From NCBI GenBank assembly GCA_022703505.1, contig JAKLDN010000004.1, positions 124,001-188,000 on the forward strand: a stretch of DNA of 64,000 bases, read 5' to 3'. A model generated the notes under the pieces. It did not search any database. It saw nothing but the letters and a program-made list of their open reading frames with translations, and had not been told where the DNA came from. The first letter of the stretch is position 1. Each line of letters starts with the position of its first letter. Positions 1 through 64,000 of this stretch are shown here, piece by piece. The translations under genes were made by a program, and so were the position numbers. This DNA is from Spirochaetota bacterium (GTDB taxonomy: Bacteria; Spirochaetota; Spirochaetia; Treponematales; UBA12059).

Positions 1-3000
1 CCCCGTGGAGGAGAGGAAACCGGTTCCCCGCGTCACGTTTCCGGCTACGGACAGATCCGTCGTGCCCAGGGCGAAGGTGCCGGCCGTCAGGGCCAGGTTG
101 CCCGCAAGAGTCAGGGCCGCGTTGTTTGTTATGGATCCCGCGGAATTGACGGCCAGGGATCCCAGGGTCGGTACGGAGTCCAGAGTCACCCCGTTCCCGG
201 TCATCGTGAGGGTGTTGTTCGCGGGGGTGCCGAAGCTTCCCGTGATCGAGACGGATCCCGAGGCGTTGAGGGCGTTCAAGCCGGAGTTCGTGATCGTCCC
301 GGCGCTCGTGAAGGCGGCCGCGTTGACCGTGCCCGAGGTCTGCAGGGTACCCGCGGCCCCGACCGAGAAGGCGGTCGAGGAGTTGAAGGTGACGGCCGCG
401 GGGACGACGAAGGTTCCCCCGGTGACGCTGGTCGTCCCGGAGACGGTCCTTCCGGTTACGGCGGCCGTGATGGTTCCCCCGGATATCGTGAGGTTGTTGT
501 AGGTGGCCAGTTGGGGATGAAGGTCGACCGCCCCCACGCAGGAATATACGAAGGTGCCGCCGACGGTCGTGATGCCGCCTCCCAGGGTAAGAGTTCCCGG
601 GTCGGTATAAGTGATGGTCCCGGAATTGGACAGGGTCGTGGAGATCGTCAGGTTCTGTCCGCCGTTGGACCAGGAGGCTCCGGCTTGCACGGTCAGGCCC
701 CGGAGGCTTATGGGGGCGGTCTGGACGGGCTGGTTCCCCGTCACCGGGACCGACGCCGAATCGTACTGCCCGGGAACGACGCCCGTAGCCCAGTTGGAGG
801 CCAGGTTGGCGTTCGTGTTGGTCGCCCCCGTCCAGGATACGGCGCCGAAATTCCAGTTGGTGTTGTCTCCCGTATCGTCGATGGAGTCCGTCGCGGAAAT
901 GCCGGCGGCGCCTGCTACGCAGTGGGACACCCGGACTCCACTGACCGACTGGGCGGCCGAATTGTTCAGGGTGAAGGTGGCGGCGGTGCTCGATGATACG
1001 GTGATCATATTGACGCCGGTCCCGCCGATCAGGGTCAAGGTGCCAGAAATCCCGAAGATCCGTCCAGCCGTGAAGGTTAGGACGGATGCGGTCTCCGTGT
1101 CCGTTAGGTTGTTGAAATTCGTATTCTGGGTTCCGCCGATCAGGTGGGTTGTTCCGATTCCCGTGAATCGGATGGTGGAATTCGCGTTCAAGAATCCGGC
1201 CACACCCACATTGTTCGTCCAGTTCCCGGCGATCTGGTGGATGTTCGCCCCGGCGGTCCAGGCTCCGGCGGAGATCGTAAGATTGCCGCCGATCGTCCAG
1301 GCTCCGCTCGAGGTGACGGCCCCGGCGATCACCACGTTGTTGAAGGTGTACGCCCCCGTGGTGCCGCCTGTGAAGCGTAGGGTGCCCCCGTTGTGGTTGA
1401 AGGTGGTGATCGTCAGGTTTCCGCCGACCGTGGTCTGGATGGAGGTGGCGCTGTCGTTGAAGGTGCCCGTCCCCCCGACGGCCGCGAAGGTGTAGGTCCC
1501 GTCCCCCAGGGTGAGGGTGCCCGTACCGGTGATCGTCGTCGCCTGGGCGACCGTTATGCCCCGGTCGTTGGGAACGTCCGTCAGGCTCGTCCCGTTCACG
1601 ACACTCAGGGTGCCCGCCAGGTTCAGGGGGTTCGTGACTACGGTCACCGTCGTTCCCGCTCCGCTCGTGGCCAGGTTCCCGATCTGCACCACCGTGTTGA
1701 TGGTCCGCCCGGCCCCGGTCAGCGTGATTGTCGAGTTCGTCGGCGAGTTGAAGGTATTTGATATCGATACGTTCCCGGACACGCCGATGGAGTTCGCCAC
1801 CGTGTTCGTCACGGTTCCAGAACTCGTGAAGTTTCCCGCTACGGTCCAGGATGCGCCGGCCGCGGTTCCGAAGGTGACCGATCCCGTGTTGTTCACGGCA
1901 CCCGTGGACGCGGTTCCCCCCGCCAAGGTGATGGACCCGGCGTTCGTGACCGCACCGGAGTTCATAGAACCCGCGCCGGTGAAGGTGACGGTCCCGCCCG
2001 CCCCGGTGTTCACGGCGGAGGCACCCGCGGCGATGGATCCCGTGGATACGGTCACGGTTCCCGTCGTAACCGTGAGTCCGGTCACGGTCAGAGTCTGCGC
2101 CCCGACCTGCACCTGCGAGCCCGCGCCGCTCAAGGTAAGGCCGCCGGATAAAGTCGCGGCGCCGATCAGGACCAGGATGTCGTTGGCTCCGTTCAGGGTG
2201 TGCAGGACGTTCGTGGAGAATCCGCTGATCCGAAGGGTCCGGCTGTTCAGGTCGATCTCGTTGCCCGAAAGCGTCGTCGTTCCCGGAGACGAAAGGGTCA
2301 CGTTGGCGGTCGAGGAGAGGACCCGGAAGGTCCCTCCGGTGTTGTTGATCGTGGTTCCGTTCGCCATGGCCAACTGGACTGTGGCCCCGACGGCTGTGGA
2401 GTTAAGATTGAAAGTGGCGGAGTTCGTCAGGTTTCCGTTGACGGTCAGGCTTGTGGCCGTCCCGCCGCCCAAGGTGAAGGTCCCGCCTGTTACGGATAGG
2501 CTCGCGAAGGTCGCGGTTCCGAGCAACGTCGTAGTCCCGGCACCGGTCTTCTGTACCGCTCCGAAGGTCTGGGAGTTCGGCGTGATCGCCTGGGCCCCGC
2601 CTCCGTTCAGGACCAGGGTGGATCCCGCGGCACTAGTCAGGGTTCCGAGAATAATGTTTCCGCCGACGGTGAAGGTCCCACCGCCGCCAAGATCAAGCGA
2701 TCCTCCGGTGACGTCGACAGATCCGCTTACATTGACGTTGTTCGCCACTGTGTTCAACGTCCCGGAAACAACGATGCTGCTGGTACGGAGCGCGGTCGAG
2801 GCCGATTTCGTCCCCGTTACGTTGATCGCCCCAAGATCCTGGGTTCCGCCGGTGGAGTCTGTCAGGCTTCCTATAAATCCTGACAGGGTAAGCGTTTGAC
2901 CGTTGTTTGTATAAACAGCCCCGGCGTTGATCGTGAAATTTCGGTTGACAGTGAATCCCACGGACGGCATGACGCCCGCGCTGTTGGCGATTGTTAGGTT

Positions 3001-3477
3001 CTGGAACGTATACGAGGAATCGATTCCCTGGACGGCTGTTCCATTGAGCACTACCGTGCTCGTCTGGCGGTTGAATGTGCCGGGGGCGAACGCACCGGAG
3101 TCGTTGATGGTCCCGTTGAGGCCCCCGTTCAGAGTCCCCGTCCCGCCTATCGAACCGGCGGTAAGAGTGTTCCCTCCGACGCTCAAGGTCCCGTCGATCG
3201 TCACGGCGTTCGTCAGGGTCATGTTCCCGTTCAGGGTCAAGTTGACGCCTAGATCGACGGTCAAGCTCAGATAAGAGCCGGTGACGTTGGAGGATGGGGC
3301 TGTGCCGACGTTCTCCACGATAACGTCATCGCCAGCGCCGGGGATCGCGGGGAAGCTGGACCAGTTCGACGCGTTAGACCAATCTCCGTCTGAACTCCCG
3401 TCCCAATATACTGTAACGGGCCAAACGGCCCCCGTTAGACATATTAAAAGTACTGTCGCAGTATAGATTTTCCGCAT
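1..3477 (-). CDS. Large secreted repeat protein, adhesin/autotransporter-like (3' end outside window)
   Basis: An open frame of 1159 codons runs without a stop from an ATG at 3477 to base 1 and continues beyond the window. A GGGGTG ribosome-binding sequence lies about 8 bases upstream. The N-terminus (MRKIYTATVLLICLTGAVWP) is a typical signal peptide, so the protein is exported. The rest is rich in Gly, Thr, Asn, Ser and Val, with short degenerate strands such as GGNLTIS, SGTITN and GGTFTLGG. This is the look of right-handed beta-helix passenger domains in autotransporters and filamentous-haemagglutinin-like proteins. A module with spaced Trp, NW and P..D residues occurs just after the signal peptide and again near residues 880-905, suggesting duplication. 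The C-terminus is not visible, so the anchoring or secretion mode (beta-barrel, sorting tag) is unknown. It lies 96 bases downstream of the lipoprotein gene on the same strand. Adhesin or surface-layer roles are inference. Confidence 0.8.
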   Translation of the reverse strand, partial: MRKIYTATVLLICLTGAVWPVTVYWDGSSDGDWSNASNWSSFPAIPGAGDDVIVENVGTAPSSNVTGSYLSLTVDLGVNLTLNGNMTLTNAVTIDGTLSVGGNTLTAGSIGGTGTLNGGLNGTINDSGAFAPGTFNRQTSTVVLNGTAVQGIDSSYTFQNLTIANSAGVMPSVGFTVNRNFTINAGAVYTNNGQTLTLSGFIGSLTDSTGGTQDLGAINVTGTKSASTALRTSSIVVSGTLNTVANNVNVSGSVDVTGGSLDLGGGGTFTVGGNIILGTLTSAAGSTLVLNGGGAQAITPNSQTFGAVQKTGAGTTTLLGTATFASLSVTGGTFTLGGGTATSLTVNGNLTNSATFNLNSTAVGATVQLAMANGTTINNTGGTFRVLSSTANVTLSSPGTTTLSGNEIDLNSRTLRISGFSTNVLHTLNGANDILVLIGAATLSGGLTLSGAGSQVQVGAQTLTVTGLTVTTGTVTVSTGSIAAGASAVNTGAGGTVTFTGAGSMNSGAVTNAGSITLAGGTASTGAVNNTGSVTFGTAAGASWTVAGNFTSSGTVTNTVANSIGVSGNVSISNTFNSPTNSTITLTGAGRTINTVVQIGNLATSGAGTTVTVVTNPLNLAGTLSVVNGTSLTDVPNDRGITVAQATTITGTGTLTLGDGTYTFAAVGGTGTFNDSATSIQTTVGGNLTITTFNHNGGTLRFTGGTTGAYTFNNVVIAGAVTSSGAWTIGGNLTISAGAWTAGANIHQIAGNWTNNVGVAGFLNANSTIRFTGIGTTHLIGGTQNTNFNNLTDTETASVLTFTAGRIFGISGTLTLIGGTGVNMITVSSSTAATFTLNNSAAQSVSGVRVSHCVAGAAGISATDSIDDTGDNTNWNFGAVSWTGATNTNANLASNWATGVVPGQYDSASVPVTGNQPVQTAPISLRGLTVQAGASWSNGGQNLTISTTLSNSGTITYTDPGTLTLGGGITTVGGTFVYSCVGAVDLHPQLATYNNLTISGGTITAAVTGRTVSGTTSVTGGTFVVPAAVTFNSSTAFSVGAAGTLQTSGTVNAAAFTSAGTITNSGLNALNASGSVSITGSFGTPANNTLTMTGNGVTLDSVPTLGSLAVNSAGSITNNAALTLAGNLALTAGTFALGTTDLSVAGNVTRGTGFLSSTG

Positions 3478-3573
3478 TCCGCAGCACCCCTTGGGCAAGG
3501 TCGCCCTTCCTTAGAGAGTATACCCCAAGAGTATCGGAACTTTCCACGTGGAGAAAATGCGGGCTGGGTGCCG

Positions 3574-5268
3574 TCAGCGCCAAGCCATTACCGTGACCCT
3601 GCCGGACGCATTTCCGTCCTTGAACGCTACGTAAGCGTTACACTCCGCATCCAGGACCAACTTTAGATAGTCCGAGGTACCGGGGCTGAATCCGGACGAC
3701 CCAAGCTCCTGCCAGGCACCCTCGTGGTATCGCATGAGCGTGGCTTTCCCGGACTGGGATCCGTCCGCATAGGCCACATATGGTTCACCGGTCGAGGAAA
3801 TCGCCAAAGTGACATATCCCGCGGTACCTGCAGAGAACCCGGCGCTTCCCACCGTGCTCCAAGCCCCACCCTCGTACTTCATCACAGTAGCCTTTCCCGA
3901 GAGAGAGCCGTCCCGGAATGCGAGGTAGGGGGTACCTGAGCTATCCAGAGCAAGGGATAGGTACTCCGAAGTGCCCGTAGACAACCCAGCGGGTCCCGCT
4001 AAAGACCATGAGCCGGCCTCATACCTCTGTACCGTGGCCTTGTTAGCTTGGCTCGCATCTATATAGGCAAGCCAGGGGATTCCATCAGATGCTCTCAAAG
4101 CAAGAGATGTTCCCAAGACACCGGCAGGGGTGAAACCGGCCGTCCCGACAGTTTTCCAGGAGCCATCGTAGTACTGTACCGTTGCTTTGTCGGAATTCGC
4201 ACTATCTTTATAGGAAACGTAAGGTATTTGATTTCCTCCGGAATCGTAGACCGCCAATGAAGCATGGATAAAGGTTCCGGAAGAGAATCCTGCGGTCCCT
4301 AGTGTCGTCCATCCGGACCCGGAGAATCTACGAACCGTGGCCTTCCCGGATACGGACTCGTCCTTATAGGCGACATAGGTTGCACTATCCGAATCGACGG
4401 AAATATGGATTTCTGTAGCCGCATCCGCCGAAATCGCCGACCCTCCAAGGGTAGACCATTCTGAACCATCGTAGCCCATGACCATTGCCCTGTAAGCGGG
4501 TGTAGTGGAAGCATCCGTGAATGCTACGATTGGTAATCCGCTATCATTCAAATCCAAGGAGACATACCAGACTTCCCCCCCCGAGAACCCAGCGCCCCCC
4601 ACGACCTCCCAGGTCCGGACGTGAAATGTCCCCACCGCGGCGTCGCTGTTGCTGTACCCGGTCGCCCCGGAGGCGATGGCGGTGATCGTCACCGTCTGGC
4701 CCGCCGTCACGTTGATCGGGCTGCCGTACAGGTACGCGGGGTTTCCCACTTCCGGGACGGTTCCGTCGGTTGTGAAGTAAATGGCATCTCCACCGGTTTC
4801 CAAGGAAATCTTGATACTGAGAGCCTCATCATAGGAACCGGGAACGATTTCAGCGTCGTCAGACTCGTTAAGGAACCTGGGGGAGTCGGCCTTCGGATTT
4901 CCACCGGGCGGCACCCTCTCCACCCCCGCTGATTTCACCCCCTCCCCGGCCTCGTTCACGGCGGATACCTTGTACCAGCCGTAATACGGCAGCAGGTAGG
5001 AGATACCCGTAGTGGAGCTCACCTCGGAGTAAGCCGCGATTCCATCGGAGGAATGATAAACCTTGTACGAATCCGCCTCGGATACGGAAGACCAGGAAAG
5101 CGTTGAATTCCCGTCACCATCAGTAGTTATATCCAGGCCCTGAGGCACCCCCGGTACCGCGGGCGGCGTGGGACCCGTGGGCGAACCGCAGGCGGCCAGT
5201 GTGAGACATGAAGCTATCATAAGGGTGGATCCGAGAATTAGACGGACGATATAGTTCCGATTTTTCAT
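3574..5268 (-). CDS. Lipoprotein with FN3-like, chitobiase-C-like and seven-repeat domains
   Basis: The 564-residue protein starts at an ATG preceded by CGGAGGAG. An upstream extension of the frame is rejected because it lacks such a site and would place the signal peptide internally. Residues 1-27 form a lipoprotein signal ending in LAAC (Cys27). A fibronectin-III-like stretch follows (about 35-125), then a segment like the chitobiase/beta-hexosaminidase C-terminal domain (about 140-225, containing YFTTDGTVP). The C-terminal part has seven repeats of about 47 residues. Their consensus has AGFS.G near the start, then P.VAY.D.S.SGKATV and a terminal W. Seven such units would suit a seven-bladed beta-propeller; that fold is inference. 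It probably faces the outside or the periplasm and may bind glycans or proteins. No catalytic residues are recognisable. The secreted repeat protein lies directly downstream and may be co-transcribed. Confidence 0.8.
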   Translation of the reverse strand: MKNRNYIVRLILGSTLMIASCLTLAACGSPTGPTPPAVPGVPQGLDITTDGDGNSTLSWSSVSEADSYKVYHSSDGIAAYSEVSSTTGISYLLPYYGWYKVSAVNEAGEGVKSAGVERVPPGGNPKADSPRFLNESDDAEIVPGSYDEALSIKISLETGGDAIYFTTDGTVPEVGNPAYLYGSPINVTAGQTVTITAIASGATGYSNSDAAVGTFHVRTWEVVGGAGFSGGEVWYVSLDLNDSGLPIVAFTDASTTPAYRAMVMGYDGSEWSTLGGSAISADAATEIHISVDSDSATYVAYKDESVSGKATVRRFSGSGWTTLGTAGFSSGTFIHASLAVYDSGGNQIPYVSYKDSANSDKATVQYYDGSWKTVGTAGFTPAGVLGTSLALRASDGIPWLAYIDASQANKATVQRYEAGSWSLAGPAGLSTGTSEYLSLALDSSGTPYLAFRDGSLSGKATVMKYEGGAWSTVGSAGFSAGTAGYVTLAISSTGEPYVAYADGSQSGKATLMRYHEGAWQELGSSGFSPGTSDYLKLVLDAECNAYVAFKDGNASGRVTVMAWR

Positions 5269-5333
5269 GAAGCTCCTCCGCGCCGGTCTGTTGCGGAGCA
5301 GGGGCCGAACCATCGGGCCGGCAAGTATCTGTA

Positions 5334-5362
5334 AGTATATCGCCTCACCGGGCACAATGCAA
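5334..5362 (-). promoter_or_regulatory. Candidate sigma-70 promoter for the repeat lipoprotein
   Basis: On the minus strand TTGCAT (5362-5357) is followed after 17 bases by TATACT (5339-5334), about 65 bases upstream of the ATG at 5268. It was found by eye. Confidence 0.5.
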
Positions 5363-5491
5363 TTTTGATAAATGAAACCTATTCCCCCGAGGGGCTCCCC
5401 CTGCAACCCTTTTCCGAGTACTATTGTCCAACTTCCGGAGACCCTCGGGGTCTCCCATCCGTGCCCAGCCGCATCGAATCGAAGGTATACC

Positions 5492-7117
5492 GTGTACAAA
5501 CTCCAAACGATGACCCTCCGGGACGTACTCCTCCAGAGCTCCGCGACCTACGCGGTGCGCCCCGCCCTGGCAAACGTGGACGAAAGCCTGATCATAACCT
5601 ACGGGGAGCTTGCTCCCCTGGCCGCCGCCCTGGCCCTCCGCCTCCGGGCCTCCGGCCTGGTCCCCGGGGACCGGGTGGTCCTGCTCTCGGAAAACCGCCC
5701 GGAGTGGGGCGTGGCCTACCTGGGGATCACCGCCGCGGGCTTCACGGTGGTCCCGATCCTGACGGACTTCCACCCGGACCAGGTGGCGTCCATAACGGCC
5801 CACTCGGAGGCCAAGGCAGCCGTAGTCTCGGAAAAACTGGCCCCCAAGCTGGGCCGCTTTTCGGGGCTCGTCCTCCCCGTGGAGTCCCTGGCGGGCCCGG
5901 AGGCACGGAGGGCGGCCGCCTCGGCCGACCTCGCGGCGGCCTTCCCTCCCCTGGAGCCGGACACCCTGGCGGCCATCATCTATACCTCCGGCACCACGGG
6001 CAACTCCAAGGGCGTGATGCTGACCCACCTCAACCTGGTCTTCGACATCCTGGCCACCCGGACCATCATCCGCCTGCACCGCACGGACCGGGTCCTGTCC
6101 GTCCTGCCCCTGGCCCACACCTACGAATGCTCCATCGGGTTCCTGGACCCCATCCTCCAGGGTTGCTCGATCTGGTACCTGGACAAGCCCCCGGTGGCCT
6201 CGGTCCTCCTCCCGGCGCTCAAGAAGATCCGGCCCTCCATCATGCTGACGGTGCCCCTCATCATCGAGAAGGTCTACCGCTCCAGCGTCCTTCCGACCCT
6301 GGAGAAGATGGGAGCCTACAAGCACGAGGCCCTGAGGCCCCTCCTCCACCGCTTGGCGGGCCTCAAGTTGAAGAAGACCTTCGGAGGGAAGCTCCGGTTC
6401 TTCGGGATCGGCGGGGCCGCCGTGGCCGCGGACGTGGAGAAGTTCCTGCTGGAAGCCCGCTTCCCCTACGCCATCGGCTACGGCCTCACGGAGACGGCCC
6501 CCCTGATCGCCGGCTGCGGGCCCTTCCGCACCCACTACCGGTCCTGCGGCCCCGCCCTGGCGGGGGTGGAGCTGCGCATCGCGGATCCCCGGCCGGACAC
6601 GGGTGAGGGGGAGATCCAGGCCCGGGGGCCGAACGTGATGAAGGGGTACTACAAGGATCCCGAGCGCACCGCCGAGGTCTTCACCCCGGACGGATGGTTC
6701 CGCACCGGGGACCTGGGGGTCTTCGACGAAAAGGGTCGCCTCTACATCCGGGGACGCCTGAAGACCATGATCCTGGGGGCCTCGGGGGAGAACATCTATC
6801 CCGAGGAGATCGAGGCCCTGATCAACCGATCCGCCTACGTGGCCGAGTCCCTGGTCGTCGGGGACGGGAAGGGGCTGACCGCCCTGATCCACCTCAAGCC
6901 CGAGGTGATCGAGAACCTCAAGGCCTCCGCCCGGGACGGCCTGGAGGACGTGGAGCGCTCCGCGGAGGAGCTCCTGGAGAAGATCCGGAAGGAAGTCAAC
7001 GCGGGACTTGCGGCCTTCAACCGCATCTCCAAGGCGGCCCTCCACCACGAGCCTTTCGAGAAGACTCCGACCCAGAAGATCAAGCGCTTCCTGTACCCGA
7101 AGAAGCGGGAGGACTGA
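5492..7117 (+). CDS. Long-chain fatty-acid--CoA ligase (AMP-binding enzyme)
   Basis: This is an adenylate-forming enzyme of about 541 residues that would activate fatty acids to acyl-CoA in the cytoplasm. The AMP-binding P-loop motif YTSGTTGNSKG is intact. So are GYGLTET, GWFRTGDLG and the hinge segment RGRLKTMI, and the C-terminal catalytic Lys lies in TPTQKIKRF. The start is uncertain. GTG at 5492 has GAAGG at a suitable distance, while ATG at 5510 (MTLRDVL) fits the usual family N-terminus. A longer frame from 5372 has a non-conserved, proline-rich N-terminus and is unlikely. It is divergent from the lipoprotein gene. The exact chain length of the substrate cannot be told. Confidence 0.88.
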   Translation: MYKLQTMTLRDVLLQSSATYAVRPALANVDESLIITYGELAPLAAALALRLRASGLVPGDRVVLLSENRPEWGVAYLGITAAGFTVVPILTDFHPDQVASITAHSEAKAAVVSEKLAPKLGRFSGLVLPVESLAGPEARRAAASADLAAAFPPLEPDTLAAIIYTSGTTGNSKGVMLTHLNLVFDILATRTIIRLHRTDRVLSVLPLAHTYECSIGFLDPILQGCSIWYLDKPPVASVLLPALKKIRPSIMLTVPLIIEKVYRSSVLPTLEKMGAYKHEALRPLLHRLAGLKLKKTFGGKLRFFGIGGAAVAADVEKFLLEARFPYAIGYGLTETAPLIAGCGPFRTHYRSCGPALAGVELRIADPRPDTGEGEIQARGPNVMKGYYKDPERTAEVFTPDGWFRTGDLGVFDEKGRLYIRGRLKTMILGASGENIYPEEIEALINRSAYVAESLVVGDGKGLTALIHLKPEVIENLKASARDGLEDVERSAEELLEKIRKEVNAGLAAFNRISKAALHHEPFEKTPTQKIKRFLYPKKRED

Positions 7118-7129
7118 GGTTCCCGCTCA

Positions 7130-7151
7130 GGGGCCGGAAGTACCCGGCCCC
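7130..7151 (+). terminator. GC-rich hairpin after the acyl-CoA ligase gene
   Basis: A perfect 8-bp stem (GGGGCCGG / CCGGCCCC) with a 6-base loop begins 12 bases after the stop codon. No T-run follows directly; the nearest is at about 7165. Termination is therefore likely but not certain. Confidence 0.45.
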
Positions 7152-7197
7152 GGACTCGGCTGTATTTTTATACAAGATAATGAATAAAACTGAACCC

Positions 7198-7227
7198 TTG
7201 ACCTGGTCCGCCTCCGGGTGGTATACC
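7198..7227 (+). promoter_or_regulatory. Candidate promoter for ornithine carbamoyltransferase
   Basis: TTGACC (7198-7203) and TATACC (7222-7227) are separated by 18 bases and lie about 60 bases before the ATG. No ARG-box-like operator was recognised. Confidence 0.45.
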
Positions 7228-7286
7228 CGGAACGGGCCTCGGCCCCGAACCGGCCCTCCGGCCCCAACCCGTACTAGGAGGTTCCC

Positions 7287-8288
7287 ATGCCCGTAAACCT
7301 GAGAGGAAGAAGCTTCCTTACCCTTAAAGACTTCAGCCCCGAGGAGATCCGCTATCTCCTGGACCTTTCCCGCGACCTGAAGGCCAAGAAGCGCGCCGGG
7401 ATCAAGGGAAACCTCCTTTCCCGGAAGAACATCGTCCTTATCTTCGACAAGGCCTCCACCCGCACCCGCTGCGCCTTCGAGACCGCCTGTTGGGACGAGG
7501 GTGGAAACGCCACCTTCCTGACGAATTCCCAGATGGGCAAGAAGGAGAGCGTGGAGGACACCGCGAAGGTCCTGGGACGCATGTACGACGGGATCCAGTA
7601 CCGCGGGTTCTCCCAGAAGCTCGTGGAGGACCTGGCCAAATTCTCCGGGGTCCCCGTCTGGAACGGCCTGACCGACGAGGATCACCCCACCCAGATCCTG
7701 GCGGACCTCCAGACCATCGAGGAGCATGTGGCCAAGCCCCTTTCCAAGGTGAAGATGGTCTACTGCGGGGACGCCCGGAACAACATGGGCAACGCCCTCA
7801 TGATCGGCTCCGCCAAGATGGGCATGCACTTCGTGGCCCTGGCCCCCAAGGAGCTCTGGCCCAACGAGAGCCTGACCGGGGAAATGCGGAAGGTGGCCGC
7901 CGGGACCGGCGGGAAGATCGAGTTCTTCGACATTTCCAAGGCCGACGAGGCCCTCAAGGGCGCCGACGTCCTCTACACGGACGTGTGGGTGTCCATGGGC
8001 GAGGAGGCCAAGTTCGCCGAGCGGATCGCCCAGCTGGAGAAGTACCGGGTGACCATGGACTTCGTCCGCAAGACCGGCAACCCGGACTGTATCTTCCTGC
8101 ACTGCCTGCCCGCCTTCCACGACCTGGAGACCCAGGTGGGCCGGGACGTCCAGAAGGAACACGGCCTTGCGGAGATGGAAGTCTCCGACGAGGTCTTCCG
8201 CAGCAAGCACTCCGTGGTCTTCGACGAGGCTGAAAATCGACTGCATACGATTAAGGCGGTGATGGTCGCCACGATCGGAGATCTGTAG
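7287..8288 (+). CDS. argF: Ornithine carbamoyltransferase
   Basis: The 333-residue cytoplasmic enzyme condenses carbamoyl phosphate with ornithine to citrulline, or runs in reverse in the arginine deiminase pathway. The carbamoyl-phosphate loop STRTR, the HPTQ motif and the C-terminal HCLPAFHD motif with its catalytic Cys are all present. The length is normal. A strong TAGGAGG ribosome-binding site precedes the ATG. It appears monocistronic, between a candidate promoter and a strong hairpin. No other arginine genes (arcA, arcC, argG, argH) are nearby, so an anabolic (ArgF) or catabolic (ArcB) role cannot be decided from context. Confidence 0.95.
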
Positions 8289-8300
8289 ACCGCCTCGATT

Positions 8301-8330
8301 CCGCGGCGGCGCCTCCCGGCGCCTCCGCGG
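8301..8330 (+). terminator. Strong GC hairpin after argF
   Basis: Inverted repeats CCGCGG and GGCGCC pair with GGCGCC and CCGCGG around a TCCC loop. They begin 12 bases after the stop codon and are followed by a pyrimidine-rich tail with few Ts. Confidence 0.5.
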
Positions 8331-8457
8331 CCCTTCATTCTTTCCTGCCCCATCGGCCAACCCTTCGATACCCCATGAATTGACTGGACACCTATCCCAA
8401 GCGGGTTTACTGTGTCCGCACTGCGGCATAGACCGCATCGAAAGGCGGGCGAACGGG

Positions 8458-9138
8458 ATGGACAACCGGACTATGGCTTCGATGATCGACCTGAGCTGCG
8501 TGCAGGCGAACCACGACGAGGCCGAGATCGCCGCCATGGCGGATGCCGCCCGGACGTACGGAGTCTTCGCCGTCTTCGCCCTGCCCGCCCACACGGGGTA
8601 CCTGAAGGACCTGATCCGGGATACGGACATCAAGCTCGGCGGCACCGTCGGTTTTCCATCCGGATCGGTCACCACGGAAACGAAGCTCGACGAGGTCGCC
8701 CAGCTCAAGCGGATCGGCGTCGACGAATTGGACATGGTCGTGAACATCACCTGGCTCCGCTCGGGCCGGTACGACCGGGTGCTCGACGACGTACGGGCGG
8801 TCGTGGACGCCGCGGCCGGCCTGCCGGTCAAGCTGATCCTGGAGGTCACCTACCTCGACGAGGAGCGGATCCGCCGGGGCTGCGAGATCGGCGTCCAGGC
8901 GGGGGTGGAATTCGTGAAAAGCGGGACCGGGTGGTCCGGATCCCCGACAACCCTGGACCATATCCGGATCATGGCCGACGCGGTCGGCGGACGGTGCAAG
9001 CTCAAGGCCGCCGGCGGGGTCCGGGACCGGGAGACGCTCCTGGCCATGCACACCCTGGGCGTCACGCGCTTCGGGATCGGAACCCGGACCGCAAAGGGCA
9101 TCTTTTCGGGACCGCAGGGAGGTTCCGATGGGTACTGA
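8458..9138 (+). CDS. deoC: Deoxyribose-phosphate aldolase (DeoC family)
   Basis: The 226-residue class I aldolase would cleave 2-deoxyribose 5-phosphate to glyceraldehyde 3-phosphate and acetaldehyde. The Schiff-base Lys is Lys154 in EFVKSGTG, and the second conserved Lys lies in KAAGGVRD. The GFPSG motif near residue 65 is also typical. The start at ATG 8458 gives the normal family length; an in-frame ATG at 8380 would add 26 unconserved residues. The 3' end overlaps the start of the FGGY kinase gene by 11 bases, so the two are translationally coupled. This coupling suggests the aldolase acts on a phosphorylated product of that kinase, which may not be deoxyribose phosphate. Confidence 0.88.
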   Translation: MDNRTMASMIDLSCVQANHDEAEIAAMADAARTYGVFAVFALPAHTGYLKDLIRDTDIKLGGTVGFPSGSVTTETKLDEVAQLKRIGVDELDMVVNITWLRSGRYDRVLDDVRAVVDAAAGLPVKLILEVTYLDEERIRRGCEIGVQAGVEFVKSGTGWSGSPTTLDHIRIMADAVGGRCKLKAAGGVRDRETLLAMHTLGVTRFGIGTRTAKGIFSGPQGGSDGY

Positions 9139-10663
9139 CAAGATCCTGGCCTTCGACCTGGGTACCGGCGGCTGCAAGGCCTCCCTGTATGACCTCACCG
9201 GTCTCTGCCTGGGCAGCGACTTCCGCGCCTACAGTACCCGGTATCCCCGCCCAGGGTACCACGAACAGAAGCCCGAGGATTGGTGGGACGCGGTGGTCCG
9301 AAGCTCCCGGGCCCTCGTGGGATCCGGCCTTTGCGATCCGGATTCGGTAAAGGGCATCGGCCTTTCGGGTTTCAGCCTGGGCATGGTGCCGATCGGAGAG
9401 GATGGCCGATCGCTCCTGGAATGGGTACCGATCTGGTCGGATGCCCGGCCGGAAACCGGGGACCTGGAACCCTTCTTTCGCGAGGTCCCGGAGGATGAGT
9501 GGTATTCGATCACCGGGAACGGCTTCCCCCCGGCCCTCTACACGGTCTTCAAGATCCTCTGGTTCCGCAGGGAACTGGCCAAGGAGTTTTCCCGGGCGCG
9601 GACGATCCTGGGGTCCAAGGATTACATCAACCTGAGACTCACGGGCGTCCCGGCCACGGACCATTCCTACGCCTCCGGCACGGGAATCTACGACCTCACG
9701 GCTCGGGCGTATTCCGACCGCCTCCTTGCGGCCTCCGGCCTGCCCCGCTCCCTCTTCCCCGAGGTGGTCCCCTCCACCCGGATCCTGGGACCCCTCCTTC
9801 CCGAGGCGGCCGCCGCCCTGGGGGTGGGCCGGGACGCGGTGGTCGTCGCCGGGGGGGTGGACAACTCCTGCATGGCCCTGGGAGCCCGGAACCTGGAGGA
9901 AGGCTCGGTGTACAACTCCCTGGGCTCCTCCAGCTGGATCGCGGTCACCTCCCGCCGGCCCCTCCTGGACCGTACCTACCGGCCCTACGTGTTCGAGCAC
10001 GTCGTGCCGGGGATGTACAACTCCGCCACGGCGATCTTCTCCGCCGGCACCAGCCATTCCTGGGTCCTTCGGGAGCTCTGCCGGGACCTCGCGGATCCCG
10101 CCGACCCCGGAGCGATCTACGAGCGTACGGAAGCCCTGGCACGGGAAGTCCCCCCGGGTTCCCGGGGCCTGCTGTTCAATCCCTCCCTGGCGGGAGGCAG
10201 CAGCCTGGATCCCAGCCCGCGGATCCGCGGCGCCTTCCTGGGGCTCACCCTGGAGCACACCCGGGCGGACTTGGTCCGTGCCACCCTGGAAGGCATCTGC
10301 CTGGGGTTGAGGGTGGCCCTGGACGTCCTGGCCTCCCTGACGACGGTCCAGGACGAGATGATCCTGGCGGGAGGCGGCGCCAAGAGCCCCCTCTGGCGCC
10401 AGATGCTCTCGGACGTCCTGGGCAAACGTGTGCTCAAGACCTCCGTGGACCAGCAGGCCGCGGCCCTGGGCGCGGCGGCGGTGGCGGCGGTCGGAATCGG
10501 GGCCTGGAAGGATTTTTCCCGAATCCGGGACCTCCACGAGGTCCAGGCCCGCCACGAGCCGGACCCCTCGGTATCCGGAATCTACGCCGGCATCCTGCCG
10601 GCTTTCCGTGAAGCATCCAGGTACCTGAGCGGATACGGCGACTCCCTCGGATCCCGGCCCTAG
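9128..10663 (+). CDS. FGGY-family carbohydrate kinase
   Basis: This 511-residue sugar kinase starts FDLGTGGCKASLYD, the phosphate-1 motif of the FGGY/ASKHA fold. It carries the second-lobe motifs LAGGGAKSPLW and DQQAAALGAAAV typical of xylulokinase-like members. A CAGGGAGG ribosome-binding site lies inside the end of deoC. Substrates in the family include xylulose, ribulose, glycerol, erythritol and AI-2, and sequence alone does not choose among them. Coupling to a DeoC-type aldolase and a downstream ABC importer suggests it phosphorylates the imported compound. A second FGGY kinase lies at the far end of the same locus. Confidence 0.88.
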   Translation: MGTDKILAFDLGTGGCKASLYDLTGLCLGSDFRAYSTRYPRPGYHEQKPEDWWDAVVRSSRALVGSGLCDPDSVKGIGLSGFSLGMVPIGEDGRSLLEWVPIWSDARPETGDLEPFFREVPEDEWYSITGNGFPPALYTVFKILWFRRELAKEFSRARTILGSKDYINLRLTGVPATDHSYASGTGIYDLTARAYSDRLLAASGLPRSLFPEVVPSTRILGPLLPEAAAALGVGRDAVVVAGGVDNSCMALGARNLEEGSVYNSLGSSSWIAVTSRRPLLDRTYRPYVFEHVVPGMYNSATAIFSAGTSHSWVLRELCRDLADPADPGAIYERTEALAREVPPGSRGLLFNPSLAGGSSLDPSPRIRGAFLGLTLEHTRADLVRATLEGICLGLRVALDVLASLTTVQDEMILAGGGAKSPLWRQMLSDVLGKRVLKTSVDQQAAALGAAAVAAVGIGAWKDFSRIRDLHEVQARHEPDPSVSGIYAGILPAFREASRYLSGYGDSLGSRP

Positions 10664-10761
10664 TTCCGATCCAGGATCCATCCTCATCCCGATGCCGGCA
10701 CGCGCGGCCCGCGGCCGGCGTTCCCGCGAGTCCGGACTTGCCGCCCCGATACAGGTTTCGA

Positions 10762-10790
10762 TTGACAACTGTCAATTCATGCCCTACAAT
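10762..10790 (+). promoter_or_regulatory. Strong sigma-70 promoter of the sugar ABC transporter genes
   Basis: A consensus TTGACA (10762-10767) and a near-consensus TACAAT (10785-10790) are separated by exactly 17 bases. A 5' leader of about 190 bases to the binding-protein ATG contains the palindrome described next. Confidence 0.8.
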
Positions 10791-10840
10791 TCCAACAGAT
10801 GTAATTGTTGTAGCAATGTATCAAGATTCGTGATGATTGG

Positions 10841-10854
10841 ATTACATATGTAAC
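10841..10854. promoter_or_regulatory. Palindromic operator candidate TTACATATGTAA
   Basis: The perfect 12-bp palindrome (10842-10853) sits about 45 bases downstream of the predicted transcription start. An ATGTAA half-site lies at 10799-10804. The core TACATATGTAA recurs at 17369-17379 between the second kinase and the lactonase gene. The nearby SorC-family regulator is the likely ligand, but this is inference. Confidence 0.6.
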
Positions 10855-10985
10855 CCGGATCGTCATGGATTCCCAACGGACGAATTCCGGGACCCCGAGC
10901 GCCCGATTCGATACCGGGGGAAAGTGTGGCGGGTGAACATTCCGGCGGGAGAGCCGGTAAACAAGTGGAAACGGGAGGAGTTCTG

Positions 10986-12026
10986 ATGAAGAAGCTCACA
11001 AGTCTATTGCTGATCGCGTGTCTTGCGGCGGCGGTGTTGACCGGCCAGACCGTAAAGACGAACTACACGGTGGGACATGTGGTCTACGATCTCAAGCATC
11101 AGTACCACCAGGCGGTGGCCAAGGAAATCGTCGATTACGGGAAGAAGCTGTACGGCGCCAAGGTGATCGTCCTGGACGGCAAGGGCGATTCCGGGGAGAT
11201 CCTCAAGGCCGTGGAAAACCTGATCGCCCAGAAGGTGAAGGCCATCTCCGTGCACAGCCCCGACCAGGCCATGACCCTGGCGGCGATCAAGATGGCCCGG
11301 GCCAAGGGCATCCCCGTAGTGACCACCCTGGTCTGGCCGGCCGAGAAGATCGCGCCCCACGTCCAGCCCCTCGAGACCCCCAGCTCCTTCCTGATGGGAC
11401 AGCGCGCCGCCCAGCAGTGGCTGGCCGCCAACCCCGGGAAACCCTGCCGCGTCGCCATCCTCGACTTCGGTAAGTTCCCCCCCGTCGAGGTCCTTCGCAC
11501 CACCCCCTTCTGGGAAGGCGTAAAGGCCGTCGACCCGAAGGCCGTTCTCGTGACCCAGCTCAACGGCCAGGGCGACACCACCAAGTCCATGGAGATCACC
11601 CTTGATATCCTTCAGGCCAATCCCGAGGTGAACATCATCTTCGGGGCCAACGACGAGATGGCCCTGGGAGCCCTGGCCGCCTGCGAGCAGATCGGCCGCG
11701 GCAAGATGGCCAACGGAAAGCCCTTGACCGAGGTCATCGCGGGCCTGGACGGAAACGTCTCGGCCATGATCAAGATCTTCGACCCCAACTGCTCCTTCAA
11801 GCTGACCCACGGAGCCGTCAAGGACGTGGCCCGGGCCGAGATGGACACGATGATCGGCATGCTCACCGGGAAGATCGATCCCAACAAGTGGTCCGAAACC
11901 CAGGTTCTGAGCAAGGTGACCGACTACTGGAACAGCACCGTCGAGGAAGCCCAGGTCTTCCTGCAGGACAACTTCCTGTACAAGGGCAACCTGAAGGACG
12001 ACATCGCCAAGGCCGCGAAGAAATAA
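10986..12026 (+). CDS. Sugar ABC transporter substrate-binding protein (RbsB-type)
   Basis: The 346-residue protein starts MKKLTSLLLIACLAAAVLTG, an export signal, and a GGGAGGAG ribosome-binding site supports the ATG at 10986. The mature part has the type I periplasmic binding fold: a YDLKHQYHQ start, a DFGKF segment, the conserved FGANDEMALGAL and AGLDGN motifs. It would capture a sugar-like ligand outside the inner membrane and hand it to the permeases encoded downstream. A terminator-like hairpin separates it from the permease gene, so it may be made in excess, as is usual for binding proteins. The ligand is unknown. Confidence 0.9.
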   Translation: MKKLTSLLLIACLAAAVLTGQTVKTNYTVGHVVYDLKHQYHQAVAKEIVDYGKKLYGAKVIVLDGKGDSGEILKAVENLIAQKVKAISVHSPDQAMTLAAIKMARAKGIPVVTTLVWPAEKIAPHVQPLETPSSFLMGQRAAQQWLAANPGKPCRVAILDFGKFPPVEVLRTTPFWEGVKAVDPKAVLVTQLNGQGDTTKSMEITLDILQANPEVNIIFGANDEMALGALAACEQIGRGKMANGKPLTEVIAGLDGNVSAMIKIFDPNCSFKLTHGAVKDVARAEMDTMIGMLTGKIDPNKWSETQVLSKVTDYWNSTVEEAQVFLQDNFLYKGNLKDDIAKAAKK

Positions 12027-12042
12027 TCCGGAGCACTCCTTC

Positions 12043-12080
12043 GGAGGCGAGGGACGGCACGCCGTTTCTCGCCTTTTTTT
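12043..12080 (+). terminator. Intrinsic terminator or attenuator after the binding protein
   Basis: GGCGAG (12046-12051) pairs with CTCGCC (12068-12073), with further pairing inside, and a run of seven Ts follows. Partial read-through would give more binding protein than permease. Confidence 0.7.
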
Positions 12081-12155
12081 AGGGTCTGGCCGCCCCTCCG
12101 TCCCCCGGGACGGGCGGGCGGCCTCGGATTAACGCAATCCCTAAGGATATTGTAG

Positions 12156-13118
12156 ATGGGCGCAAACTCCAGACCGATCCAAGTCGACCGGCAGAAGATC
12201 GTGCTGATTTCGATCCTGGCAGCGATCATCGCGGTGATGAGCTTCCTGTCCCCCAAATTCCTTCAAGTCAGCAACTTCCAGAACATCCTGCTCCAACTGG
12301 CGCCGTTGATCATCATTGCCTCCGCCGCAAACCTGCTCATGATCACCGGCAATTTCGACCTCTCGATCGGGAGTGTCCTGGCATTCTGCGCCATCATGCA
12401 CGCCTTCCTTTCCAAACAGGGTGTACCCATCGGGCTGTCGATCGTGATCTGCTGCGTGTTGGCCGTCCTCTGGGGCGTATCCAACGGGATCATGGTGGGC
12501 GTCCTCAACGTCAATCCCGTGATCGCCACCATGGGAACGATGTACGCCGCCCGGGGCTTCGCCTTCCTGATCGCCCGCTGGGACGGTGGCGCCAACATAT
12601 CCGCGGGCTTGCCCGGCAACTTCAGCGACTTCGGCCGCACGAACCTCTTCGGCGTATTGCCCATCATCATCGTTTTCATGGTGATCGTGGTCGCCCTGTT
12701 CATCTTCATCGAGAGGAAGACCGTACTGGGCCGGTACAGCTTCGCCATAGGCGGCAATCGAAGGTCCTCGGTACTCTCGGGGATCAACGTACCCGGGATG
12801 ATGATCGTCCTCTATTCCCTCGTGGGTCTCCTGGCGGGGTTTTGCGGGGTGGTCCAGGTCTCCCGTGTCGGATCCGGCTTTCCCAACATCGCGGAGGGCA
12901 TGGAGTTCGACGTCGTGGTGGCCATCGTCCTGGGCGGAACCAGCATGCTGGGCGGCTCGGGCTCCACCGCGGGCATGATCCTGGGGGCCTTCATCGTCGG
13001 TACCGCGGCCAACGGGCTCAACCTGCTCAACGTGCCCTATTTCTACCAGACGATCACCAAAGGCCTGCTGCTGATCGTCTCGGTCTTCACCGATCAGGCG
13101 ATCCGCCGGCGCGGATGA
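12156..13118 (+). CDS. Sugar ABC transporter permease (RbsC-type), first copy
   Basis: The 320-residue hydrophobic protein has eight to ten predicted membrane spans. Family signatures are MITGNFDLSIGS, ATMGTMYAARG and VAIVLGGTSMLGGSGS. It forms the inner-membrane channel with the second permease, powered by the ATPase encoded next. Its stop codon overlaps an ATG at 13115, but the better ATPase start is at 13133. Confidence 0.9.
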   Translation: MGANSRPIQVDRQKIVLISILAAIIAVMSFLSPKFLQVSNFQNILLQLAPLIIIASAANLLMITGNFDLSIGSVLAFCAIMHAFLSKQGVPIGLSIVICCVLAVLWGVSNGIMVGVLNVNPVIATMGTMYAARGFAFLIARWDGGANISAGLPGNFSDFGRTNLFGVLPIIIVFMVIVVALFIFIERKTVLGRYSFAIGGNRRSSVLSGINVPGMMIVLYSLVGLLAGFCGVVQVSRVGSGFPNIAEGMEFDVVVAIVLGGTSMLGGSGSTAGMILGAFIVGTAANGLNLLNVPYFYQTITKGLLLIVSVFTDQAIRRRG

Positions 13119-13132
13119 ACGGGGAGGCGGAA

Positions 13133-14668
13133 ATGAACAGCGGTGACGCGATCCTGATGTCCATCCGAGGACTGAGCAAGAGATTCCCGGGAACCCAGGC
13201 CCTGGACGAAGTATCCTTCGACATCCGCAGGAACTCGGTCCATTGCATCATCGGTGAAAACGGGTCCGGCAAATCCACGATGATCAAGATCCTGACCGGA
13301 GCTCTGGAACGAAGCGGGGGGGAACTCTCCTTCGAGGGCCGGATCTACGATCCTAAAAGTATTCGCGAAGCCATGTCGGAGGGGGTGACCGCCCTCTACC
13401 AGGAGCTGAACGTAGTGGACGACCTCACGGTCGGTGAGAACCTTACCCTGGGTCGGGAGAAGTCCCGCCTCGGCATGATCCGAAGTGGGGAGATCCCTCC
13501 CACCCTTGTCGAAAACCTCAAGAGCCTGGACGAAACGATCAAACTCTCCGACCGGGTCGGAGACCTGAGCGTCGCGCAAAGGCAGGTCATCGAGATCGCC
13601 CGCGCCATTTCCACGGACTGCAAGATGCTGATCATGGACGAACCGACGGCCGCCCTGAGCGAGGAGGAGACCGGGCGGATGTTCAAGGTGATCCGCAAAC
13701 TCTCGGCCAAGGGGATCACGATCGTCTACATCTCCCACAAGCTGAGCGAGGTGTTCGAGATCGGCGACCGCGTTACCGTGCTCCGGGACGGAAGGGTCGT
13801 CGGCGACCGGACCGTGGATGAGATCCGGAACGGATCGGGCTGCGATTCCGAATCGGAAGCCTGCCACGAACTGATCCGCATGATGTTGGGCAAGGTGGTC
13901 CAGGAAGAGTACGTACCCAGCCGGAACCGGACGGAGGAAACGCTCCTGGAAGCTCGCAAGATCCGTACCGGTAAACTCAAGGATGTGAGCTTCGAACTGA
14001 GGAGGGGGGAGATCCTGGGCTTCTACGGTCTGGTCGGGGCCGGGAAGACGGAAATCGCCCAGGTGCTCTACGGAATCGATCCCTTCCAGGGCGAGATACT
14101 CATGGACGGCCGCCCGGTCCGTCTTTCCGGCGTGTCCAAGGCCCTGGGCGCCGGGATCACCTTGATTCCCGAGGAACGGAGGGCGGACGGGATCTTCGGG
14201 GAGCTTTCCATCCGGGAGAACATCCCCATGATGCGGATGGAGAAGGTTCTCCGGAACGGGATCATAAACAGAACCCTGGAGAACCAACTCGCCGACAGGT
14301 CCATCAAGAGCATGTCCCTGGCGACAAACAGCCGGGAGAAGAAAGTATCCCAATTGAGTGGCGGAAATCAGCAGAAGGTGGTCATCTCGAAATGCTTGAA
14401 CCGGGAAAGCACAGTCCTCCTTATGGACGAACCCACCCGGGGAGTCGACGTCGGGGCCAAGCAGGAGATCCACGACATCATCCGGAACCTGGCCAACCAG
14501 GGCAAGGGAGTGATCGTTTTCTCCTCGGAACTGCCGGAGATCCTGCAGCTCTGCGACCGGATCGTCCTGCTCTACGAGGGGGCCGTCCGGACCGTGCTGG
14601 ACAACGGACGCGGATTGGATGGAGACAGGATCATGGCCCTGGTGGCCGGCCGGGAGGCGAGCGCATGA
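13133..14668 (+). CDS. Sugar ABC transporter ATP-binding protein (RbsA/MglA-type)
   Basis: The 511-residue protein carries two ABC cassettes. The first has Walker A GENGSGKST, signature LSVAQRQ and Walker B MLIMDEPTAAL. The second has the degenerate Walker A GLVGAGKTE, signature LSGGNQQKV and Walker B VLLMDEPTRGVD. This tandem arrangement is usual for monosaccharide importers of the CUT2 class. The start at ATG 13133 has GGGGAGG at 13121-13127. An ATG at 13115 that overlaps the permease stop is possible and would add six residues. The gene overlaps the next permease by four bases (ATGA). Confidence 0.93.
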   Translation: MNSGDAILMSIRGLSKRFPGTQALDEVSFDIRRNSVHCIIGENGSGKSTMIKILTGALERSGGELSFEGRIYDPKSIREAMSEGVTALYQELNVVDDLTVGENLTLGREKSRLGMIRSGEIPPTLVENLKSLDETIKLSDRVGDLSVAQRQVIEIARAISTDCKMLIMDEPTAALSEEETGRMFKVIRKLSAKGITIVYISHKLSEVFEIGDRVTVLRDGRVVGDRTVDEIRNGSGCDSESEACHELIRMMLGKVVQEEYVPSRNRTEETLLEARKIRTGKLKDVSFELRRGEILGFYGLVGAGKTEIAQVLYGIDPFQGEILMDGRPVRLSGVSKALGAGITLIPEERRADGIFGELSIRENIPMMRMEKVLRNGIINRTLENQLADRSIKSMSLATNSREKKVSQLSGGNQQKVVISKCLNRESTVLLMDEPTRGVDVGAKQEIHDIIRNLANQGKGVIVFSSELPEILQLCDRIVLLYEGAVRTVLDNGRGLDGDRIMALVAGREASA

Positions 14669-15645
14669 AGCGGAGCATGGACTTGAAGAGGGCGGTACGG
14701 GATCCCAAGACCCTGATGCTGACCCTGCTGGTGCTGCTGAACCTGTTCTTCGCCCTGAACTCGGAGGCCTTTTTCTCCCTGGAAAACTATTTCAACATGC
14801 TCAAGCAGTCGGCCATGATCATCATCGTCGCCTCGGCGGCCACGATCCTGATGATGACCGGCAACTTCGACCTCTCCACCGGCAGCAACTTGGCCCTAAC
14901 GGGCGTAGTCTATTCCCTGCTCCTTTCCTCGGGCATGGACCTCCTTCCGGCCGCCCTCCTGGCGATCCTCTGCGGAAGTTCGGTAGGGATCGTCAACGGG
15001 CTCTTGGTGGCCCGGATCGAGTTCCCGCCCTTCATCGCCACCCTGGGCACTATGTATATAGCCCGTGGACTGGCTCTGATCCTGGCGGGAGGATCCCCCG
15101 TCCGTGGCGAGAAGATCCCCGAGAACGTCACGATCCTGGCCCGAGGGGACTGGATGGGGATCCCCATCCCCGTGTATTTCCTCGTCCTCTTCGTGGTCCT
15201 CTTCCGCATCGTCGAAGGGAGATCCATCTTCGGCAAGTACTCCATGACCATCGGCGGCAACCGGAACGCGGCCTTCTATTCCGGAATTCCGGTGGGGCGG
15301 ATCGTCTTCTGGAATTACCAGTTCGTGGGTATCCTGGCGTCCTTTGCCGGGATCCTGATGGCCTCCCGTCTGGCCGCGGGGGACCCCCGAATCGGGGTGG
15401 GATTCGAATTCGACGTGATCCTGGCCATCCTTCTGGGCGGAACCAGCCTCAAGGGCGGCAAGGGTTCGGTCCTGGGCACCCTGATCGGGGCCCTGATCGT
15501 CGCGGTCCTGGGAAACGGTCTGGACATGATGAACATCCTGACCTTCTGGCAGGGCATACTGAAGGGGATCATCTTCGTCCTGGCCATCGTGGTCAACGAG
15601 AAGATCCTCAAGAATGTCGGGAAAGCATCTACGCGCGCCGCCTGA
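14665..15645 (+). CDS. Sugar ABC transporter permease (RbsC-type), second copy
   Basis: The 326-residue membrane protein is homologous to the first permease. It shares MMTGNFDLSTGSN, ATLGTMYIARG and LAILLGGTSLKGGKGS. Two different permeases imply a heterodimeric channel, as in LsrC/LsrD or some ribose and erythritol systems. Translation is coupled to the ATPase gene by an ATGA overlap with GGGAGG upstream. A perfect intrinsic terminator ends the operon 17 bases after the stop codon. Confidence 0.9.
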   Translation: MKRSMDLKRAVRDPKTLMLTLLVLLNLFFALNSEAFFSLENYFNMLKQSAMIIIVASAATILMMTGNFDLSTGSNLALTGVVYSLLLSSGMDLLPAALLAILCGSSVGIVNGLLVARIEFPPFIATLGTMYIARGLALILAGGSPVRGEKIPENVTILARGDWMGIPIPVYFLVLFVVLFRIVEGRSIFGKYSMTIGGNRNAAFYSGIPVGRIVFWNYQFVGILASFAGILMASRLAAGDPRIGVGFEFDVILAILLGGTSLKGGKGSVLGTLIGALIVAVLGNGLDMMNILTFWQGILKGIIFVLAIVVNEKILKNVGKASTRAA

Positions 15646-15661
15646 ACCGGATCGAAGAGAT

Positions 15662-15698
15662 AGCCCCCGGTGAGGCACGGCCTCCCCGGGGGCTTTTT
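15662..15698 (+). terminator. Intrinsic terminator of the ABC transporter operon
   Basis: A perfect 9-bp stem, AGCCCCCGG (15662-15670) and CCGGGGGCT (15686-15694), runs into TTTTT. It lies between convergent genes. Confidence 0.88.
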
Positions 15699-15726
15699 AC
15701 TACCCGGAATACAACGGGCGGGCCCT

Positions 15727-17280
15727 CTAGCCGTGCTTCTTCTGGATCTCCGCGATCTTTCCGAAGGCTCCCGATCCGGCCAGCCCCTCGTAGGCGGAAA
15801 GCCATACTTCGTACAGCTCCCGATAGTACGCGGACCTTCCGGCGTCGGGCTCGAAGGTGCGATCCACCCTCACCATCTCCCGGGTTCCTTCATCCACGGA
15901 GGAGAATATCCCCGCCCCCAGACCTCCCAGGATCGCGGCCCCCAGGACGGTGGCGTCCCCGATCTTCAGGGTCTGCACGGTGGCGCCGTAGATATCCGCC
16001 TGCATCTGGTTCCAGAATACCGACTTGGTGGGTCCACCCAGGAGCCGCACCGTGTCCACCCCCGCTCCCGCGGCCTTGATCGCCCGGATCATGTCTTGCA
16101 TGTCCAGGGTGATGCCTTCCATGAAAGCCCGGGCCAGGCAGGCGCGGTCGTGGGCGAAGGTCAGGCCGAACAGGGTTCCCCGGGCGTCCGGATTGTAGCG
16201 GGGGGTCCCCGCGGCGGCGAGATATGGAAGGAAAACAAGGCCCTTGGCACCCGGGGGAGCCCCGGCGGCCCGTTCCCCGATGAGGTCGTAGGGGTCTCGG
16301 CCCAACCGGGCGGCCTCGGCGGTCTCAACTCCCGCGATCTCCTCCTTGAACCAGCGGAAGACGCTGGCCGCCGCGGCCTGGTAGCCCTCCAGCAGCCATT
16401 TCCCCCGTTCCGAGTGGTTGGTGATCATGATCCGCCCGTTGGGATCCCGGTAGGGGCTGTCCAGCAGGGCCGTGACCGCCCCGGCGGTCCCCATGGAGAT
16501 GGACAGGGTACCCCGGCGGACAACCCCGGCTCCCAGGGAGCCCGCGCACTGGTCCCCGGCCCCGATCGCGATCCGGGTGCCCGCGGCCAGGCCCGAACGC
16601 TCCGCCCCCCGGGCGGAAACCGTGCCCGCGGAACTTCCCGATGCCCGGGGAATCGGGAGGATGTTCCGGGGGATATCGAAGGCCGATAGAAGTTCAGGAT
16701 CCCAGTCGCAGGTCCGGGAATCGAAGAATCCGAAGAAACCTGCGTCGTTAAAATCGACGAAATACTCCTCCGCACCCAGGGCCCGCAGGAAGTAGTCGTG
16801 CATCTGCACGATCCGGGCCGTGCGCTTCCACGTCTCGGGTTCGTGCTTCCGAACCCAGAGCATCTTGCCTAACAGCCAGGTCGTGCTGTTCGGGAAGCCG
16901 GTCTTCCGGTAGTACTCCCCTTCGGGAACGATCCGGGCTATATCGGCGATCTCCTCCACCGGCCGGTTGTCCTGCCAGGATATCATCGGGCGGATCAGCC
17001 GGCCGTTTTCGTCCAGGAAGATCCCGCAGCACCGCTGGGCGGAGAGCGAGATGGAGACTATGCGGTCCGGGGCGGCCCCGGAACGGACGACGGCTTCCCG
17101 CATCGACGTCATGGCGCTCTCCACGATCTGGTCGGCGTCCTGCTCCACCCAGTTGGGCCGCGGATAGGTGGAACCATATTCATGGTAGGACGAGGCGAGG
17201 GGTGTGCCGCCACGATCGAACACGATGGCTTTGGCTCCGCTCGTTCCGATATCGATGCCCGCCAGGTAGGTTTGCTCCAT
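15727..17280 (-). CDS. FGGY-family carbohydrate kinase, second copy (xylulokinase-like)
   Basis: The 517-residue kinase begins AGIDIGTSGAKAIVFD (phosphate-1 motif). It contains IGAGDQCAGSLGAG, the SMGTAG phosphate-2 region, LLGGPTKSVFWNQM and DATVLGAAILGG, all typical of xylulokinase-like FGGY enzymes. A GGAGGC ribosome-binding site precedes the ATG. It shares a regulatory region with the divergent lactonase gene. It is clearly different from the kinase at 9128, so the locus may phosphorylate two substrates or two pathway intermediates. The sugar is unknown. Confidence 0.88.
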   Translation of the reverse strand: MEQTYLAGIDIGTSGAKAIVFDRGGTPLASSYHEYGSTYPRPNWVEQDADQIVESAMTSMREAVVRSGAAPDRIVSISLSAQRCCGIFLDENGRLIRPMISWQDNRPVEEIADIARIVPEGEYYRKTGFPNSTTWLLGKMLWVRKHEPETWKRTARIVQMHDYFLRALGAEEYFVDFNDAGFFGFFDSRTCDWDPELLSAFDIPRNILPIPRASGSSAGTVSARGAERSGLAAGTRIAIGAGDQCAGSLGAGVVRRGTLSISMGTAGAVTALLDSPYRDPNGRIMITNHSERGKWLLEGYQAAAASVFRWFKEEIAGVETAEAARLGRDPYDLIGERAAGAPPGAKGLVFLPYLAAAGTPRYNPDARGTLFGLTFAHDRACLARAFMEGITLDMQDMIRAIKAAGAGVDTVRLLGGPTKSVFWNQMQADIYGATVQTLKIGDATVLGAAILGGLGAGIFSSVDEGTREMVRVDRTFEPDAGRSAYYRELYEVWLSAYEGLAGSGAFGKIAEIQKKHG

Positions 17281-17366
17281 GGGATGCCTCCGGATCCGTA
17301 CTAGTGGTTGAACTTAGTTTATCATGGGTCAAATAAAAAGAAAACAGATAAATATTGTCGTTCATT

Positions 17367-17405
17367 CGTACATATGTAATTTCATCTTTATACATATTAC
17401 ATTTG
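17367..17405. promoter_or_regulatory. Operator cluster between kinase and lactonase genes
   Basis: TACATATGTA (17369-17378) is a perfect 10-bp palindrome matching the core of the site at 10842. A second related element, TACATATTACAT, lies at 17391-17402. The pair sits just upstream of the lactonase promoter and within the region that must drive the divergent kinase. Confidence 0.6.
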
Positions 17406-17407
17406 TA

Positions 17408-17435
17408 TTGACAGCCGGAACGTCCATGGTATACT
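17408..17435 (+). promoter_or_regulatory. Sigma-70 promoter of the SMP-30/lactonase gene
   Basis: Consensus TTGACA (17408-17413) and TATACT (17430-17435) are separated by 16 bases. The ATG follows about 40 bases later. Confidence 0.75.
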
Positions 17436-17474
17436 CCTTCCACCGATCCCTACAATCAAGCCGAGGAGTCCAGG

Positions 17475-18368
17475 ATGGGAACGTCAATGAACAGGATTGA
17501 GCTGGTCGTGGATGCCGGAGCGGTCTGCGGGGAGTCCCCGATCTGGGATCCCGTCTCCGGGCTCCTGCTTTGGACGGATACGGCCTCTCCCTTCGTCCAT
17601 GCCTGGGATCCGGCCTCCCGGACAGCCTCCTCCCGGAAGACGGACCGGACCGTCCGATCCGTAGCCCGGGCGCGGGACGGCGCCCTCGCCCTCATTTGCG
17701 CCGACGGAGTTTATACCCTGGAGAAAGGCGCATCCGCCGCGCGGCTCCTCTGCGACCCGGAACGAGGCAGGGCCGGAATGATGCCCGACGACGGCACCGT
17801 CGATCCCGCGGGCAGGCTGGTCTTCGACACCTACCACTCGGAGGTCCTGGACGCTCCCGAAGGCTCGATCTACGCCGCGGAACCGGACGGGACCGTCCGG
17901 ACCCTGGACTCGGGATTGAGGCTTCCCAACGGCATCGCCTTCTCCCCCGACGGCCGTGCGATGTACGTGGCGGAGATGTTCGCCGGGAGGATCCTGCGCT
18001 ACGACTACGACCCGATCTCGGGCAGGGCATCGGGGCGCTCGGTCTTCGCGGAAATTCCCGCCGACGAAGGCATGCCCGACGGCCTCATCGCGGATGCCGA
18101 GGGCTTCCTCTGGAACGCCCGGTGGGGGGGATGGAGGATCGTCCGGTACGCCCCCGACGGGAAGGTCGACCGCACCTACCCCATGCCCTTCGCCACGGCT
18201 ACTTGCATGGGCTTCGGGGGTACCGGCCTCACGGATCTGTACATCACCTCCGCCACCCTGGGACTCTCCCCGGAGGACAGGGACCGGAGCCGGTCCCCGG
18301 GGGGCCTCTTTGTCCTGCGGAACGCCGGAAAGGGTCTGGAAGAAGGCGTCTTCGGGACGGCGCCCTGA
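17475..18368 (+). CDS. SMP-30/gluconolactonase/LRE-family protein
   Basis: The 297-residue protein belongs to the six-bladed propeller family that hydrolyses sugar lactones with a divalent metal. It shows the N-terminal GESPIWD motif with the metal-binding Glu. It also has LPNGIAFSPDGR with the conserved Asn, and GMPDGLIADAEGFLWNARWGG with the conserved Asp. No signal peptide is evident, so it is probably cytoplasmic. ATG 17475 has GAGGAG upstream; ATG 17487 is an alternative. It is divergent from an FGGY kinase and convergent with the SorC-type regulator gene. An aldose-oxidising step would normally precede such an enzyme, and none is obvious here. Confidence 0.85.
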   Translation: MGTSMNRIELVVDAGAVCGESPIWDPVSGLLLWTDTASPFVHAWDPASRTASSRKTDRTVRSVARARDGALALICADGVYTLEKGASAARLLCDPERGRAGMMPDDGTVDPAGRLVFDTYHSEVLDAPEGSIYAAEPDGTVRTLDSGLRLPNGIAFSPDGRAMYVAEMFAGRILRYDYDPISGRASGRSVFAEIPADEGMPDGLIADAEGFLWNARWGGWRIVRYAPDGKVDRTYPMPFATATCMGFGGTGLTDLYITSATLGLSPEDRDRSRSPGGLFVLRNAGKGLEEGVFGTAP

Positions 18369-18389
18369 GTTCCGGACCCGAGACGGGTC

Positions 18390-19370
18390 CTAGATTCGGC
18401 CCGGGGCCCGGGCCCCGTCCTTCTTGGCCTCCGCCAGGATCTTCAGGGCCGCGGCCTCGTCGGTGGCCAGGACGTGGAAAAGCCCGGTGCGAAGGGCGCC
18501 CAGGATGGCGTTGGCCTTCACGGTACCGCAGGCCGCCAGGATCACCTCGGGTATCCGGGAGAGATCCTCCGAGGAGATCCCGACGATCCGGTCGTTCAGG
18601 GGGATGTCCAGGACCCGCCCCTGGATGTCGAAATGGATGCCGCAGGAGTGGCCCACGGCCCCCCGCAGGCTGATCTCCGCGGATTCCTCCGGTGTGATGA
18701 AGCCCTCCCGGACCAGGGAGCTGTAACTCGGGTCGTCGGGGCTTACGGAAAGGATCGCGGTATCAACCCCCCGGGCTTTTTCGATGGCCGCGGCGATTCC
18801 GGGTTCCTTGAGGAAGAACTCCTTGGCCTCCATGGAGCGCACCACAGCGGGGGCCTGGATGGTGGCATAGCCGCCGTTGAGCTTGACGGCCAGCGTACGC
18901 ACGAGGTCGTAACTGTCATAAATTGGATTTACGGATCCCAGGGATCCGACCAATTGGGTAACCTCAATTCCTTGGTACTTCGGCGCTACGTTGAGTTCCG
19001 AGATCATCTTGTAAGTCGTCACTCCCCAGGAGATGCCGATCTTAAGCCCATCCCGGAGGGATCGCGCCAGGAGCTCCGCTGCCGCCCTCCCCGTCGCCTC
19101 CACCGTCCTGGATTCGTCGGGGCTGGAGGGCACGACCCGGACATCCCGGAGCCCGAAGATGGACTTCAGTTCCTCCTGGAGCACGAAGGGCAGGGAATTG
19201 GTTTCCCGGATCCGGATTTCCACGATCCCCTCCTCCTTGCAGCGCCGGAGGAGATTGGAGACCGTCGGACGGGAGACGGAGATCTTGTCGGCTATCTCCT
19301 GCTGGGACAAACCTTCCACGTAGTACAGCTTGGCTATGGATATGAGTACGTTCTCGTCGATGACCGGCAT
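18390..19370 (-). CDS. SorC-family sugar-binding transcriptional regulator
   Basis: The 326-residue protein has an N-terminal helix-turn-helix (about 8-50: GLSQQEIADKISVSRPTVSN). A SorC/DeoR-type effector domain follows, with the phosphosugar-site segments GISWGVTTY and GSLGSVNPIYD. Relatives include LsrR, EryD, SorC and Bacillus DeoR; most sense phosphorylated sugars and autoregulate linked operons. The ATG at 19370 has GGAG upstream; a longer frame from 19463 would overlap the E3 gene. It follows the dihydrolipoamide dehydrogenase gene by 65 bases on the same strand and may be co-transcribed with it. It is the obvious candidate to bind the TACATATGTA sites. Confidence 0.9.
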   Translation of the reverse strand: MPVIDENVLISIAKLYYVEGLSQQEIADKISVSRPTVSNLLRRCKEEGIVEIRIRETNSLPFVLQEELKSIFGLRDVRVVPSSPDESRTVEATGRAAAELLARSLRDGLKIGISWGVTTYKMISELNVAPKYQGIEVTQLVGSLGSVNPIYDSYDLVRTLAVKLNGGYATIQAPAVVRSMEAKEFFLKEPGIAAAIEKARGVDTAILSVSPDDPSYSSLVREGFITPEESAEISLRGAVGHSCGIHFDIQGRVLDIPLNDRIVGISSEDLSRIPEVILAACGTVKANAILGALRTGLFHVLATDEAAALKILAEAKKDGARAPGRI

Positions 19371-19435
19371 ACATACTCCGTCGTGACATTCATCAAGGTT
19401 TCGGGATTCATAGTACAACTGACAGCCGATATCAG

Positions 19436-20815
19436 CTAGCCCCTGGGCGGGAGATGTACGCATGTTCCCAGGGCATCCGCGGCCGCCTCCATCAACGCCT
19501 CCGACCGGGTCGGGTGGGCGTGGACGGTTCCCGACGCCTCGAAGGCCGTCACTTCCATGCTCATGAGGACGGCGGCCTCGTTGATGAGCTCGGAGGCCAC
19601 GGTTCCTGCGATGTGGACCCCCAGGATCTCCCCGAACTCCGGATCCGCCAGGACCTTCACGAATCCTTCCGTATCCCCGGAGGCTACGGCGCGGCCGTTC
19701 GCGGAGAAGGGGAAAATGCCGACGCGCACGGAATCCCGGGAAGCCCGGGCTTCCGCCTCCGTGAGACCCACCGAGGCCAGCTCGGGTCTCCCGTAGACGA
19801 CCGAGGGGACCCGGTCCAGACGGACCGGGCGGGGTCGGCCGAGGGCCGCCTCCGCCGCGGCTTCCCCCATTGTGAAGGCCGCGTGGGCCAGCATCTTCCT
19901 TCCGTTCAGGTCCCCGGGGGCGAAAACTCCGGGCAGGCTGGTCGCCATGGCATCGTCAACCAAGACTCGGCCCCGGTCCACCGCGACCCCGGAATCGCCC
20001 AGGCAGGAGAGGTCCGGGCGCCTTCCGACGGACAGGAGGGCGTACTCAGCCTCCAGCCGGCGCCCGTCGGCCAGGACCACCGCGAGGCCGGACGCGGTCT
20101 CCTCGAAGGACGCCACGGACACGCCGGTGAGGATGGCTACGCCCCTGCGAGCCAGGGCGACCGCCATGACATCCCGGAGCCCCTTGTCCATCCCGGGCAG
20201 GATGCCGTCCTCCAGCTCCACCACGGTCACCACCGCTCCGAAAGCCGAAAGGATCTGGGCCATCTCGATCCCGATCACCCCGCCCCCGATCACGACGAGG
20301 CTCTTTGGCACCTCGTCCAGGGCCAGCACATCCTCCGAGAGAAGGACTCTCCGGGAGTCAGCGCCCGGAACGGGAATACGGGCCGATGCGGAGCCGCCGG
20401 CGAGGATAACCGCCCGGGACCGCAGGATGCCCCGGCCCTCGATTTCCGTCCTTCCGGGTCCCCGAAGGACGGCCGTTCCCTGGAGGATTTCCACCTTCCG
20501 GGACTCCAGGAGGGACCGGACGCCCCCGGTGAGCCTCCGCACTGCGGCATCCTTGCAGGACAGGGCCTTCCTCATGTCCAAGCGGGGCGGAGCGTCCAGG
20601 AGGAGCCCCCGGGAAGGCCATTCCCGGGTCTCCAGGATGGCGTCCGCGGTCTGGAGGTAGGACTTCGTGGGAATGCAGCCACGGTTCAGGCAGGTTCCCC
20701 CCACCCGGTCCCGTTCCACCAGGGCTACGGCGGCTCCCTCCCGGGCGGCTCGTATGGCGGCCACGTAGCCCGCGGGGCCTCCCCCGACCACGACGACGTC
20801 ATATTCTTCGCGCAC
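19436..20815 (-). CDS. lpdA: Dihydrolipoamide dehydrogenase (E3)
   Basis: The 459-residue flavoprotein reoxidises dihydrolipoyl groups of the E2 subunit and reduces NAD+. It has the FAD motif VVGGGPAGYVAA, the redox disulfide in GGTCLNRGCIPTK, the NAD motif IGGGVIGIEMA and FAPGDLNG. The C-terminal active-site His lies in HAHPTRSE. It is the last gene of the E1alpha-E1beta-E2-E3 run and starts 15 bases after the E2 stop codon. Confidence 0.93.
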   Translation of the reverse strand: MREEYDVVVVGGGPAGYVAAIRAAREGAAVALVERDRVGGTCLNRGCIPTKSYLQTADAILETREWPSRGLLLDAPPRLDMRKALSCKDAAVRRLTGGVRSLLESRKVEILQGTAVLRGPGRTEIEGRGILRSRAVILAGGSASARIPVPGADSRRVLLSEDVLALDEVPKSLVVIGGGVIGIEMAQILSAFGAVVTVVELEDGILPGMDKGLRDVMAVALARRGVAILTGVSVASFEETASGLAVVLADGRRLEAEYALLSVGRRPDLSCLGDSGVAVDRGRVLVDDAMATSLPGVFAPGDLNGRKMLAHAAFTMGEAAAEAALGRPRPVRLDRVPSVVYGRPELASVGLTEAEARASRDSVRVGIFPFSANGRAVASGDTEGFVKVLADPEFGEILGVHIAGTVASELINEAAVLMSMEVTAFEASGTVHAHPTRSEALMEAAADALGTCVHLPPRG

Positions 20816-20830
20816 GGGAACCCTCCGGGC

Positions 20831-22159
20831 CTACAGCACGAGATGGATGGGCGACTCCAGGAGGTCCCGGAGGGCCGCCAGGAAGGCCGACGACTCGGCG
20901 CCGTCCAGTGCCCTATGGTCGAAGGTAAAACAGAGGTTAAGGACTTTCCGGACGACAGGACGTCCGTCGGGATCCAGGGCCAGACGTTCTTCGACGGCCC
21001 CGACCCCCAGGATGCCCACCTGGGGCGGGTTTATGATGGGAGTGAAGGCCGAGATGCCGTACATGCCGATGTTGCTGACCGTGAAGGTCCCGCCCTCGAA
21101 TTCCTCCGGGCGGAGGCGGCGCGTGCGGGCACGTTCCGCCAGGTCCCGGGACCGCCGGGACTGCTCGGGCAGGGACAGCCGGTCCGCGTCCCGGAGCACG
21201 GGAACCAGGAGGCCCGTCTCCGTGGCCACGGCGATGCCGATGTCGATGTTCCCCTTGAGGATCAGACCGTCCCCGTCGACAACCGCGTTGACCCGGGGAT
21301 TCGCGGCCAGAGCCTTGGTGCAGGCCCGGACCGTCAGGTCGTTGAGACTGATCCTCAGGCCGCCGGAGGCGTTGAGGCTCTCGCGGGCGGCGAGCAGGGA
21401 CGTGACGTCCGCCTGTGCGAAGGAGGTGACCGAGGGAATTTCGGCGTGGCTGCGGGCCAGGCGTAGGCCGGTGATCCGTTGGATGGATGTGAAGGGAACC
21501 CGGCTATCCGGCCGCGGGCCGTCTCCGGAACGGGGCCTTTCCTTTAGAAGCCGTTCACCCGTGGAGGCGCCCGCGGCGGCCGCCTCCACGTCGGCCTTGC
21601 GAATCCTTCCGCCGCCTTCCCGGGCGAGGCTCGCGGGATCGATCCCGGCAGCTTCCGCCATCCGGGCCGCAAGGGGAGTGGCGTCCTTCCGGACGTAGCG
21701 GAGCACGTCCTCCGCGGCCACGGGGACCCCGTTCGCGGAGGGGACGGTACCCAGGTCGATCCCGGCCTCCGAGGCTACGCGCCGGGCCGCGGGTGTCGCG
21801 GCCACCCTGCCGCCGCCGGGGGATGCCGAACCGGTCCCGGCGTTGACGCCCGGAGACGGCGCCGTCGCGGCGGCGGCGGGCTGCGACTTCTCGGCGGAGG
21901 GGCTCTCCGGAACGGCCTCCCCGGGCTTGCCGATCCAGGCTATGATCTGGGTAACCGGGACCCGGTCGCCCGCCTCCCGGAGGATAGCGATGAGGGTGCC
22001 CGCGGCTTCCGCCTCCAGGTCCAGGACGGCCTTGTCGGTCTCGATGGTCGCGATGGCCTCCCCGGGGGAGACCGTCTCGCCCACCTTCTTGAGCCAGGAG
22101 ACGATGATCCCTTCCTCCATGGCCATCCCGGACTTGGGCATGATCACGCTCTGGGCCAT
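20831..22159 (-). CDS. 2-oxo-acid dehydrogenase E2, dihydrolipoyl acyltransferase
   Basis: The 442-residue protein has an N-terminal lipoyl domain (about 2-78; lipoylated Lys in ETDKAVLD). An Ala/Pro-rich linker follows, then peripheral-subunit-binding segments. The acyltransferase core ends with the catalytic [10 protein letters not shown]. Two binding-domain-like segments follow each other, near residues 118-154 ([16 protein letters not shown]) and 160-194 ([16 protein letters not shown]). One is usual. The ATG at 22159 overlaps the E1beta stop by 16 bases, so the frame is coupled. The complex would transfer an acetyl group to CoA from pyruvate or acetoin. Confidence 0.9.
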
Positions 22160-23145
22160 GACGCCTCCCTCCGGGCAAGCCGAAGAATCTCCTCGGTTAT
22201 GCCCGGGACCCGGGGCACGATGCTGTCCTCCAGGTTGCGGTTGTAGGGTATGGGCGTATCCTCCCCGCAGAGCCGCCGCACCGGAGCGTCCAGCCAGAAG
22301 AACGCCTCGCTGTCCGCGATCGTGGCCGCGATCTCCCCCCCGACACCGCCGGTCCGGCAGGCCTCGTGGACGATGAGCACCCGGCCGCACTTCTTGACTG
22401 TCCGGATGATGGCCTCGCGGTCCATGGGGGCCAGGGTACGGAGATCCAGGACCTCCGCCTCGATCCCCTCCGCCGCGGCGGCCTGGGCCGCCTCGAGGCA
22501 CCGGGCCACCATCCGGCCGTAGGTGATGACGGCGACGTCCCGGCCTTCCCGGCGGACCGCGGCCTGCCCGAAGGGTACGGTGTAGTCTCCTTCCGGGACT
22601 TCTCCTTTGGTCCGGTACAGGAGCTTCTGCTCCAGGAAGAGGACGGGATTCGGATCCCGGATCGCGGAGATGAGCAGACCCTTGGCGTCCGCCGGCGTCG
22701 AGGGCACCGCTACCTTGATGCCCGGGGTATGCACGAACCAGGCCTCCAGGCTCTGGGAGTGCTGTTCCGCGGCACCCGTGCCGGACCCCGAGGGAGTCCG
22801 GATCACCAGGGGCACCGAGAACTGGCCGCCGAACTGGAACCGGGCCTTGGCCGCCTGGTTCACGATCTGGTCCATGGCGACGGCGACGAAATCGGAGAAC
22901 ATGATCTCCACCACCGGTCGGAGGCCCGCCATCGCGGCCCCCACCCCGCAGCCCACGATCGCGGTCTCCGAGATGGGGGTGTCCCGGACCCTTTTGGGGC
23001 CGAACTCCGCGAGCATGCCCTTGGAAACCCCGAAGGCGCCCCCGTAGACGCCGATATCCTCGCCGATGAAGAACACGGATTCGTCCCGTCGCATTTCCTC
23101 CGAGAGGGCTTCCCGGATGGCTTCGGCGTAGGTCATCTCACGCAT
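22144..23145 (-). CDS. Pyruvate/acetoin dehydrogenase E1 component, beta subunit
   Basis: The 333-residue subunit starts [14 protein letters not shown], the family start, with AAGGAGA upstream. [27 protein letters not shown] and the FSDF...[10 protein letters not shown] stretch are all typical of E1beta in PDH and acetoin dehydrogenase complexes. It binds thiamine diphosphate together with E1alpha. It starts 16 bases after the E1alpha gene and overlaps E2. Confidence 0.92.
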
Positions 23146-23161
23146 CGCTTCTCCTTGAATG

Positions 23162-24118
23162 CTAGGCCAGCACGTCCTGAAGGGCTTCCTCGACCTTCGG
23201 CTCCGGGCTCGACTCCGCGTACTCCACGGCCTCCGCGACATCCCGGGCGGCTTGGGCATCCAGGGCGTCCAAGTCCGAGGCCAGGAATTCACCGGCCTCG
23301 ACCAAGCGGTTCCGGAAAAGGAGCAGGGGGTCCTTTTTCTTCCAGGCCTCCACCTCATCCCTCGTCCGGTAAGTCTGGGGATCGCTCTTGGAATGCCCCA
23401 TGATCCGGTAGGTATTGAGCACCATGAGCTCGGGCCCGTTCTCCAGAATCCTCTTCTTCGCCTCGAGGGTGGCCGTATAGACCGCCACGACGTCGTTCCC
23501 GTCCAGGGAAAACCCGGGAATGCCGTAGGACTTTGCCCGTACCGAAATATCCTTGATGTTCATGTGGAGGCTGAGATGGGTGGACATGGCGTAATAGTTG
23601 TTCACGCAGACGAAAAGGATGGGAAGCTTCCAGACCGAGGCCAGGTTCAGCGCTTCGTGGAAGGCTCCTTCGTTCGCCGCGCCATCCCCGAAGAAGCAGA
23701 CCGTGATCGCGTCCTGTCCGCGGTAGTTTTGGGCGAAGGCCGCGCCAACGGCGATGGGGATGCCGCCCCCGACGATCCCGTTCGCGCCCAGGCTGCCTAC
23801 GGAGGCGTCGGCGATGTGCATGCACCCGCCCCGGCCTCGGCAATATCCCGTCTCTTTGCCCAGGAACTCCGCCATCATACGCCGAATGTCCATGCCCTTT
23901 CCGATGGCCTGGTTGTGGCCCCGGTGGGTCTGGGCGATCAGGTCTTCCGGCGCAAGGGCGGAACAGACTCCTACCCCCGTCGCCTCTTCCCCGATGCAGA
24001 AGTGGGCGGTCCCGTGCACCTTTCCTTCGGTAAACAACCGTGCCGCTGTCTCTTCGAAACGGCGCGTTTGAGCCATCTTGAGATAGAGTTCCCTCAGGGT
24101 CTCACGGGGAACCCCCAT
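23162..24118 (-). CDS. Pyruvate/acetoin dehydrogenase E1 component, alpha subunit
   Basis: The protein of about 318 residues carries the thiamine-diphosphate motif [15 protein letters not shown] followed by the NN pair, and the conserved [10 protein letters not shown] and GANGIVGGG segments. ATG 24118 ([12 protein letters not shown]) is preferred. An ATG at 24244 would add 42 unconserved residues and lies within a base or two of the predicted transcription start. One oddity is [12 protein letters not shown], where many relatives have Glu in place of Val before NN. Whether the substrate is pyruvate or acetoin cannot be decided. The first gene of the E1-E2-E3 operon. Confidence 0.9.
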
Positions 24119-24251
24119 CGTTCCCCCCGGGTGCCTGGGCTTGGCGGCGGAGATCTGCTTCCCGGGAACACCCCGCGGTGCCTTGGCACGGCCGGCCGGA
24201 TTCCGCGTTCCGGGGGTTTCGGCTGTAGGATTGCGCTGTAACATAAGTTAG

Positions 24252-24280
24252 ATTTTATACCTTGACTTCACTTTCGTCAA
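24252..24280 (-). promoter_or_regulatory. Promoter of the E1-E2-E3 operon
   Basis: On the minus strand TTGACG (24280-24275) and TAAAAT (24257-24252) are separated by 17 bases. The predicted start of transcription is near 24245, which argues for the downstream ATG at 24118. Confidence 0.6.
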
Positions 24281-24314
24281 CATAATCCAACAAAAGAAAA
24301 TCATTCAATTTCGA

Positions 24315-24343
24315 TTGACAAATACCAAGACTCCATATTAATC
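24315..24343 (+). promoter_or_regulatory. Candidate promoter of the iron alcohol dehydrogenase gene
   Basis: Consensus TTGACA (24315-24320) is followed by an AT-rich stretch with a weak -10 (TTAATC after 17 bases, or TATTAA after 15). A leader of about 150 bases follows, with no recognised riboswitch. Confidence 0.4.
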
Positions 24344-24494
24344 CTATTGTAGCGCCGAATCCCGGACTTTCCGGAAAGCCCTCGGCTCCGAGATCCGAAC
24401 CCGGGGTTCTTGCGCGCCCAAGGACGTCCACCAGAGTACGACGGTTGTCAACCGCTCGCGTCCCAAACTGGAATTTCCCGGAGGAATCAACGAC

Positions 24495-25664
24495 ATGTAT
24501 CCCTTCGAATTCGACATGACGACCAAGGCGATCTTCGGCGAAGGAGCCGTGGCCCGGGTCGGCGAACTGGCCGCGGGATTCGGCAAGAAGGCCCTCCTGA
24601 TCACCTACGACGAGAAATTCGTCAAAGAAGTCGGTTTCTACCAGAAGGTCGCCGACAGCTGCAAGGCCGCGGGGGTGACGCTCCTGTCCGCCTTCGGCGT
24701 GAAGAGCAATCCCACCGTCGAGCACGCCGCCGGAGTCATCGCCCTGGCCAAGAAGGAGAAGCCCGACGTCCTCATCGCCCTGGGCGGCGGCAGCGCCATG
24801 GACGAGGCCAAGTTCGTGGGCGTAGCCGCGGGCTACGACGGGGATCCCTGGGACTTCGCCACAGGGAAGACCCCGATCACCAAGACCCTCCCGCTCATAG
24901 CGGTGGTCACCATCCCGGCGACCAGCTCGGAACTGAACGGGACCTCGGTCATGTCCTACGAAAAGATCCAGCGCAAGGACGGATTCCTGAGCCCCCTCAT
25001 GCGTCCGAAATTCGCGGTCCTGGACCCGGAGCTGACCTACACGATCCCGCTCAAGCAGACGGCCTATTCCGCCGCGGACATCGTATCCCACCTGCTGGAG
25101 GCCTACATCGGCCACGGCCTGGATTGGGCTCCTTTCCAGGAGCACTATTGCCAGGGATCGATCCGGACCATCATGGAATGCATGGACCGGATCCTGGCGA
25201 ATCCTCGGGACAAGGAAGCTCGGGCCCAGATGATGTGGACGGCCTCGTACGCCTGGAACGGGTTCTATCCCTGCGGCCTCGGCCCCGCGGACGCAACCAT
25301 ACACGTTTTGGGCCATTCCCTCAGCAACTTCTACGATACCCCCCACGGAGCGGCCATGTCCGTGACCATCCCCGCGACCATGCGCTACTTCCTGAATACG
25401 AAGACCAAGCGACTGGCCGGCATCGCCCGGGAAGTCTTCGCCGTGCGGGAAGCCGACGACTTGGCCGCCGCTAAGGCCGGAATTGCCGCCATCGTTGCGT
25501 GGTTCAAGAAAATCGGAACCCCTACCACCCTGGGGGAGGCCGGAATTCCGAACGAAGCCATCGCCAAGATGGCTCCGGACGCACTCAAGACCGCCCAGGC
25601 CTGGGGCCTGGGAGATCTCTACTCGCTGGAGACCTGCGTGAAGATGTTCGAGCTCTGCAAATGA
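24495..25664 (+). CDS. Iron-containing (group III) alcohol dehydrogenase
   Basis: The 389-residue cytoplasmic enzyme would interconvert aldehydes and alcohols with NAD(P)H. The nucleotide-binding GGGSAMDEAK motif is intact. Metal-binding residues are expected in SAADIVSHLLEAY and in HVLGHSLSNFYDTPHGA, whose spaced His residues are typical. CGGAGG precedes the ATG. It is divergent from the E1alpha gene, which fits a fermentative role: disposing of reducing equivalents as an alcohol, or converting acetaldehyde released by the DeoC aldolase. A butanol-dehydrogenase-like enzyme is equally possible. Confidence 0.9.
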   Translation: MYPFEFDMTTKAIFGEGAVARVGELAAGFGKKALLITYDEKFVKEVGFYQKVADSCKAAGVTLLSAFGVKSNPTVEHAAGVIALAKKEKPDVLIALGGGSAMDEAKFVGVAAGYDGDPWDFATGKTPITKTLPLIAVVTIPATSSELNGTSVMSYEKIQRKDGFLSPLMRPKFAVLDPELTYTIPLKQTAYSAADIVSHLLEAYIGHGLDWAPFQEHYCQGSIRTIMECMDRILANPRDKEARAQMMWTASYAWNGFYPCGLGPADATIHVLGHSLSNFYDTPHGAAMSVTIPATMRYFLNTKTKRLAGIAREVFAVREADDLAAAKAGIAAIVAWFKKIGTPTTLGEAGIPNEAIAKMAPDALKTAQAWGLGDLYSLETCVKMFELCK

Positions 25665-25666
25665 TT

Positions 25667-25703
25667 CGTTATCCGGGACGCCCTCCGGGGCGCCCCGGAT
25701 AAC
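25667..25703 (+). terminator. Long inverted repeat after the alcohol dehydrogenase gene
   Basis: CGTTATCCGGG and its complement CCCGGATAACG, with inner GC-rich pairing, begin a few bases after the stop codon. No T-run follows, so it may terminate weakly or stabilise the mRNA end. Confidence 0.5.
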
Positions 25704-25793
25704 GGACCGGCCCGAGCCTTCGACCGCCGCTACCTGCCCCGAAACCGCCCGCCCCCGTATCCCCGCCCCGGGATCCCTCAGTACCTTCTACCC

Positions 25794-26966
25794 ATGCCCG
25801 ACCTGGTGACCTCCGTCTCCCGACGCATGCTCGACATCCCCCGGGAGGACTGGGACGCCCTGGCGGCCCCGGCCGAGACTCCCCTCCTCTCCTGGGGCTT
25901 CCTGGCCCTGCTGGAGGAATCGGGCTCGATCCGGCCGGAGACGGGGTGGAAAGCCGCCCACGTCCTCCTTCGGGACGGGAAAACCGGACGTCCGGCCGCG
26001 GCGGCGCCCTTCTACGTGCGCGGGGACTCCTGGGGCGAGTTCGTCTTCGACCAGGGCTTCGCCCGGGCTGCGGAACGGGCCGGCTACCCGTGGTACCCCA
26101 AGCTCTCCGGGGTGGTTCCCGTCACCCCGGCGCCCGCCTGGCGGGTCCTGACCGCCGCCGGAGGGGACGGGCTGGATGCTGCGACCCAGACCGGCCGGCT
26201 CCTGGATGCCGCCGAGGGCCTGGCCCGGGAGGGCGGCCTGGCGGGAGTCCACGTCCTCTGGCCGGACGAACCGGCCGCCGGCCTCCTCCGCTCCCGGCCG
26301 GGTTGGACGGCCTGGGAGCACCAAGCCTTCCTCTGGACCGACGAGGGGTACGGGGACTTCCGGGGCTGGCTGGACTCGTTCTCCAAGAACATGCGCCGCA
26401 ACGTCCTCCGGGAGCGGGCGGCCCTGGCGGCCTCGGGGGTACGAACCCGGATCGTGGGCGCCCGGGAGGCCGCGGCCGATCCGGGTATCCTGGCCCTCAT
26501 GGCGGACCTCTACGAAGCCCACAACGACCGCTTCGGTCCCTGGGCCGCACGGTTCCTGACCCGGGACTTCTTCCTGCGCCTGCCGGAATTCCTGCCCGAG
26601 GGCTGGATCCTCGGCCGGGCGGACCGGGGCGGACATACCGTGGGTCTGTCCTTCCTGTTCGAAGGGCGGGACCGACTGTACGGACGCTACTACGGCGCCT
26701 CCGAGGATATCCCCTTCCTCCACTTCGAGCTCTGCTACTACCTGCCCGTGGAATACGCCCTGTCCCGGGGCCTCCGCGCCTTCGACCCCGGCATGGGCGG
26801 GGAGCACAAGGCCCGGAGGGGATTCCGCTCCTACACGACCCCGTCCTTCCACCGGCCCTTCGCCCGGCCTGTGGCCCGCTTCCTGGAAGGCATCCTGCCG
26901 GAGTTGGGCCGGGAAGAGGCCGCCGCGGCGGCCGCGCTAAACCTGGATCTCCCCTACAAGGTATGA
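25794..26966 (+). CDS. COG3146-type predicted N-acyltransferase (FemAB/GNAT-like)
   Basis: The 390-residue protein resembles the family sometimes named peptidogalycan biosynthesis protein (DUF482). Supporting segments are an N-terminal PLLSWGFLALLEESGSI and a C-terminal half with SKNMRRNVLRERA, YEAHNDRFG and FDPGMGGEHKARRGF. No signal peptide is evident. The fold is GNAT-like; the acyl donor and acceptor are not established for the family. It is convergent with the small LuxR-type gene. Confidence 0.75.
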   Translation: MPDLVTSVSRRMLDIPREDWDALAAPAETPLLSWGFLALLEESGSIRPETGWKAAHVLLRDGKTGRPAAAAPFYVRGDSWGEFVFDQGFARAAERAGYPWYPKLSGVVPVTPAPAWRVLTAAGGDGLDAATQTGRLLDAAEGLAREGGLAGVHVLWPDEPAAGLLRSRPGWTAWEHQAFLWTDEGYGDFRGWLDSFSKNMRRNVLRERAALAASGVRTRIVGAREAAADPGILALMADLYEAHNDRFGPWAARFLTRDFFLRLPEFLPEGWILGRADRGGHTVGLSFLFEGRDRLYGRYYGASEDIPFLHFELCYYLPVEYALSRGLRAFDPGMGGEHKARRGFRSYTTPSFHRPFARPVARFLEGILPELGREEAAAAAALNLDLPYKV

Positions 26967-26982
26967 GCGGGGATCGACGGCC

Positions 26983-27363
26983 TCACCAGTCCAGAAGACC
27001 GAGGAGCCGTGCCTCCCGAACGGCCTCGGTCCGGCGCCCGACCCCGAGCGCCCGGTACAGGGAGCCCGCATGGAATTTCACCGTCGCCAGGCTGAGTCCC
27101 AGGCGGTCGGCGATCTCCTCGTTGCTCCACCCGTCCGCCAGGTATTCCAGGATCTCCCGTTCCCGGGGACTCAGGGAGGGCGCCCCGAATACGGGTGTCA
27201 CCGGACCCCGGAAGCCGGGACGGGAAACGGGGACCAGGTCCGCGCCGGCGGGATCGTCGGTCCATTCCCAGCGGCCTTCCTCCAGGGCCCTGCGCTCCTC
27301 CGTGTCCATGCCCCCCGGGTATACCCGGAGCATCCCGACGGACCCCGCGTTCCCGTTATTCAT
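26983..27363 (-). CDS. Small LuxR-type helix-turn-helix protein
   Basis: The 126-residue protein has a C-terminal LuxR/FixJ-type DNA-binding domain (about 63-125: LSPREREILEYLADG, then SNEEIADRLGLSLATVKFH). No receiver domain precedes it; the first 60 residues resemble nothing known to me. The ATG follows directly on the TGA of the HtrA-like gene upstream, so both are probably translated from one mRNA. It may control this small locus, but no operator is visible. Confidence 0.8.
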   Translation of the reverse strand: MNNGNAGSVGMLRVYPGGMDTEERRALEEGRWEWTDDPAGADLVPVSRPGFRGPVTPVFGAPSLSPREREILEYLADGWSNEEIADRLGLSLATVKFHAGSLYRALGVGRRTEAVREARLLGLLDW

Positions 27364-28248
27364 TCAGGACCGGGGCGAAGGGAGGACTTGGAGGGCGAGC
27401 CGTTCCGAGCCCCGCAGTATGTCCAGGATTACGGGCCTTCCCACCCGCAGGGGCGGAATCCCGTCGTCCCCGAGACCGGCCCCGTCGGCGCCCAGGATCA
27501 GGTCCCCGGGCTGCACTCCGGCCGCCTCCGCGGGGCCGCCGGGCGCCGTTTCGCGCACCATCAGGGCGGTCTCCCTGCCGGCCGACGAAGACTGGGCCTT
27601 GGAAAGCCGGACCGTGCCGATGGAGATCCCAAGCCAGCCCCGGATACGGGTGCCTTCCTTCGCCAGCTCGTCCACCGCTACCCTCCATGGCCCCGCGGGC
27701 AGGACCCATCCGTCGTTGCCGTCCTCGTTGGAGATGACCACGCCACGCAGGGTTCCGGCCAGATCCACCACCGGCGCCCCCAGAAAACCCGGATAGGCGG
27801 GGCCGTCCACCTGGAAATGGGCGCTCGCCTTTCGCCGCCCCCATTCCGTGGAGCCGCCCGAGAACCTCACCACCGAAAAAGCCGCCTCGATTCCCTGGAA
27901 CGACGGGTAGGCCAGCCTCAGGACCGGCGTTCCCACCCGGGGAGCATCGAGACCTTCCGTGCCCGCTCCTGCCGGCACCGGGGCCGCGCCGTCACCGATC
28001 CGGATCAACACGAGACCGCTCTCTCCGTCCCAGGCTTCCACCCGCCCGGTCGCCGGACCCGAGGCCGTCACGACAGGCACCTCCTCGCCGTCCCGGGCGG
28101 AACGCGCCAGGGAGGCCGCGAGGCCTTCCTTTACCACGATGCCCGTGCGATACGGGATCCCGGGCCCTCCGATATGCACCAGGGATCCCTTCCAGGATTC
28201 CACCACCTCTCGCAGGGTTCCCTCAAATTCCTTCGCGAACTCGCCCAC
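27364..28248 (-). CDS. Catalytically inactive HtrA/DegP-like protein with PDZ domain
   Basis: The 294-residue protein has a trypsin-like body (about 1-200) and a C-terminal PDZ domain (about 205-290, ETAPGGPAEAAGVQPGDLI). Aligned by eye with the active neighbour at 28353, all three triad positions are lost. NSHVL is replaced by an Ala/Ser segment, TDLAVLRI by SGLVLIRI, and GNSGGP by GFLGAP. There is no signal peptide, so it is probably cytoplasmic. It is co-transcribed with the LuxR-type protein. A regulatory or scaffolding role with the divergent protease is possible but unproven. Confidence 0.75.
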   Translation of the reverse strand: MGEFAKEFEGTLREVVESWKGSLVHIGGPGIPYRTGIVVKEGLAASLARSARDGEEVPVVTASGPATGRVEAWDGESGLVLIRIGDGAAPVPAGAGTEGLDAPRVGTPVLRLAYPSFQGIEAAFSVVRFSGGSTEWGRRKASAHFQVDGPAYPGFLGAPVVDLAGTLRGVVISNEDGNDGWVLPAGPWRVAVDELAKEGTRIRGWLGISIGTVRLSKAQSSSAGRETALMVRETAPGGPAEAAGVQPGDLILGADGAGLGDDGIPPLRVGRPVILDILRGSERLALQVLPSPRS

Positions 28249-28352
28249 GTCGACCTCCCGGGCTTGGCGCCCGGGTAGAACATACTGAGGCCCCGGGCCG
28301 CCGTCACCTGGCCGAAGGTATAGCCTCCTGGTGTTGCCCGACGCCCTAGGAC

Positions 28353-29303
28353 GTGCCTACCTTTCATTCCATGGATCGGGACGAGGATTTGCTGGATTCC
28401 TATTCGAAGACCGTCTCGGGGGTGGCCGAATCGGCCCGGGACTCGGTCGCCCACGTGCGAGTGCGCCGGGGCCGGGATCCTGAAGCCGGGGGCTCCGCCT
28501 TCGCCTTCACTCCGGACGGGTTCCTACTCACGAACAGCCACGTCCTGCGGGATGCGGAGGCGGTGGAAGCTGTGCTGCCCGGAGGGCGCCGCTGCGAGGC
28601 CGCGATCGTGGGCGACGATCCGGCCACGGACCTGGCGGTGCTCCGGATATACGGGGAGTCCCTGCCTCCCCTGGAGTTCGGCGACTCCTCCCGGATCCGG
28701 GTCGGCCAGATCGCCGTGGCCATCGGGAATCCCCTGGGTTTCGAGAGCACCCTGACCGCGGGGGTGGTGAGCGCCCTGGGCAGGTCCCTGCGCTCCGTGA
28801 CGGGACGGCTCATAGACAGCGTCATTCAGACCGACGCGGCCCTGAATCCGGGCAACTCCGGGGGCCCCCTCCTGGATTCCCGGGGCCGGGTCATCGGCGT
28901 GAACACCGCGATCATCGCCCAGGCCCAGGGGCTCTGCTTCGCGATCCCCTCGGACACAGCAAAGGCTGTCGCGGCGGCCCTGATCCGGGATGGGCGGATC
29001 CTTCGCGGTTGGCTGGGCATCGGAGGCCAGGGGGTTCCGATACCCCGAAAGCTTGCCCACCATTACGGTCTGGAGGGACCCGAGGGGGCCTTCCTCTCCG
29101 CGGTGGAGCCCGGGAGCCCCGCGGACCGTGCGGGACTCAAGGCGGGGGACATCCTGGTCCGGTTCGGCAGGGAGCGGATACAGGGCCTGGACGACCTTTT
29201 ACGCCTGCTGGGACCGGACAGTCCGGGCCGGGAATTCCCCGTGGAGGCGCTGCGAGGACCCGACCGCCTCCTTGCCTGGGTGATCCCCGTCCCCGCGCCG
29301 TGA
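28353..29303 (+). CDS. HtrA/DegP-like serine protease without signal peptide
   Basis: The 316-residue protein has a trypsin-like domain with an intact triad: His63 in TNSHVL, Asp93 in TDLAVLRI and Ser169 in GNSGGP. A C-terminal PDZ domain follows (about 225-310, VEPGSPADRAGLKAGDIL). No signal or transmembrane segment precedes the protease domain, so it should act in the cytoplasm, unlike most DegP or DegS proteins. The start is GTG 28353 or ATG 28371; neither has a good ribosome-binding site. It is divergent from its inactive paralogue, about 100 bases apart. Confidence 0.85.
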   Translation: MPTFHSMDRDEDLLDSYSKTVSGVAESARDSVAHVRVRRGRDPEAGGSAFAFTPDGFLLTNSHVLRDAEAVEAVLPGGRRCEAAIVGDDPATDLAVLRIYGESLPPLEFGDSSRIRVGQIAVAIGNPLGFESTLTAGVVSALGRSLRSVTGRLIDSVIQTDAALNPGNSGGPLLDSRGRVIGVNTAIIAQAQGLCFAIPSDTAKAVAAALIRDGRILRGWLGIGGQGVPIPRKLAHHYGLEGPEGAFLSAVEPGSPADRAGLKAGDILVRFGRERIQGLDDLLRLLGPDSPGREFPVEALRGPDRLLAWVIPVPAP

Positions 29304-29312
29304 CGGTTCGCC

Positions 29313-29346
29313 CCCCCTGAAAGAGGGGACCCGCCCGTTCAGGGGG
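29313..29346. terminator. Hairpin between convergent genes
   Basis: CCCCCTGAA (29313-29321) pairs perfectly with TTCAGGGGG (29338-29346). It separates the protease gene from the convergent LarA-like gene and may stop transcription in both directions; no T-run is present. Confidence 0.45.
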
Positions 29347-29348
29347 CT

Positions 29349-30614
29349 TCAGAACTTTCCCAGGCGGTGGCCGTCCAACAGGGTGGCCCTCTCCCCGGTG
29401 ATCTCCACGCCCTCCCGGCCGGCGAGCTCCGGAAGGAGTGCGTCGGAGGCCCAGACCTCCCCGAGACGCAGGGTGTTCCGTATCCGCAGGATCCGGGCCC
29501 GGAAAAGGTCCCGGACGGAGGCCCCCCGCAGGGCGATCTCCACGACGGCCCGGTCGCTCTCCGCGGACAGGGGTATCTTTCCCCGTTCCAGGAATCCGCT
29601 GGTCACCACGTTCTCGAAGGTAGCCCCGAGGTCGATCCTGTCCCGGAGCCGCCGGGTGATCACGTCCGCCAGGCCCACCCCCAGGGCGTTGCCGTGGGAA
29701 GCCTCGGTCAGGTCGAAGACGGCGACGGAGGAGATCCGGGGCCGATCCGGCTCCCCCTGGTCCCGGACCCGCATGCGGCCGATGACGTTGGAGTCCAGAC
29801 CCACCCCGCTCACATCCTTGCCCATCTCGTCCACCAGGAGCACGTCCAGGTCGTCCACGGGCAGGCGGGGCTGAAGTTCCCGGGCCCGCTCGAGAAGCTC
29901 TCGGTCCGCTTCCGGAAGTCCCTCTCCGGAGACCAGCCGGAGGATCTCGGGTTCTTCCCGGGCGTTCTCCACGATCCCCAGGCCCCCCAGGACCTTTCCG
30001 GTTCCCAGCACGACCCGGGCGGCGGGGAGGATCCGTTCCCGCAGTCCCGCCACGCCGTGGGAGTGGATCTCCAGGGCCTGGGCGTGCTTGCCCAGGCCGA
30101 TGACGGCCATCTTCACGAGGCCGCTCTCGTGGATTCCGTGGAAGTCCGTGTGGGGCTTCACGCGGTTGACCAGGAGGACCCCGTCGGACCCCCAGGCGTC
30201 CCGGGACATGTACACCCGGGTCCCGTCGGGGGCGGCGGGCAGTTCCACGATGTCCAGGGAGGAGACGACGGGCGCCCCGACCCCGGCCTCGGTGATCCCG
30301 TAGCCCGCCAGGACCTCCCTCTGGCCCTCCGCCGTGGCCCCGCCGTGGCTTCCCATGGCCGGGATGACGAAGGGCAGGGCTCCCCGGGCCGAGAGCTCCC
30401 GGACGACCGCCCGGACGATGCGGGCGAGGTTCGCGATCCCCCGGCTCCCCACGGCCACGGCGATCCGTGCGCCCGGCCGGATACCCCGGAACGGGGCGCC
30501 GGGCCGGGAGAACTCCTCGGCCACGGCGGCCTCGATGTCCGGGATGCCGGCCCCCGGGAAGTCCCGTACGACCTTGGTCAGGGAAAGCCCGTCCAGGTTC
30601 GCATACCCGATCAT
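29349..30614 (-). CDS. LarA-like (DUF2088) protein, lactate-racemase superfamily
   Basis: The 421-residue protein shows segments AVAVGSRGIANLARIV and IPAMGSHGGATAEGQ, then NRVKPHTDFHG with several His residues. This is the pattern I associate with the DUF2088/Lar_N superfamily. True LarA is a nickel-pincer lactate racemase. This protein differs from canonical LarA, and no larB, larC or larE maturation gene is in the window, so lactate racemisation should not be assumed. It is cytoplasmic by sequence. It lies 10 bases downstream of... the stop of the membrane hydrolase gene lies just beyond its start on the same strand, so the hydrolase gene is the downstream partner. Confidence 0.5.
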   Translation of the reverse strand: MIGYANLDGLSLTKVVRDFPGAGIPDIEAAVAEEFSRPGAPFRGIRPGARIAVAVGSRGIANLARIVRAVVRELSARGALPFVIPAMGSHGGATAEGQREVLAGYGITEAGVGAPVVSSLDIVELPAAPDGTRVYMSRDAWGSDGVLLVNRVKPHTDFHGIHESGLVKMAVIGLGKHAQALEIHSHGVAGLRERILPAARVVLGTGKVLGGLGIVENAREEPEILRLVSGEGLPEADRELLERARELQPRLPVDDLDVLLVDEMGKDVSGVGLDSNVIGRMRVRDQGEPDRPRISSVAVFDLTEASHGNALGVGLADVITRRLRDRIDLGATFENVVTSGFLERGKIPLSAESDRAVVEIALRGASVRDLFRARILRIRNTLRLGEVWASDALLPELAGREGVEITGERATLLDGHRLGKF

Positions 30615-30624
30615 GCCGTCGCCC

Positions 30625-32556
30625 TCAGAAGATCGCGGACCCGCCGGAGAGCATCCAGGCGGCCAGGATCCCGACGGTCAGGGACCCCACGTACACGAAT
30701 CCGGTCCGCCGGAACATCGCGGCGGCCAGGAAGAACATCAGGGCGAACTGGGGGATCGTGAGGAGGAGGATGGACATGAAGGGCCCCCCGAACAGGGGGG
30801 TGAGAAGAAGGTCCGCCCCGGGGCCGATGCCCAGGAAGAAGGGGACGTACTCGATGAAGGCCCAGACGAGCAGGCTCCCCAGCATGACCCCGCAGGCGGT
30901 CAGCCACCAGGCCGCCTGGGTCGCCGCGGGGGAGGCACGCTCCGGCAGGCGGAGTTGGCCGAAGAGCTTGACCCCGCCGTTCACGAAAAAGAAGGCCCCG
31001 TAGAAGGGCAGGTAGACCCAGAATTGCCCGAAGCGCTCGGGGGTGAAGACCCGGAAGAAGGGCCAGATGAACCGGAGTTCTAGTCCGAAGAGGGCGTCGT
31101 ACAGGGCGGTCTGGGCATAGAGGGACCCCGCCAGGAGGAAGGCCAGGAGGACGGATTTCCCGACCACGGGCCACGGGACCGCGGCGGGCCGTTCCGCCGG
31201 GGCCAGGGCCAGGTCGTGGAGGGTCGCGCCCGCGGCCCGGCCCGGGCCCTTCCGGAACCATCGGACCAGGAGCACCAGGGAGACGACCATCAGGAAGGTC
31301 AACCACACGAGGAAGCCGTTCCCGACGGTCATCCGGAATACCGACTCCGGAAGGGGCGCCAGTCCGTGGCCCAGCTGGGTCAGGAAGGGGAAGGTCGCGG
31401 CTCCCAGAAGCACAGTCCCCGCGGCAGCCCGCCTCCAGGCCCGGCCCTCCAGGAGGACCCGGGACGGCAGGGGCTGGGCCGCCCCGGCGAATAAGGGAAT
31501 CCGGAGCAGGATCGAAAGCAGGGGCAGGAGGGAGGCCAGGGCCGAGAGCATCGCCAGGCCGACGAGCAGCTCCTTCCGGAGGTAGGTCCGGTCCGAGGCC
31601 GGAAGGGCGGGCTCCAAATCGAAGGACCGGGCGAACCAGTCCACCGCCGCGGCGATTCCTTTTCCGTTGTGGGTCACCAGGCGGTGGTTCGTGTACAGGA
31701 GCTCCATCCGGCGGGCGGAGCCGTCCGCGAAGGAGCCGTAGGTCCGGTCCCATTCTACGGGGCCTTCCTGGCCCATGAAGACGCGGTACCGGAGGTCCGT
31801 CGCCTCCAGGCCCTTAACGGTATTCCGGTAGTCCCGGAAGAATGCGAACTCGTCCCAGACCGCCTGCAGCAGGAGCACGTTGTTGAACCGCACCGCGGAG
31901 GGGTCGTAGAAACCCTCCGGGATGATCTCGCCGCACTGAAGGACCACGGCCCTATGGTCCGGGAAGTCCGCGGCCACGGACCAGGAAGCCCAGGTTCCCA
32001 TGGAGTGCCCCGTGACGCCCAGGGCCGCGGGGTCCACGAAGTCCCGGGAGCGCAGCCAGGCGTAGGCCGCCTTACCTCCCATGGAAGTGTCGGCCAGGCC
32101 CTCCGAGTACTTCGGGAGGAAAAAATCCAGGGCGCTGAAGTTCATCATCACCTTGTAGCGCTCGGGCCCGGAGATCCTCCGCTCGAAGTTCGGGTACTTG
32201 TAGGGTGTGAAGCCCCGAGCCCGCATCCCGGGCTCGGCACTCCCGTGGCCGAAGGCGTCGATGGACAGGGCCGCGATCCCCCGGCGGGCCAGCTCCAGGG
32301 CGAAGGCGGAAGAAGTTTCCTTATCGTTCTGGTACCCGTGGATCAGGACGACCCCGGGCACCGGAGAGCCGGGGCGGGCGGAGGCGGGACGGTAGAGCTT
32401 GGCCGTAACCGTCCCCGCAGGGGCCTCGATCCGCACGGGCGAGACTTCGACGGTTCCGGAATCCGACTGGATCCAGGAAGCCAAGTACAGGGAACCGGCC
32501 GACGCCGTCCAGAACAGGAGCAGGGCGCCCAGCTGGGTACGGATCGAGGTTTTCAA
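30625..32556 (-). CDS. Membrane-anchored alpha/beta-hydrolase with C-terminal multi-span domain
   Basis: The protein of about 643 residues has one N-terminal membrane span (about 8-28). An alpha/beta-hydrolase domain follows (about 45-320) with the oxyanion segment IHGYQND and the nucleophile elbow GHSMGTW. A C-terminal region with about eight membrane spans ends the protein. The start is taken as TTG at 32556 (KTSIRTQLGALL follows), which has a GGGGG-type ribosome-binding site. The frame extends much further upstream, but that extension is arginine/glycine-rich antisense of other genes. The hydrolase domain probably faces the periplasm. The substrate is unknown. The LarA-like gene begins 10 bases beyond its stop codon on the same strand. 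Confidence 0.75.
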   Translation of the reverse strand: MKTSIRTQLGALLLFWTASAGSLYLASWIQSDSGTVEVSPVRIEAPAGTVTAKLYRPASARPGSPVPGVVLIHGYQNDKETSSAFALELARRGIAALSIDAFGHGSAEPGMRARGFTPYKYPNFERRISGPERYKVMMNFSALDFFLPKYSEGLADTSMGGKAAYAWLRSRDFVDPAALGVTGHSMGTWASWSVAADFPDHRAVVLQCGEIIPEGFYDPSAVRFNNVLLLQAVWDEFAFFRDYRNTVKGLEATDLRYRVFMGQEGPVEWDRTYGSFADGSARRMELLYTNHRLVTHNGKGIAAAVDWFARSFDLEPALPASDRTYLRKELLVGLAMLSALASLLPLLSILLRIPLFAGAAQPLPSRVLLEGRAWRRAAAGTVLLGAATFPFLTQLGHGLAPLPESVFRMTVGNGFLVWLTFLMVVSLVLLVRWFRKGPGRAAGATLHDLALAPAERPAAVPWPVVGKSVLLAFLLAGSLYAQTALYDALFGLELRFIWPFFRVFTPERFGQFWVYLPFYGAFFFVNGGVKLFGQLRLPERASPAATQAAWWLTACGVMLGSLLVWAFIEYVPFFLGIGPGADLLLTPLFGGPFMSILLLTIPQFALMFFLAAAMFRRTGFVYVGSLTVGILAAWMLSGGSAIF

Positions 32557-32712
32557 ACGCCACCCCCGGGGGACAAGATGGGCCAGCCTACGACGCGGCC
32601 GGCGGGGCGTCAATACGGGGCGCGGCCCACCCGGACTCGCGGCGCCCGGCTCGCGACTCCGCCCCGTACGAACACCTTGCCCGTCCCGCCCCGACGGGCC
32701 ATACTCCCCTCG

Positions 32713-33678
32713 ATGAACTACCTCTTCCACTACTACGCCGTCCGCTGGCTGGCCCGGGAGGCCGGCGTGCCGGAGCCCGAGGCCGAGACTATCGCCCGTT
32801 CCTCCCAGTTCGTGGACGAGGCTGTGCGGCCCCTGCGCGTCGAGACCGGCGGGGTACCCTACGACCTCCGGGTTACCCAGGACTACCTCTTCTGGGACGA
32901 GTCGATCCTCTCGGAGGTCTACCTTCCTTTCCATTTCCTTCCCGGGGACCCCGAGGAGGCGGGCCGGAAGCGAAGGGACGGGGCCCGGAACCCCGGGGCG
33001 GTCACCCCGAACGGAGGGGTCGCCCGGGAGCTCCTGGTGGAAGCCCTGAAGACCGGCGATCCGTACCGGATCGGCATCGCCCTGCACTCCTTCGCGGACG
33101 GGTGGGCCCACCAGAATTTCACGGCCCGGTGGGAGGACTTCAACGCCCTTGACGGCTCCGGCGCCCTGCCCCCGGTGGGGCACCTCCAGGCCCTGACCAA
33201 CCCGGACAACCCGTCCCGTCTCTGGGCGGACCCTCGGCTCCTGCCGGAACTCTACCGGATCGACAACGCGGCCCGCTTCCTGGAGGCGGCGCGGAAGATC
33301 TTCCGCTACCTGCGGACCTGGCTGCGCAAGCCCTTCGGGGACGAGGATCTCCTCCTGCCCAAGCTGGAAGGCCTCCTGCGTTCCCCGGGGGACCGGGAGG
33401 GGGTGGAGGCGGCCTTCATCGTGGACGGGGACCTGCCCAAGTACGAGAAGGGCGCCTGGGCCCGGGAGGCCGGCGTCCTGGACGGCTGGGACCGGGGAGA
33501 GGGCTCCCGGGGCTACGACAAGCTCCTGTGGCTGAAGAGCCAGGCCGAGCGGCGCCTGGGCTCCGGAGTCCGGACCGTCCGCGCCGGCCCGGGATTCTTC
33601 GAATCGGACTTGTACCGCTGGCACGAGGCCGCGGGGGAGCACCGCAGGGCGGCGAAGGCCGCCCTGGCCAACTTCTAA
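32713..33678 (+). CDS. DUF6765-like protein of unknown function
   Basis: The 321-residue protein starts MNYLFHYYAVRWLAREAG, with ARSSQFVDEAV soon after and HSFADGWAHQNF near the middle. I associate this combination with DUF6765, a family without assigned function. The spaced His and Asp residues suggest a metal-dependent, phospholipase-C- or HD-like helical enzyme, which is inference. No signal peptide is evident. The gene is divergent from the membrane hydrolase and convergent with the M14 gene, and its TAA stop lies in a 21-bp tandem repeat. Confidence 0.6.
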   Translation: MNYLFHYYAVRWLAREAGVPEPEAETIARSSQFVDEAVRPLRVETGGVPYDLRVTQDYLFWDESILSEVYLPFHFLPGDPEEAGRKRRDGARNPGAVTPNGGVARELLVEALKTGDPYRIGIALHSFADGWAHQNFTARWEDFNALDGSGALPPVGHLQALTNPDNPSRLWADPRLLPELYRIDNAARFLEAARKIFRYLRTWLRKPFGDEDLLLPKLEGLLRSPGDREGVEAAFIVDGDLPKYEKGAWAREAGVLDGWDRGEGSRGYDKLLWLKSQAERRLGSGVRTVRAGPGFFESDLYRWHEAAGEHRRAAKAALANF

Positions 33679-33728
33679 CGGCAGGGCCGCCATGCCTAAC
33701 GGCAGGGCCGCCATGCCTAACGGCATGG
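33676..33728. repeat. 21-bp tandem repeat spanning two convergent gene ends
   Basis: A 21-base unit beginning TAACGGCAGGGCC occurs at 33676-33696 and 33697-33717, with a partial third copy from 33718. Each unit supplies an in-frame TAA to the plus-strand gene and an in-frame TAG to the minus-strand gene. Confidence 0.85.
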
Positions 33729-34460
33729 CTTGATCCGGCCTTCCTCTCCCGTATCCAACATGCCCAGCACGGCCATGGCCGCCTCCACGGCTGCCCGGTG
33801 AAGCTCCATCCGCCGGGCGGCGGGCACCGTGTCGGGTATCTCCACGATCAGGGCGGGTACATCCAGGAGCCGGGAAGTCTCCGCGGCCAGGCTGCCCCCG
33901 GGGGGACCCCCGGTGTACGAAAACTCCTCCATCCCGGGCCGGTCCAGCATGGCCAAGGCGAGCTCCGCCGCGCGCGGCAGGGCCGGCACAACCAGGAAGG
34001 GGCCGGGACCCTCCGTCCAGGTCCCGTCGCTCTCGTGGAGGTCCAGGACCAGGTCGGGCCGGGCGTTCCGGATCAGACGGAAGAGTTCGAACGCGAGACG
34101 CTCCGCGGGAGCTCCGAGGCGCCGGCCCGGGAAGGCCCGGTTGAGGTCCCCGGCCCCCGGGGCCGTCCGGGTTTCCGCTTCCAATGCCGCCGGATCGGCC
34201 TCCGGCAGGACGAGGAGCCGGCCCCGGAGGGCGGGTCCCCGGTCCGCCAGGGCCCGGGCCGCCCGGACACCGGAGGGCTCGTCCCCGTGGATCCCCGCGA
34301 CCACCAGGAGGGTCGGCCCTACGACCCCGCTCTCCAGGCGGACCGGGGACAGGACGGCGCAGGAGCCGAGGACTGCGCAGGCCGCGGCCGCGACGGCCGC
34401 CCGGGCCGGCCCCGGCGGCCGGGCGGCGCCCGGGCCGCGCCGGAAGCACGGGAAGTTCAC
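33717..34460 (-). CDS. M14-type (AstE/aspartoacylase-like) metallopeptidase, lipoprotein
   Basis: The 247-residue protein starts at a GTG that overlaps the TGA of the upstream gene (GTGA). A lipoprotein signal ends in LGSC near residue 34. The zinc-binding H and E lie in GIHGDEPSG, the third ligand lies in DLHESDG, and DLNRAFPG is the substrate-arginine region. The succinylglutamate desuccinylase/aspartoacylase subfamily removes acyl or amino-acid groups from small amide substrates. It would act in the periplasm. It forms a tandem with the related gene directly upstream. Its 3' end has been duplicated in the 21-bp repeat. Confidence 0.8.
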   Translation of the reverse strand: MNFPCFRRGPGAARPPGPARAAVAAAACAVLGSCAVLSPVRLESGVVGPTLLVVAGIHGDEPSGVRAARALADRGPALRGRLLVLPEADPAALEAETRTAPGAGDLNRAFPGRRLGAPAERLAFELFRLIRNARPDLVLDLHESDGTWTEGPGPFLVVPALPRAAELALAMLDRPGMEEFSYTGGPPGGSLAAETSRLLDVPALIVEIPDTVPAARRMELHRAAVEAAMAVLGMLDTGEEGRIKPCR

Positions 34461-35587
34461 GGCAGAGGTTTCAGGAACGCGCCCAGGCCCTTCTCGAGCA
34501 GGGCCCCGTATTCCGGCACACCGGCGAACTCCAGGGGCCGGTCCGGCCGCTCCGAGGAAAGGGCGAAGGCGAACTCGGAAATGCCGGACAGGTGCCGCCC
34601 CACCCGCTCCTCGATGGGGTGGCCGTTCTCGTCGAAGGGCACGTAGAGCCTGCCCAGGGCCTGGGCCTTCACGTAGTAGGGGTCCCGGCCTTTCAGGACC
34701 AGGGCCTCGTCCGTCCGGCCCCGGAGCCGTCCCTGGGAGGGGTTCGCGGTCTCCATCAGGACCGCCAGGGTATCCGTGGCGTCCCCCAGTTCCCGGTGGG
34801 TCAGGCCCCGCAGGTTCTTCGGAGAGGGCTCCAGGCCGATCTTGATGTCCAGGAACTCCAGGCCCAGGACGACCTGGGAGGCCAGGGGCATGGCCCGCTC
34901 GTGGGCCACGATGGCGTTGATCACCGGGTACTCCGGGGAGGCCTCGTGGAGGTCCACGCTGATGTCGATCTTCTCCGCCCGGATCAGGTTCGCGATGCCC
35001 AGGCAGACCCGCTCGGTCAGGGTCCCGTCCGCCCGGCCCGGGTAACCTCGGTTCAGGTTCCGGGTCTCGTTGCCCGAGAGGGTCTGGCCGCTGGCGGCAT
35101 GGACGTAGACGTCCGGGTCCGGCCACTGGTGCACGGGGTTCGTGGCCCGGGACCCGTACCGGAAGGTCCGCACGGACCCGCCGGGCAGGGCGACGGAGTA
35201 CCTCTCGGGAGCCCCCTCCTGGGGGTCGTTGTGGGTGAACCCCGAGGCGTTGGCCCGGGGGATCACGTACAGGGTCCCCGCCGAAACCAAGGCGTTCTCG
35301 ATGAGCAGGACCGCGGACAGGAAGGAGGAGGGCTCGTTCGGGTGGGTGCCCCCCAGGACGAGCATGGAGGAACCCGGAGAGGCTCCCCGGAACACGTAGA
35401 CCTCCGTGTCCCCGGGAGAGCCGGCCAGGTCCGGCAGCCATTCGGAGAGCATGCGGACCTCGGTGACGCCCGGACCCCGGACGATGGGCTCGGGCTTACG
35501 GTGGTCCAGGAAGCGGATCGAGGCGGCCGCGGCGGCGGCCAAAGCCAGGAGGGTGACCGCGAGGGCGGTCGCATGGTGTCGTTTCAC
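34457..35587 (-). CDS. M14/AstE-type zinc carboxypeptidase-like protein, secreted
   Basis: The 376-residue protein has an N-terminal signal or anchor (about 1-25, Ala/Leu-rich). The catalytic signature is spread over GGTHPNEPSS (His and Glu zinc ligands), ETRNLNRGYPG and DLHEASPEY (third zinc ligand). A Glu near MLE/METANPSQ may be the general base. It is probably periplasmic and hydrolyses a peptide or acyl-amino acid. It sits between the small membrane protein and a second, shorter M14 protein in one operon. Confidence 0.8.
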   Translation of the reverse strand: MKRHHATALAVTLLALAAAAAASIRFLDHRKPEPIVRGPGVTEVRMLSEWLPDLAGSPGDTEVYVFRGASPGSSMLVLGGTHPNEPSSFLSAVLLIENALVSAGTLYVIPRANASGFTHNDPQEGAPERYSVALPGGSVRTFRYGSRATNPVHQWPDPDVYVHAASGQTLSGNETRNLNRGYPGRADGTLTERVCLGIANLIRAEKIDISVDLHEASPEYPVINAIVAHERAMPLASQVVLGLEFLDIKIGLEPSPKNLRGLTHRELGDATDTLAVLMETANPSQGRLRGRTDEALVLKGRDPYYVKAQALGRLYVPFDENGHPIEERVGRHLSGISEFAFALSSERPDRPLEFAGVPEYGALLEKGLGAFLKPLP

Positions 35588-35596
35588 GGCATTCCC

Positions 35597-35740
35597 CTAC
35601 TTAATCAGGAGGACCCGGAGCAGGAGGGGAATCGCGACCATGGCCGCGGTGGCCTGCTTCCGCCAGTCCTTCTCGGTCCAGAGGTTCCACGCGGTCAGTC
35701 CCAGGACGGATGCCGCGATCGCCAGGTACAGGTATGTCAT
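35597..35740 (-). CDS. Small membrane protein, 47 residues
   Basis: An ATG at 35740 with AGGAG upstream opens a 47-codon frame, MTYLYLAIAASVLGLTAWN at the start and ending IPLLLRVLLIK. It has two hydrophobic segments (about 3-20 and 31-46) around a charged middle (TEKDWRKQ). It lies 16 bases after the permease gene and 9 bases before the metallopeptidase gene, so it is very likely translated. It could be an accessory subunit of the permease; DctQ proteins of TRAP systems are much larger, so it is not a normal DctQ. Confidence 0.65.
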   Translation of the reverse strand: MTYLYLAIAASVLGLTAWNLWTEKDWRKQATAAMVAIPLLLRVLLIK

Positions 35741-35756
35741 CTCTTCGCTCCTGTCG

Positions 35757-37025
35757 TCAGTAGAGAGCCCGGATCTGCTTGGAGAACACGATGAACGCCA
35801 GCGCCCAGCCGATGATGACCAGGGAGGGGACGACCAGCTTGACCAGGACCCGGGAATACTTCGATTCCCCCACCACCTGGGCCGCGAAGATGGCGGACAG
35901 GGCCGTGGGGGGCATGAAGTCCCCCAGGGAGGCGATGAGGGAGAGGGCCGCGGCGGTCACGATCTGATCCCGGCCCAGGAGGGCCAGGAGGAAGGGAACC
36001 CCCAGGACGCTGGAGGCTCCGAAGGCCGATACCGCCCCGAAGAGGGGTATGGACACGGCGATGGCCGCGTAGAGCAGGGCCGGGGGCACCGAGAGGGCGC
36101 TGACCACCACGAAACCCCGGACCCCGGTCAGGGTCATCACCTGGATGAACATCCCCACGCCGGCCAGGATGCCCAGGACCGGCAGGGCGTCGTTTACCGC
36201 GGCCTTGGAGGCCGAAAGGATGTTGAAGCGCTTTCCGACCACGAGCCCCAGGGCGGCTCCGATCAGGAAGACCACGGGAAGCCCCATTCCGAAGACCTGC
36301 GGCAGGGTCTTTCCCAGGACCATCAGGACGGCGACGACCAGGATGGGCAGGAAGAGGCGGATGCCGTATTTCTTGTACGTCTCCAGGTCCAGCTTGGCGG
36401 CCAGGACCTCCCACTCCACGACCTTGACGTGGGGAAGCCCGAACCAGAGGGAGAACAGGACGGCCAAGGGGAAGGTCAGGAGGGCCAGGGGAACCTCGAA
36501 GCCCACGTAGGGCATGTCGATGCCCCCGCCTATGATCATGGCGGGGATGTTCACCGGGGGAGCGATCATCCCCAGGATGCCCGCCATGGCTATGAAGGCC
36601 CCCGTCACGGGGGCGGGCAGACCCAGGAGGATCAGGACCGGGGCGACCACGGCCCCCGCGGTCAGGACCGAGGCGCTGGAACTGCCCGTGATCATCCCCG
36701 GGAACATGGCCACCAGCATGAGCAGGGGCAGGAGGAGGGCCGGGACGGTCCGGAAGCGCCGGAGGATCACGGCGTTCAGGGCTTCCAGGGCCCCGGATTC
36801 CTGGACGGTCCGCATGAAGACCATGGCCGTGGCGATGACCAGGATGGTGTCCACGTACCCGAAGGTCCCCTCCACCAGGTGGCGGACGGGCAGGCCGTTC
36901 CCGGAGACCAGGAGGCCCGCGCAGGCGGCCAGGAGCATGGACAGGGAGACCGGGAGCTTCGCGGCGAAACAGCCCGCCGCGAAGACCCCGACCATGGCTA
37001 GGAATATGACCAGTTCGAAGGGCAC
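35757..37025 (-). CDS. DctM-like (TRAP large subunit) permease
   Basis: The 422-residue protein has about 11-12 membrane spans. MITGSSSASVLTAGAVVAPVL, GMIAPPVNIPAMIIGG and the mirrored second-half segment SLGDFMPPTALSAI match the inverted-repeat core of DctM and related ion-transporter superfamily permeases. It would carry a small anion, perhaps an amino acid or organic acid, with Na+ or H+. No DctP binding protein or standard DctQ is encoded nearby. Its neighbours are a secreted DUF6305-like protein and the 47-residue membrane protein. An SLC13-like or other IT-superfamily identity is also possible. Confidence 0.75.
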   Translation of the reverse strand: MPFELVIFLAMVGVFAAGCFAAKLPVSLSMLLAACAGLLVSGNGLPVRHLVEGTFGYVDTILVIATAMVFMRTVQESGALEALNAVILRRFRTVPALLLPLLMLVAMFPGMITGSSSASVLTAGAVVAPVLILLGLPAPVTGAFIAMAGILGMIAPPVNIPAMIIGGGIDMPYVGFEVPLALLTFPLAVLFSLWFGLPHVKVVEWEVLAAKLDLETYKKYGIRLFLPILVVAVLMVLGKTLPQVFGMGLPVVFLIGAALGLVVGKRFNILSASKAAVNDALPVLGILAGVGMFIQVMTLTGVRGFVVVSALSVPPALLYAAIAVSIPLFGAVSAFGASSVLGVPFLLALLGRDQIVTAAALSLIASLGDFMPPTALSAIFAAQVVGESKYSRVLVKLVVPSLVIIGWALAFIVFSKQIRALY

Positions 37026-37034
37026 GGCGTCCCC

Positions 37035-37586
37035 CTACTTGAACGCGGCGGCCAGGGGCACCCCCGCGGCGGTGATCTTGTCCACCTTGACCAGGGGAAT
37101 CTTGGCCTGGGAGGCGAGCTTGGTAAAGAGGCCGTCCTTGTCCGCGTCCTCCACCACGATGGCGTAGTCCGAGACCGGGACGCAGAGGCTGATGAAGGCG
37201 TCCGAGAGGGTGCCCCGCCGGGCCTCGCCGCCCACGTGGATCGCGATGATCTTCATGCCGAGCTCCCGGGCCCGCTTGATCAGGGCCTTGGCCCGGTCGA
37301 TCTCCGCCTCGGTGCTGATGCCCGCGGCTCCCAGGCCCTTGGAGCTGCCGCCCACGGCCAGGACCAGGGTCTTGGCGCCCCCGGGGAGCTTGGCGGCGGT
37401 GACCAGGGGATCCGCGGTGTGGTCCACCTTCCCGCGGGAAAGGAGGACCTTGACCATCTCGATGTCGGCGCTTTGGCCGACGGAGGTCAGGAGGGCGGGC
37501 TTTTCCGCGAAGGCCGCGGGAGCCTGGGCGGACAGGGCCGCCGCGGCGGCCAAAAGGACGAATACGCTGAGGATTGCACGACGCAT
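37035..37586 (-). CDS. DUF6305-like secreted protein
   Basis: The 183-residue protein has a signal peptide (about 1-22, ending ALSAQA). The mature part begins EKPALLTSVGQSADIEMVKVL and contains LVLAVGGSSKGLGAAG and IIAIHVGGEARRG. This matches my recollection of DUF6305, which has no known function. The alternation of strands and Gly loops suggests a Rossmann-like alpha/beta fold in the periplasm. It lies between the gamma-glutamyltransferase and permease genes, 10 bases from the latter, and may act as a ligand-binding partner; that is inference. Confidence 0.65.
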   Translation of the reverse strand: MRRAILSVFVLLAAAAALSAQAPAAFAEKPALLTSVGQSADIEMVKVLLSRGKVDHTADPLVTAAKLPGGAKTLVLAVGGSSKGLGAAGISTEAEIDRAKALIKRARELGMKIIAIHVGGEARRGTLSDAFISLCVPVSDYAIVVEDADKDGLFTKLASQAKIPLVKVDKITAAGVPLAAAFK

Positions 37587-37703
37587 AGAAACTCCTGGAA
37601 GCGGACGGGCCGCCGGTTCCTCCCCGGGGGAAGGTCCGGCGGCCGTTGCGAAGCGGCGGAGGCGGGCCCGGCGGGGTACGCCGGGTCGTCCGCCGCGTAT
37701 GGA

Positions 37704-39392
37704 TCAGAACGCCGCGGCCTGGCCGTCCCGCCGGGGGTCGGCGCCGCCGTAGAGGACCTTGGCCTTGCGGTCGAAGAGCACCGCGTGCACGCCGCCGAAG
37801 TAGGCGTCCCAGTCGGCCCGGACGTTCACGTTATGCCCCAGGGCCTCGAGGCCCTTGAGGGTGTTGATGGAAGCCCGTCCCTCGAGCTGGACCTGGCCGG
37901 AGGCCATGGCGAAGACCCGGGGGGCCATGATGGAATCCTGGACGGACATCCTGTGGTCGATCACGTTGGAGATGACCTGGGCCACCGCCGCGATGATCCG
38001 GGTGGCTCCGGGGGAGCCCACGGTCATGAAGGGCTGACCGTCGGGGTCCAGGACCAGGGTGGGGGTCATGGAGGACAGGGGCCGCTTTCCGGGCTCCACG
38101 GACTGGACGTGGCCGGGCTTCAGGGCGAAGTCGTCCATGTGGTCGTTCAGGATGAATCCCGTGCCGGGGACCGTCACGCCGGAGCCGAAGAAGTAGTTGA
38201 TGCTCTTGGTGACCGCCACCATGTTCCCGTCCTTGTCCATGACGGAGAAGTGGGTGGTGGAGCCGCTCTCGAACTTGGTCGGATCATCGGCGGTGGCGGA
38301 GCCCATGGCCTTGGCCATGTCGATCTTGGCGGCCAGGACCTTTGCGTAGTCCTTGTTCGCCAGGCCCTTGAGGGGCACCTTCACGAAGTCGGCGTCGGCC
38401 ATGTACTTGCCGCGGTCCGCGAAAGCCAGGCGCAGGGCTTCGATCCACGCGTGGGTGGTGGCGGGGGTGCCGGGCCCCATCTTGGCGATGTCCATGTTCT
38501 CCAGGATGTTGAGGATCTGGATCACGTGGGTTCCGCCGGAGCTGGCGGGGGGCACGGAGACGATCGTGTATCCGCGGTAGGTGCCCGTGACGGGCTTGCG
38601 GATCTTCACCTGGTAGTTGGCCAGGTCCGCCGCGGTCAGGATGCCGCCCGCGTCCCGGGCGGCCTTGGCGATCCGCTCGGCCATCTCGCCCTTGTAGATC
38701 GCGTCCTTCCCGTCCTTGGCGATGGCCCGGAGGGTGGCGGCCAGGTCCGGATTCTTGATGGTCTCCCCGAGCTCGTAAGGGAGTCCGTCCTTGGTGTAGA
38801 TCTTGGCCGTGGCGGGGTACTTGTTGATCTTGCCCAACTCGGACTGGATGATCGAGGCCAGGTTGACGGTAACGGGAATGCCCTTCTCCGCCCACTCGAC
38901 GGCGGGGGCCAGGACCTTCTCCCGGTTCATCTTCTTGGAACCGTAGTTCTCCAGGGCGTACAAAAGTCCTGCGACCTCGCCGGGAACTCCGACGGACAGG
39001 CCGCCCACGACGCTGGCGTTGTCGATGACCTTGCCGTCCTCCCCGAACTTGAACATGTCCGGTTTGGCCGCCGCGGGGGCGGTCTCCCGGAAATCGATCA
39101 CCACGGCTTCCTTCATGTTCGCCATCTTGATGACCATGAATCCGCCGCCGCCGATACCGGAGGCGTTGGGTTCCAGGACACCCAGGGCGAAGGCGGTGGC
39201 GATGGCCGCGTCCACGGCGTTCCCGCCCTTCTTGAGGATGTCGATGCCCACCTGGGACGCCTCGGGCTTGGCGGCCGCGACGACGCCCTTGGCGCCCTGG
39301 GCCGCCCGGCCGTACAGGTTGACCGGGGTCTGGGCCGCGATCAGGGCAGCGGCGAAGGCGACCAACACGAATACCGAGAACAACTTTTTCAC
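37704..39392 (-). CDS. ggt: Gamma-glutamyltransferase (periplasmic)
   Basis: The 562-residue protein has a signal peptide (MKKLFSVFVLVAFAAALIAA). It matures by self-cleavage before a Thr, here Thr379 in GSTTHFSVMD. Other signatures are GGNAVDAAIATAFALGV, GGGGFMVI, VPGEVAGL and RPLSSMTPTLV. It releases glutamate from glutathione and other gamma-glutamyl compounds in the periplasm. It is the first gene of a six-gene run that ends with two M14 enzymes, which suggests the products are hydrolysed and imported together. Confidence 0.93.
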   Translation of the reverse strand: MKKLFSVFVLVAFAAALIAAQTPVNLYGRAAQGAKGVVAAAKPEASQVGIDILKKGGNAVDAAIATAFALGVLEPNASGIGGGGFMVIKMANMKEAVVIDFRETAPAAAKPDMFKFGEDGKVIDNASVVGGLSVGVPGEVAGLLYALENYGSKKMNREKVLAPAVEWAEKGIPVTVNLASIIQSELGKINKYPATAKIYTKDGLPYELGETIKNPDLAATLRAIAKDGKDAIYKGEMAERIAKAARDAGGILTAADLANYQVKIRKPVTGTYRGYTIVSVPPASSGGTHVIQILNILENMDIAKMGPGTPATTHAWIEALRLAFADRGKYMADADFVKVPLKGLANKDYAKVLAAKIDMAKAMGSATADDPTKFESGSTTHFSVMDKDGNMVAVTKSINYFFGSGVTVPGTGFILNDHMDDFALKPGHVQSVEPGKRPLSSMTPTLVLDPDGQPFMTVGSPGATRIIAAVAQVISNVIDHRMSVQDSIMAPRVFAMASGQVQLEGRASINTLKGLEALGHNVNVRADWDAYFGGVHAVLFDRKAKVLYGGADPRRDGQAAAF

Positions 39393-39455
39393 AGGATCCT
39401 CCCTTTGTTTCTCTGGATAGAAACTTTCCAGCGTTTCTTACCGAAACTAATTAAA

Positions 39456-39483
39456 TATTTACCGATTGATCCGAGCTTGTCAA
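39456..39483 (-). promoter_or_regulatory. Promoter of the ggt operon
   Basis: On the minus strand TTGACA (39483-39478) and TAAATA (39461-39456) are separated by 16 bases, about 65 bases before the ggt ATG, in an unusually AT-rich stretch. Confidence 0.6.
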
Positions 39484-39534
39484 CCGCAGGACTCCGCTTG
39501 CCGGTCCGGACGGGATTGCGGCATACTGGGCGGG

Positions 39535-40479
39535 ATGCGCCCCACCCGAACGCGCCCCACCCGCCGAAACGGGGCACCCGCCTTGGTCCTGACGGCGACA
39601 CTGGTCCTGGCCTCCTGCGCGACCCGGATACCCGTCGCCCAGGAGGCGGACCCCTCCGCCGGACTGCCCCGTGAAGCCTCGGTCTATCTCCGCGCGGACC
39701 GCCCTCTCCTCGAAGAGGCCGCCGGGGCCCTCCTGGCGCCGGCGGACCTCAGGGCGGTCCGGCCCTTCCTGGCCCGTACGGACCGGGTCACGGCGGCGCT
39801 GGTCCTTCCGCGGAACGATTCGGGCGGCTCCGGTGCGGGCCCGGGAGCCCCGGAGACTTCGGAAGTCTTCGGGATCGCCGAGGGCACCTACCCCGCCGGC
39901 GCCGCGGCCTTCCGGCTCCGGCTCTCCCGGGAGTGGAGGAAGGAAGGCCGGACCCTGGTCCGGCGGGACGGAAAGCTCCGCATCGCCTTCGCGGGCCGGC
40001 AGGTCCTGGCCGCCTCCACCTCGGACCTGGAGCCCCTCCTGGACCGGCTGGCCGTGCCCGGCCCGCATCCCGTCCCGGGGGATCTCCGGCCGTACTGGGA
40101 GGCTCCGGGCGCCCTGTGGATCCCCCGACCCGGGGAAACGGCGGAACGCATCCTCGGAGCCGGAGCTCCCCGGGTGCCCGCCCGGGGCATGCTCCTGTCC
40201 CTGAACCCCGGCGAAGCCGTAACCGGGTACTCCGGAACCTGGATCTTCGCCTTCGAATCCGAGCGGGACGCCCGGGTCTACGCCCCCATATGCCGTCTGG
40301 CCCACCTGGCCTTCATCCGGGTCGTCCACGGTACGGGGACGGAAGCGGCCGCCGCCCTGGAGCGCACGGTCTGGACCGCGGAGGGAACCCTGATCAAGGC
40401 CTCCGGGTTTCCCCTGGACCTGTCCTCGCTGTTCCGGGCCTTGAAGGCCGCGTTGCCCGAGAGTTCCCAGGGTTCGTGA
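39535..40479 (+). CDS. Lipoprotein of unknown function
   Basis: The 314-residue protein has a lipoprotein signal (LVLTATLVLASC). I do not recognise the mature part. It contains few Cys and no obvious catalytic motif, and alternates charged loops with short strands (EASVYLRADRPLL, TWIFAFESERDARVY). The ATG at 39535 is chosen because it places the signal peptide at the N-terminus. It is divergent from the ggt operon and convergent with the next gene. Confidence 0.65.
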   Translation: MRPTRTRPTRRNGAPALVLTATLVLASCATRIPVAQEADPSAGLPREASVYLRADRPLLEEAAGALLAPADLRAVRPFLARTDRVTAALVLPRNDSGGSGAGPGAPETSEVFGIAEGTYPAGAAAFRLRLSREWRKEGRTLVRRDGKLRIAFAGRQVLAASTSDLEPLLDRLAVPGPHPVPGDLRPYWEAPGALWIPRPGETAERILGAGAPRVPARGMLLSLNPGEAVTGYSGTWIFAFESERDARVYAPICRLAHLAFIRVVHGTGTEAAAALERTVWTAEGTLIKASGFPLDLSSLFRALKAALPESSQGS

Positions 40480-40482
40480 CGG

Positions 40483-40514
40483 CGGGGTCCCGCCCGGTCG
40501 GAGTCCGGACCCCG
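40483..40514. terminator. Hairpin between convergent genes
   Basis: CGGGGTCC (40483-40490) pairs with GGACCCCG (40507-40514). It lies between the lipoprotein and pseudo-hydrolase stop codons; there is no T-run. Confidence 0.4.
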
Positions 40515-40521
40515 GCGGGGA

Positions 40522-41808
40522 TCACTCAGGCCGGGCGGGAACCCTCTCCAAGAAATCGGCCAGGGCCGGAACCACCCCCGGGGACAGGGGATACGAGGGA
40601 TCCGAGAAGGACTCGTAGTTCTCCTCCACCTCGTTGCCCACGAGTTTGAGGATATGGTTGGTATCCGGGAGCAGCACCGCTTCCGCGTCCGGCACGGACA
40701 GGCGCAGTCGATCGAACTCCTCCATGGTGACCTGGAGGTCCAGGTCCCCCTGCATGAGCAGGATGGGCAGGCCCGCGGCGGACAGCCGGGCGAGCTCCGT
40801 CCCCAGGTCGTAGCGCAGCCAGGAGGCCAGGTAGGGCTGGAAGCTCCTGCGGAAGAGGTTTTCCAGGAAGGGGCTGACCGCGTCCACGAAGCGCCCCGCG
40901 TCCAGCTCCCCCAGGACCCGCACGATCTCGGCCCTGTACTCCTCGGGGGCCCGCAGGGCGGCTTCCAGGATTATGTCCCGGAGGCTCCGGCCCGAGACCC
41001 CCAGGGCGGCCAGGGCATCCGCCTTCGCCTCCCGGAGGGCCGCCGCCCCGACCAGGGCCCCGTCCCCCAGGCCGAAGACGAGGACCCTGCCGAAGCGCGG
41101 GTCGCCTTCGAAGGAGCGGAGGCAGGCGGCCGCGTCCCGCACATGGTCCTCGAATACGAGCCCGGCCTCGTCCTCCCCCAGGCGGTAGGCCTTTCCGGCC
41201 CCGCGCCTGTCGTACCGGTAGCTGGCGATGCCGGCTTCGGCCAGGGACTCCGCGAGCATCCGGAGGGAGTCGTTGCGGCCGGGGACCTGCCAGTTGTTGC
41301 CGTCCCGGTCGGCGGTACCCGAATCGGGCAGGAGGATCGCCAGGGTTAGGGGGCCGGCCGCGCCGGGGGGAAGGCGCAGGGTGCCCGGAAGGACCCCCCG
41401 GCCGGTGTCGAAAGACCGCTCCCCGTCCCGGTCCCGGGCGTCCGGCGCCCGGCGCAGCTGGAAACGCCCGGACCGCCCCCCCTGGATGAGGGTTCCCGCG
41501 ACGACCTCCCCCTCCCGGGGACCCGCGAGTTCCAGGGGTTCCATCCCCAGTTCCACGGAAAGGTAGAGATCGGAGCCCTCGGCCTTCAGGGTCCGGACGG
41601 GCCAGCCGAAGGCCCCCTGTTCGGGCAGGTCCAGGAGGGCGCCCCCGGAAAAGATCTCCAGCCGGGCCGGAAAATCCCCCTGGGCGGTCCGGAACTCCCC
41701 CTCCCAGAAGCCGAGCCAGGAAGCGTCCTGGGCGGCAAGTCGCAGGAGGGACAGAGCCCAGAGGACGGCGAAGGCGGACCGGCGGGTCCGGGGCGGGAAG
41801 GCTTTCAT
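40522..41808 (-). CDS. Alpha/beta-hydrolase-like protein lacking the nucleophile Ser
   Basis: The 428-residue protein has a signal peptide (about 1-26), a beta-rich N-terminal domain (about 30-120, WLGFWEGEF) and an alpha/beta-hydrolase domain with LLPDSGTADRDGNNW, SYRYDRRGAGKA and a C-terminal NHILK. In relatives the nucleophile elbow reads GHSxGG. Here it is FGLGDGAL, with Gly248 at the Ser position. The acid (QGDLDLQVT) and His (NHILK) remain. It is probably exported and not a normal esterase. It lies 30 bases downstream of pbpC on the same strand. Confidence 0.75.
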   Translation of the reverse strand: MKAFPPRTRRSAFAVLWALSLLRLAAQDASWLGFWEGEFRTAQGDFPARLEIFSGGALLDLPEQGAFGWPVRTLKAEGSDLYLSVELGMEPLELAGPREGEVVAGTLIQGGRSGRFQLRRAPDARDRDGERSFDTGRGVLPGTLRLPPGAAGPLTLAILLPDSGTADRDGNNWQVPGRNDSLRMLAESLAEAGIASYRYDRRGAGKAYRLGEDEAGLVFEDHVRDAAACLRSFEGDPRFGRVLVFGLGDGALVGAAALREAKADALAALGVSGRSLRDIILEAALRAPEEYRAEIVRVLGELDAGRFVDAVSPFLENLFRRSFQPYLASWLRYDLGTELARLSAAGLPILLMQGDLDLQVTMEEFDRLRLSVPDAEAVLLPDTNHILKLVGNEVEENYESFSDPSYPLSPGVVPALADFLERVPARPE

Positions 41809-41838
41809 GGGCCTGAGTATATCCGGAATCGGCGGAGC

Positions 41839-44175
41839 TTAGGAGCCTTCCCGTTCGCTCAGGACCTCGAAGCGGCGGGTCGAGGTCCGGCCCTCCTGGT
41901 CCACCACGGTCAGGACGCTCCGTCCCCGGGCCGGGCGTACCTCCAGCCTGTGCTCGGGGCCTGTGGTTTCCCCCAGGTAGTCTCCGTCCAGGTGCCAGAA
42001 GAGCCGGGCCCGGGGATCCCGGTGCACCGCCCGGAATACGGCGCGGCCGGGAGTCCCGTCCAGCTCCACGGGGATGAAGAGCCGGGCGCCCTCCTCGGGG
42101 ACCAGGACCGTGACGGGGATGTCCTCCACGGTCCCGCAGCCCGGCAGGACGGGCGGCAGGGGCCGGTAGGCCGGGTGTCCGGCCCGGAAGTACCACTCCA
42201 GGGCGGGGGGGAGGACGAAGACCTTCCGGGAGACCAGGCGGTCCAGGGGCACGCAGTCCGCGGTCGCCCGGAACGCGCCGTCCGCGGTCAGGTGGATCGT
42301 CCGGCAGTAGGGACAGGGATCCGGAGGAGGGGCCCCCGAGGGCAGGTCGATCCGGAGGGTCCGGGCGCAGTCGGGGCCCGCCAGGTAGCCGGAGTCCGCG
42401 CAGACCGTCTCCCGGCGCAGGGCGTCCGGCGGAGGGTCGATCCAGGGGTCCCGGGGTAAAAGCTCGAAGACGTCGAACAACAGGGGGGCCGCGGCCTCGG
42501 AGCCCCGGAGCTCGGGCCTCCCCTCCCCCGTCGCGTTCCCGACCCAGACCGCCACCAGGTGCTCGGAGGTGACCCCCAGGGCCCAGGCGTCCCGGAAGCC
42601 CTGGCTGGTTCCGGTCTTCCAGGCGATGCGCCGGCCCTCGGCCCAGTCCTTCCAGGCCGACTCCTCCGCGGGGCGTCCGACCTCCAGGAGGGCTCGCAGT
42701 GTCAGGTAGGCCGCCCCGGGGGAGGCGGGGACGGAGCCGGAGCCCCGCGGCGCCGGAGGAGTCCGGCTGTAGGCGAAAGCCGGAACGCCTTCCAGTCCCC
42801 GGGCGGACCGGGCCAGGTCCGCGTAGGCCGAGGCGGAGTCCCACAGGGTGGCCTCGGCCCCGCCCAGGACCAGGGTCAGGCCGTAGGCCCCCGCGGTCCT
42901 GCCCAGCTCGGAGAACCCGTAGCCCTTGAGGAGGGCCAGGAAGGCGTCCACCCCGTAGGTCCGGAGGAGGCGCACGAAGGGGACGTTCAGGGAGTGGGCC
43001 AGGGCCCGCTCCGCGGGAACCGCCCCGGAATAGGTCCGGGTGTTGTTCTCCGGGGAGAAGGACCCGAAGCTGGTGGGCAGGTCGGGCACCAGGGTCGTCG
43101 GGCTCAGATCCCCCCCGTCCAGGAGGGCCGCGTAGAGGAAGGGCTTCAGGATGCTCCCGGTGCTGCGGGGAGCGGCGGCGCAGTCCACCCAGCGGGCCGC
43201 CTCCCGGTCCTCCCCGCCCTCCGGACCGTCCAGGTTCCCCAGGTAGGCCAAGATCTCCCCGCTCTCGATCTCCGCCACGATCACCGCGGCGTTCCGGATC
43301 CCCCGGGACGCCAGCCGCGCCCCGTGCCGGGCCGCGGTCCGGGCCACGAGGTCCTGGAGCCCCCCGTCCAGGGTGCTGTCCACCCGGGTCCCGGCCAGGC
43401 CGTCCCGTACCGCCCGGGAAAGGAGATGGGGGGCCTTCCGGGGCAGGGGCTCGGGACGGTCCGGGATGGGCTCCGCCCGGGCGGCCGCCAGGTCCTCGGG
43501 CCCGAGCTCGCCCCGCTCGGCCAGCCTCATAAGGAGGGCGTCCCGCTTTTCCCGGAGCCGGTCCCGGTCCGCCCCGGGGTGGACCAGGGCGGGGGAGTTG
43601 GGCAGGACCGCCAGGACCGCCGCCTCCGCCCAGGTGAGATCTTCCGGGGGCCGTCCGAAGTAGCGCCAGCTGGCCGCGGCCAGGCCCACCACGTTGCCTC
43701 CGAAGGGGGCGTGGGCCGCGTAGAGGGCCAGGATCCCCCGCTTGCCCCGGAAGGCTTCCAGACGAAGGGCGTACAACAGCTCCAGGGCCTTCTGCCCCAG
43801 GTTCCGGGGACGGTTCCCCCGGGCCATCCGGGCGGCTTGCATGCTGAGGGTGGAGCCGCCGGACACGATCCGGCCCGCGGCCAGGTTGGAGACCAGGGCC
43901 CGGGCCAGGGCCCGGGGATCGAAGCCGGCGTGCCCGAAGAAGCGGCGGTCCTCGAAGGCGACCAGGGCCCGGACGTAGCGGTCCGGCAGGTCCGGGGCCG
44001 GGGGGAAGCGCCACTGCCCGTCCGGCGCGGCCGCGGCCCCCAGGAGCAGGCCGTTCCGGTCGTAGAGGACCGTGGAATACCCCCCGGGAAACCTCGGCGG
44101 CCCGGGGACCAGCAGGACCAGGGCGGCCAGGAGGACCGCCCCCGCGGCCACGGGGGCGGACTCCCTCCGGCTCAC
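41839..44175 (-). CDS. pbpC: Penicillin-binding protein 1C
   Basis: The 778-residue bifunctional peptidoglycan synthase starts at a GTG overlapping the TGA of the alpha-2-macroglobulin gene. After an N-terminal membrane span (about 8-27) comes a GT51 transglycosylase domain (EDRRFFGHAGFD, GGSTLSMQ). The transpeptidase follows, with STGSILK, SLN and KTGTS, and the C-terminal PBP1C domain has a CPYC pair. The length matches E. coli PbpC. The gene pair with alpha-2-macroglobulin is conserved in many Gram-negative bacteria; that pairing supports both annotations. The long open frame upstream of the GTG is antisense to alpha-2-macroglobulin and not coding. Confidence 0.93.
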   Translation of the reverse strand: MSRRESAPVAAGAVLLAALVLLVPGPPRFPGGYSTVLYDRNGLLLGAAAAPDGQWRFPPAPDLPDRYVRALVAFEDRRFFGHAGFDPRALARALVSNLAAGRIVSGGSTLSMQAARMARGNRPRNLGQKALELLYALRLEAFRGKRGILALYAAHAPFGGNVVGLAAASWRYFGRPPEDLTWAEAAVLAVLPNSPALVHPGADRDRLREKRDALLMRLAERGELGPEDLAAARAEPIPDRPEPLPRKAPHLLSRAVRDGLAGTRVDSTLDGGLQDLVARTAARHGARLASRGIRNAAVIVAEIESGEILAYLGNLDGPEGGEDREAARWVDCAAAPRSTGSILKPFLYAALLDGGDLSPTTLVPDLPTSFGSFSPENNTRTYSGAVPAERALAHSLNVPFVRLLRTYGVDAFLALLKGYGFSELGRTAGAYGLTLVLGGAEATLWDSASAYADLARSARGLEGVPAFAYSRTPPAPRGSGSVPASPGAAYLTLRALLEVGRPAEESAWKDWAEGRRIAWKTGTSQGFRDAWALGVTSEHLVAVWVGNATGEGRPELRGSEAAAPLLFDVFELLPRDPWIDPPPDALRRETVCADSGYLAGPDCARTLRIDLPSGAPPPDPCPYCRTIHLTADGAFRATADCVPLDRLVSRKVFVLPPALEWYFRAGHPAYRPLPPVLPGCGTVEDIPVTVLVPEEGARLFIPVELDGTPGRAVFRAVHRDPRARLFWHLDGDYLGETTGPEHRLEVRPARGRSVLTVVDQEGRTSTRRFEVLSEREGS

Positions 44176-47100
44176 TTGGATCTCAGGGTGCTGTTCACGG
44201 TGGGCTTGTTCCGGGCCCCCGAGGAGGCTTCCTCCCAGGACCGCATCCAGGCCCCCCGCTCCAGCGCGCGGTACTCGGGGTCGTACATGGCCTCCGCGAA
44301 GGCCCCGGGCCGGTAGAAGCGGCCGTCGTAGGTCTTGTTGGCGAAGACCCGCACCACCGCTTCCTTGCCGGGCCCGAGGTCCAGGTAGGTGAAGACCCGG
44401 TCGTCCCGGACGTCCTGGTAGGTGTAGTCCCGGCGGGGGTACCACCAGGGCCGGCCGGAGCCCTGCCCGTAGCCCTCGTCCCAGGTCTCCCGCTCCTCCG
44501 AGCCGACCCGGAAGTTCCGGATCTCCCAGCCCGAGGGTAGCTTCTGGGTCAGGGCCACGTTGCGGACGGTCCTGCGGGTGAGGTTCCGCACCGTCGTCTC
44601 CACCACCAGGTCCGACAGGGGCGGGGCGGCTTCGGGATCCAGGGTCCGGCCCTCCATGTCCTTGTAGACCGTGAGCACCGAGAGTCCCCGGGCCTCGGGG
44701 GCCTCCTCGCCGGCCCGGGCCTCCCCCTCCGCCAGGACCCGGACGTACACCGGGGCCCCTCCCTCGGCGCGGACCGTGAGGCGGCCGCCCGCTTCCGTGC
44801 CCGCGGGCAGGGCCACCCGGGTGACCGGCTTGGTCAAGGCGATCCGGGCTTCCGGGGATCCGTTGTAGGACCAGCGGGCCGCGGAGGCTCCGGCCCCGGC
44901 GATCCGCCGGGAATACGGCAAGGCGGCCAGGAGGGCGAAAGCCGTCTCCTGGGTGCTGAACCAGTAGGCGGAGTTCATCCGCTTGGCGATGTCCCGGTAG
45001 AGCCCCGCGGCCCGGGCCTCGTCCCCCAGGGCGTTCAGGGCGTCCAGGATGACCGCGGCGTCCCGGAAGTCGGAGCCGTAGACGTAATAGTAATAGTCCT
45101 CCTCCAGGGACCGGGCCGCCTCGATCCGGGGGTCCAGCCCCTTCACGAGGTCCGCGGCGGTCCCCCTCTGGCCCGAAAGGGCGTAGGCCGCGGCCAGCTG
45201 CCAGAGGGCCTGGGTCGGGAGGTTCCCCGCGTCCCGCAGACGGTTCATGGCCGCGGGGTTGGGCTTGCCCGCCCGGGCCAGGACCAGGAGACGGTAGGCC
45301 TGAGTCGCCTTGGCCCACCGGTACTGGGAGCCCCAGGCCACGGCCCGGGCGTCCAGGTGCTTCCAGAGGGGCTCGACGAGCCCCGCGGGCACTTCGTAGC
45401 CCGCGGCCCGGGCGGTCAGGAGGAAGTGGGCCGCGTAGACCGAGACCCAGTCGTCCTCCCGCCCGCTCCCGGGCCAGAGGGCCAGGCCTCCCGAGGGAGC
45501 CTGATAGTCGGAAAGCTTGGCGATGGCGGCGCGCACGTTGGTTCGCACGTCTTCCAGCTCCCACTCGGACAGGTTGGCCGCCTCGGGCAGGAGGATCTGG
45601 GGGAAGGCCTTTGAGATCGTCTGCTCCGCGTAGCCGTGGGGATACCCGATGAGGTAGTTCACACGCCGGGTGAGCTGGATGGGCTCCAGGGGGGATAGCT
45701 CGAGCCAGACCTTGTGGGTGCCCGGCATGCCCGGGTAGGCCAGGGAAAGCTCGGCTACGCCGCCGGGGGAAGCCTGGGCCTCCCAGTCCGCCGCGGCCTT
45801 GGCGCCCGCGGGGCGGATCGGGAGGTCCACGGCGTGCTCGGACCGCTTGCCGCCTCCCTCGGCGGTCACGACGATCCGGGCGGTCCCGGGCACCGAGAGG
45901 GCCCGGACGCGGAACTCGGTGTTGCGCTCCCCGTCCCGGTCGAAGACGATGGTCCGGGCCGCCTCGCCCTCCACCTCCGCCGCCCCGGACGCGGAAATCC
46001 GCACCGTGACGGAGGCTCCGGGCCCGAGGCTGGAGAAGACCGCCGCGGGGACCGAGGTCCACTCCTCCAGGGAGAGGACCCGGGGGAGGGTGGCCTGGAC
46101 CATGAGGGGGGCCTTGACGGGCACCGGGACTTCAGCGACCCCGTAAGCCCCGTCGGAACGGCCGGCCACGGCCATGACGCGGACCGCCCCCACGTAGGGT
46201 CCCAGGTCCGTGGTGAAGGTCCGGGTCTCCCCGGCCTTCAGGGTCACGGGGCCGAAGTACCGCACCACCGGCGGGAACCGGGAGGGCTTACGGCCCCCCT
46301 CCAGCTCGCCGCCGTCGCCGCCGCCCACGGCCAGGAGGGTTTCCAGCTTGCCCGAGTAGGCGCCGGTGACGAAATCGAAGATGTCCCAGGCCCGGAGGGC
46401 CGAGGCTTCCTTCTTGTAGAACTCGTCCCGGGGGTTCGGAGTCTTGTACCGGGTGATCCCCAGGAGACCCTCGTCCACGACGGCCACGGTCACGGTCATG
46501 GGCTTCCCGGAGGCTTCCCGCACCCGGAAGGATGCGGGCTTGTTTGGCTCGAAGCTCTCGGGCGCCTCGATCCGGGGAGCCAAGGCCGTGGCGGGGTCGT
46601 CCACCAGGATCGGAAGGATCCCGTAGAGGCGGATCGGCAGGTCGTTCCCCCGCCCCGCGTGGGGCTGGACGAAGTCGACGTGCAGGTAGGCGTTGGGGCT
46701 CATCTCGGCGGAGGCGGTGAACTCGACGGTGGTCGTGCCCTCCGCGCAGTCCTGCCACTTCTGGGAAAGGACCCGGCCGGAGCGCTCCACGGTCACCAGG
46801 GCCCTACCCTTGGAGTTGGAGGGGAAAGAGACCCGCACCTTCTGTCCCGGGACATACCGCTCCTGGGAGGCCGTCAGGGCCAAATTCGAGGGCGCGGCTT
46901 TCTCCCCGGGCCGGCCGTACCAGTCGTAGCGGCTGACCCAGAAGACCTGGCTGGCCGAGTGGCCCGAGACCGGGTCCCGGACCCGGATCAGGTAGATGCC
47001 CCAGGAATCGGATTGATTGACCTTGAAGGTCCAGGATCCCCGGCCGTCCCGGACGGTCGCCTGGCCCTTCAGGACCGAGCGCTCGAAGATGCTCCGGGCG

Positions 47101-49772
47101 TATTCGGGCAGGGAATCCTCGCCGCCCTCCCACCACCAGTTCTCCCGGATCCGGTGGATGCCCACCTCCAGGTTCTGGGCGGAAACGGGTTTTCCGTCCC
47201 GGTCCACCAGGGCCAGCTTGACCGTCTGGTCCTGGTCGGCCTTGACCGTGCCCCACCGGGTGTCCAGGCGGACCCCGACGTACCGTGCGTAGGGGTGGTA
47301 GGGCACGGTGAACTGCTCGCTGGAGAAGAAGCCGTTGGGCTCGAAGACCCGGACAGCGAACTGGGCGGTCGCCGCCCCCGGGGCGCTGCCCGCGGCGTCG
47401 AAGGCCGAACTGAAGGACACGGCCCCCTCGGTGTCCAGGCGGCCGTCGAAGATCGTCTGCCGCTCCGTGGCCAGGCGGCGGGTGGGGTCCTCGAAGACGT
47501 AGTCCCCGAAGCCCGGGAAGGTCGTGGGGGCCGGGGAGAAGGCCACGGACACGTCCGCCTTCAAGCCCGGCGCGGGTGCGCCGTGGAGCCACTGGGATTT
47601 CAGGGAGAACCGGGCCTCCCCGTCGCCCAGGTAGGCTCCCCCTCCGAAGTCGAACTCGATCTTGAGGCGGTTCGGGACGATGGTCTCCACCTTGACGTTC
47701 CGGGTGAAGATCCGGTCCCCCACGGTCACCCGGGCCAGGTAGGTCCCGGTGGGGGCATCCTCGGCGGTCCGGGCCTTGAAGGGGTAGAACCCGTCGGTCC
47801 CCTCGGAGAGTACCGAGGTCTGGACCGTCTTGCCCATCGGGTTCTCCAGCTCGAAGCGGACCGGGTGGCCCGCGGGAAGGGTCTTGAGGCGGTCCAGGAG
47901 GAGGAAGGTCAGGTGCATCTCGTCGCCGGGGCGCCAGACCCCGCGCTCGCCGTAGAGGAAGCCCTTGACCCCGGACTCCGAGGCCGTCCCGCCGGCGTCG
48001 AAATGGCTGACCGCCAGGGCCGAGCCGGGGTCCAGCTTGAGGTAGGCCGCCTGGCCGGAGCGGAAGGCGACGGCGGAAAAAGCCTCCCGGGAGGCCGGGA
48101 AGGTGGCGAAGCCCTCCTTGTCCGTCCGGCCCCGGGCCAGCTCCCGGCGCTGGAAGTTATAGAGGATCACCTCCAGGTCCGGGACCGGCCGGGCGCTGCG
48201 GAGGTCCACGGCGAAGATCCCGGTCCGGCCGTCCGCGTCCCGCTTGGCCCCCAGGGCCAGGTCCGATATCAGGACGTTCCTGTATGTCGAATTGCGCTCG
48301 TAGAAGGCGGGATGGCAGGGGTCGTCCCGGAACTTGTACCGGGCCTCCCAGTCCCCGTCCCAATGCCGGTCCAGGGTTTCCAGGGTCGGGAAGGCCAGGT
48401 CCTTGAAGTCGTGCTCGGTCCTGCAGACGTACCGCACCTGGTCCCGCAGGAAGGTGAGGCGGATGCGGTACATCCCGTCCTTGTACTTGGCCAGGAGGGG
48501 GCCGAGGTCCAGCCCCGCCGCCGTCCACTGGTTGCGCCGCGTGTCGCTCCAGGGCAGGTCGAAGGCCTTCCGCCAGACCACCTCCCCGGTCCGGTACAAT
48601 TCGTCGTCCCCGTCCAGTTTGTTCACCTGGAGGAACTGGAGCATGTTGTCCCCGGGGATCCGGAACACCTCGACCACCACCCCCGCCAGGTTGCGGGTTT
48701 CGATGGGCAGGGTGAGCCCCTCGCTCGTGGGCAGGACCACTCCCGCCGTGGCGAAGCGGACCGCGGGCTTCTCCCAGGAGACCGGCACCGTCGCCTGCAC
48801 GGGCACCGCCAGGGAGCGGCCCTCGGAATCACGGAGCCCCTCCCCGATCCGGACCCGGGCCTCCTCGGGCCAGGCCGCGGAGGCGTAGACCCGGACGATC
48901 CCTCCCGCGGCCGAGAACCGCAGGTCCGGGATGCCTTCCACCTCGATCCGGCCCCGGAAATCCTGACCGGGATCCACGGGGGAGGACAGGGAGACTTCCA
49001 GGAAGCTCTCCCCCTCCCGCACCGCCCGGATTCCGGTGACCTCGAAGGACCCCGCCGCGGGGACCCGTACCGAGCGCCCTCCCCGGGACGCGGCGCCCAC
49101 GGGGCGCCCGTCCCAGGAAAGCTCCAGGTCCGCGTCGCGGTCCGCGGCGGAGAAGCCCCGGACCGTGAAATCGTGGACGGCGCCGCCATGGGTCCAGGCG
49201 ATTCCGGGCTTTAGGCCTCGGAACCGGGCGGACAGGAGGCGCTCCACCTTGTCCGAAGCTTCCGCGTCGGAGAGCACGACGCGCCCGGGGAGTTCCAGGG
49301 TCCCGTCCCGGGCGGCCCGGAGGTCTCCCAACTCCACCGTCAGGGCGGGTTCAGGGGTGCGGATCCGGAACGAGAAGGGCTCCCGGGCCGCCGCGTCCAC
49401 GGAGGCCAGGTCGACGGACACCGTATAGATCCCTCCGGCCGCCAGGGGCGCGGAGGGCTTGAACGCCAGGGTGGAGCCGTCCTTCCAGTACGCGGTCCCC
49501 TCCGTCCCCGGATCCAGCCGGAAGGGATTCCGGACCGGGGAGTCCCCGGACTGGAAGCCGTAGTTCCGGGCCAGGACGACCAGGATCTCCCCGTGCCGGG
49601 AAACTGTGCCCGCGGAATGGGCCGCCACGAGGCCGGGATCCGCGGGGACTTCGGCCGTCGGGACGGCGGCGCCGCAGGACGCCAGCAGACAGAGGGCGCA
49701 GAGGACCGCGGCGACCGCGGCATATCCGGCCAGGGCGCGGCGGAAACCGTACCGGAAGGATGGTTTTCTCAT
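44172..49772 (-). CDS. Bacterial alpha-2-macroglobulin family lipoprotein
   Basis: The 1866-residue protein has a lipoprotein signal ending LLASC (Cys about residue 33), preceded by a GGAGTG ribosome-binding site. MG-type domains carry KGFLYGERGVWRPGDEMHL, a family hallmark, and the FVCR-like bait region is followed by VLSLEEWTSVPA. The thioester site, GCxEQ in thioester-active members, reads GYAEQT, with Tyr1381 in place of Cys. It therefore should not trap proteases covalently. The alpha-alpha toroid and C-terminal receptor-like domains are present. It probably guards the periplasm with PBP1C, its direct downstream partner. Confidence 0.92.
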   Translation of the reverse strand: MRKPSFRYGFRRALAGYAAVAAVLCALCLLASCGAAVPTAEVPADPGLVAAHSAGTVSRHGEILVVLARNYGFQSGDSPVRNPFRLDPGTEGTAYWKDGSTLAFKPSAPLAAGGIYTVSVDLASVDAAAREPFSFRIRTPEPALTVELGDLRAARDGTLELPGRVVLSDAEASDKVERLLSARFRGLKPGIAWTHGGAVHDFTVRGFSAADRDADLELSWDGRPVGAASRGGRSVRVPAAGSFEVTGIRAVREGESFLEVSLSSPVDPGQDFRGRIEVEGIPDLRFSAAGGIVRVYASAAWPEEARVRIGEGLRDSEGRSLAVPVQATVPVSWEKPAVRFATAGVVLPTSEGLTLPIETRNLAGVVVEVFRIPGDNMLQFLQVNKLDGDDELYRTGEVVWRKAFDLPWSDTRRNQWTAAGLDLGPLLAKYKDGMYRIRLTFLRDQVRYVCRTEHDFKDLAFPTLETLDRHWDGDWEARYKFRDDPCHPAFYERNSTYRNVLISDLALGAKRDADGRTGIFAVDLRSARPVPDLEVILYNFQRRELARGRTDKEGFATFPASREAFSAVAFRSGQAAYLKLDPGSALAVSHFDAGGTASESGVKGFLYGERGVWRPGDEMHLTFLLLDRLKTLPAGHPVRFELENPMGKTVQTSVLSEGTDGFYPFKARTAEDAPTGTYLARVTVGDRIFTRNVKVETIVPNRLKIEFDFGGGAYLGDGEARFSLKSQWLHGAPAPGLKADVSVAFSPAPTTFPGFGDYVFEDPTRRLATERQTIFDGRLDTEGAVSFSSAFDAAGSAPGAATAQFAVRVFEPNGFFSSEQFTVPYHPYARYVGVRLDTRWGTVKADQDQTVKLALVDRDGKPVSAQNLEVGIHRIRENWWWEGGEDSLPEYARSIFERSVLKGQATVRDGRGSWTFKVNQSDSWGIYLIRVRDPVSGHSASQVFWVSRYDWYGRPGEKAAPSNLALTASQERYVPGQKVRVSFPSNSKGRALVTVERSGRVLSQKWQDCAEGTTTVEFTASAEMSPNAYLHVDFVQPHAGRGNDLPIRLYGILPILVDDPATALAPRIEAPESFEPNKPASFRVREASGKPMTVTVAVVDEGLLGITRYKTPNPRDEFYKKEASALRAWDIFDFVTGAYSGKLETLLAVGGGDGGELEGGRKPSRFPPVVRYFGPVTLKAGETRTFTTDLGPYVGAVRVMAVAGRSDGAYGVAEVPVPVKAPLMVQATLPRVLSLEEWTSVPAAVFSSLGPGASVTVRISASGAAEVEGEAARTIVFDRDGERNTEFRVRALSVPGTARIVVTAEGGGKRSEHAVDLPIRPAGAKAAADWEAQASPGGVAELSLAYPGMPGTHKVWLELSPLEPIQLTRRVNYLIGYPHGYAEQTISKAFPQILLPEAANLSEWELEDVRTNVRAAIAKLSDYQAPSGGLALWPGSGREDDWVSVYAAHFLLTARAAGYEVPAGLVEPLWKHLDARAVAWGSQYRWAKATQAYRLLVLARAGKPNPAAMNRLRDAGNLPTQALWQLAAAYALSGQRGTAADLVKGLDPRIEAARSLEEDYYYYVYGSDFRDAAVILDALNALGDEARAAGLYRDIAKRMNSAYWFSTQETAFALLAALPYSRRIAGAGASAARWSYNGSPEARIALTKPVTRVALPAGTEAGGRLTVRAEGGAPVYVRVLAEGEARAGEEAPEARGLSVLTVYKDMEGRTLDPEAAPPLSDLVVETTVRNLTRRTVRNVALTQKLPSGWEIRNFRVGSEERETWDEGYGQGSGRPWWYPRRDYTYQDVRDDRVFTYLDLGPGKEAVVRVFANKTYDGRFYRPGAFAEAMYDPEYRALERGAWMRSWEEASSGARNKPTVNSTLRSK

Positions 49773-49941
49773 GGTTCACTCCGATTCGAACGTGGTATTG
49801 GGTAGGGCCCGCCGCCCGGACACGACCGGGGCGGCCCGACGGTTCGCTCGAGGGGGATTATACCGCGGAACGACGGTCCGGCAGGGGGGATCCGTACCCG
49901 GTGTCCTTAAGATTGTGAGAGGTCCCCGCCCGCCGGGCTTA

Positions 49942-50580
49942 CTATCGCTTGTTCATCCCCGGAAGTCCGAGAAAGGCGGCGTAGACCGCGTCCGCCTCCG
50001 GGGAGGCGTCCACGGTGAGCAGCCGGCCCTTCCCGCGGTAGTACTGGATCAGGGGGGCCGTCTGGGCCCGGTAGGCCGAGAGGCGCCGCTGGATCGCCTC
50101 GATCCGGTCGTCCTCCCGGGTGATGAGGGTACCCCCGCAGGAATCGCAGATCCCGGCCTTCGCGGGGGGCATGAACTTCACGTGGAAGCTGCGCCCGCAG
50201 GCGGGGCAGGTCCTCCGGCCGGACAGGCGCTCCACGATCGCCGGGTCCCCCAGCTCGAAGTCCACGACCCGGTCCGGGGGATCGAAGCCCTCCAGGGCGT
50301 CCGCCTGGGGGATCGTGCGGGGGAAGCCGTCCAGGATCCACCCGGACTTCGCGTCCCCCTGCCCCAGCCGCTCCCGGACCAGTTCGATCGTGAGCTCGTC
50401 CGGCACCAGGGCTCCGGACTCGATCACGGCCTTGACCCGCAGGCCCAGGGGAGTCCCGTTCTTGACCGCCGCCCGGAAGATCTCCCCCGTGGACACGTGG
50501 GGAACCGCCAGATCCTTCTGGGCCTTTTCGGCCACCGTGCCCTTGCCGGCCCCGGGGGGACCTAAGAATACGAGCTTCAT
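49942..50580 (-). CDS. adk: Adenylate kinase
   Basis: The 213-residue cytoplasmic enzyme interconverts ATP, ADP and AMP. The P-loop GPPGAGKGT, the AMP-binding STGEIFRAAV and GFPRT are intact. The lid contains a four-Cys zinc site (CPAC and CDSC). ATG 50580 is chosen since it starts directly before the first strand (MKLVFLG). A longer frame from 50670 has no conserved sequence. No clear ribosome-binding site precedes the ATG. Confidence 0.95.
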   Translation of the reverse strand: MKLVFLGPPGAGKGTVAEKAQKDLAVPHVSTGEIFRAAVKNGTPLGLRVKAVIESGALVPDELTIELVRERLGQGDAKSGWILDGFPRTIPQADALEGFDPPDRVVDFELGDPAIVERLSGRRTCPACGRSFHVKFMPPAKAGICDSCGGTLITREDDRIEAIQRRLSAYRAQTAPLIQYYRGKGRLLTVDASPEADAVYAAFLGLPGMNKR

Positions 50581-50698
50581 GGATGGGAGGATATACCCTC
50601 GAAAGTCGGAAGTAAAGCGGGATCCGACCGGCCGAACGAGGGAACGGGATCCTGCCCGAGTGGTCGACAAGGGGCCGCGAGGACTCTACAGTTTCCCC

Positions 50699-51076
50699 AT
50701 GCCGGATGTAATCCTCGTGGTGCTCGCCGGGGGCCTCGGGTCCGCCCTGCGGTATGCCTTCTCGGTCGGCGCGAACCGCCTCATCGGCCCCTCCTTCCCC
50801 TGGGGGACCCTGATCGTGAACCTCGCGGGCTGCCTGGCCATCGGCTTCGCCGCGGGCCTGGTGGACCGGTCCATCCTTCCCCGGGCCTGGCGCTTGGCGG
50901 TCATCACGGGCTTCCTGGGCGGTTTCACCACCTTCTCCACCTTCTCCCTGGAGTCCCTGCGGCTGATCCTGGACGGCGCGGTCTTTCGGGGCTTGGCCAA
51001 CATCGGGATCAACCTCCTGGGCGGCCTTGCCCTCGCGGCCCTGGGTCTGCGTATGGCGGCCCGCTTCGGGCGGTAG
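50699..51076 (+). CDS. crcB: Fluoride channel CrcB/Fluc
   Basis: The 125-residue protein has four membrane spans. Family motifs are GGLGSALRY, GTLIVNLAGC and GGFTTFSTFSLE. It is a small dual-topology fluoride channel that exports toxic fluoride. It is divergent from adk. The 118 bases between them hold no recognisable fluoride riboswitch. Confidence 0.92.
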   Translation: MPDVILVVLAGGLGSALRYAFSVGANRLIGPSFPWGTLIVNLAGCLAIGFAAGLVDRSILPRAWRLAVITGFLGGFTTFSTFSLESLRLILDGAVFRGLANIGINLLGGLALAALGLRMAARFGR

Positions 51077-51156
51077 GCGCCCGCGTCAGGCCGCCCGGCT
51101 TCCGGGTCGTCGCGCCCCGGCCCCCTCCCATCACCGTCGGCGCCCTTTTTTATCAA

Positions 51157-51170
51157 ATGACCATAGTCAT
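51157..51170. promoter_or_regulatory. Inverted repeat upstream of the hydrogenase promoter
   Basis: ATGAC (51157-51161) and GTCAT (51166-51170) form a perfect short inverted repeat, with looser symmetry outside, about 27 bases upstream of the -35. It may bind a regulator; it does not match the Rex consensus. Confidence 0.35.
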
Positions 51171-51196
51171 GATTTAAATTTATAGATAGTTTTTTC

Positions 51197-51225
51197 TTGT
51201 AAAATCCATGAAACCGGTATAAAAT
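51197..51225 (+). promoter_or_regulatory. Candidate promoter of the hydrogenase operon
   Basis: TTGTAA (51197-51202) and TAAAAT (51220-51225) are separated by 17 bases in an AT-rich stretch, about 100 bases before the first ATG. The -10 matches that of the E1-E2-E3 promoter. Confidence 0.55.
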
Positions 51226-51322
51226 TATCCCGTTCGAGCCCCGAGCTTCGGAAAGCGTCGCGCTCAGCAACCTGTCCTGCATCCGGATCCTTCCCTCGGG
51301 GCAAGCATCTATAGGAGGCGTC

Positions 51323-51829
51323 ATGGACAAGTCAGACCCCCGTACGGGACTGCAAGGGATCGTCCAGCGGTACGCGGGAAGGCCGGGAGCCCTCCTGGGA
51401 ATCCTGGAGGAAGCCCAGCAGGCGGATGAGCACAAGTACCTGAGCGAGGAGGCCCTGCGCCAAATCGCGGACATGACCGACACCCCCCTGTCGAGGGTCT
51501 ACTCGGTCGCGACCTTCTATTCATTCTTCAACCTGAAACCCCAAGGCAAGCACGCCATCGTCGTATGCCGCGGCACCGCCTGCCACACCCGGGGTTCCCT
51601 GGCCCTGCTGCTGGAGGCCGCGAACCGTCTGGGCTTCCCGGAGTTCCGGGAGGACGAGGAACCCTCCTTCACCACCGAGGATCGGATGTTCACGGTCCGC
51701 ACGGTCGCCTGCTTCGGGCAGTGCGCCCTGGCGCCGGTGGTGGCCGTAGACGGGGTCATCTATTCGCATATGAACACGGCGCGCCTCCTTTCCATCCTGG
51801 AGACTCTGCGCAAGGGGGTCCGTAAATGA
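51323..51829 (+). CDS. hydC: NuoE-like [2Fe-2S] subunit of NAD(P)-linked hydrogenase
   Basis: The 168-residue protein has a thioredoxin-like fold with four Cys in CRGTACHTRG and CFGQCALAP, which ligate a [2Fe-2S] cluster. The N-terminal helical region includes ALLGILEEAQ and YSVATFYSFF, typical of NuoE and HydC. The Cys spacing CxxxxC...CxxxC is normal. TAGGAGG precedes the ATG. The gene overlaps the next by four bases (ATGA), so subunits are made in step. Confidence 0.92.
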   Translation: MDKSDPRTGLQGIVQRYAGRPGALLGILEEAQQADEHKYLSEEALRQIADMTDTPLSRVYSVATFYSFFNLKPQGKHAIVVCRGTACHTRGSLALLLEAANRLGFPEFREDEEPSFTTEDRMFTVRTVACFGQCALAPVVAVDGVIYSHMNTARLLSILETLRKGVRK

Positions 51830-54800
51830 AACCGATCAAATCGATGGCGGACCTCGAGGCCGCGAAGGCCCGGGGGCTTTCCAAGCTGGTGCCCGCGACG
51901 ACCCGCATCTCCGTGGGCATGGGCACCTGCGGCATCGGAAACGGAGCGGACCTGCTGTTCGCGGCCCTGGAGAAGGCGGCGGCCAAGGCGGCCGGCAAGA
52001 ACGGCATGGCCCCGGTCCTCAAGAAGGTCGGGTGCTTCGGTTTCTGCGCCGCCGAGCCCCTGCTGACCCTGGCGGTCCCGGGCAAGCCCGTGCTCCTCTT
52101 CACCAAGGCGGACGCCAAGGACGCCGCGGCCTTCGTGGAGGCCGCCTCGGACCCCAAGGCCCTGGACAAGCTGGCCAAGAAGGCGGACGGGAAGATCGAG
52201 ACCTGGGACTTCCGCACCTCGGTGCTCCGCTTCGGCGAAGGCTTTCCCGAGGTCCGGTCCTGGAACCAGATCCCCTTCTTCGAGGGGCAGGAAAAGGTGG
52301 TCCTCCGGGACGCGGGGATCATCGACCCCGAGGACGTCGAGGAATACCTGGGAGCCGGGGGCTACGGAGCCCTGGCCAAGGCGGTCCTGTCCATGAAGCC
52401 CGCGGACGTGATCCTGGAGGTGGACCGGGCGGGCCTGCGCGGCCGGGGCGGGGCGGGCTTCCCCACGGCCCGTAAGTGGAAGATGATGGCCGACCGGCCC
52501 GGGCCCGAGAAGTGGGTCGTGTGCAACGCCGACGAGGGCGACCCGGGCGCCTACATGAACCGCAACGAGATCGAGAGCGATCCCCACGCCCTGGTGGAGG
52601 GCATGATCCTGGGCGCCTACGCCATGGGCGCGAACAAGGGCTTCGTCTACGTCCGGGCGGAATATCCCCTGGCGGTGGACAGGCTCCGGAAAGCCCTGGA
52701 CGACGCCCGGGCCCTGGGCTTCCTGGGGAAGAACATCCTGGGCACGGACTTCTCCTTCGACCTGGAGATCGTCATGGGCGCCGGGGCCTTCGTCTGCGGC
52801 GAGGAGACGGCCCTGACCTCCAGCGCCGAGGGCAAGGCGGGCCGGCCGGTCCCGCGGCCCCCCTTCCCCGCGGAAAAGGGCTTCAAGGGTCTGCCCACGA
52901 ACATCAACAACGTGGAGACCTGGTGCAACGTCCCGGCCATCGTCTCCAAGGGCGGGGCCTGGTTCGCGGGGATCGGGCTTCCCAAGAGCACGGGCACCAA
53001 GGTCTTCTCCCTGGTCGGCAAGGTCAACAACACGGGCCTGGTGGAGCTGCCCCTGGGCACCAAGCTGGAGAAGATGGTCTACGGGATGGGCGGCGGCGCC
53101 GGCATGAACAAGGCCATCCGGGCCGTCCAGAGCGGCGGGCCCTCCGGCGGCTGCATCCCCGCGGACAAGTTCGACGCCACCATCGACTACGAGTCCCTGG
53201 CCTCCATCGGGGCCATCATGGGCTCCGGCGGCATGGTGGTCATGGACCAGGACAACTGCATGGTGGACGTGGCGCGGTACTTCGTGTCCTTCACCGCCGC
53301 GGAATCCTGCGGCAAGTGCGCCCCCTGCCGGGAGGGCCTGTCCCAGATGCTCCGCATCCTGACGGACGTGTCCAAGGGCACGGCCACCTACGCGGACCTG
53401 GACGAACTGGAGCGCCTGGCCCGGACCATCCGGGATTCCGCCCTCTGCGGCCTGGGGCAGACCGCGGCCAACCCGGTGCTCACGACCCTCAAGTATTTCC
53501 GGGAGGAGTACGAGCGGCACATCCGGGACAAGCGCTGCGACGCGGGCACCTGCGAGCAGCTCTTCTGCGCCCTCTGCGAGAATTCTTGCCCGATGCACAT
53601 GAACATCCCCGGCTATCTGGCCCTCCTCAAGGAAGGCCGGCTGGAGGAGGCGTACGAGCTGACCCTCCGGGACAATCCCCTGCCGGGCACCATCGGCCGC
53701 ATCTGCCACTTCCACTGCTCCATGCGCTGCCGGCGGGAGACCCTGGACGACCCGGTCCAGCAGGGCGAGATCCACCGCTACCTGGCGGACACGGTCCGGA
53801 AGATGGGCCGGGAACAGGCGGTCTGGAAGCGCCTGGCGGACGAGAAGGCAAAGCCCACGGGCAAGAAGGTGGCCATCGTCGGATCCGGCCCCGCGGGTCT
53901 GGCGGCGGCCTTCTACCTGGTCCGGCTGGGACACGAGGTCACGATCTACGAGGACAAGGAGAAGGCGGGGGGCATCCTCCGCTACGGCATCCCCGCGTAC
54001 CGCCTGCCCAAGGACGAGCTGGACCACGAGCTCCAGCTCTTCTCCAAGCTGGGGATCAAGTTCGTGTTCCGGACCCGGGTGGGCCGGGACATCGCCCTGG
54101 CCGACCTGGCCAAGAAGGCCGACGCCGTCCTCGTATGCGTGGGCGCCGAGGGCGACAAGGCCCTGGCCATCCCGGGCGAGGACCTTCAGGGCGTGCACCC
54201 GGGCTACGAGTACCTGGATCTCCACGCCGCCAAGAAGGCCCCCAAGACGGGACGCCGCGTCCTGGTGATCGGCGGAGGCAACGTGGCCATCGATGCCGCT
54301 CGGACCCTCTACCGCATGGACAAGGACGTGGTCGTGGCATACCGCCGCACCCGGGCGGACATGCCCGCCAACCGGGCGGAGATCGAGGGCGCCGAGGAGG
54401 AGGGCATCCGCTTCCGGTTCATGCTGGCTCCCCAGGAGATCCTGGGGGACGGCAAGGGCAGGGTGCGCGCCGTCCGCTTCGAGATCATGAAGGCCGGACC
54501 CATCGACCGCTCCGGGCGGCCGACCCCGGTGTCCACGGGGCACTTCGAGGACATCCCCTGCGACGACGTGATCGTGGCGGTGGGGGAAAAAGTCGATTCC
54601 GGGGACTTCGTGAAGGACGGGATCAAGGCCGCCAAGGACGGCCGCATCCTGGCGAACCCCTTCACCCTCAAGACCGACCTGCCCAACGTCTGGGCCACCG
54701 GCGACGCCGTCACGGGTCCCGCCACCGCGGCGGAGGCCATGGGGGACGCCAAGCGCGTGGCCCGGGAGATGGACAAGGCCCTGACCGGGGAGGACCGCTT

Positions 54801-55014
54801 CACCACCCTCTTCCGGGACTTCCACTACAACATGGAGGTGCCCGTGGAGCCGGAGGGAAGCCGGAAGAACCGGCCCCGGCACCTGCCCCCGGACCAGCGC
54901 GTCGGGAACTTCATCGAGATCAACCTCGGCTACGACGGCGACCAGGCGATCAGCGAGGCCCGGCGCTGCCTGCGCTGCGACGTCCGGCCGGACGCCCGCA
55001 GCCCCTGGCGCTAA
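51826..55014 (+). CDS. NuoF/HydB-like subunit fused to a GltD/NfnB-like flavoprotein
   Basis: The 1062-residue protein has three parts. Residues 1-115 are a thioredoxin-like [2Fe-2S] domain (Cys35, Cys70 and Cys74 visible). Residues 130-560 are the NuoF core, with the FMN/NADH region LRGRGGAGFPTARKW, NADEGDPGAYM and the [4Fe-4S] site SCGKCAPC near 495 plus a later Cys. From about 570 comes a complete GltD-type domain: Cys clusters CALCENSC and CHFHC, then FAD motif VGSGPAGLAAA (about 684) and NADP-type motif VIGGGNVAIDAA (about 814). The FAD motif WATGDAVTGPATAAEA closes it. A HydB alone is about 600 residues. The fusion could let one complex exchange electrons with NAD(H), NADP(H), ferredoxin and H2. 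Confidence 0.92.
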   Translation: MKPIKSMADLEAAKARGLSKLVPATTRISVGMGTCGIGNGADLLFAALEKAAAKAAGKNGMAPVLKKVGCFGFCAAEPLLTLAVPGKPVLLFTKADAKDAAAFVEAASDPKALDKLAKKADGKIETWDFRTSVLRFGEGFPEVRSWNQIPFFEGQEKVVLRDAGIIDPEDVEEYLGAGGYGALAKAVLSMKPADVILEVDRAGLRGRGGAGFPTARKWKMMADRPGPEKWVVCNADEGDPGAYMNRNEIESDPHALVEGMILGAYAMGANKGFVYVRAEYPLAVDRLRKALDDARALGFLGKNILGTDFSFDLEIVMGAGAFVCGEETALTSSAEGKAGRPVPRPPFPAEKGFKGLPTNINNVETWCNVPAIVSKGGAWFAGIGLPKSTGTKVFSLVGKVNNTGLVELPLGTKLEKMVYGMGGGAGMNKAIRAVQSGGPSGGCIPADKFDATIDYESLASIGAIMGSGGMVVMDQDNCMVDVARYFVSFTAAESCGKCAPCREGLSQMLRILTDVSKGTATYADLDELERLARTIRDSALCGLGQTAANPVLTTLKYFREEYERHIRDKRCDAGTCEQLFCALCENSCPMHMNIPGYLALLKEGRLEEAYELTLRDNPLPGTIGRICHFHCSMRCRRETLDDPVQQGEIHRYLADTVRKMGREQAVWKRLADEKAKPTGKKVAIVGSGPAGLAAAFYLVRLGHEVTIYEDKEKAGGILRYGIPAYRLPKDELDHELQLFSKLGIKFVFRTRVGRDIALADLAKKADAVLVCVGAEGDKALAIPGEDLQGVHPGYEYLDLHAAKKAPKTGRRVLVIGGGNVAIDAARTLYRMDKDVVVAYRRTRADMPANRAEIEGAEEEGIRFRFMLAPQEILGDGKGRVRAVRFEIMKAGPIDRSGRPTPVSTGHFEDIPCDDVIVAVGEKVDSGDFVKDGIKAAKDGRILANPFTLKTDLPNVWATGDAVTGPATAAEAMGDAKRVAREMDKALTGEDRFTTLFRDFHYNMEVPVEPEGSRKNRPRHLPPDQRVGNFIEINLGYDGDQAISEARRCLRCDVRPDARSPWR

Positions 55015-55025
55015 GGAGGACGCGT

Positions 55026-56789
55026 ATGGAACAGAACATGGTACAGCTGACGATAGACGGCCGCGGGGTTTCCGTGCCCGCGGGAACCCGGATCCTGGAC
55101 GCCTGCGCGGCCGCGGGGGTCCGGGTGCCCACCCTATGCCACCTTCCCGAGGTGTCCAGCAACGCCTCCTGCGGGGTCTGCGTGGTGGAGGTCGAGGGGG
55201 CCAAGAGCCTGGTCCGGTCCTGCGTGCAGAACGTGGGCCCCGGCATGGTCATCAAGACGAATTCCCCCCGGGTCCAGGAGAGCCGACGGACCATCGTGGA
55301 GCTCCTCCTGGCCAACCACCCCGCGGACTGCCTGTCCTGCGCCCGGAACGGGTCCTGCGAGCTACAGGCCCTCTCGGACCAGATGGGAGTTCGCCGCCTG
55401 CCTTTCCCCCGGACCCGCAAGAAGCCGGGCCTGGACGACGCGGGCTACTCCCTGGTGCGGGACAACGACAAGTGCATCCTCTGCGGCCGCTGCGTGGCGG
55501 TCTGCCGGGAGACCCAGACCGTGTCGGCCATCGACTTCGCGGGCCGGGGCATCCGAACCCGGGTGTCCTCCTTCATGGACCGCTCCCTGGCCAACTCCCA
55601 ATGCGTGTCCTGCGGCCAGTGCACGGTGGTCTGCCCCACCGGTGCCCTGGTGGAGCGGGACGAGACGGACGAGATCTTCGCGGCCCTGGCGGACCCCGAT
55701 CGGGTCGTGGTGGTCCAGACCGCCCCGGCCATCCGGGCCTCCTTGGGCGAGGCCCTGGGCATGAAGACCGGGAGCCTGGTGACCGGCAAGATGGCCGCCG
55801 CCCTGCGCCGGCTCGGCTTCGACAAAGTATTCGACACCCAGTTCACCGCGGACCTCACGATCATGGAGGAGGGCAGCGAGCTGATCTCCCGGCTGACGAA
55901 CGGCGGAAAGCTCCCGATGATCACCTCCTGCTCGCCGGGCTGGATCACCTTCATCGAGACCTTCTACCCCAGCCTCCTGCCCCACCTGTCCACCTGCAAG
56001 AGCCCCCAGCAGATGTTCGGGTCCCTGGCCAAGAGTTACTGGGCGGAGAAGGCGGGGGTGGATCCCTCCAAGATAACGGTGGTCTCCATCATGCCCTGCA
56101 CGGCCAAGAAGTTCGAGGCCAAGCGGCCGGAGATGCGGGACGCCTGGAAGTGGTGGAAGGAGAAGGGCAAGACCTACGGGTCCTTCTTCGACGTGGACTA
56201 CGCCCTGACCACCCGGGAGCTGGCGCGGATGATCCGCCGGGCGGGCATCGATTTCGAGCTTCTGCCGGACGAGGACTTCGACGATCCTCTGGGAGCCTCC
56301 ACCGGCGCGGCCACCATCTTCGGGACCACCGGCGGCGTCATGGAGGCCGCGGTGCGCACCGCCTACGAGCTGGTGACCAAGAAGCCCTTCCCGGTGATGG
56401 AGCTGCAGGCGACCCGGGGCATGGAGGGGATCAAGAGCGCGGAGCTGGACCTCGAGGGGACCAAGCTGAAGGTCGCCGTTGCCCACACCCTCAAGAACGC
56501 CCGGGCGGTGCTGGAGGAGATCGCCGCGGGCAAGAGCCCCTACGCCTTCGTGGAGGTCATGACCTGCCCCGGCGGTTGCATCGGAGGCGGCGGCCAGCCC
56601 GTGGCGGTTGACCAGAAGAAGCGGGCAACACGGCAGAAGGCGGTTTACGAGGAGGACAAGCGCCTTCCCATCCGCAAGAGCCACGAGAACCCGTCGATCT
56701 CGGCCATCTACAAGGAGTTCCTGGGCAAGCCCCTGGGCCACCTGAGCCACGAACTGCTGCACACGGAGTACAAGAGGCGGGACGTCTAG
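55026..56789 (+). CDS. hydA: [FeFe] hydrogenase catalytic subunit
   Basis: The 587-residue protein has a [2Fe-2S] domain (CHLPEVSSNASCGVC), a His/Cys-ligated [4Fe-4S] site (HPADCLSC) and two ferredoxin-type clusters (CILCGRCVAVC, CVSCGQCTVVC). The H-cluster domain has L1 TSCSPGW (about 300), L2 MPCTAKKFE (about 356) and L3 EVMTCPGGCIGGGG (about 510). L1 has Ser303 where many hydrogenases have a second Cys. The small-subunit-like C-terminus is present. A strong TAAGGAGGA site overlaps the stop of the fused subunit. It reduces protons or oxidises H2 in the cytoplasm. Maturases hydE, hydF and hydG are not in the window. Confidence 0.94.
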   Translation: MEQNMVQLTIDGRGVSVPAGTRILDACAAAGVRVPTLCHLPEVSSNASCGVCVVEVEGAKSLVRSCVQNVGPGMVIKTNSPRVQESRRTIVELLLANHPADCLSCARNGSCELQALSDQMGVRRLPFPRTRKKPGLDDAGYSLVRDNDKCILCGRCVAVCRETQTVSAIDFAGRGIRTRVSSFMDRSLANSQCVSCGQCTVVCPTGALVERDETDEIFAALADPDRVVVVQTAPAIRASLGEALGMKTGSLVTGKMAAALRRLGFDKVFDTQFTADLTIMEEGSELISRLTNGGKLPMITSCSPGWITFIETFYPSLLPHLSTCKSPQQMFGSLAKSYWAEKAGVDPSKITVVSIMPCTAKKFEAKRPEMRDAWKWWKEKGKTYGSFFDVDYALTTRELARMIRRAGIDFELLPDEDFDDPLGASTGAATIFGTTGGVMEAAVRTAYELVTKKPFPVMELQATRGMEGIKSAELDLEGTKLKVAVAHTLKNARAVLEEIAAGKSPYAFVEVMTCPGGCIGGGGQPVAVDQKKRATRQKAVYEEDKRLPIRKSHENPSISAIYKEFLGKPLGHLSHELLHTEYKRRDV

Positions 56790-56830
56790 GAGCCTGTCGG
56801 ACTCCTAGCTCCCGCGGCGGGACGGATCCG

Positions 56831-56860
56831 AGCCCGGGGCCCCTCGGCCCCGGGCTTTTT
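56831..56860 (+). terminator. Intrinsic terminator of the hydrogenase operon
   Basis: A perfect 11-bp stem (AGCCCGGGGCC, 56831-56841; GGCCCCGGGCT, 56846-56856) with a CCTC loop runs into TTTTT. Confidence 0.92.
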
Positions 56861-56868
56861 CTTTCGAT

Positions 56869-56982
56869 CCTGGACAGGATGAACAGGATAGGATTAGGGA
56901 TAGACAGGATATCCCAATACCTAAGTTCCATCCTGTACATCTTTTTTTATCCTGTACATCCTGTCCGATTTTTTAAGGTAAC
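56869..56982. repeat. ACAGGAT-rich inverted repeat, copy 1
   Basis: The left arm has repeated GGACAGGATGAACAGGAT-type units, and the right arm has ATCCTGTACATCCTGTCC-type units, with an AT-rich centre. The whole can fold into a long imperfect hairpin. It contains no gene. A similar element lies at 61376-61493. Confidence 0.75.
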
Positions 56983-57025
56983 GTCATGGACAGCCTGTAG
57001 AGGCATCGGGTATAAACGGTAACCT

Positions 57026-57721
57026 ATGGCCTTCCGAGCGATCGGCTTCGACATCGACGGCACCCTCTACCCCTCCTGGCGCCTCAACCTGGCCCTGGCG
57101 GGATTCGCGGCTCGGAACTACCGCTGCCTCAAGGCCTTCGGCCGGGTCCGGCACGAACTGCGGGAGCTCGCGCGAACGCCCGAATACCGGGCAGCCCCGC
57201 CCGCGGGGATCGAGGAATTCCATCGTCTGCAGGCGGGGCTGGTCGCCCGGCGCATGGGCATCGACGATCAAACTGCGCTCGAGGGCGTCGAGAGGTTCTT
57301 CTACCGGCTGGTCCCGGAGAGCTTCGACCGGATCCGCGCCTTTCCGGGCGTCCGGCAAACCCTCCTCCGGCTCAAGGCCGCGGGGCTGCGACTGGGCGCC
57401 CTCTCGGACTTTCCGGGAGAGCGAAAGCTAGAGCTCCTGGGGCTGGACGGACTCTTCGACGTCGTGATGACCAGCGAGGAGACCGGGTACCTCAAGCCGG
57501 AACCCGAGCCCATCCGGATCCTGGCCGGCCGCCTGGGGGTGGAGAGCCGGGATCTCCTGTACGTGGGCAACTCGGCGGCCTACGACGTGGCGGGGGCCAA
57601 GGCGGCCGGCGCGCCGTCCGCCTACGTCCGGACCCTCCTGGGGGGGCGGAAGGACGGGGGCGCGGACTTCAGCTTCCGACGCTACCCCGACCTCGCGGAC
57701 TGGATCCTCTCCCGCCCCTAG
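57026..57721 (+). CDS. HAD-superfamily hydrolase
   Basis: The 231-residue protein has HAD motif I in GFDIDGTLYP (nucleophile Asp), motif II in ALSDFPG, motif III Lys in YLKPEPEPI and motif IV in YVGNSAAYDV. A helical cap (about 20-100) is inserted after motif I, as in phosphoglycolate- and dehalogenase-like members. The substrate is unknown; a phosphatase is most likely. It lies 12 bases from the convergent dnaE stop codon. Confidence 0.85.
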   Translation: MAFRAIGFDIDGTLYPSWRLNLALAGFAARNYRCLKAFGRVRHELRELARTPEYRAAPPAGIEEFHRLQAGLVARRMGIDDQTALEGVERFFYRLVPESFDRIRAFPGVRQTLLRLKAAGLRLGALSDFPGERKLELLGLDGLFDVVMTSEETGYLKPEPEPIRILAGRLGVESRDLLYVGNSAAYDVAGAKAAGAPSAYVRTLLGGRKDGGADFSFRRYPDLADWILSRP

Positions 57722-57733
57722 CCGCGGACTACT

Positions 57734-60700
57734 TCAGTCGAACCAGACCTCCGCCACGTGCCGGGTCTCCCGGAGGCGCTCCATGACCTCCGGCAGGGGC
57801 GCGCAGCTGATCCCCGAGTGGGGCAGGACGGTCACCTCCCCCCCCGTGCCGGGGACGTGGAAGACCACGGAGCAGGGCCCGGCGGACTCGAAGAGGGCGT
57901 CCCGGAGGTCCCAGAGGTCCTCCTCGGCTCGGACCCCGGCCAGCCGCAGGTGGACCTGCCGGTAGGATTTCTCCCGGAGCTGGGAGGGGTCCAGGACCTC
58001 GTCCACCTTGAAGCCCGGCTCGGACCGGCTGGTGTCCACCTCCCCCCGAAGGCAGAGCACGGCGTCCGGCAGGAAGCGGTCGCGGTACTGCTCCAGGGCG
58101 TTGGCGAAGACGACGATGGGCAGGGAGCCCCGGAAGTCCCCCACGGCCCCGAAGGCCATCCTGCGGCCCGACTTCGTGAGGGTCTCCCGCCACTCCGTCA
58201 ACTGGGCCACTATCGTGTACTTCCGCTTGGGAGCCGCCCGGTCCGGCCGGGACAGGTCCAGGTCCGCGCAGCGTTCCCAGAGCTTCCGGAACTCGTCCAT
58301 GGGGTGGCCGGAGAAATAGAAACCCAGGAGGTCCTTTTCCCGCTGGAGGATCTCCTTCCGGGGATACTCCGGGGAGGACTCGTAGGCGAAGGGCGGGAGC
58401 TCCGCCTCCCCGGATCCGTCGAAGAGGCTGGCCTGTCCGAAGGCCCGGGCCTCCTCCTTGCGCTGGACGTACTCCACGGCCCGGTCGATGTTGAGGACCA
58501 GCTCCTGCCGGGTGTGCCCCAGGGAGTCGAAGCACCCGGCCAGGACCAGGGCCTCCAGGGACTTCTTGTTCATCTGCCCCATGCCCACCCGCTCCAGGAA
58601 CTCGATGAAGTCCTTGTAGGGTCCGTTCCGTTCCCGCTCCTCGAGGATGGAGCGGACCAGACCCTCCCCTACCCCCTTGATGCCCAGAAGCCCGTAGACG
58701 ATCCGACCCTCGGATACGGTGAACCTCGTCTCCGAACGATTGACGTCGGGGGGCAGGATCTCGATCCCCATGGACCGGGCCTCCCCGATGTACTCGGTCA
58801 TCTTGTCGGGGTTCGAGATTTCGTTGGTCAGGTTGGCGGCCATGAACTCCGCGGGGAAGTTGGCCTTGAGGTAGGCCGTGCGGTAGGCCACCACGGCGTA
58901 GGCCGCGGCGTGGCTCTTGTTGAAGCCGTAGCCCGCGAACTTGTCCAGGAGGTCGAAGATCTCGTTCGCCCGGGCTTCGGGGATTGAGTTCTTCTCGGCG
59001 CAACCCTTCACGAAGAGGGCCCGCTGCTTGGCCATCTCTTCGGCCTTCTTCTTGCCCATGGCGCGCCGGAGGAGATCCGCGCCTCCCAGGGAGAAGCCCG
59101 CCAGGAGCTGGGCCGCCTGCATGACCTGCTCCTGGTAGACGATGACCCCGTAGGTCTCCTTGAGGATGGGCTCCAGCACGGGGTGGGGGAACTGGATGGG
59201 CTCTCGGCCGAACTTGCAGTCCACGAACTGGGGGATGTTGTCCATGGGGCCCGGCCGGTACAGTGCGTTCAGGGCGATCAGGTCCTCGATGCGGTCGGGC
59301 TTGGCCTGCTTGAGGACCCCCTGCATGCCCGAGCTCTCGAACTGGAAGATCGAGGTGCTCTTCCCCTCCCCCAGGAGGCGGAAGGTGGCCGCATCGTCCT
59401 CGGGGATCGACTCCTCGGTCAGCTCGATCCCCCGCTTGGCCACCAGGGCCAGGGTGTTCTGGATCAGGGTCAGGGTCTTGAGGCCCAGGAAGTCCATCTT
59501 CACGAGGCCGCAGGCCTCCAGCTGGTCCATGGTGAACTGGGTGGCCAGGGCGCCGGTCTTGGGGTCCCGGTAGAGGGGCACGTAGTCCGTCAGGGCGGTC
59601 TTGCCGATGACGATCCCCGCGGCGTGGAAACTGGCGTGGCGGTGACGGCCCTCCAGCTTCCGGGCGGCCTCGAAGAGCTCCGTGTACCGGGGATCCTCGG
59701 CCAGGGCCCGGAGCTTGGGTTCCTGCTCGAAGGCCTTGGCCAGGGTCATCTTCGGGTCATCGGGCACGAGCTTGGCGATGTTGTTGGAGTCCTCGAAGGG
59801 GATGTCCAGGGCACGGGCCACGTCCTTGATGACCGCCTTGGCCTTGAGGGTCCCGAAGGTGATGATCTGGCCAACCCGGTCCGTGCCGTACTTCCGGGTG
59901 ACGTAGTCGATCACCTCCTCCCGACGTTCGAAGCAGAAGTCCACGTCGAAGTCCGGCATGGACACCCGCTCGGGGTTCAGGAAGCGCTCGAACAAGAGGT
60001 TGTACTTGAGGGGCTCGATGTCCGTGATCCGCAGGGAGTAGGCCACGATGGACCCCGCCCCGGAACCGCGCCCGGGTCCCACGGGTATGCCGTGGTCCTT
60101 GGCCCAGTTGATGAAGTCCGCGACGATCAGGAAGTAGCCCGTGAAGTCCATGAGGATGATGACCGCCAGCTCAAAGTCCAGGCGGTCCCTTTGCTCGCCC
60201 GTGCCCTCGCCGTAGCGCCGGCGGAAGCCCTCGTTGGACAGGTGGATGAAGTAGCGGGTGACCGGCTGGGCCAGGCGGGACTCCAGGGCCCTCCTCTGCT
60301 CGGGCGCCAGGTCCGAGCACTCCCGCTTGCCGTACTCGGGGTGGGGCTGGCAGATGGTCCGGTCGTCCATCCGGGCCACCGCGTCCCGGACCCGGGCGGC
60401 GGGCTCCTCGGCCCGGGCGTCCCCGGAGGGTCCGAAGTCCGGGGGGATCTCGAACTCCGGCAGGAGGGGGCCCGGCTGGGGGATGGTCAGCCGGACCATC
60501 TCGTTGATCCGGAGGGTGTTGGACAGGGCTTCGGGAACCTCCGCGAAGAGGGCGGCCATCTCCTCGGGAGTCTTCATGTAGAACTCGGTCCCCGGGAAGC
60601 GCATCCGGTCCCTGTCCGAGACCTTGCGGTTCGTACCCACGCACAGCAGGATGTCGTGGGCCGAGGCGTCCGGGCGGTCCAGGTAGTGCATGTCGTTGGT

Positions 60701-61309
60701 GGCCAGAAGGGGGATGCCGTGCTTCCGGCCCAGGGCTACCAGGGCCGCGTTGACGGTCCGCTCCTCCGGGATGCCGTGGTCCTGGAGCTCCAGGAAGAAG
60801 GAATCCGCCCCGAACAGCTCCCGGTACCGGAGAACCTTGGCCTCCGCCGCCTCGGCCCGCCCCATCAGGATCAGCTGGGGGATCTCCCCGGCGATGCAGG
60901 CGGTGGAGCAGACGAGGCCCCGGGCGTGCCGGACCAGGATCTCGTCGTCGATCCGGGGCTTGTAGTAGAAGCCCTCCACGTAGGAGGCGCTGGACAGCTT
61001 GACAAGGTTGCTCCAGCCCTCGGCGTCCTTGGCCAAGAGGACCAGGTGGTAGTACTTGTTCCCGCTCTCGGTGCCCGTCTTCTCGAAGCGCGACGCGCCG
61101 GCCACGTAGAACTCGGAGCCGACGATGGGGTTCACCCCCTGGGCCCTGCATTCCTTGTAGAACTCCAGGGCCCCGAAGAGGTTCCCGTGGTCCGTCAGGG
61201 CCAGGCCCGGCATGCCCAGGGCCTTGGCCTTGGCCACCATGGACTTGACCCCGGCGGCGCCGTCCAGGAGGGAGAAGTCGGAATGGTTGTGGAGGTGGAC
61301 GAAGGACAT
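57734..61309 (-). CDS. dnaE: DNA polymerase III subunit alpha
   Basis: The 1191-residue protein is the replicative polymerase. It starts MSFVHLHNHSDFSLLDGA, the PHP domain, and carries TDHGNLFGALEFY. The polymerase active-site Asp residues lie in MPDFDVDFCFERR; GRGSGAGSIVAY is the conserved palm entry. The helix-hairpin-helix and OB-fold are recognised near the C-terminus. The length is normal for DnaE of the non-PolC type. It is preceded by a copy of the ACAGGAT repeat. Confidence 0.97.
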   Translation of the reverse strand: MSFVHLHNHSDFSLLDGAAGVKSMVAKAKALGMPGLALTDHGNLFGALEFYKECRAQGVNPIVGSEFYVAGASRFEKTGTESGNKYYHLVLLAKDAEGWSNLVKLSSASYVEGFYYKPRIDDEILVRHARGLVCSTACIAGEIPQLILMGRAEAAEAKVLRYRELFGADSFFLELQDHGIPEERTVNAALVALGRKHGIPLLATNDMHYLDRPDASAHDILLCVGTNRKVSDRDRMRFPGTEFYMKTPEEMAALFAEVPEALSNTLRINEMVRLTIPQPGPLLPEFEIPPDFGPSGDARAEEPAARVRDAVARMDDRTICQPHPEYGKRECSDLAPEQRRALESRLAQPVTRYFIHLSNEGFRRRYGEGTGEQRDRLDFELAVIILMDFTGYFLIVADFINWAKDHGIPVGPGRGSGAGSIVAYSLRITDIEPLKYNLLFERFLNPERVSMPDFDVDFCFERREEVIDYVTRKYGTDRVGQIITFGTLKAKAVIKDVARALDIPFEDSNNIAKLVPDDPKMTLAKAFEQEPKLRALAEDPRYTELFEAARKLEGRHRHASFHAAGIVIGKTALTDYVPLYRDPKTGALATQFTMDQLEACGLVKMDFLGLKTLTLIQNTLALVAKRGIELTEESIPEDDAATFRLLGEGKSTSIFQFESSGMQGVLKQAKPDRIEDLIALNALYRPGPMDNIPQFVDCKFGREPIQFPHPVLEPILKETYGVIVYQEQVMQAAQLLAGFSLGGADLLRRAMGKKKAEEMAKQRALFVKGCAEKNSIPEARANEIFDLLDKFAGYGFNKSHAAAYAVVAYRTAYLKANFPAEFMAANLTNEISNPDKMTEYIGEARSMGIEILPPDVNRSETRFTVSEGRIVYGLLGIKGVGEGLVRSILEERERNGPYKDFIEFLERVGMGQMNKKSLEALVLAGCFDSLGHTRQELVLNIDRAVEYVQRKEEARAFGQASLFDGSGEAELPPFAYESSPEYPRKEILQREKDLLGFYFSGHPMDEFRKLWERCADLDLSRPDRAAPKRKYTIVAQLTEWRETLTKSGRRMAFGAVGDFRGSLPIVVFANALEQYRDRFLPDAVLCLRGEVDTSRSEPGFKVDEVLDPSQLREKSYRQVHLRLAGVRAEEDLWDLRDALFESAGPCSVVFHVPGTGGEVTVLPHSGISCAPLPEVMERLRETRHVAEVWFD

Positions 61310-61375
61310 CGGGTGGAGTATAGCGCGGAGCCCTGCAGCTGGGAAGGCTGCGGAAGAACGTTTCCCGGAAAAATT

Positions 61376-61493
61376 CGACAGGATGGTCAGGATTAGAAAA
61401 GGATATACAGGATAATGAATTAATTAAAGCAAGAAGCTCAAGGACGAATCCTGTTCATCCTTATTCAATCTTGTCCATCCTGTCTATCCCATG
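61376..61493. repeat. ACAGGAT-rich inverted repeat, copy 2
   Basis: CGACAGGATGGTCAGGAT and ATACAGGAT units on the left face ATCCTGTTCATCC and TTGTCCATCCTGTC units on the right across an AT-rich centre. The organisation matches the copy at 56869-56982. It fills most of the gap between dnaE and the diguanylate cyclase gene. Confidence 0.75.
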
Positions 61494-61507
61494 GTTCCAA
61501 GGCGCCC

Positions 61508-62920
61508 TCAGTCGGTCGGAGCCTCCGGATCCGACAGGATCACCCGGTTGCGACCCTCGGCCTTGGCCCGGTACAGGGCCTGGTCCGACTCCGCGAGGAG
61601 GACCGACAGGTCCCGGGTCCCTCCGCAGGACACCCGGACTCCCAGGCTCACGGTCAGCCGCATTTCGGGGTAGTCCGGGAACCGGAGGGCCTCCACCCCC
61701 GTCCGGATGCGCTCCGCCACGGCGTGACCGGCCTTCCCGTCCGCACCGGGCAGGAGCAGGGCGATCTCCTCCCCTCCGTAGCGGCACACGAGGTCCGTGG
61801 AGCGCAGGGCCTCCCGACAGACCCGGGCGGCGGCGGCCAAGCCCTGGTCCCCGGCCTTGTGCCCGAAGGTGTCGTTCACGGCCTTGAACCGGTCCAGGTC
61901 CATCATCACGACGCAGAAGCAGGTATCCTCCGCCGGACCCTCCAGATAAGCCCGGGCGCGGAAATCGAAGCGGCGGCGGGTCGGCAGGTTGGTCAGCCAG
62001 TCCAGGCCCGCCTCCCGGTCCAGCTTCCGGAACTCCAGGGCGTTCTCCAGGGCCACCGCCGCGGAATCCGCGAACACCGCAGCCGGGCCTTCCGCCCTGC
62101 GTCCCAGGGCTCGGGGCTCCTTGCCCAGGAACTCCAGGATGCCCAGGACCCGGCCCCGGGACACGATGGGCATGTACAGGGAATCCCGGTAGATCACGTC
62201 CCCCCGGGAGATGGGCCGGCCGAAGGTCCTGCGGGGACGCCTCTCCTGGAGCACCCAGGCGAAGGTACGGGGCATCCGGTCCTGGGGGATCGGGGGCAGG
62301 CTGTCCGCCCCCCGGGCTCCCATGCAATCCAGCCCGTCCTCCGTGACCGCCCAGATGAACACGGCGTCCGCGGACACGATCCCCGCGCTCTGGGCCAGGA
62401 TGCGGCCGATGGACTCCCCGGGATTGACCCCCGCGGTGATCACCGTGCTGGCCTGCCGGAGGGCTTCCGCCTCCAGGTAGCGCCGCTCCATCTCCTCCCG
62501 CTCGGTCCGTTCCGCCTCGATCCGTGCCATCAGGTCCGTGATCTCGTTGTCGATTCCCAGGTAGAGGGAGGGCACCCCCTCCGCGGTCCTCTCCAGGACG
62601 ATGGCCCGGGAGCGTACCCAGCGGTACCGGTCCCGGACGTCCCGGAAGCGGTACTCCTCGGAGAAGAAGTCGGCCTTGCCCGTCTGCAGGAGTCCCACCG
62701 CCTCCACGACCCGGGCCCGATCCTCGGGATGCAGGAGTTCGATCCAGCGCTCCCGGGTCATCTCGGACTCGCCGTAGCCGCATTCCTTCCAGAGGGTGTT
62801 GCACATGCCCTGTCCGGTGGAGTAATCCCGAAGGAAGATTCCCGCGCCCTTGAGTATATATTCCAGTTTTCCGGATTGTATCAGACGGAGTATCAAGGGG
62901 TCGGAAGGCTTCTGGTTCAT
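61508..62920 (-). CDS. Diguanylate cyclase with PAS and GAF domains
   Basis: The 470-residue cytoplasmic protein has a PAS fold (about 25-130, with EEYRFRDVRDRYRWV). A short coiled linker follows (about 135-155), then a GAF-like domain (about 165-300) and a C-terminal GGDEF domain (about 310-465). The active site reads GGEEI, a competent variant. The inhibitory site RxxD (RSTD) is five residues upstream, so product inhibition is expected. MMDLDRFKAVNDTFGH is typical. It would make c-di-GMP in response to a small ligand or redox signal. No membrane segment is present. Confidence 0.93.
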   Translation of the reverse strand: MNQKPSDPLILRLIQSGKLEYILKGAGIFLRDYSTGQGMCNTLWKECGYGESEMTRERWIELLHPEDRARVVEAVGLLQTGKADFFSEEYRFRDVRDRYRWVRSRAIVLERTAEGVPSLYLGIDNEITDLMARIEAERTEREEMERRYLEAEALRQASTVITAGVNPGESIGRILAQSAGIVSADAVFIWAVTEDGLDCMGARGADSLPPIPQDRMPRTFAWVLQERRPRRTFGRPISRGDVIYRDSLYMPIVSRGRVLGILEFLGKEPRALGRRAEGPAAVFADSAAVALENALEFRKLDREAGLDWLTNLPTRRRFDFRARAYLEGPAEDTCFCVVMMDLDRFKAVNDTFGHKAGDQGLAAAARVCREALRSTDLVCRYGGEEIALLLPGADGKAGHAVAERIRTGVEALRFPDYPEMRLTVSLGVRVSCGGTRDLSVLLAESDQALYRAKAEGRNRVILSDPEAPTD

Positions 62921-62960
62921 CTGACTTCTTTCTATAGCACGCTTTTCAATGGTAGTCGAT

Positions 62961-62988
62961 ACTATATACTCGCCCGGAGGAATTGCAA
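62961..62988 (-). promoter_or_regulatory. Candidate promoter of the diguanylate cyclase gene
   Basis: On the minus strand TTGCAA (62988-62983) and TATAGT (62966-62961) are separated by 16 bases, about 40 bases upstream of the ATG. Confidence 0.5.
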
Positions 62989-63032
62989 ATATTTCTTCAA
63001 GGAATTCCGTTTGTCACGATGCGGAGATAACC

Positions 63033-63794
63033 ATGGAGCTGGACCTTTTCCGCGGCCTACGGGACGCGGATTATCGCAGCCGCGGCCTGATCGTGGCCGA
63101 AGGCCGGCTGGTTGTCGAAAAGGCCCTGGAGGCGGGTCTGCGGATCCGGGCCCTGGTCTGCGTGCCCTCGGCCCGGGGCGAGTGGGAAAGCCGCGCGGAA
63201 GGCCGCTTCGAGGTCCGGGTCCTTCCCCGGTCCGAGATCGAGACCCTGGCCGGATTCCCCTTCCACAGGGGTGTCCTTGCCCTGGCGGAGCGCCCGGAGG
63301 TTCCCGCCCTGGAACCCGGAAACCTACCCCCGGGGAACCTTCTATGGCTCTGGAACGTCACGGACCCGGACAACCTGGGAACCTTGATACGGAGCGCCGC
63401 GGCCCTGGGGGCCGGCGGGGTGCTCCTGGGGCCCGGGTGCGCGGATCCCCTGGGCAGGAAAGCCCTCCGGACCTCCATGGGCAATGCCCTCGTCCGGCCC
63501 CTCCGCCGGGCGGAACTGGATACCCTTCCCCGGCTCCGGGCCGCGGGGCTCCGGCTGTTCGCGGCCGCCCTGACCCCCGATGCCCGCCCGCCGGAATCCC
63601 TGCCCGCCGGAGGCACCTCGGTCCTGGTCCTGGGCAACGAGGGCTGGGGCCTGCCCGCGGAGGTCTCCGACGCCTGCGACGAGCGCGTGGCCGTTCCCAT
63701 GGCCCGGGACGTGGATTCCCTGAACGTGGGAGCCGCCGGAGCCATCCTCATGTACGTCCTGTTCGGACCCCGAGGGTCGGCGGCCGCCGTCTGA
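63033..63794 (+). CDS. TrmH/SpoU-family RNA 2'-O-methyltransferase
   Basis: The 253-residue protein has an N-terminal substrate-binding domain (about 1-85). The SPOUT domain with a knotted SAM site follows: motif 1 NVTDPDNLGTLIRSA, motif 2 LVLGNEGWGLP and motif 3 VPMARDVDSLNVGAAGAI. It would methylate a ribose in tRNA or rRNA. ATG 63033 has GGAG upstream. A frame from 62949 would add 28 residues and is less likely. Confidence 0.9.
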   Translation: MELDLFRGLRDADYRSRGLIVAEGRLVVEKALEAGLRIRALVCVPSARGEWESRAEGRFEVRVLPRSEIETLAGFPFHRGVLALAERPEVPALEPGNLPPGNLLWLWNVTDPDNLGTLIRSAAALGAGGVLLGPGCADPLGRKALRTSMGNALVRPLRRAELDTLPRLRAAGLRLFAAALTPDARPPESLPAGGTSVLVLGNEGWGLPAEVSDACDERVAVPMARDVDSLNVGAAGAILMYVLFGPRGSAAAV

Positions 63795-63811
63795 CCTCCC
63801 CTGTCCACCGT

Positions 63812-64000
63812 CTACAGTTCACCGTCCCAGTCCAGACTCCCCTCGTCCAATCCGTAGCCCTCCCCGCCCTCGTGGGATTCCGACCCCGAGGCCCCCGCGG
63901 GCTCCACGTGGACGACGATGTCCAGGACGTTCTCCACCCGGCGTCGGATCTCCCGCTCGACCGCCCCGGCCAGCTCGTGGGAATCCCGGACGGTCATGGC
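63812..64000 (-). CDS. Cation diffusion facilitator C-terminus (5' end outside window)
   Basis: Only the last 62 codons lie in the window. They read as the cytoplasmic metal-binding domain of CDF transporters: DSHELAGAVEREIRRRV, then ENVLDIVVHVEP. This HEL...VHVEP pattern is typical of FieF/MntE-like exporters. An acidic tail (GLDEGSLDWDGEL) follows. The membrane part should lie beyond the right edge. The metal is unknown. Confidence 0.7.
   Translation of the reverse strand, partial: AMTVRDSHELAGAVEREIRRRVENVLDIVVHVEPAGASGSESHEGGEGYGLDEGSLDWDGEL

What the first reader, a model, noticed from the sequence alone, without database searches (positions are those of the whole stretch)
33717..39392. 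Operon of Ggt, DUF6305, DctM-like permease, 47-residue membrane protein and two M14 enzymes
Six genes on one strand with short gaps or overlaps combine periplasmic release of glutamate, two secreted AstE/aspartoacylase-like enzymes and a permease without the usual DctP and DctQ partners. The secreted DUF6305-like protein and the tiny membrane protein may replace them. The likely cargo is glutamate, aspartate or an acylated amino acid. It would be an unorthodox scavenging and transport system.
Basis: partly seen in the sequence, partly recalled or inferred. Interest (0 to 1): 0.65.

Follow-up and report, generated by a model that had tools for sequence, protein, structure and literature searches.

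The report
Polyglutamate turnover operon with unusual transporter
Six neighbouring genes form a cassette, conserved across at least eight bacterial phyla, that almost always shares its genome with the genes that make the polymer poly-gamma-glutamate; it most likely cuts that polymer up outside the cell and carries the pieces back in through a transporter of unfamiliar make-up.

Summary
The six genes are real, co-directional and almost gapless. The DUF6305 call is correct. The linkage is strongly conserved: in 40 related loci with at least 6 kb on both sides, the permease and the ~47-residue protein occur in 40, DUF6305 and GGT in 39. pgsB-pgsC-pgsW lie beside it in 25 of those 40 loci. Of 34 genomes without them in the fetched locus, 33 carry pgsW elsewhere. 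The window's own genome has pgsBCW on another contig. The cassette GGTs lack the lid loop, as Bacillus GGTs that degrade PGA do. The M14 enzymes keep their zinc and catalytic residues. The permease has the TRAP-M fold but no DctP or DctQ; all 11 DctP and 11 DctQ in the genome belong to canonical TRAP loci. Best explanation: secreted enzymes depolymerise PGA and the permease, with DUF6305 and the microprotein, imports the glutamate or gamma-glutamyl products. The PGA link is well supported; direction, cargo and the roles of DUF6305 and the microprotein are inferred. This is a new variant of a known kind, with three uncharacterised conserved components.

The parts
37704..39392 (-). Gamma-glutamyltransferase (GGT), signal peptide, lid-loop-negative type
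   Evidence: PF01019 576 bits, TIGR00066 536 bits; 14 residues between MDDF and RPLSSM against 24 in E. coli GGT
37035..37586 (-). DUF6305 exported protein (Sec signal peptide; lipoprotein in many Gram-positive relatives)
   Evidence: PF19823 175 bits; N-termini of 66 relatives; AlphaFold2 model pLDDT 94.6, Rossmann-like
35757..37025 (-). TRAP-M-like ion-transporter-superfamily permease without DctQ/DctP
   Evidence: PF06808 37 bits; AlphaFold2 model pLDDT 90, TM 0.69 to IseQM and SiaQM M domains
35597..35740 (-). 47-aa membrane microprotein with two hydrophobic segments, unnamed family
   Evidence: no Pfam/NCBIfam hit; same place in 75 of 78 loci, dN/dS about 0.09
34457..35587 (-). M14a: AstE/AspA-like zinc hydrolase with N-terminal signal or anchor
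   Evidence: HxxE, NxNR, DxHE and catalytic Glu invariant or nearly so in 91 relatives
33717..34460 (-). M14b: AstE/AspA-like zinc hydrolase, predicted lipoprotein
   Evidence: PF24827 76 bits; lipobox VLGSC and motifs GIHGDE, DLNR, DLHE in the sequence; M14a-M14b profile match E 2e-43
39454..39483 (-). Sigma70-like promoter site upstream of the operon (TTGACA-18-AATATT)
   Evidence: 1 found against 0.3 expected; a consensus match only

Best explanation
The operon is the turnover-and-uptake half of a poly-gamma-glutamate system. PgsB/PgsC/PgsW, encoded next to it in most relatives and on another contig in this genome, make and export a gamma-linked glutamate polymer. The secreted lid-less GGT trims it from the amino end. 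The two AstE-like zinc enzymes cut N-(gamma-glutamyl)-glutamate bonds, probably from the carboxyl end. The DctM-like permease, helped by the 47-residue membrane protein and the exported DUF6305 protein, brings glutamate or short gamma-glutamyl oligomers back into the cell by ion-coupled elevator transport. Shown by computation: gene identities, conserved linkage, near-obligate co-occurrence with pgsW, permease fold, active-site residues, lid-less GGT. Inferred: the polymer's identity in this organism, transport direction, cargo, and that DUF6305 and the microprotein work with the permease.
For: Of 40 related loci with at least 6 kb on each side, the permease and the microprotein occur in 40, DUF6305 and GGT in 39, PgsBCW in 25. 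Of 34 genomes with the cassette but no pgs genes in the fetched locus, 33 have TIGR04332 (PgsW) elsewhere. In 296 Spirochaetota genomes, the permease subfamily occurs in the same five genomes as strong M14a hits; four of these have DUF6305 and PgsW, against 13 of 296 with PgsW (p about 1e-5). G000 has PgsB 263 bits (cut-off 223) and PgsW 310 bits (cut-off 100). PgsW occurs without the cassette in nine Spirochaetota genomes; in the three of these examined, pgsBCW has no cassette gene beside it. So the cassette acts on the product rather than being needed for synthesis. Cassette GGTs lack the lid loop in 79 of 79 cases; lid-less GGTs accept PGA and a grafted lid favours glutamine over PGA (PMC8062742, citing Calvio 2018). 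The phage PGA hydrolase PghP is a zinc enzyme related to carboxypeptidase A (PMC4497714). Fusobacterium nucleatum makes PGA (Candela 2009, cited in PMC3815933), and a locus of another Fusobacterium species carries the cassette with pgsBCW (L039).
Against: No polymer, activity or transport was measured here. The window's pgsBCW is unlinked and only about 30-45% identical to the linked sets, so it is not a simply relocated ortholog. PgsC of G000 scores below its curated cut-off (81 against 96). The DUF6305 model is not two-lobed like a substrate-binding protein. One genome (L094, a 1.4-Mb MAG) has the cassette without detected PgsW, and G174 has permease and M14a without PgsW or DUF6305; both are draft MAGs.
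Confidence: 0.57

Rival explanations
1. The permease, microprotein and DUF6305 form the export route for the polymer, replacing PgsA/CapA, while GGT and M14 enzymes trim or attach it.
For: No CapA/PgsA-like family recurs in the cassette loci, and the PGA_cap proteins of G000 are not near pgsB. The permease-microprotein pair sits close to pgsB in many operons.
Against: Nine Spirochaetota genomes have PgsW but lack DUF6305, M14a and the permease, and pgsBCW stands alone in the three loci examined. The structural relatives of the permease carry small solutes, not long polymers.
Confidence: 0.13
2. The system scavenges foreign gamma-glutamyl peptides or N-acyl amino acids; the link to pgsBCW is regulatory or ecological.
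For: GGT and AstE-like enzymes can act on glutathione-like or N-acylated substrates in general (established family knowledge).
Against: 33 of 34 cassette genomes without pgs in the fetched locus still have PgsW, and the lid-less GGT type in 79 of 79 points to a polymer. Pure scavengers should occur without a polymer synthase.
Confidence: 0.12
3. The GGT works like CapD, transferring PGA onto the cell envelope, and the M14 enzymes set chain length; the permease recycles only the released glutamate or supplies glutamate for synthesis.
For: CapD is a GGT relative that anchors PGA to peptidoglycan and also depolymerises it (PMC8062742); the cassette GGT matches CapD (3g9k, E 9e-47) among solved structures.
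Against: The GGT is far closer to ordinary GGTs (E 2e-117) than to CapD. Two or three separate hydrolases suggest degradation rather than anchoring.
Confidence: 0.15

Closest known systems
Bacillus PgsBCA/CapBCA(D,E) poly-gamma-glutamate systems
   Same: PgsB and PgsC synthase genes, a lid-less GGT/CapD-type enzyme, and a very small protein linked to the operon (PgsE/CapE in Bacillus; similarity in size only)
   Different: PgsW (TIGR04332) in place of PgsA in the operon; a dedicated permease, DUF6305 and AstE-like enzymes, none of which is part of the Bacillus operons
TRAP transporters (DctPQM; e.g. SiaPQM, IseQM)
   Same: Permease has the DctM/IT fold (TM 0.69 to IseQM and SiaQM; PF06808 above cut-off)
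   Different: No DctQ and no DctP; a two-segment 47-aa protein and a single-domain Rossmann-like exported protein instead; only about 20% identity to canonical DctM
Tripartite tricarboxylate transporters (TctABC)
   Same: Three-part layout with a large permease, a small membrane protein and an exported protein
   Different: No Pfam match to TctA, TctB or TctC in these proteins
AstE/AspA/DoeB zinc deacylases (M14 family)
   Same: HxxE, NxNR, DxHE and catalytic Glu motifs
   Different: Predicted exported rather than cytoplasmic; below the curated cut-offs of the named enzymes; tied to pgs genes
NCBIfam TIGR04332 'poly-gamma-glutamate system protein'
   Same: This curated name shows that a PgsBC-associated system was already recognised; G000 has a member at 310 bits
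   Different: The family name says nothing about the permease, microprotein, DUF6305 or M14 parts; no paper in the searched library mentions DUF6305, and none of the listed papers mentions TIGR04332

Membership tests
TRAP transporter (DctPQM) | DctM-type permease (family profile and fold) | tested here: met
   PF06808 37 bits against cut-off 23.8; fold match to IseQM/SiaQM TM 0.69; hhalign to canonical DctM E 1e-9
TRAP transporter (DctPQM) | DctQ partner (4-helix small subunit) | tested here: not met
   No DctQ at the locus; all 11 DctQ hits in the genome pair with canonical DctM
TRAP transporter (DctPQM) | DctP or TAXI solute-binding protein | tested here: not met
   No DctP at the locus; 11 DctP hits all beside canonical DctM; DUF6305 has no DctP/TAXI Pfam match. 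Whether DUF6305 works as a binding protein was not tested.
Periplasmic substrate-binding protein fold | Two-lobed hinge-bending fold | tested here: inconclusive
   DUF6305 model is one 155-residue Rossmann-like domain; best structural matches are unspecific
Poly-gamma-glutamate synthesis/turnover system | PgsB and PgsC present | tested here: met
   In G000: PgsB 263 bits over cut-off 223; PgsC 81 bits, below its cut-off of 96 but in the pgsB-pgsC-pgsW order
Poly-gamma-glutamate synthesis/turnover system | PgsA/CapA encoded with pgsBC | tested here: not met
   PgsW occupies that place; PGA_cap genes of G000 are elsewhere; no CapA-like family recurs in the 80 loci
Poly-gamma-glutamate synthesis/turnover system | Polymer of gamma-linked glutamate is produced | not testable with these tools
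   Needs chemistry; known for Fusobacterium nucleatum (cited in PMC3815933), not for this organism
PGA-degrading (lid-loop-negative) GGT | GGT with autoprocessing Thr and no lid loop | tested here: met
   Thr380 of the window protein at the autoprocessing site; T in 74, S in 5, gap in 2 of 81 at that column; loop 12-18 residues in 79 of 79 against 24 in E. coli
M14 AstE/AspA-type zinc hydrolase | Zinc ligands HxxE...H and catalytic Glu | tested here: met
   Invariant in 91 of 91 M14a proteins

The most novel reading that the evidence does not exclude
A distinct class of secondary transporter: a DctM-type elevator permease that works with a 47-residue two-helix subunit instead of DctQ and with a single-domain Rossmann-like exported (lipo)protein, DUF6305, instead of a two-lobed binding protein, dedicated to gamma-glutamyl products of the cell's own poly-gamma-glutamate.
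Probability: 0.33. Interest if true: 0.8.

Novelty: new variant of a known kind. Interest (0 to 1): 0.6.

Why it matters
It gives a testable role to three conserved but uncharacterised protein families (DUF6305, a permease subfamily and an unnamed ~47-aa membrane protein). It suggests that anaerobes from at least eight phyla, gut and oral bacteria among them, make and recycle poly-gamma-glutamate, a polymer known mainly from Bacillus. It also offers a natural case for what a TRAP-M-like permease can do without DctQ and DctP.

Tried and rejected
1) A hidden dctP/dctQ pair elsewhere: rejected, all pair with canonical DctM genes. 2) Chance neighbourhood or spurious 47-aa ORF: rejected by conservation of place, length and codon pattern. 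3) Relocation of the linked pgsBCW to another contig in this genome: not supported, the G000 copies are divergent. 4) DUF6305 as a relative of PgsW: no profile similarity. 5) Identifying DUF6305 by fold: only generic Rossmann-like matches (ribokinase-like, SGNH, flavodoxin-like; Z about 9, TM at most 0.5), so no function can be read from it; a two-lobed binding protein was not among the rows, which does not exclude one. 6) PDB relatives by sequence: none for DUF6305, a weak one for the permease (9pym, E 2e-4). 7) Literature on DUF6305 or this gene set: none found in the open-access library. 8) A survey of Clostridia could not be run, because a locus was not accepted as the centre of a class survey.
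Full report
OBSERVATION. All six genes are present on the minus strand at the stated coordinates. GGT is unambiguous (PF01019 576 bits). DUF6305 is a true Pfam match (PF19823, 175 bits). The permease is only a distant DctM (37 bits), far from the 14 canonical DctM genes of the same genome (219-406 bits). The 47-residue ORF matches no family. M14a and M14b are AstE/AspA-like. Intergenic distances run from 117 bp down to a 4-bp overlap, so one transcript is likely; a sigma70-like site lies just upstream of GGT.

CONSERVED LINKAGE. A scan of genome contigs with the M14a alignment returned 80 loci from Spirochaetota, Bacillota, Fusobacteriota, Atribacterota, Acidobacteriota, Verrucomicrobiota, Synergistota, Bipolaricaulota and a few proteobacterial MAGs. 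The scan kept the 80 best of 485 relatives, so it is biased to close relatives of M14a. The microprotein lies directly upstream of M14a in 75 of 78 testable loci, and the permease directly upstream of it in 67 of 69. In 40 loci with at least 6 kb on both sides the permease and microprotein occur in 40, DUF6305 and GGT in 39, and PgsBCW in 25. Permease-microprotein-M14a units are duplicated in tandem in L050, L073 and L099. The only other family that recurs in more than seven loci is a membrane histidine kinase with its response regulator (both in 27 loci).

THE LINK TO POLY-GAMMA-GLUTAMATE. PgsB and PgsC are the PGA synthase core; PgsW is NCBI's 'poly-gamma-glutamate system protein'. Of 34 cassette genomes without pgs genes in the fetched locus, 33 have PgsW elsewhere. 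The window's genome carries one pgsB-pgsC-pgsW operon on contig C10, with a GltP-like glutamate symporter and a chemoreceptor gene beside it. In 296 Spirochaetota genomes, the permease subfamily (E <= 1e-40) occurs in exactly the five genomes with strong M14a hits; four of them have DUF6305 and PgsW, while PgsW occurs in only 13 of 296 (p about 1e-5). The fifth genome's locus sits on a 3.9-kb contig. Nine genomes have PgsW without the cassette; in the three examined, pgsBCW stands without any cassette gene beside it. The dependence is therefore one-way: the cassette goes with PgsBCW, PgsBCW does not need the cassette. This is what one expects of genes that act on the product.

ENZYMES. All 79 measurable cassette GGTs lack the lid loop (12-18 residues between the MDDF and RPLSSM motifs, against 24 in E. 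coli). A review states that lid-less GGTs have an open cleft that accepts PGA and that grafting a lid onto the B. subtilis enzyme favours glutamine over bulky PGA; it lists Gram-negative GGTs as lid-positive (PMC8062742). A lid-less GGT in spirochaetes is thus a specific fit. M14a keeps its zinc ligands and catalytic glutamate in 91 of 91 relatives, and an NxNR motif that in carboxypeptidase A binds the terminal carboxylate (own knowledge). Chemically, the carboxyl end of PGA is an N-acyl-glutamate with an acidic acyl group, close to the natural substrates of AstE (own inference). The phage PGA hydrolase PghP is also a zinc enzyme related to carboxypeptidase A (PMC4497714). In locus L019 a C69-type dipeptidase stands in the place of GGT.

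TRANSPORT PARTS. The permease model (pLDDT 90) matches the M domain of TRAP transporters and other ion-transporter-superfamily members (IseQM and SiaQM TM 0.69; MleN; INDY). DUF6305 is exported in nearly all relatives with a complete N-terminus: Sec signals in diderms, lipoboxes in many Gram-positives. Its model (pLDDT 94.6) is a single Rossmann-like domain without a specific structural relative. Its invariant and near-invariant residues (GQSAD, GGSSKGLGAAG, HxGGExRRG..SD, D151) sit in the loops after successive beta strands, the usual ligand site of such folds. Three lipoproteins carry three DUF6305 domains each. The microprotein has two hydrophobic segments separated by a charged loop and a conserved 'IPLxLRxLxIK' end. 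There is no orphan DctP or DctQ in the genome.

MECHANISM. The best-supported account is turnover and re-uptake of self-made PGA. B. subtilis degrades its PGA with GGT as a nitrogen source in starvation (PMC8062742), so the logic is known; the transporter would be the new part. Direction and cargo are inferred. An export role is less likely because PgsBCW occurs without the permease. Pure scavenging of foreign peptides is less likely because of the near-obligate link to PgsW.

NOVELTY. The PGA-synthase association is implicit in the name of TIGR04332, and F. nucleatum is a known PGA producer (cited in PMC3815933). No paper in the searched library names DUF6305, and I found no description of the permease-microprotein-DUF6305 unit. 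Most subscription papers are outside that library. I rate it a new variant of a known kind.

Noticed in passing
L101:7606-10319 (G000 contig C10): The window genome's pgsBCW operon is divergent (about 30-45% identity to all linked sets) and lies beside a GltP-like symporter and a chemoreceptor gene.
   Followed up: partly
L089, L092, L093: Lipoproteins with three tandem DUF6305 domains.
   Followed up: partly
L019:3372-5012: A C69-family dipeptidase stands in the cassette where GGT usually is.
   Followed up: partly
27 loci, e.g. L029:14760-16761: A membrane histidine kinase and response regulator pair recurs next to the cassette and probably regulates it.
   Followed up: partly
L132, L133, L134: pgsB-pgsC-pgsW without any cassette gene beside it in distant Spirochaetota; what it makes there is unclear.
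   Followed up: partly
window 33675-33729: 21-bp tandem repeat (CTAACGGCAGGGCCGCCATGC) between the convergent ends of M14b and the plus-strand gene ending at 33678.
   Followed up: no
window 29349-30614 (-): Nickel-pincer-cofactor isomerase, group 22 (NF052515, 472 bits), LarA-like, downstream on the same strand.
   Followed up: no
L058, L066, L071, L073, L092, L093, L096: Two GGT-family genes in tandem; some lack the usual substrate-binding residues, suggesting divergent roles.
   Followed up: no
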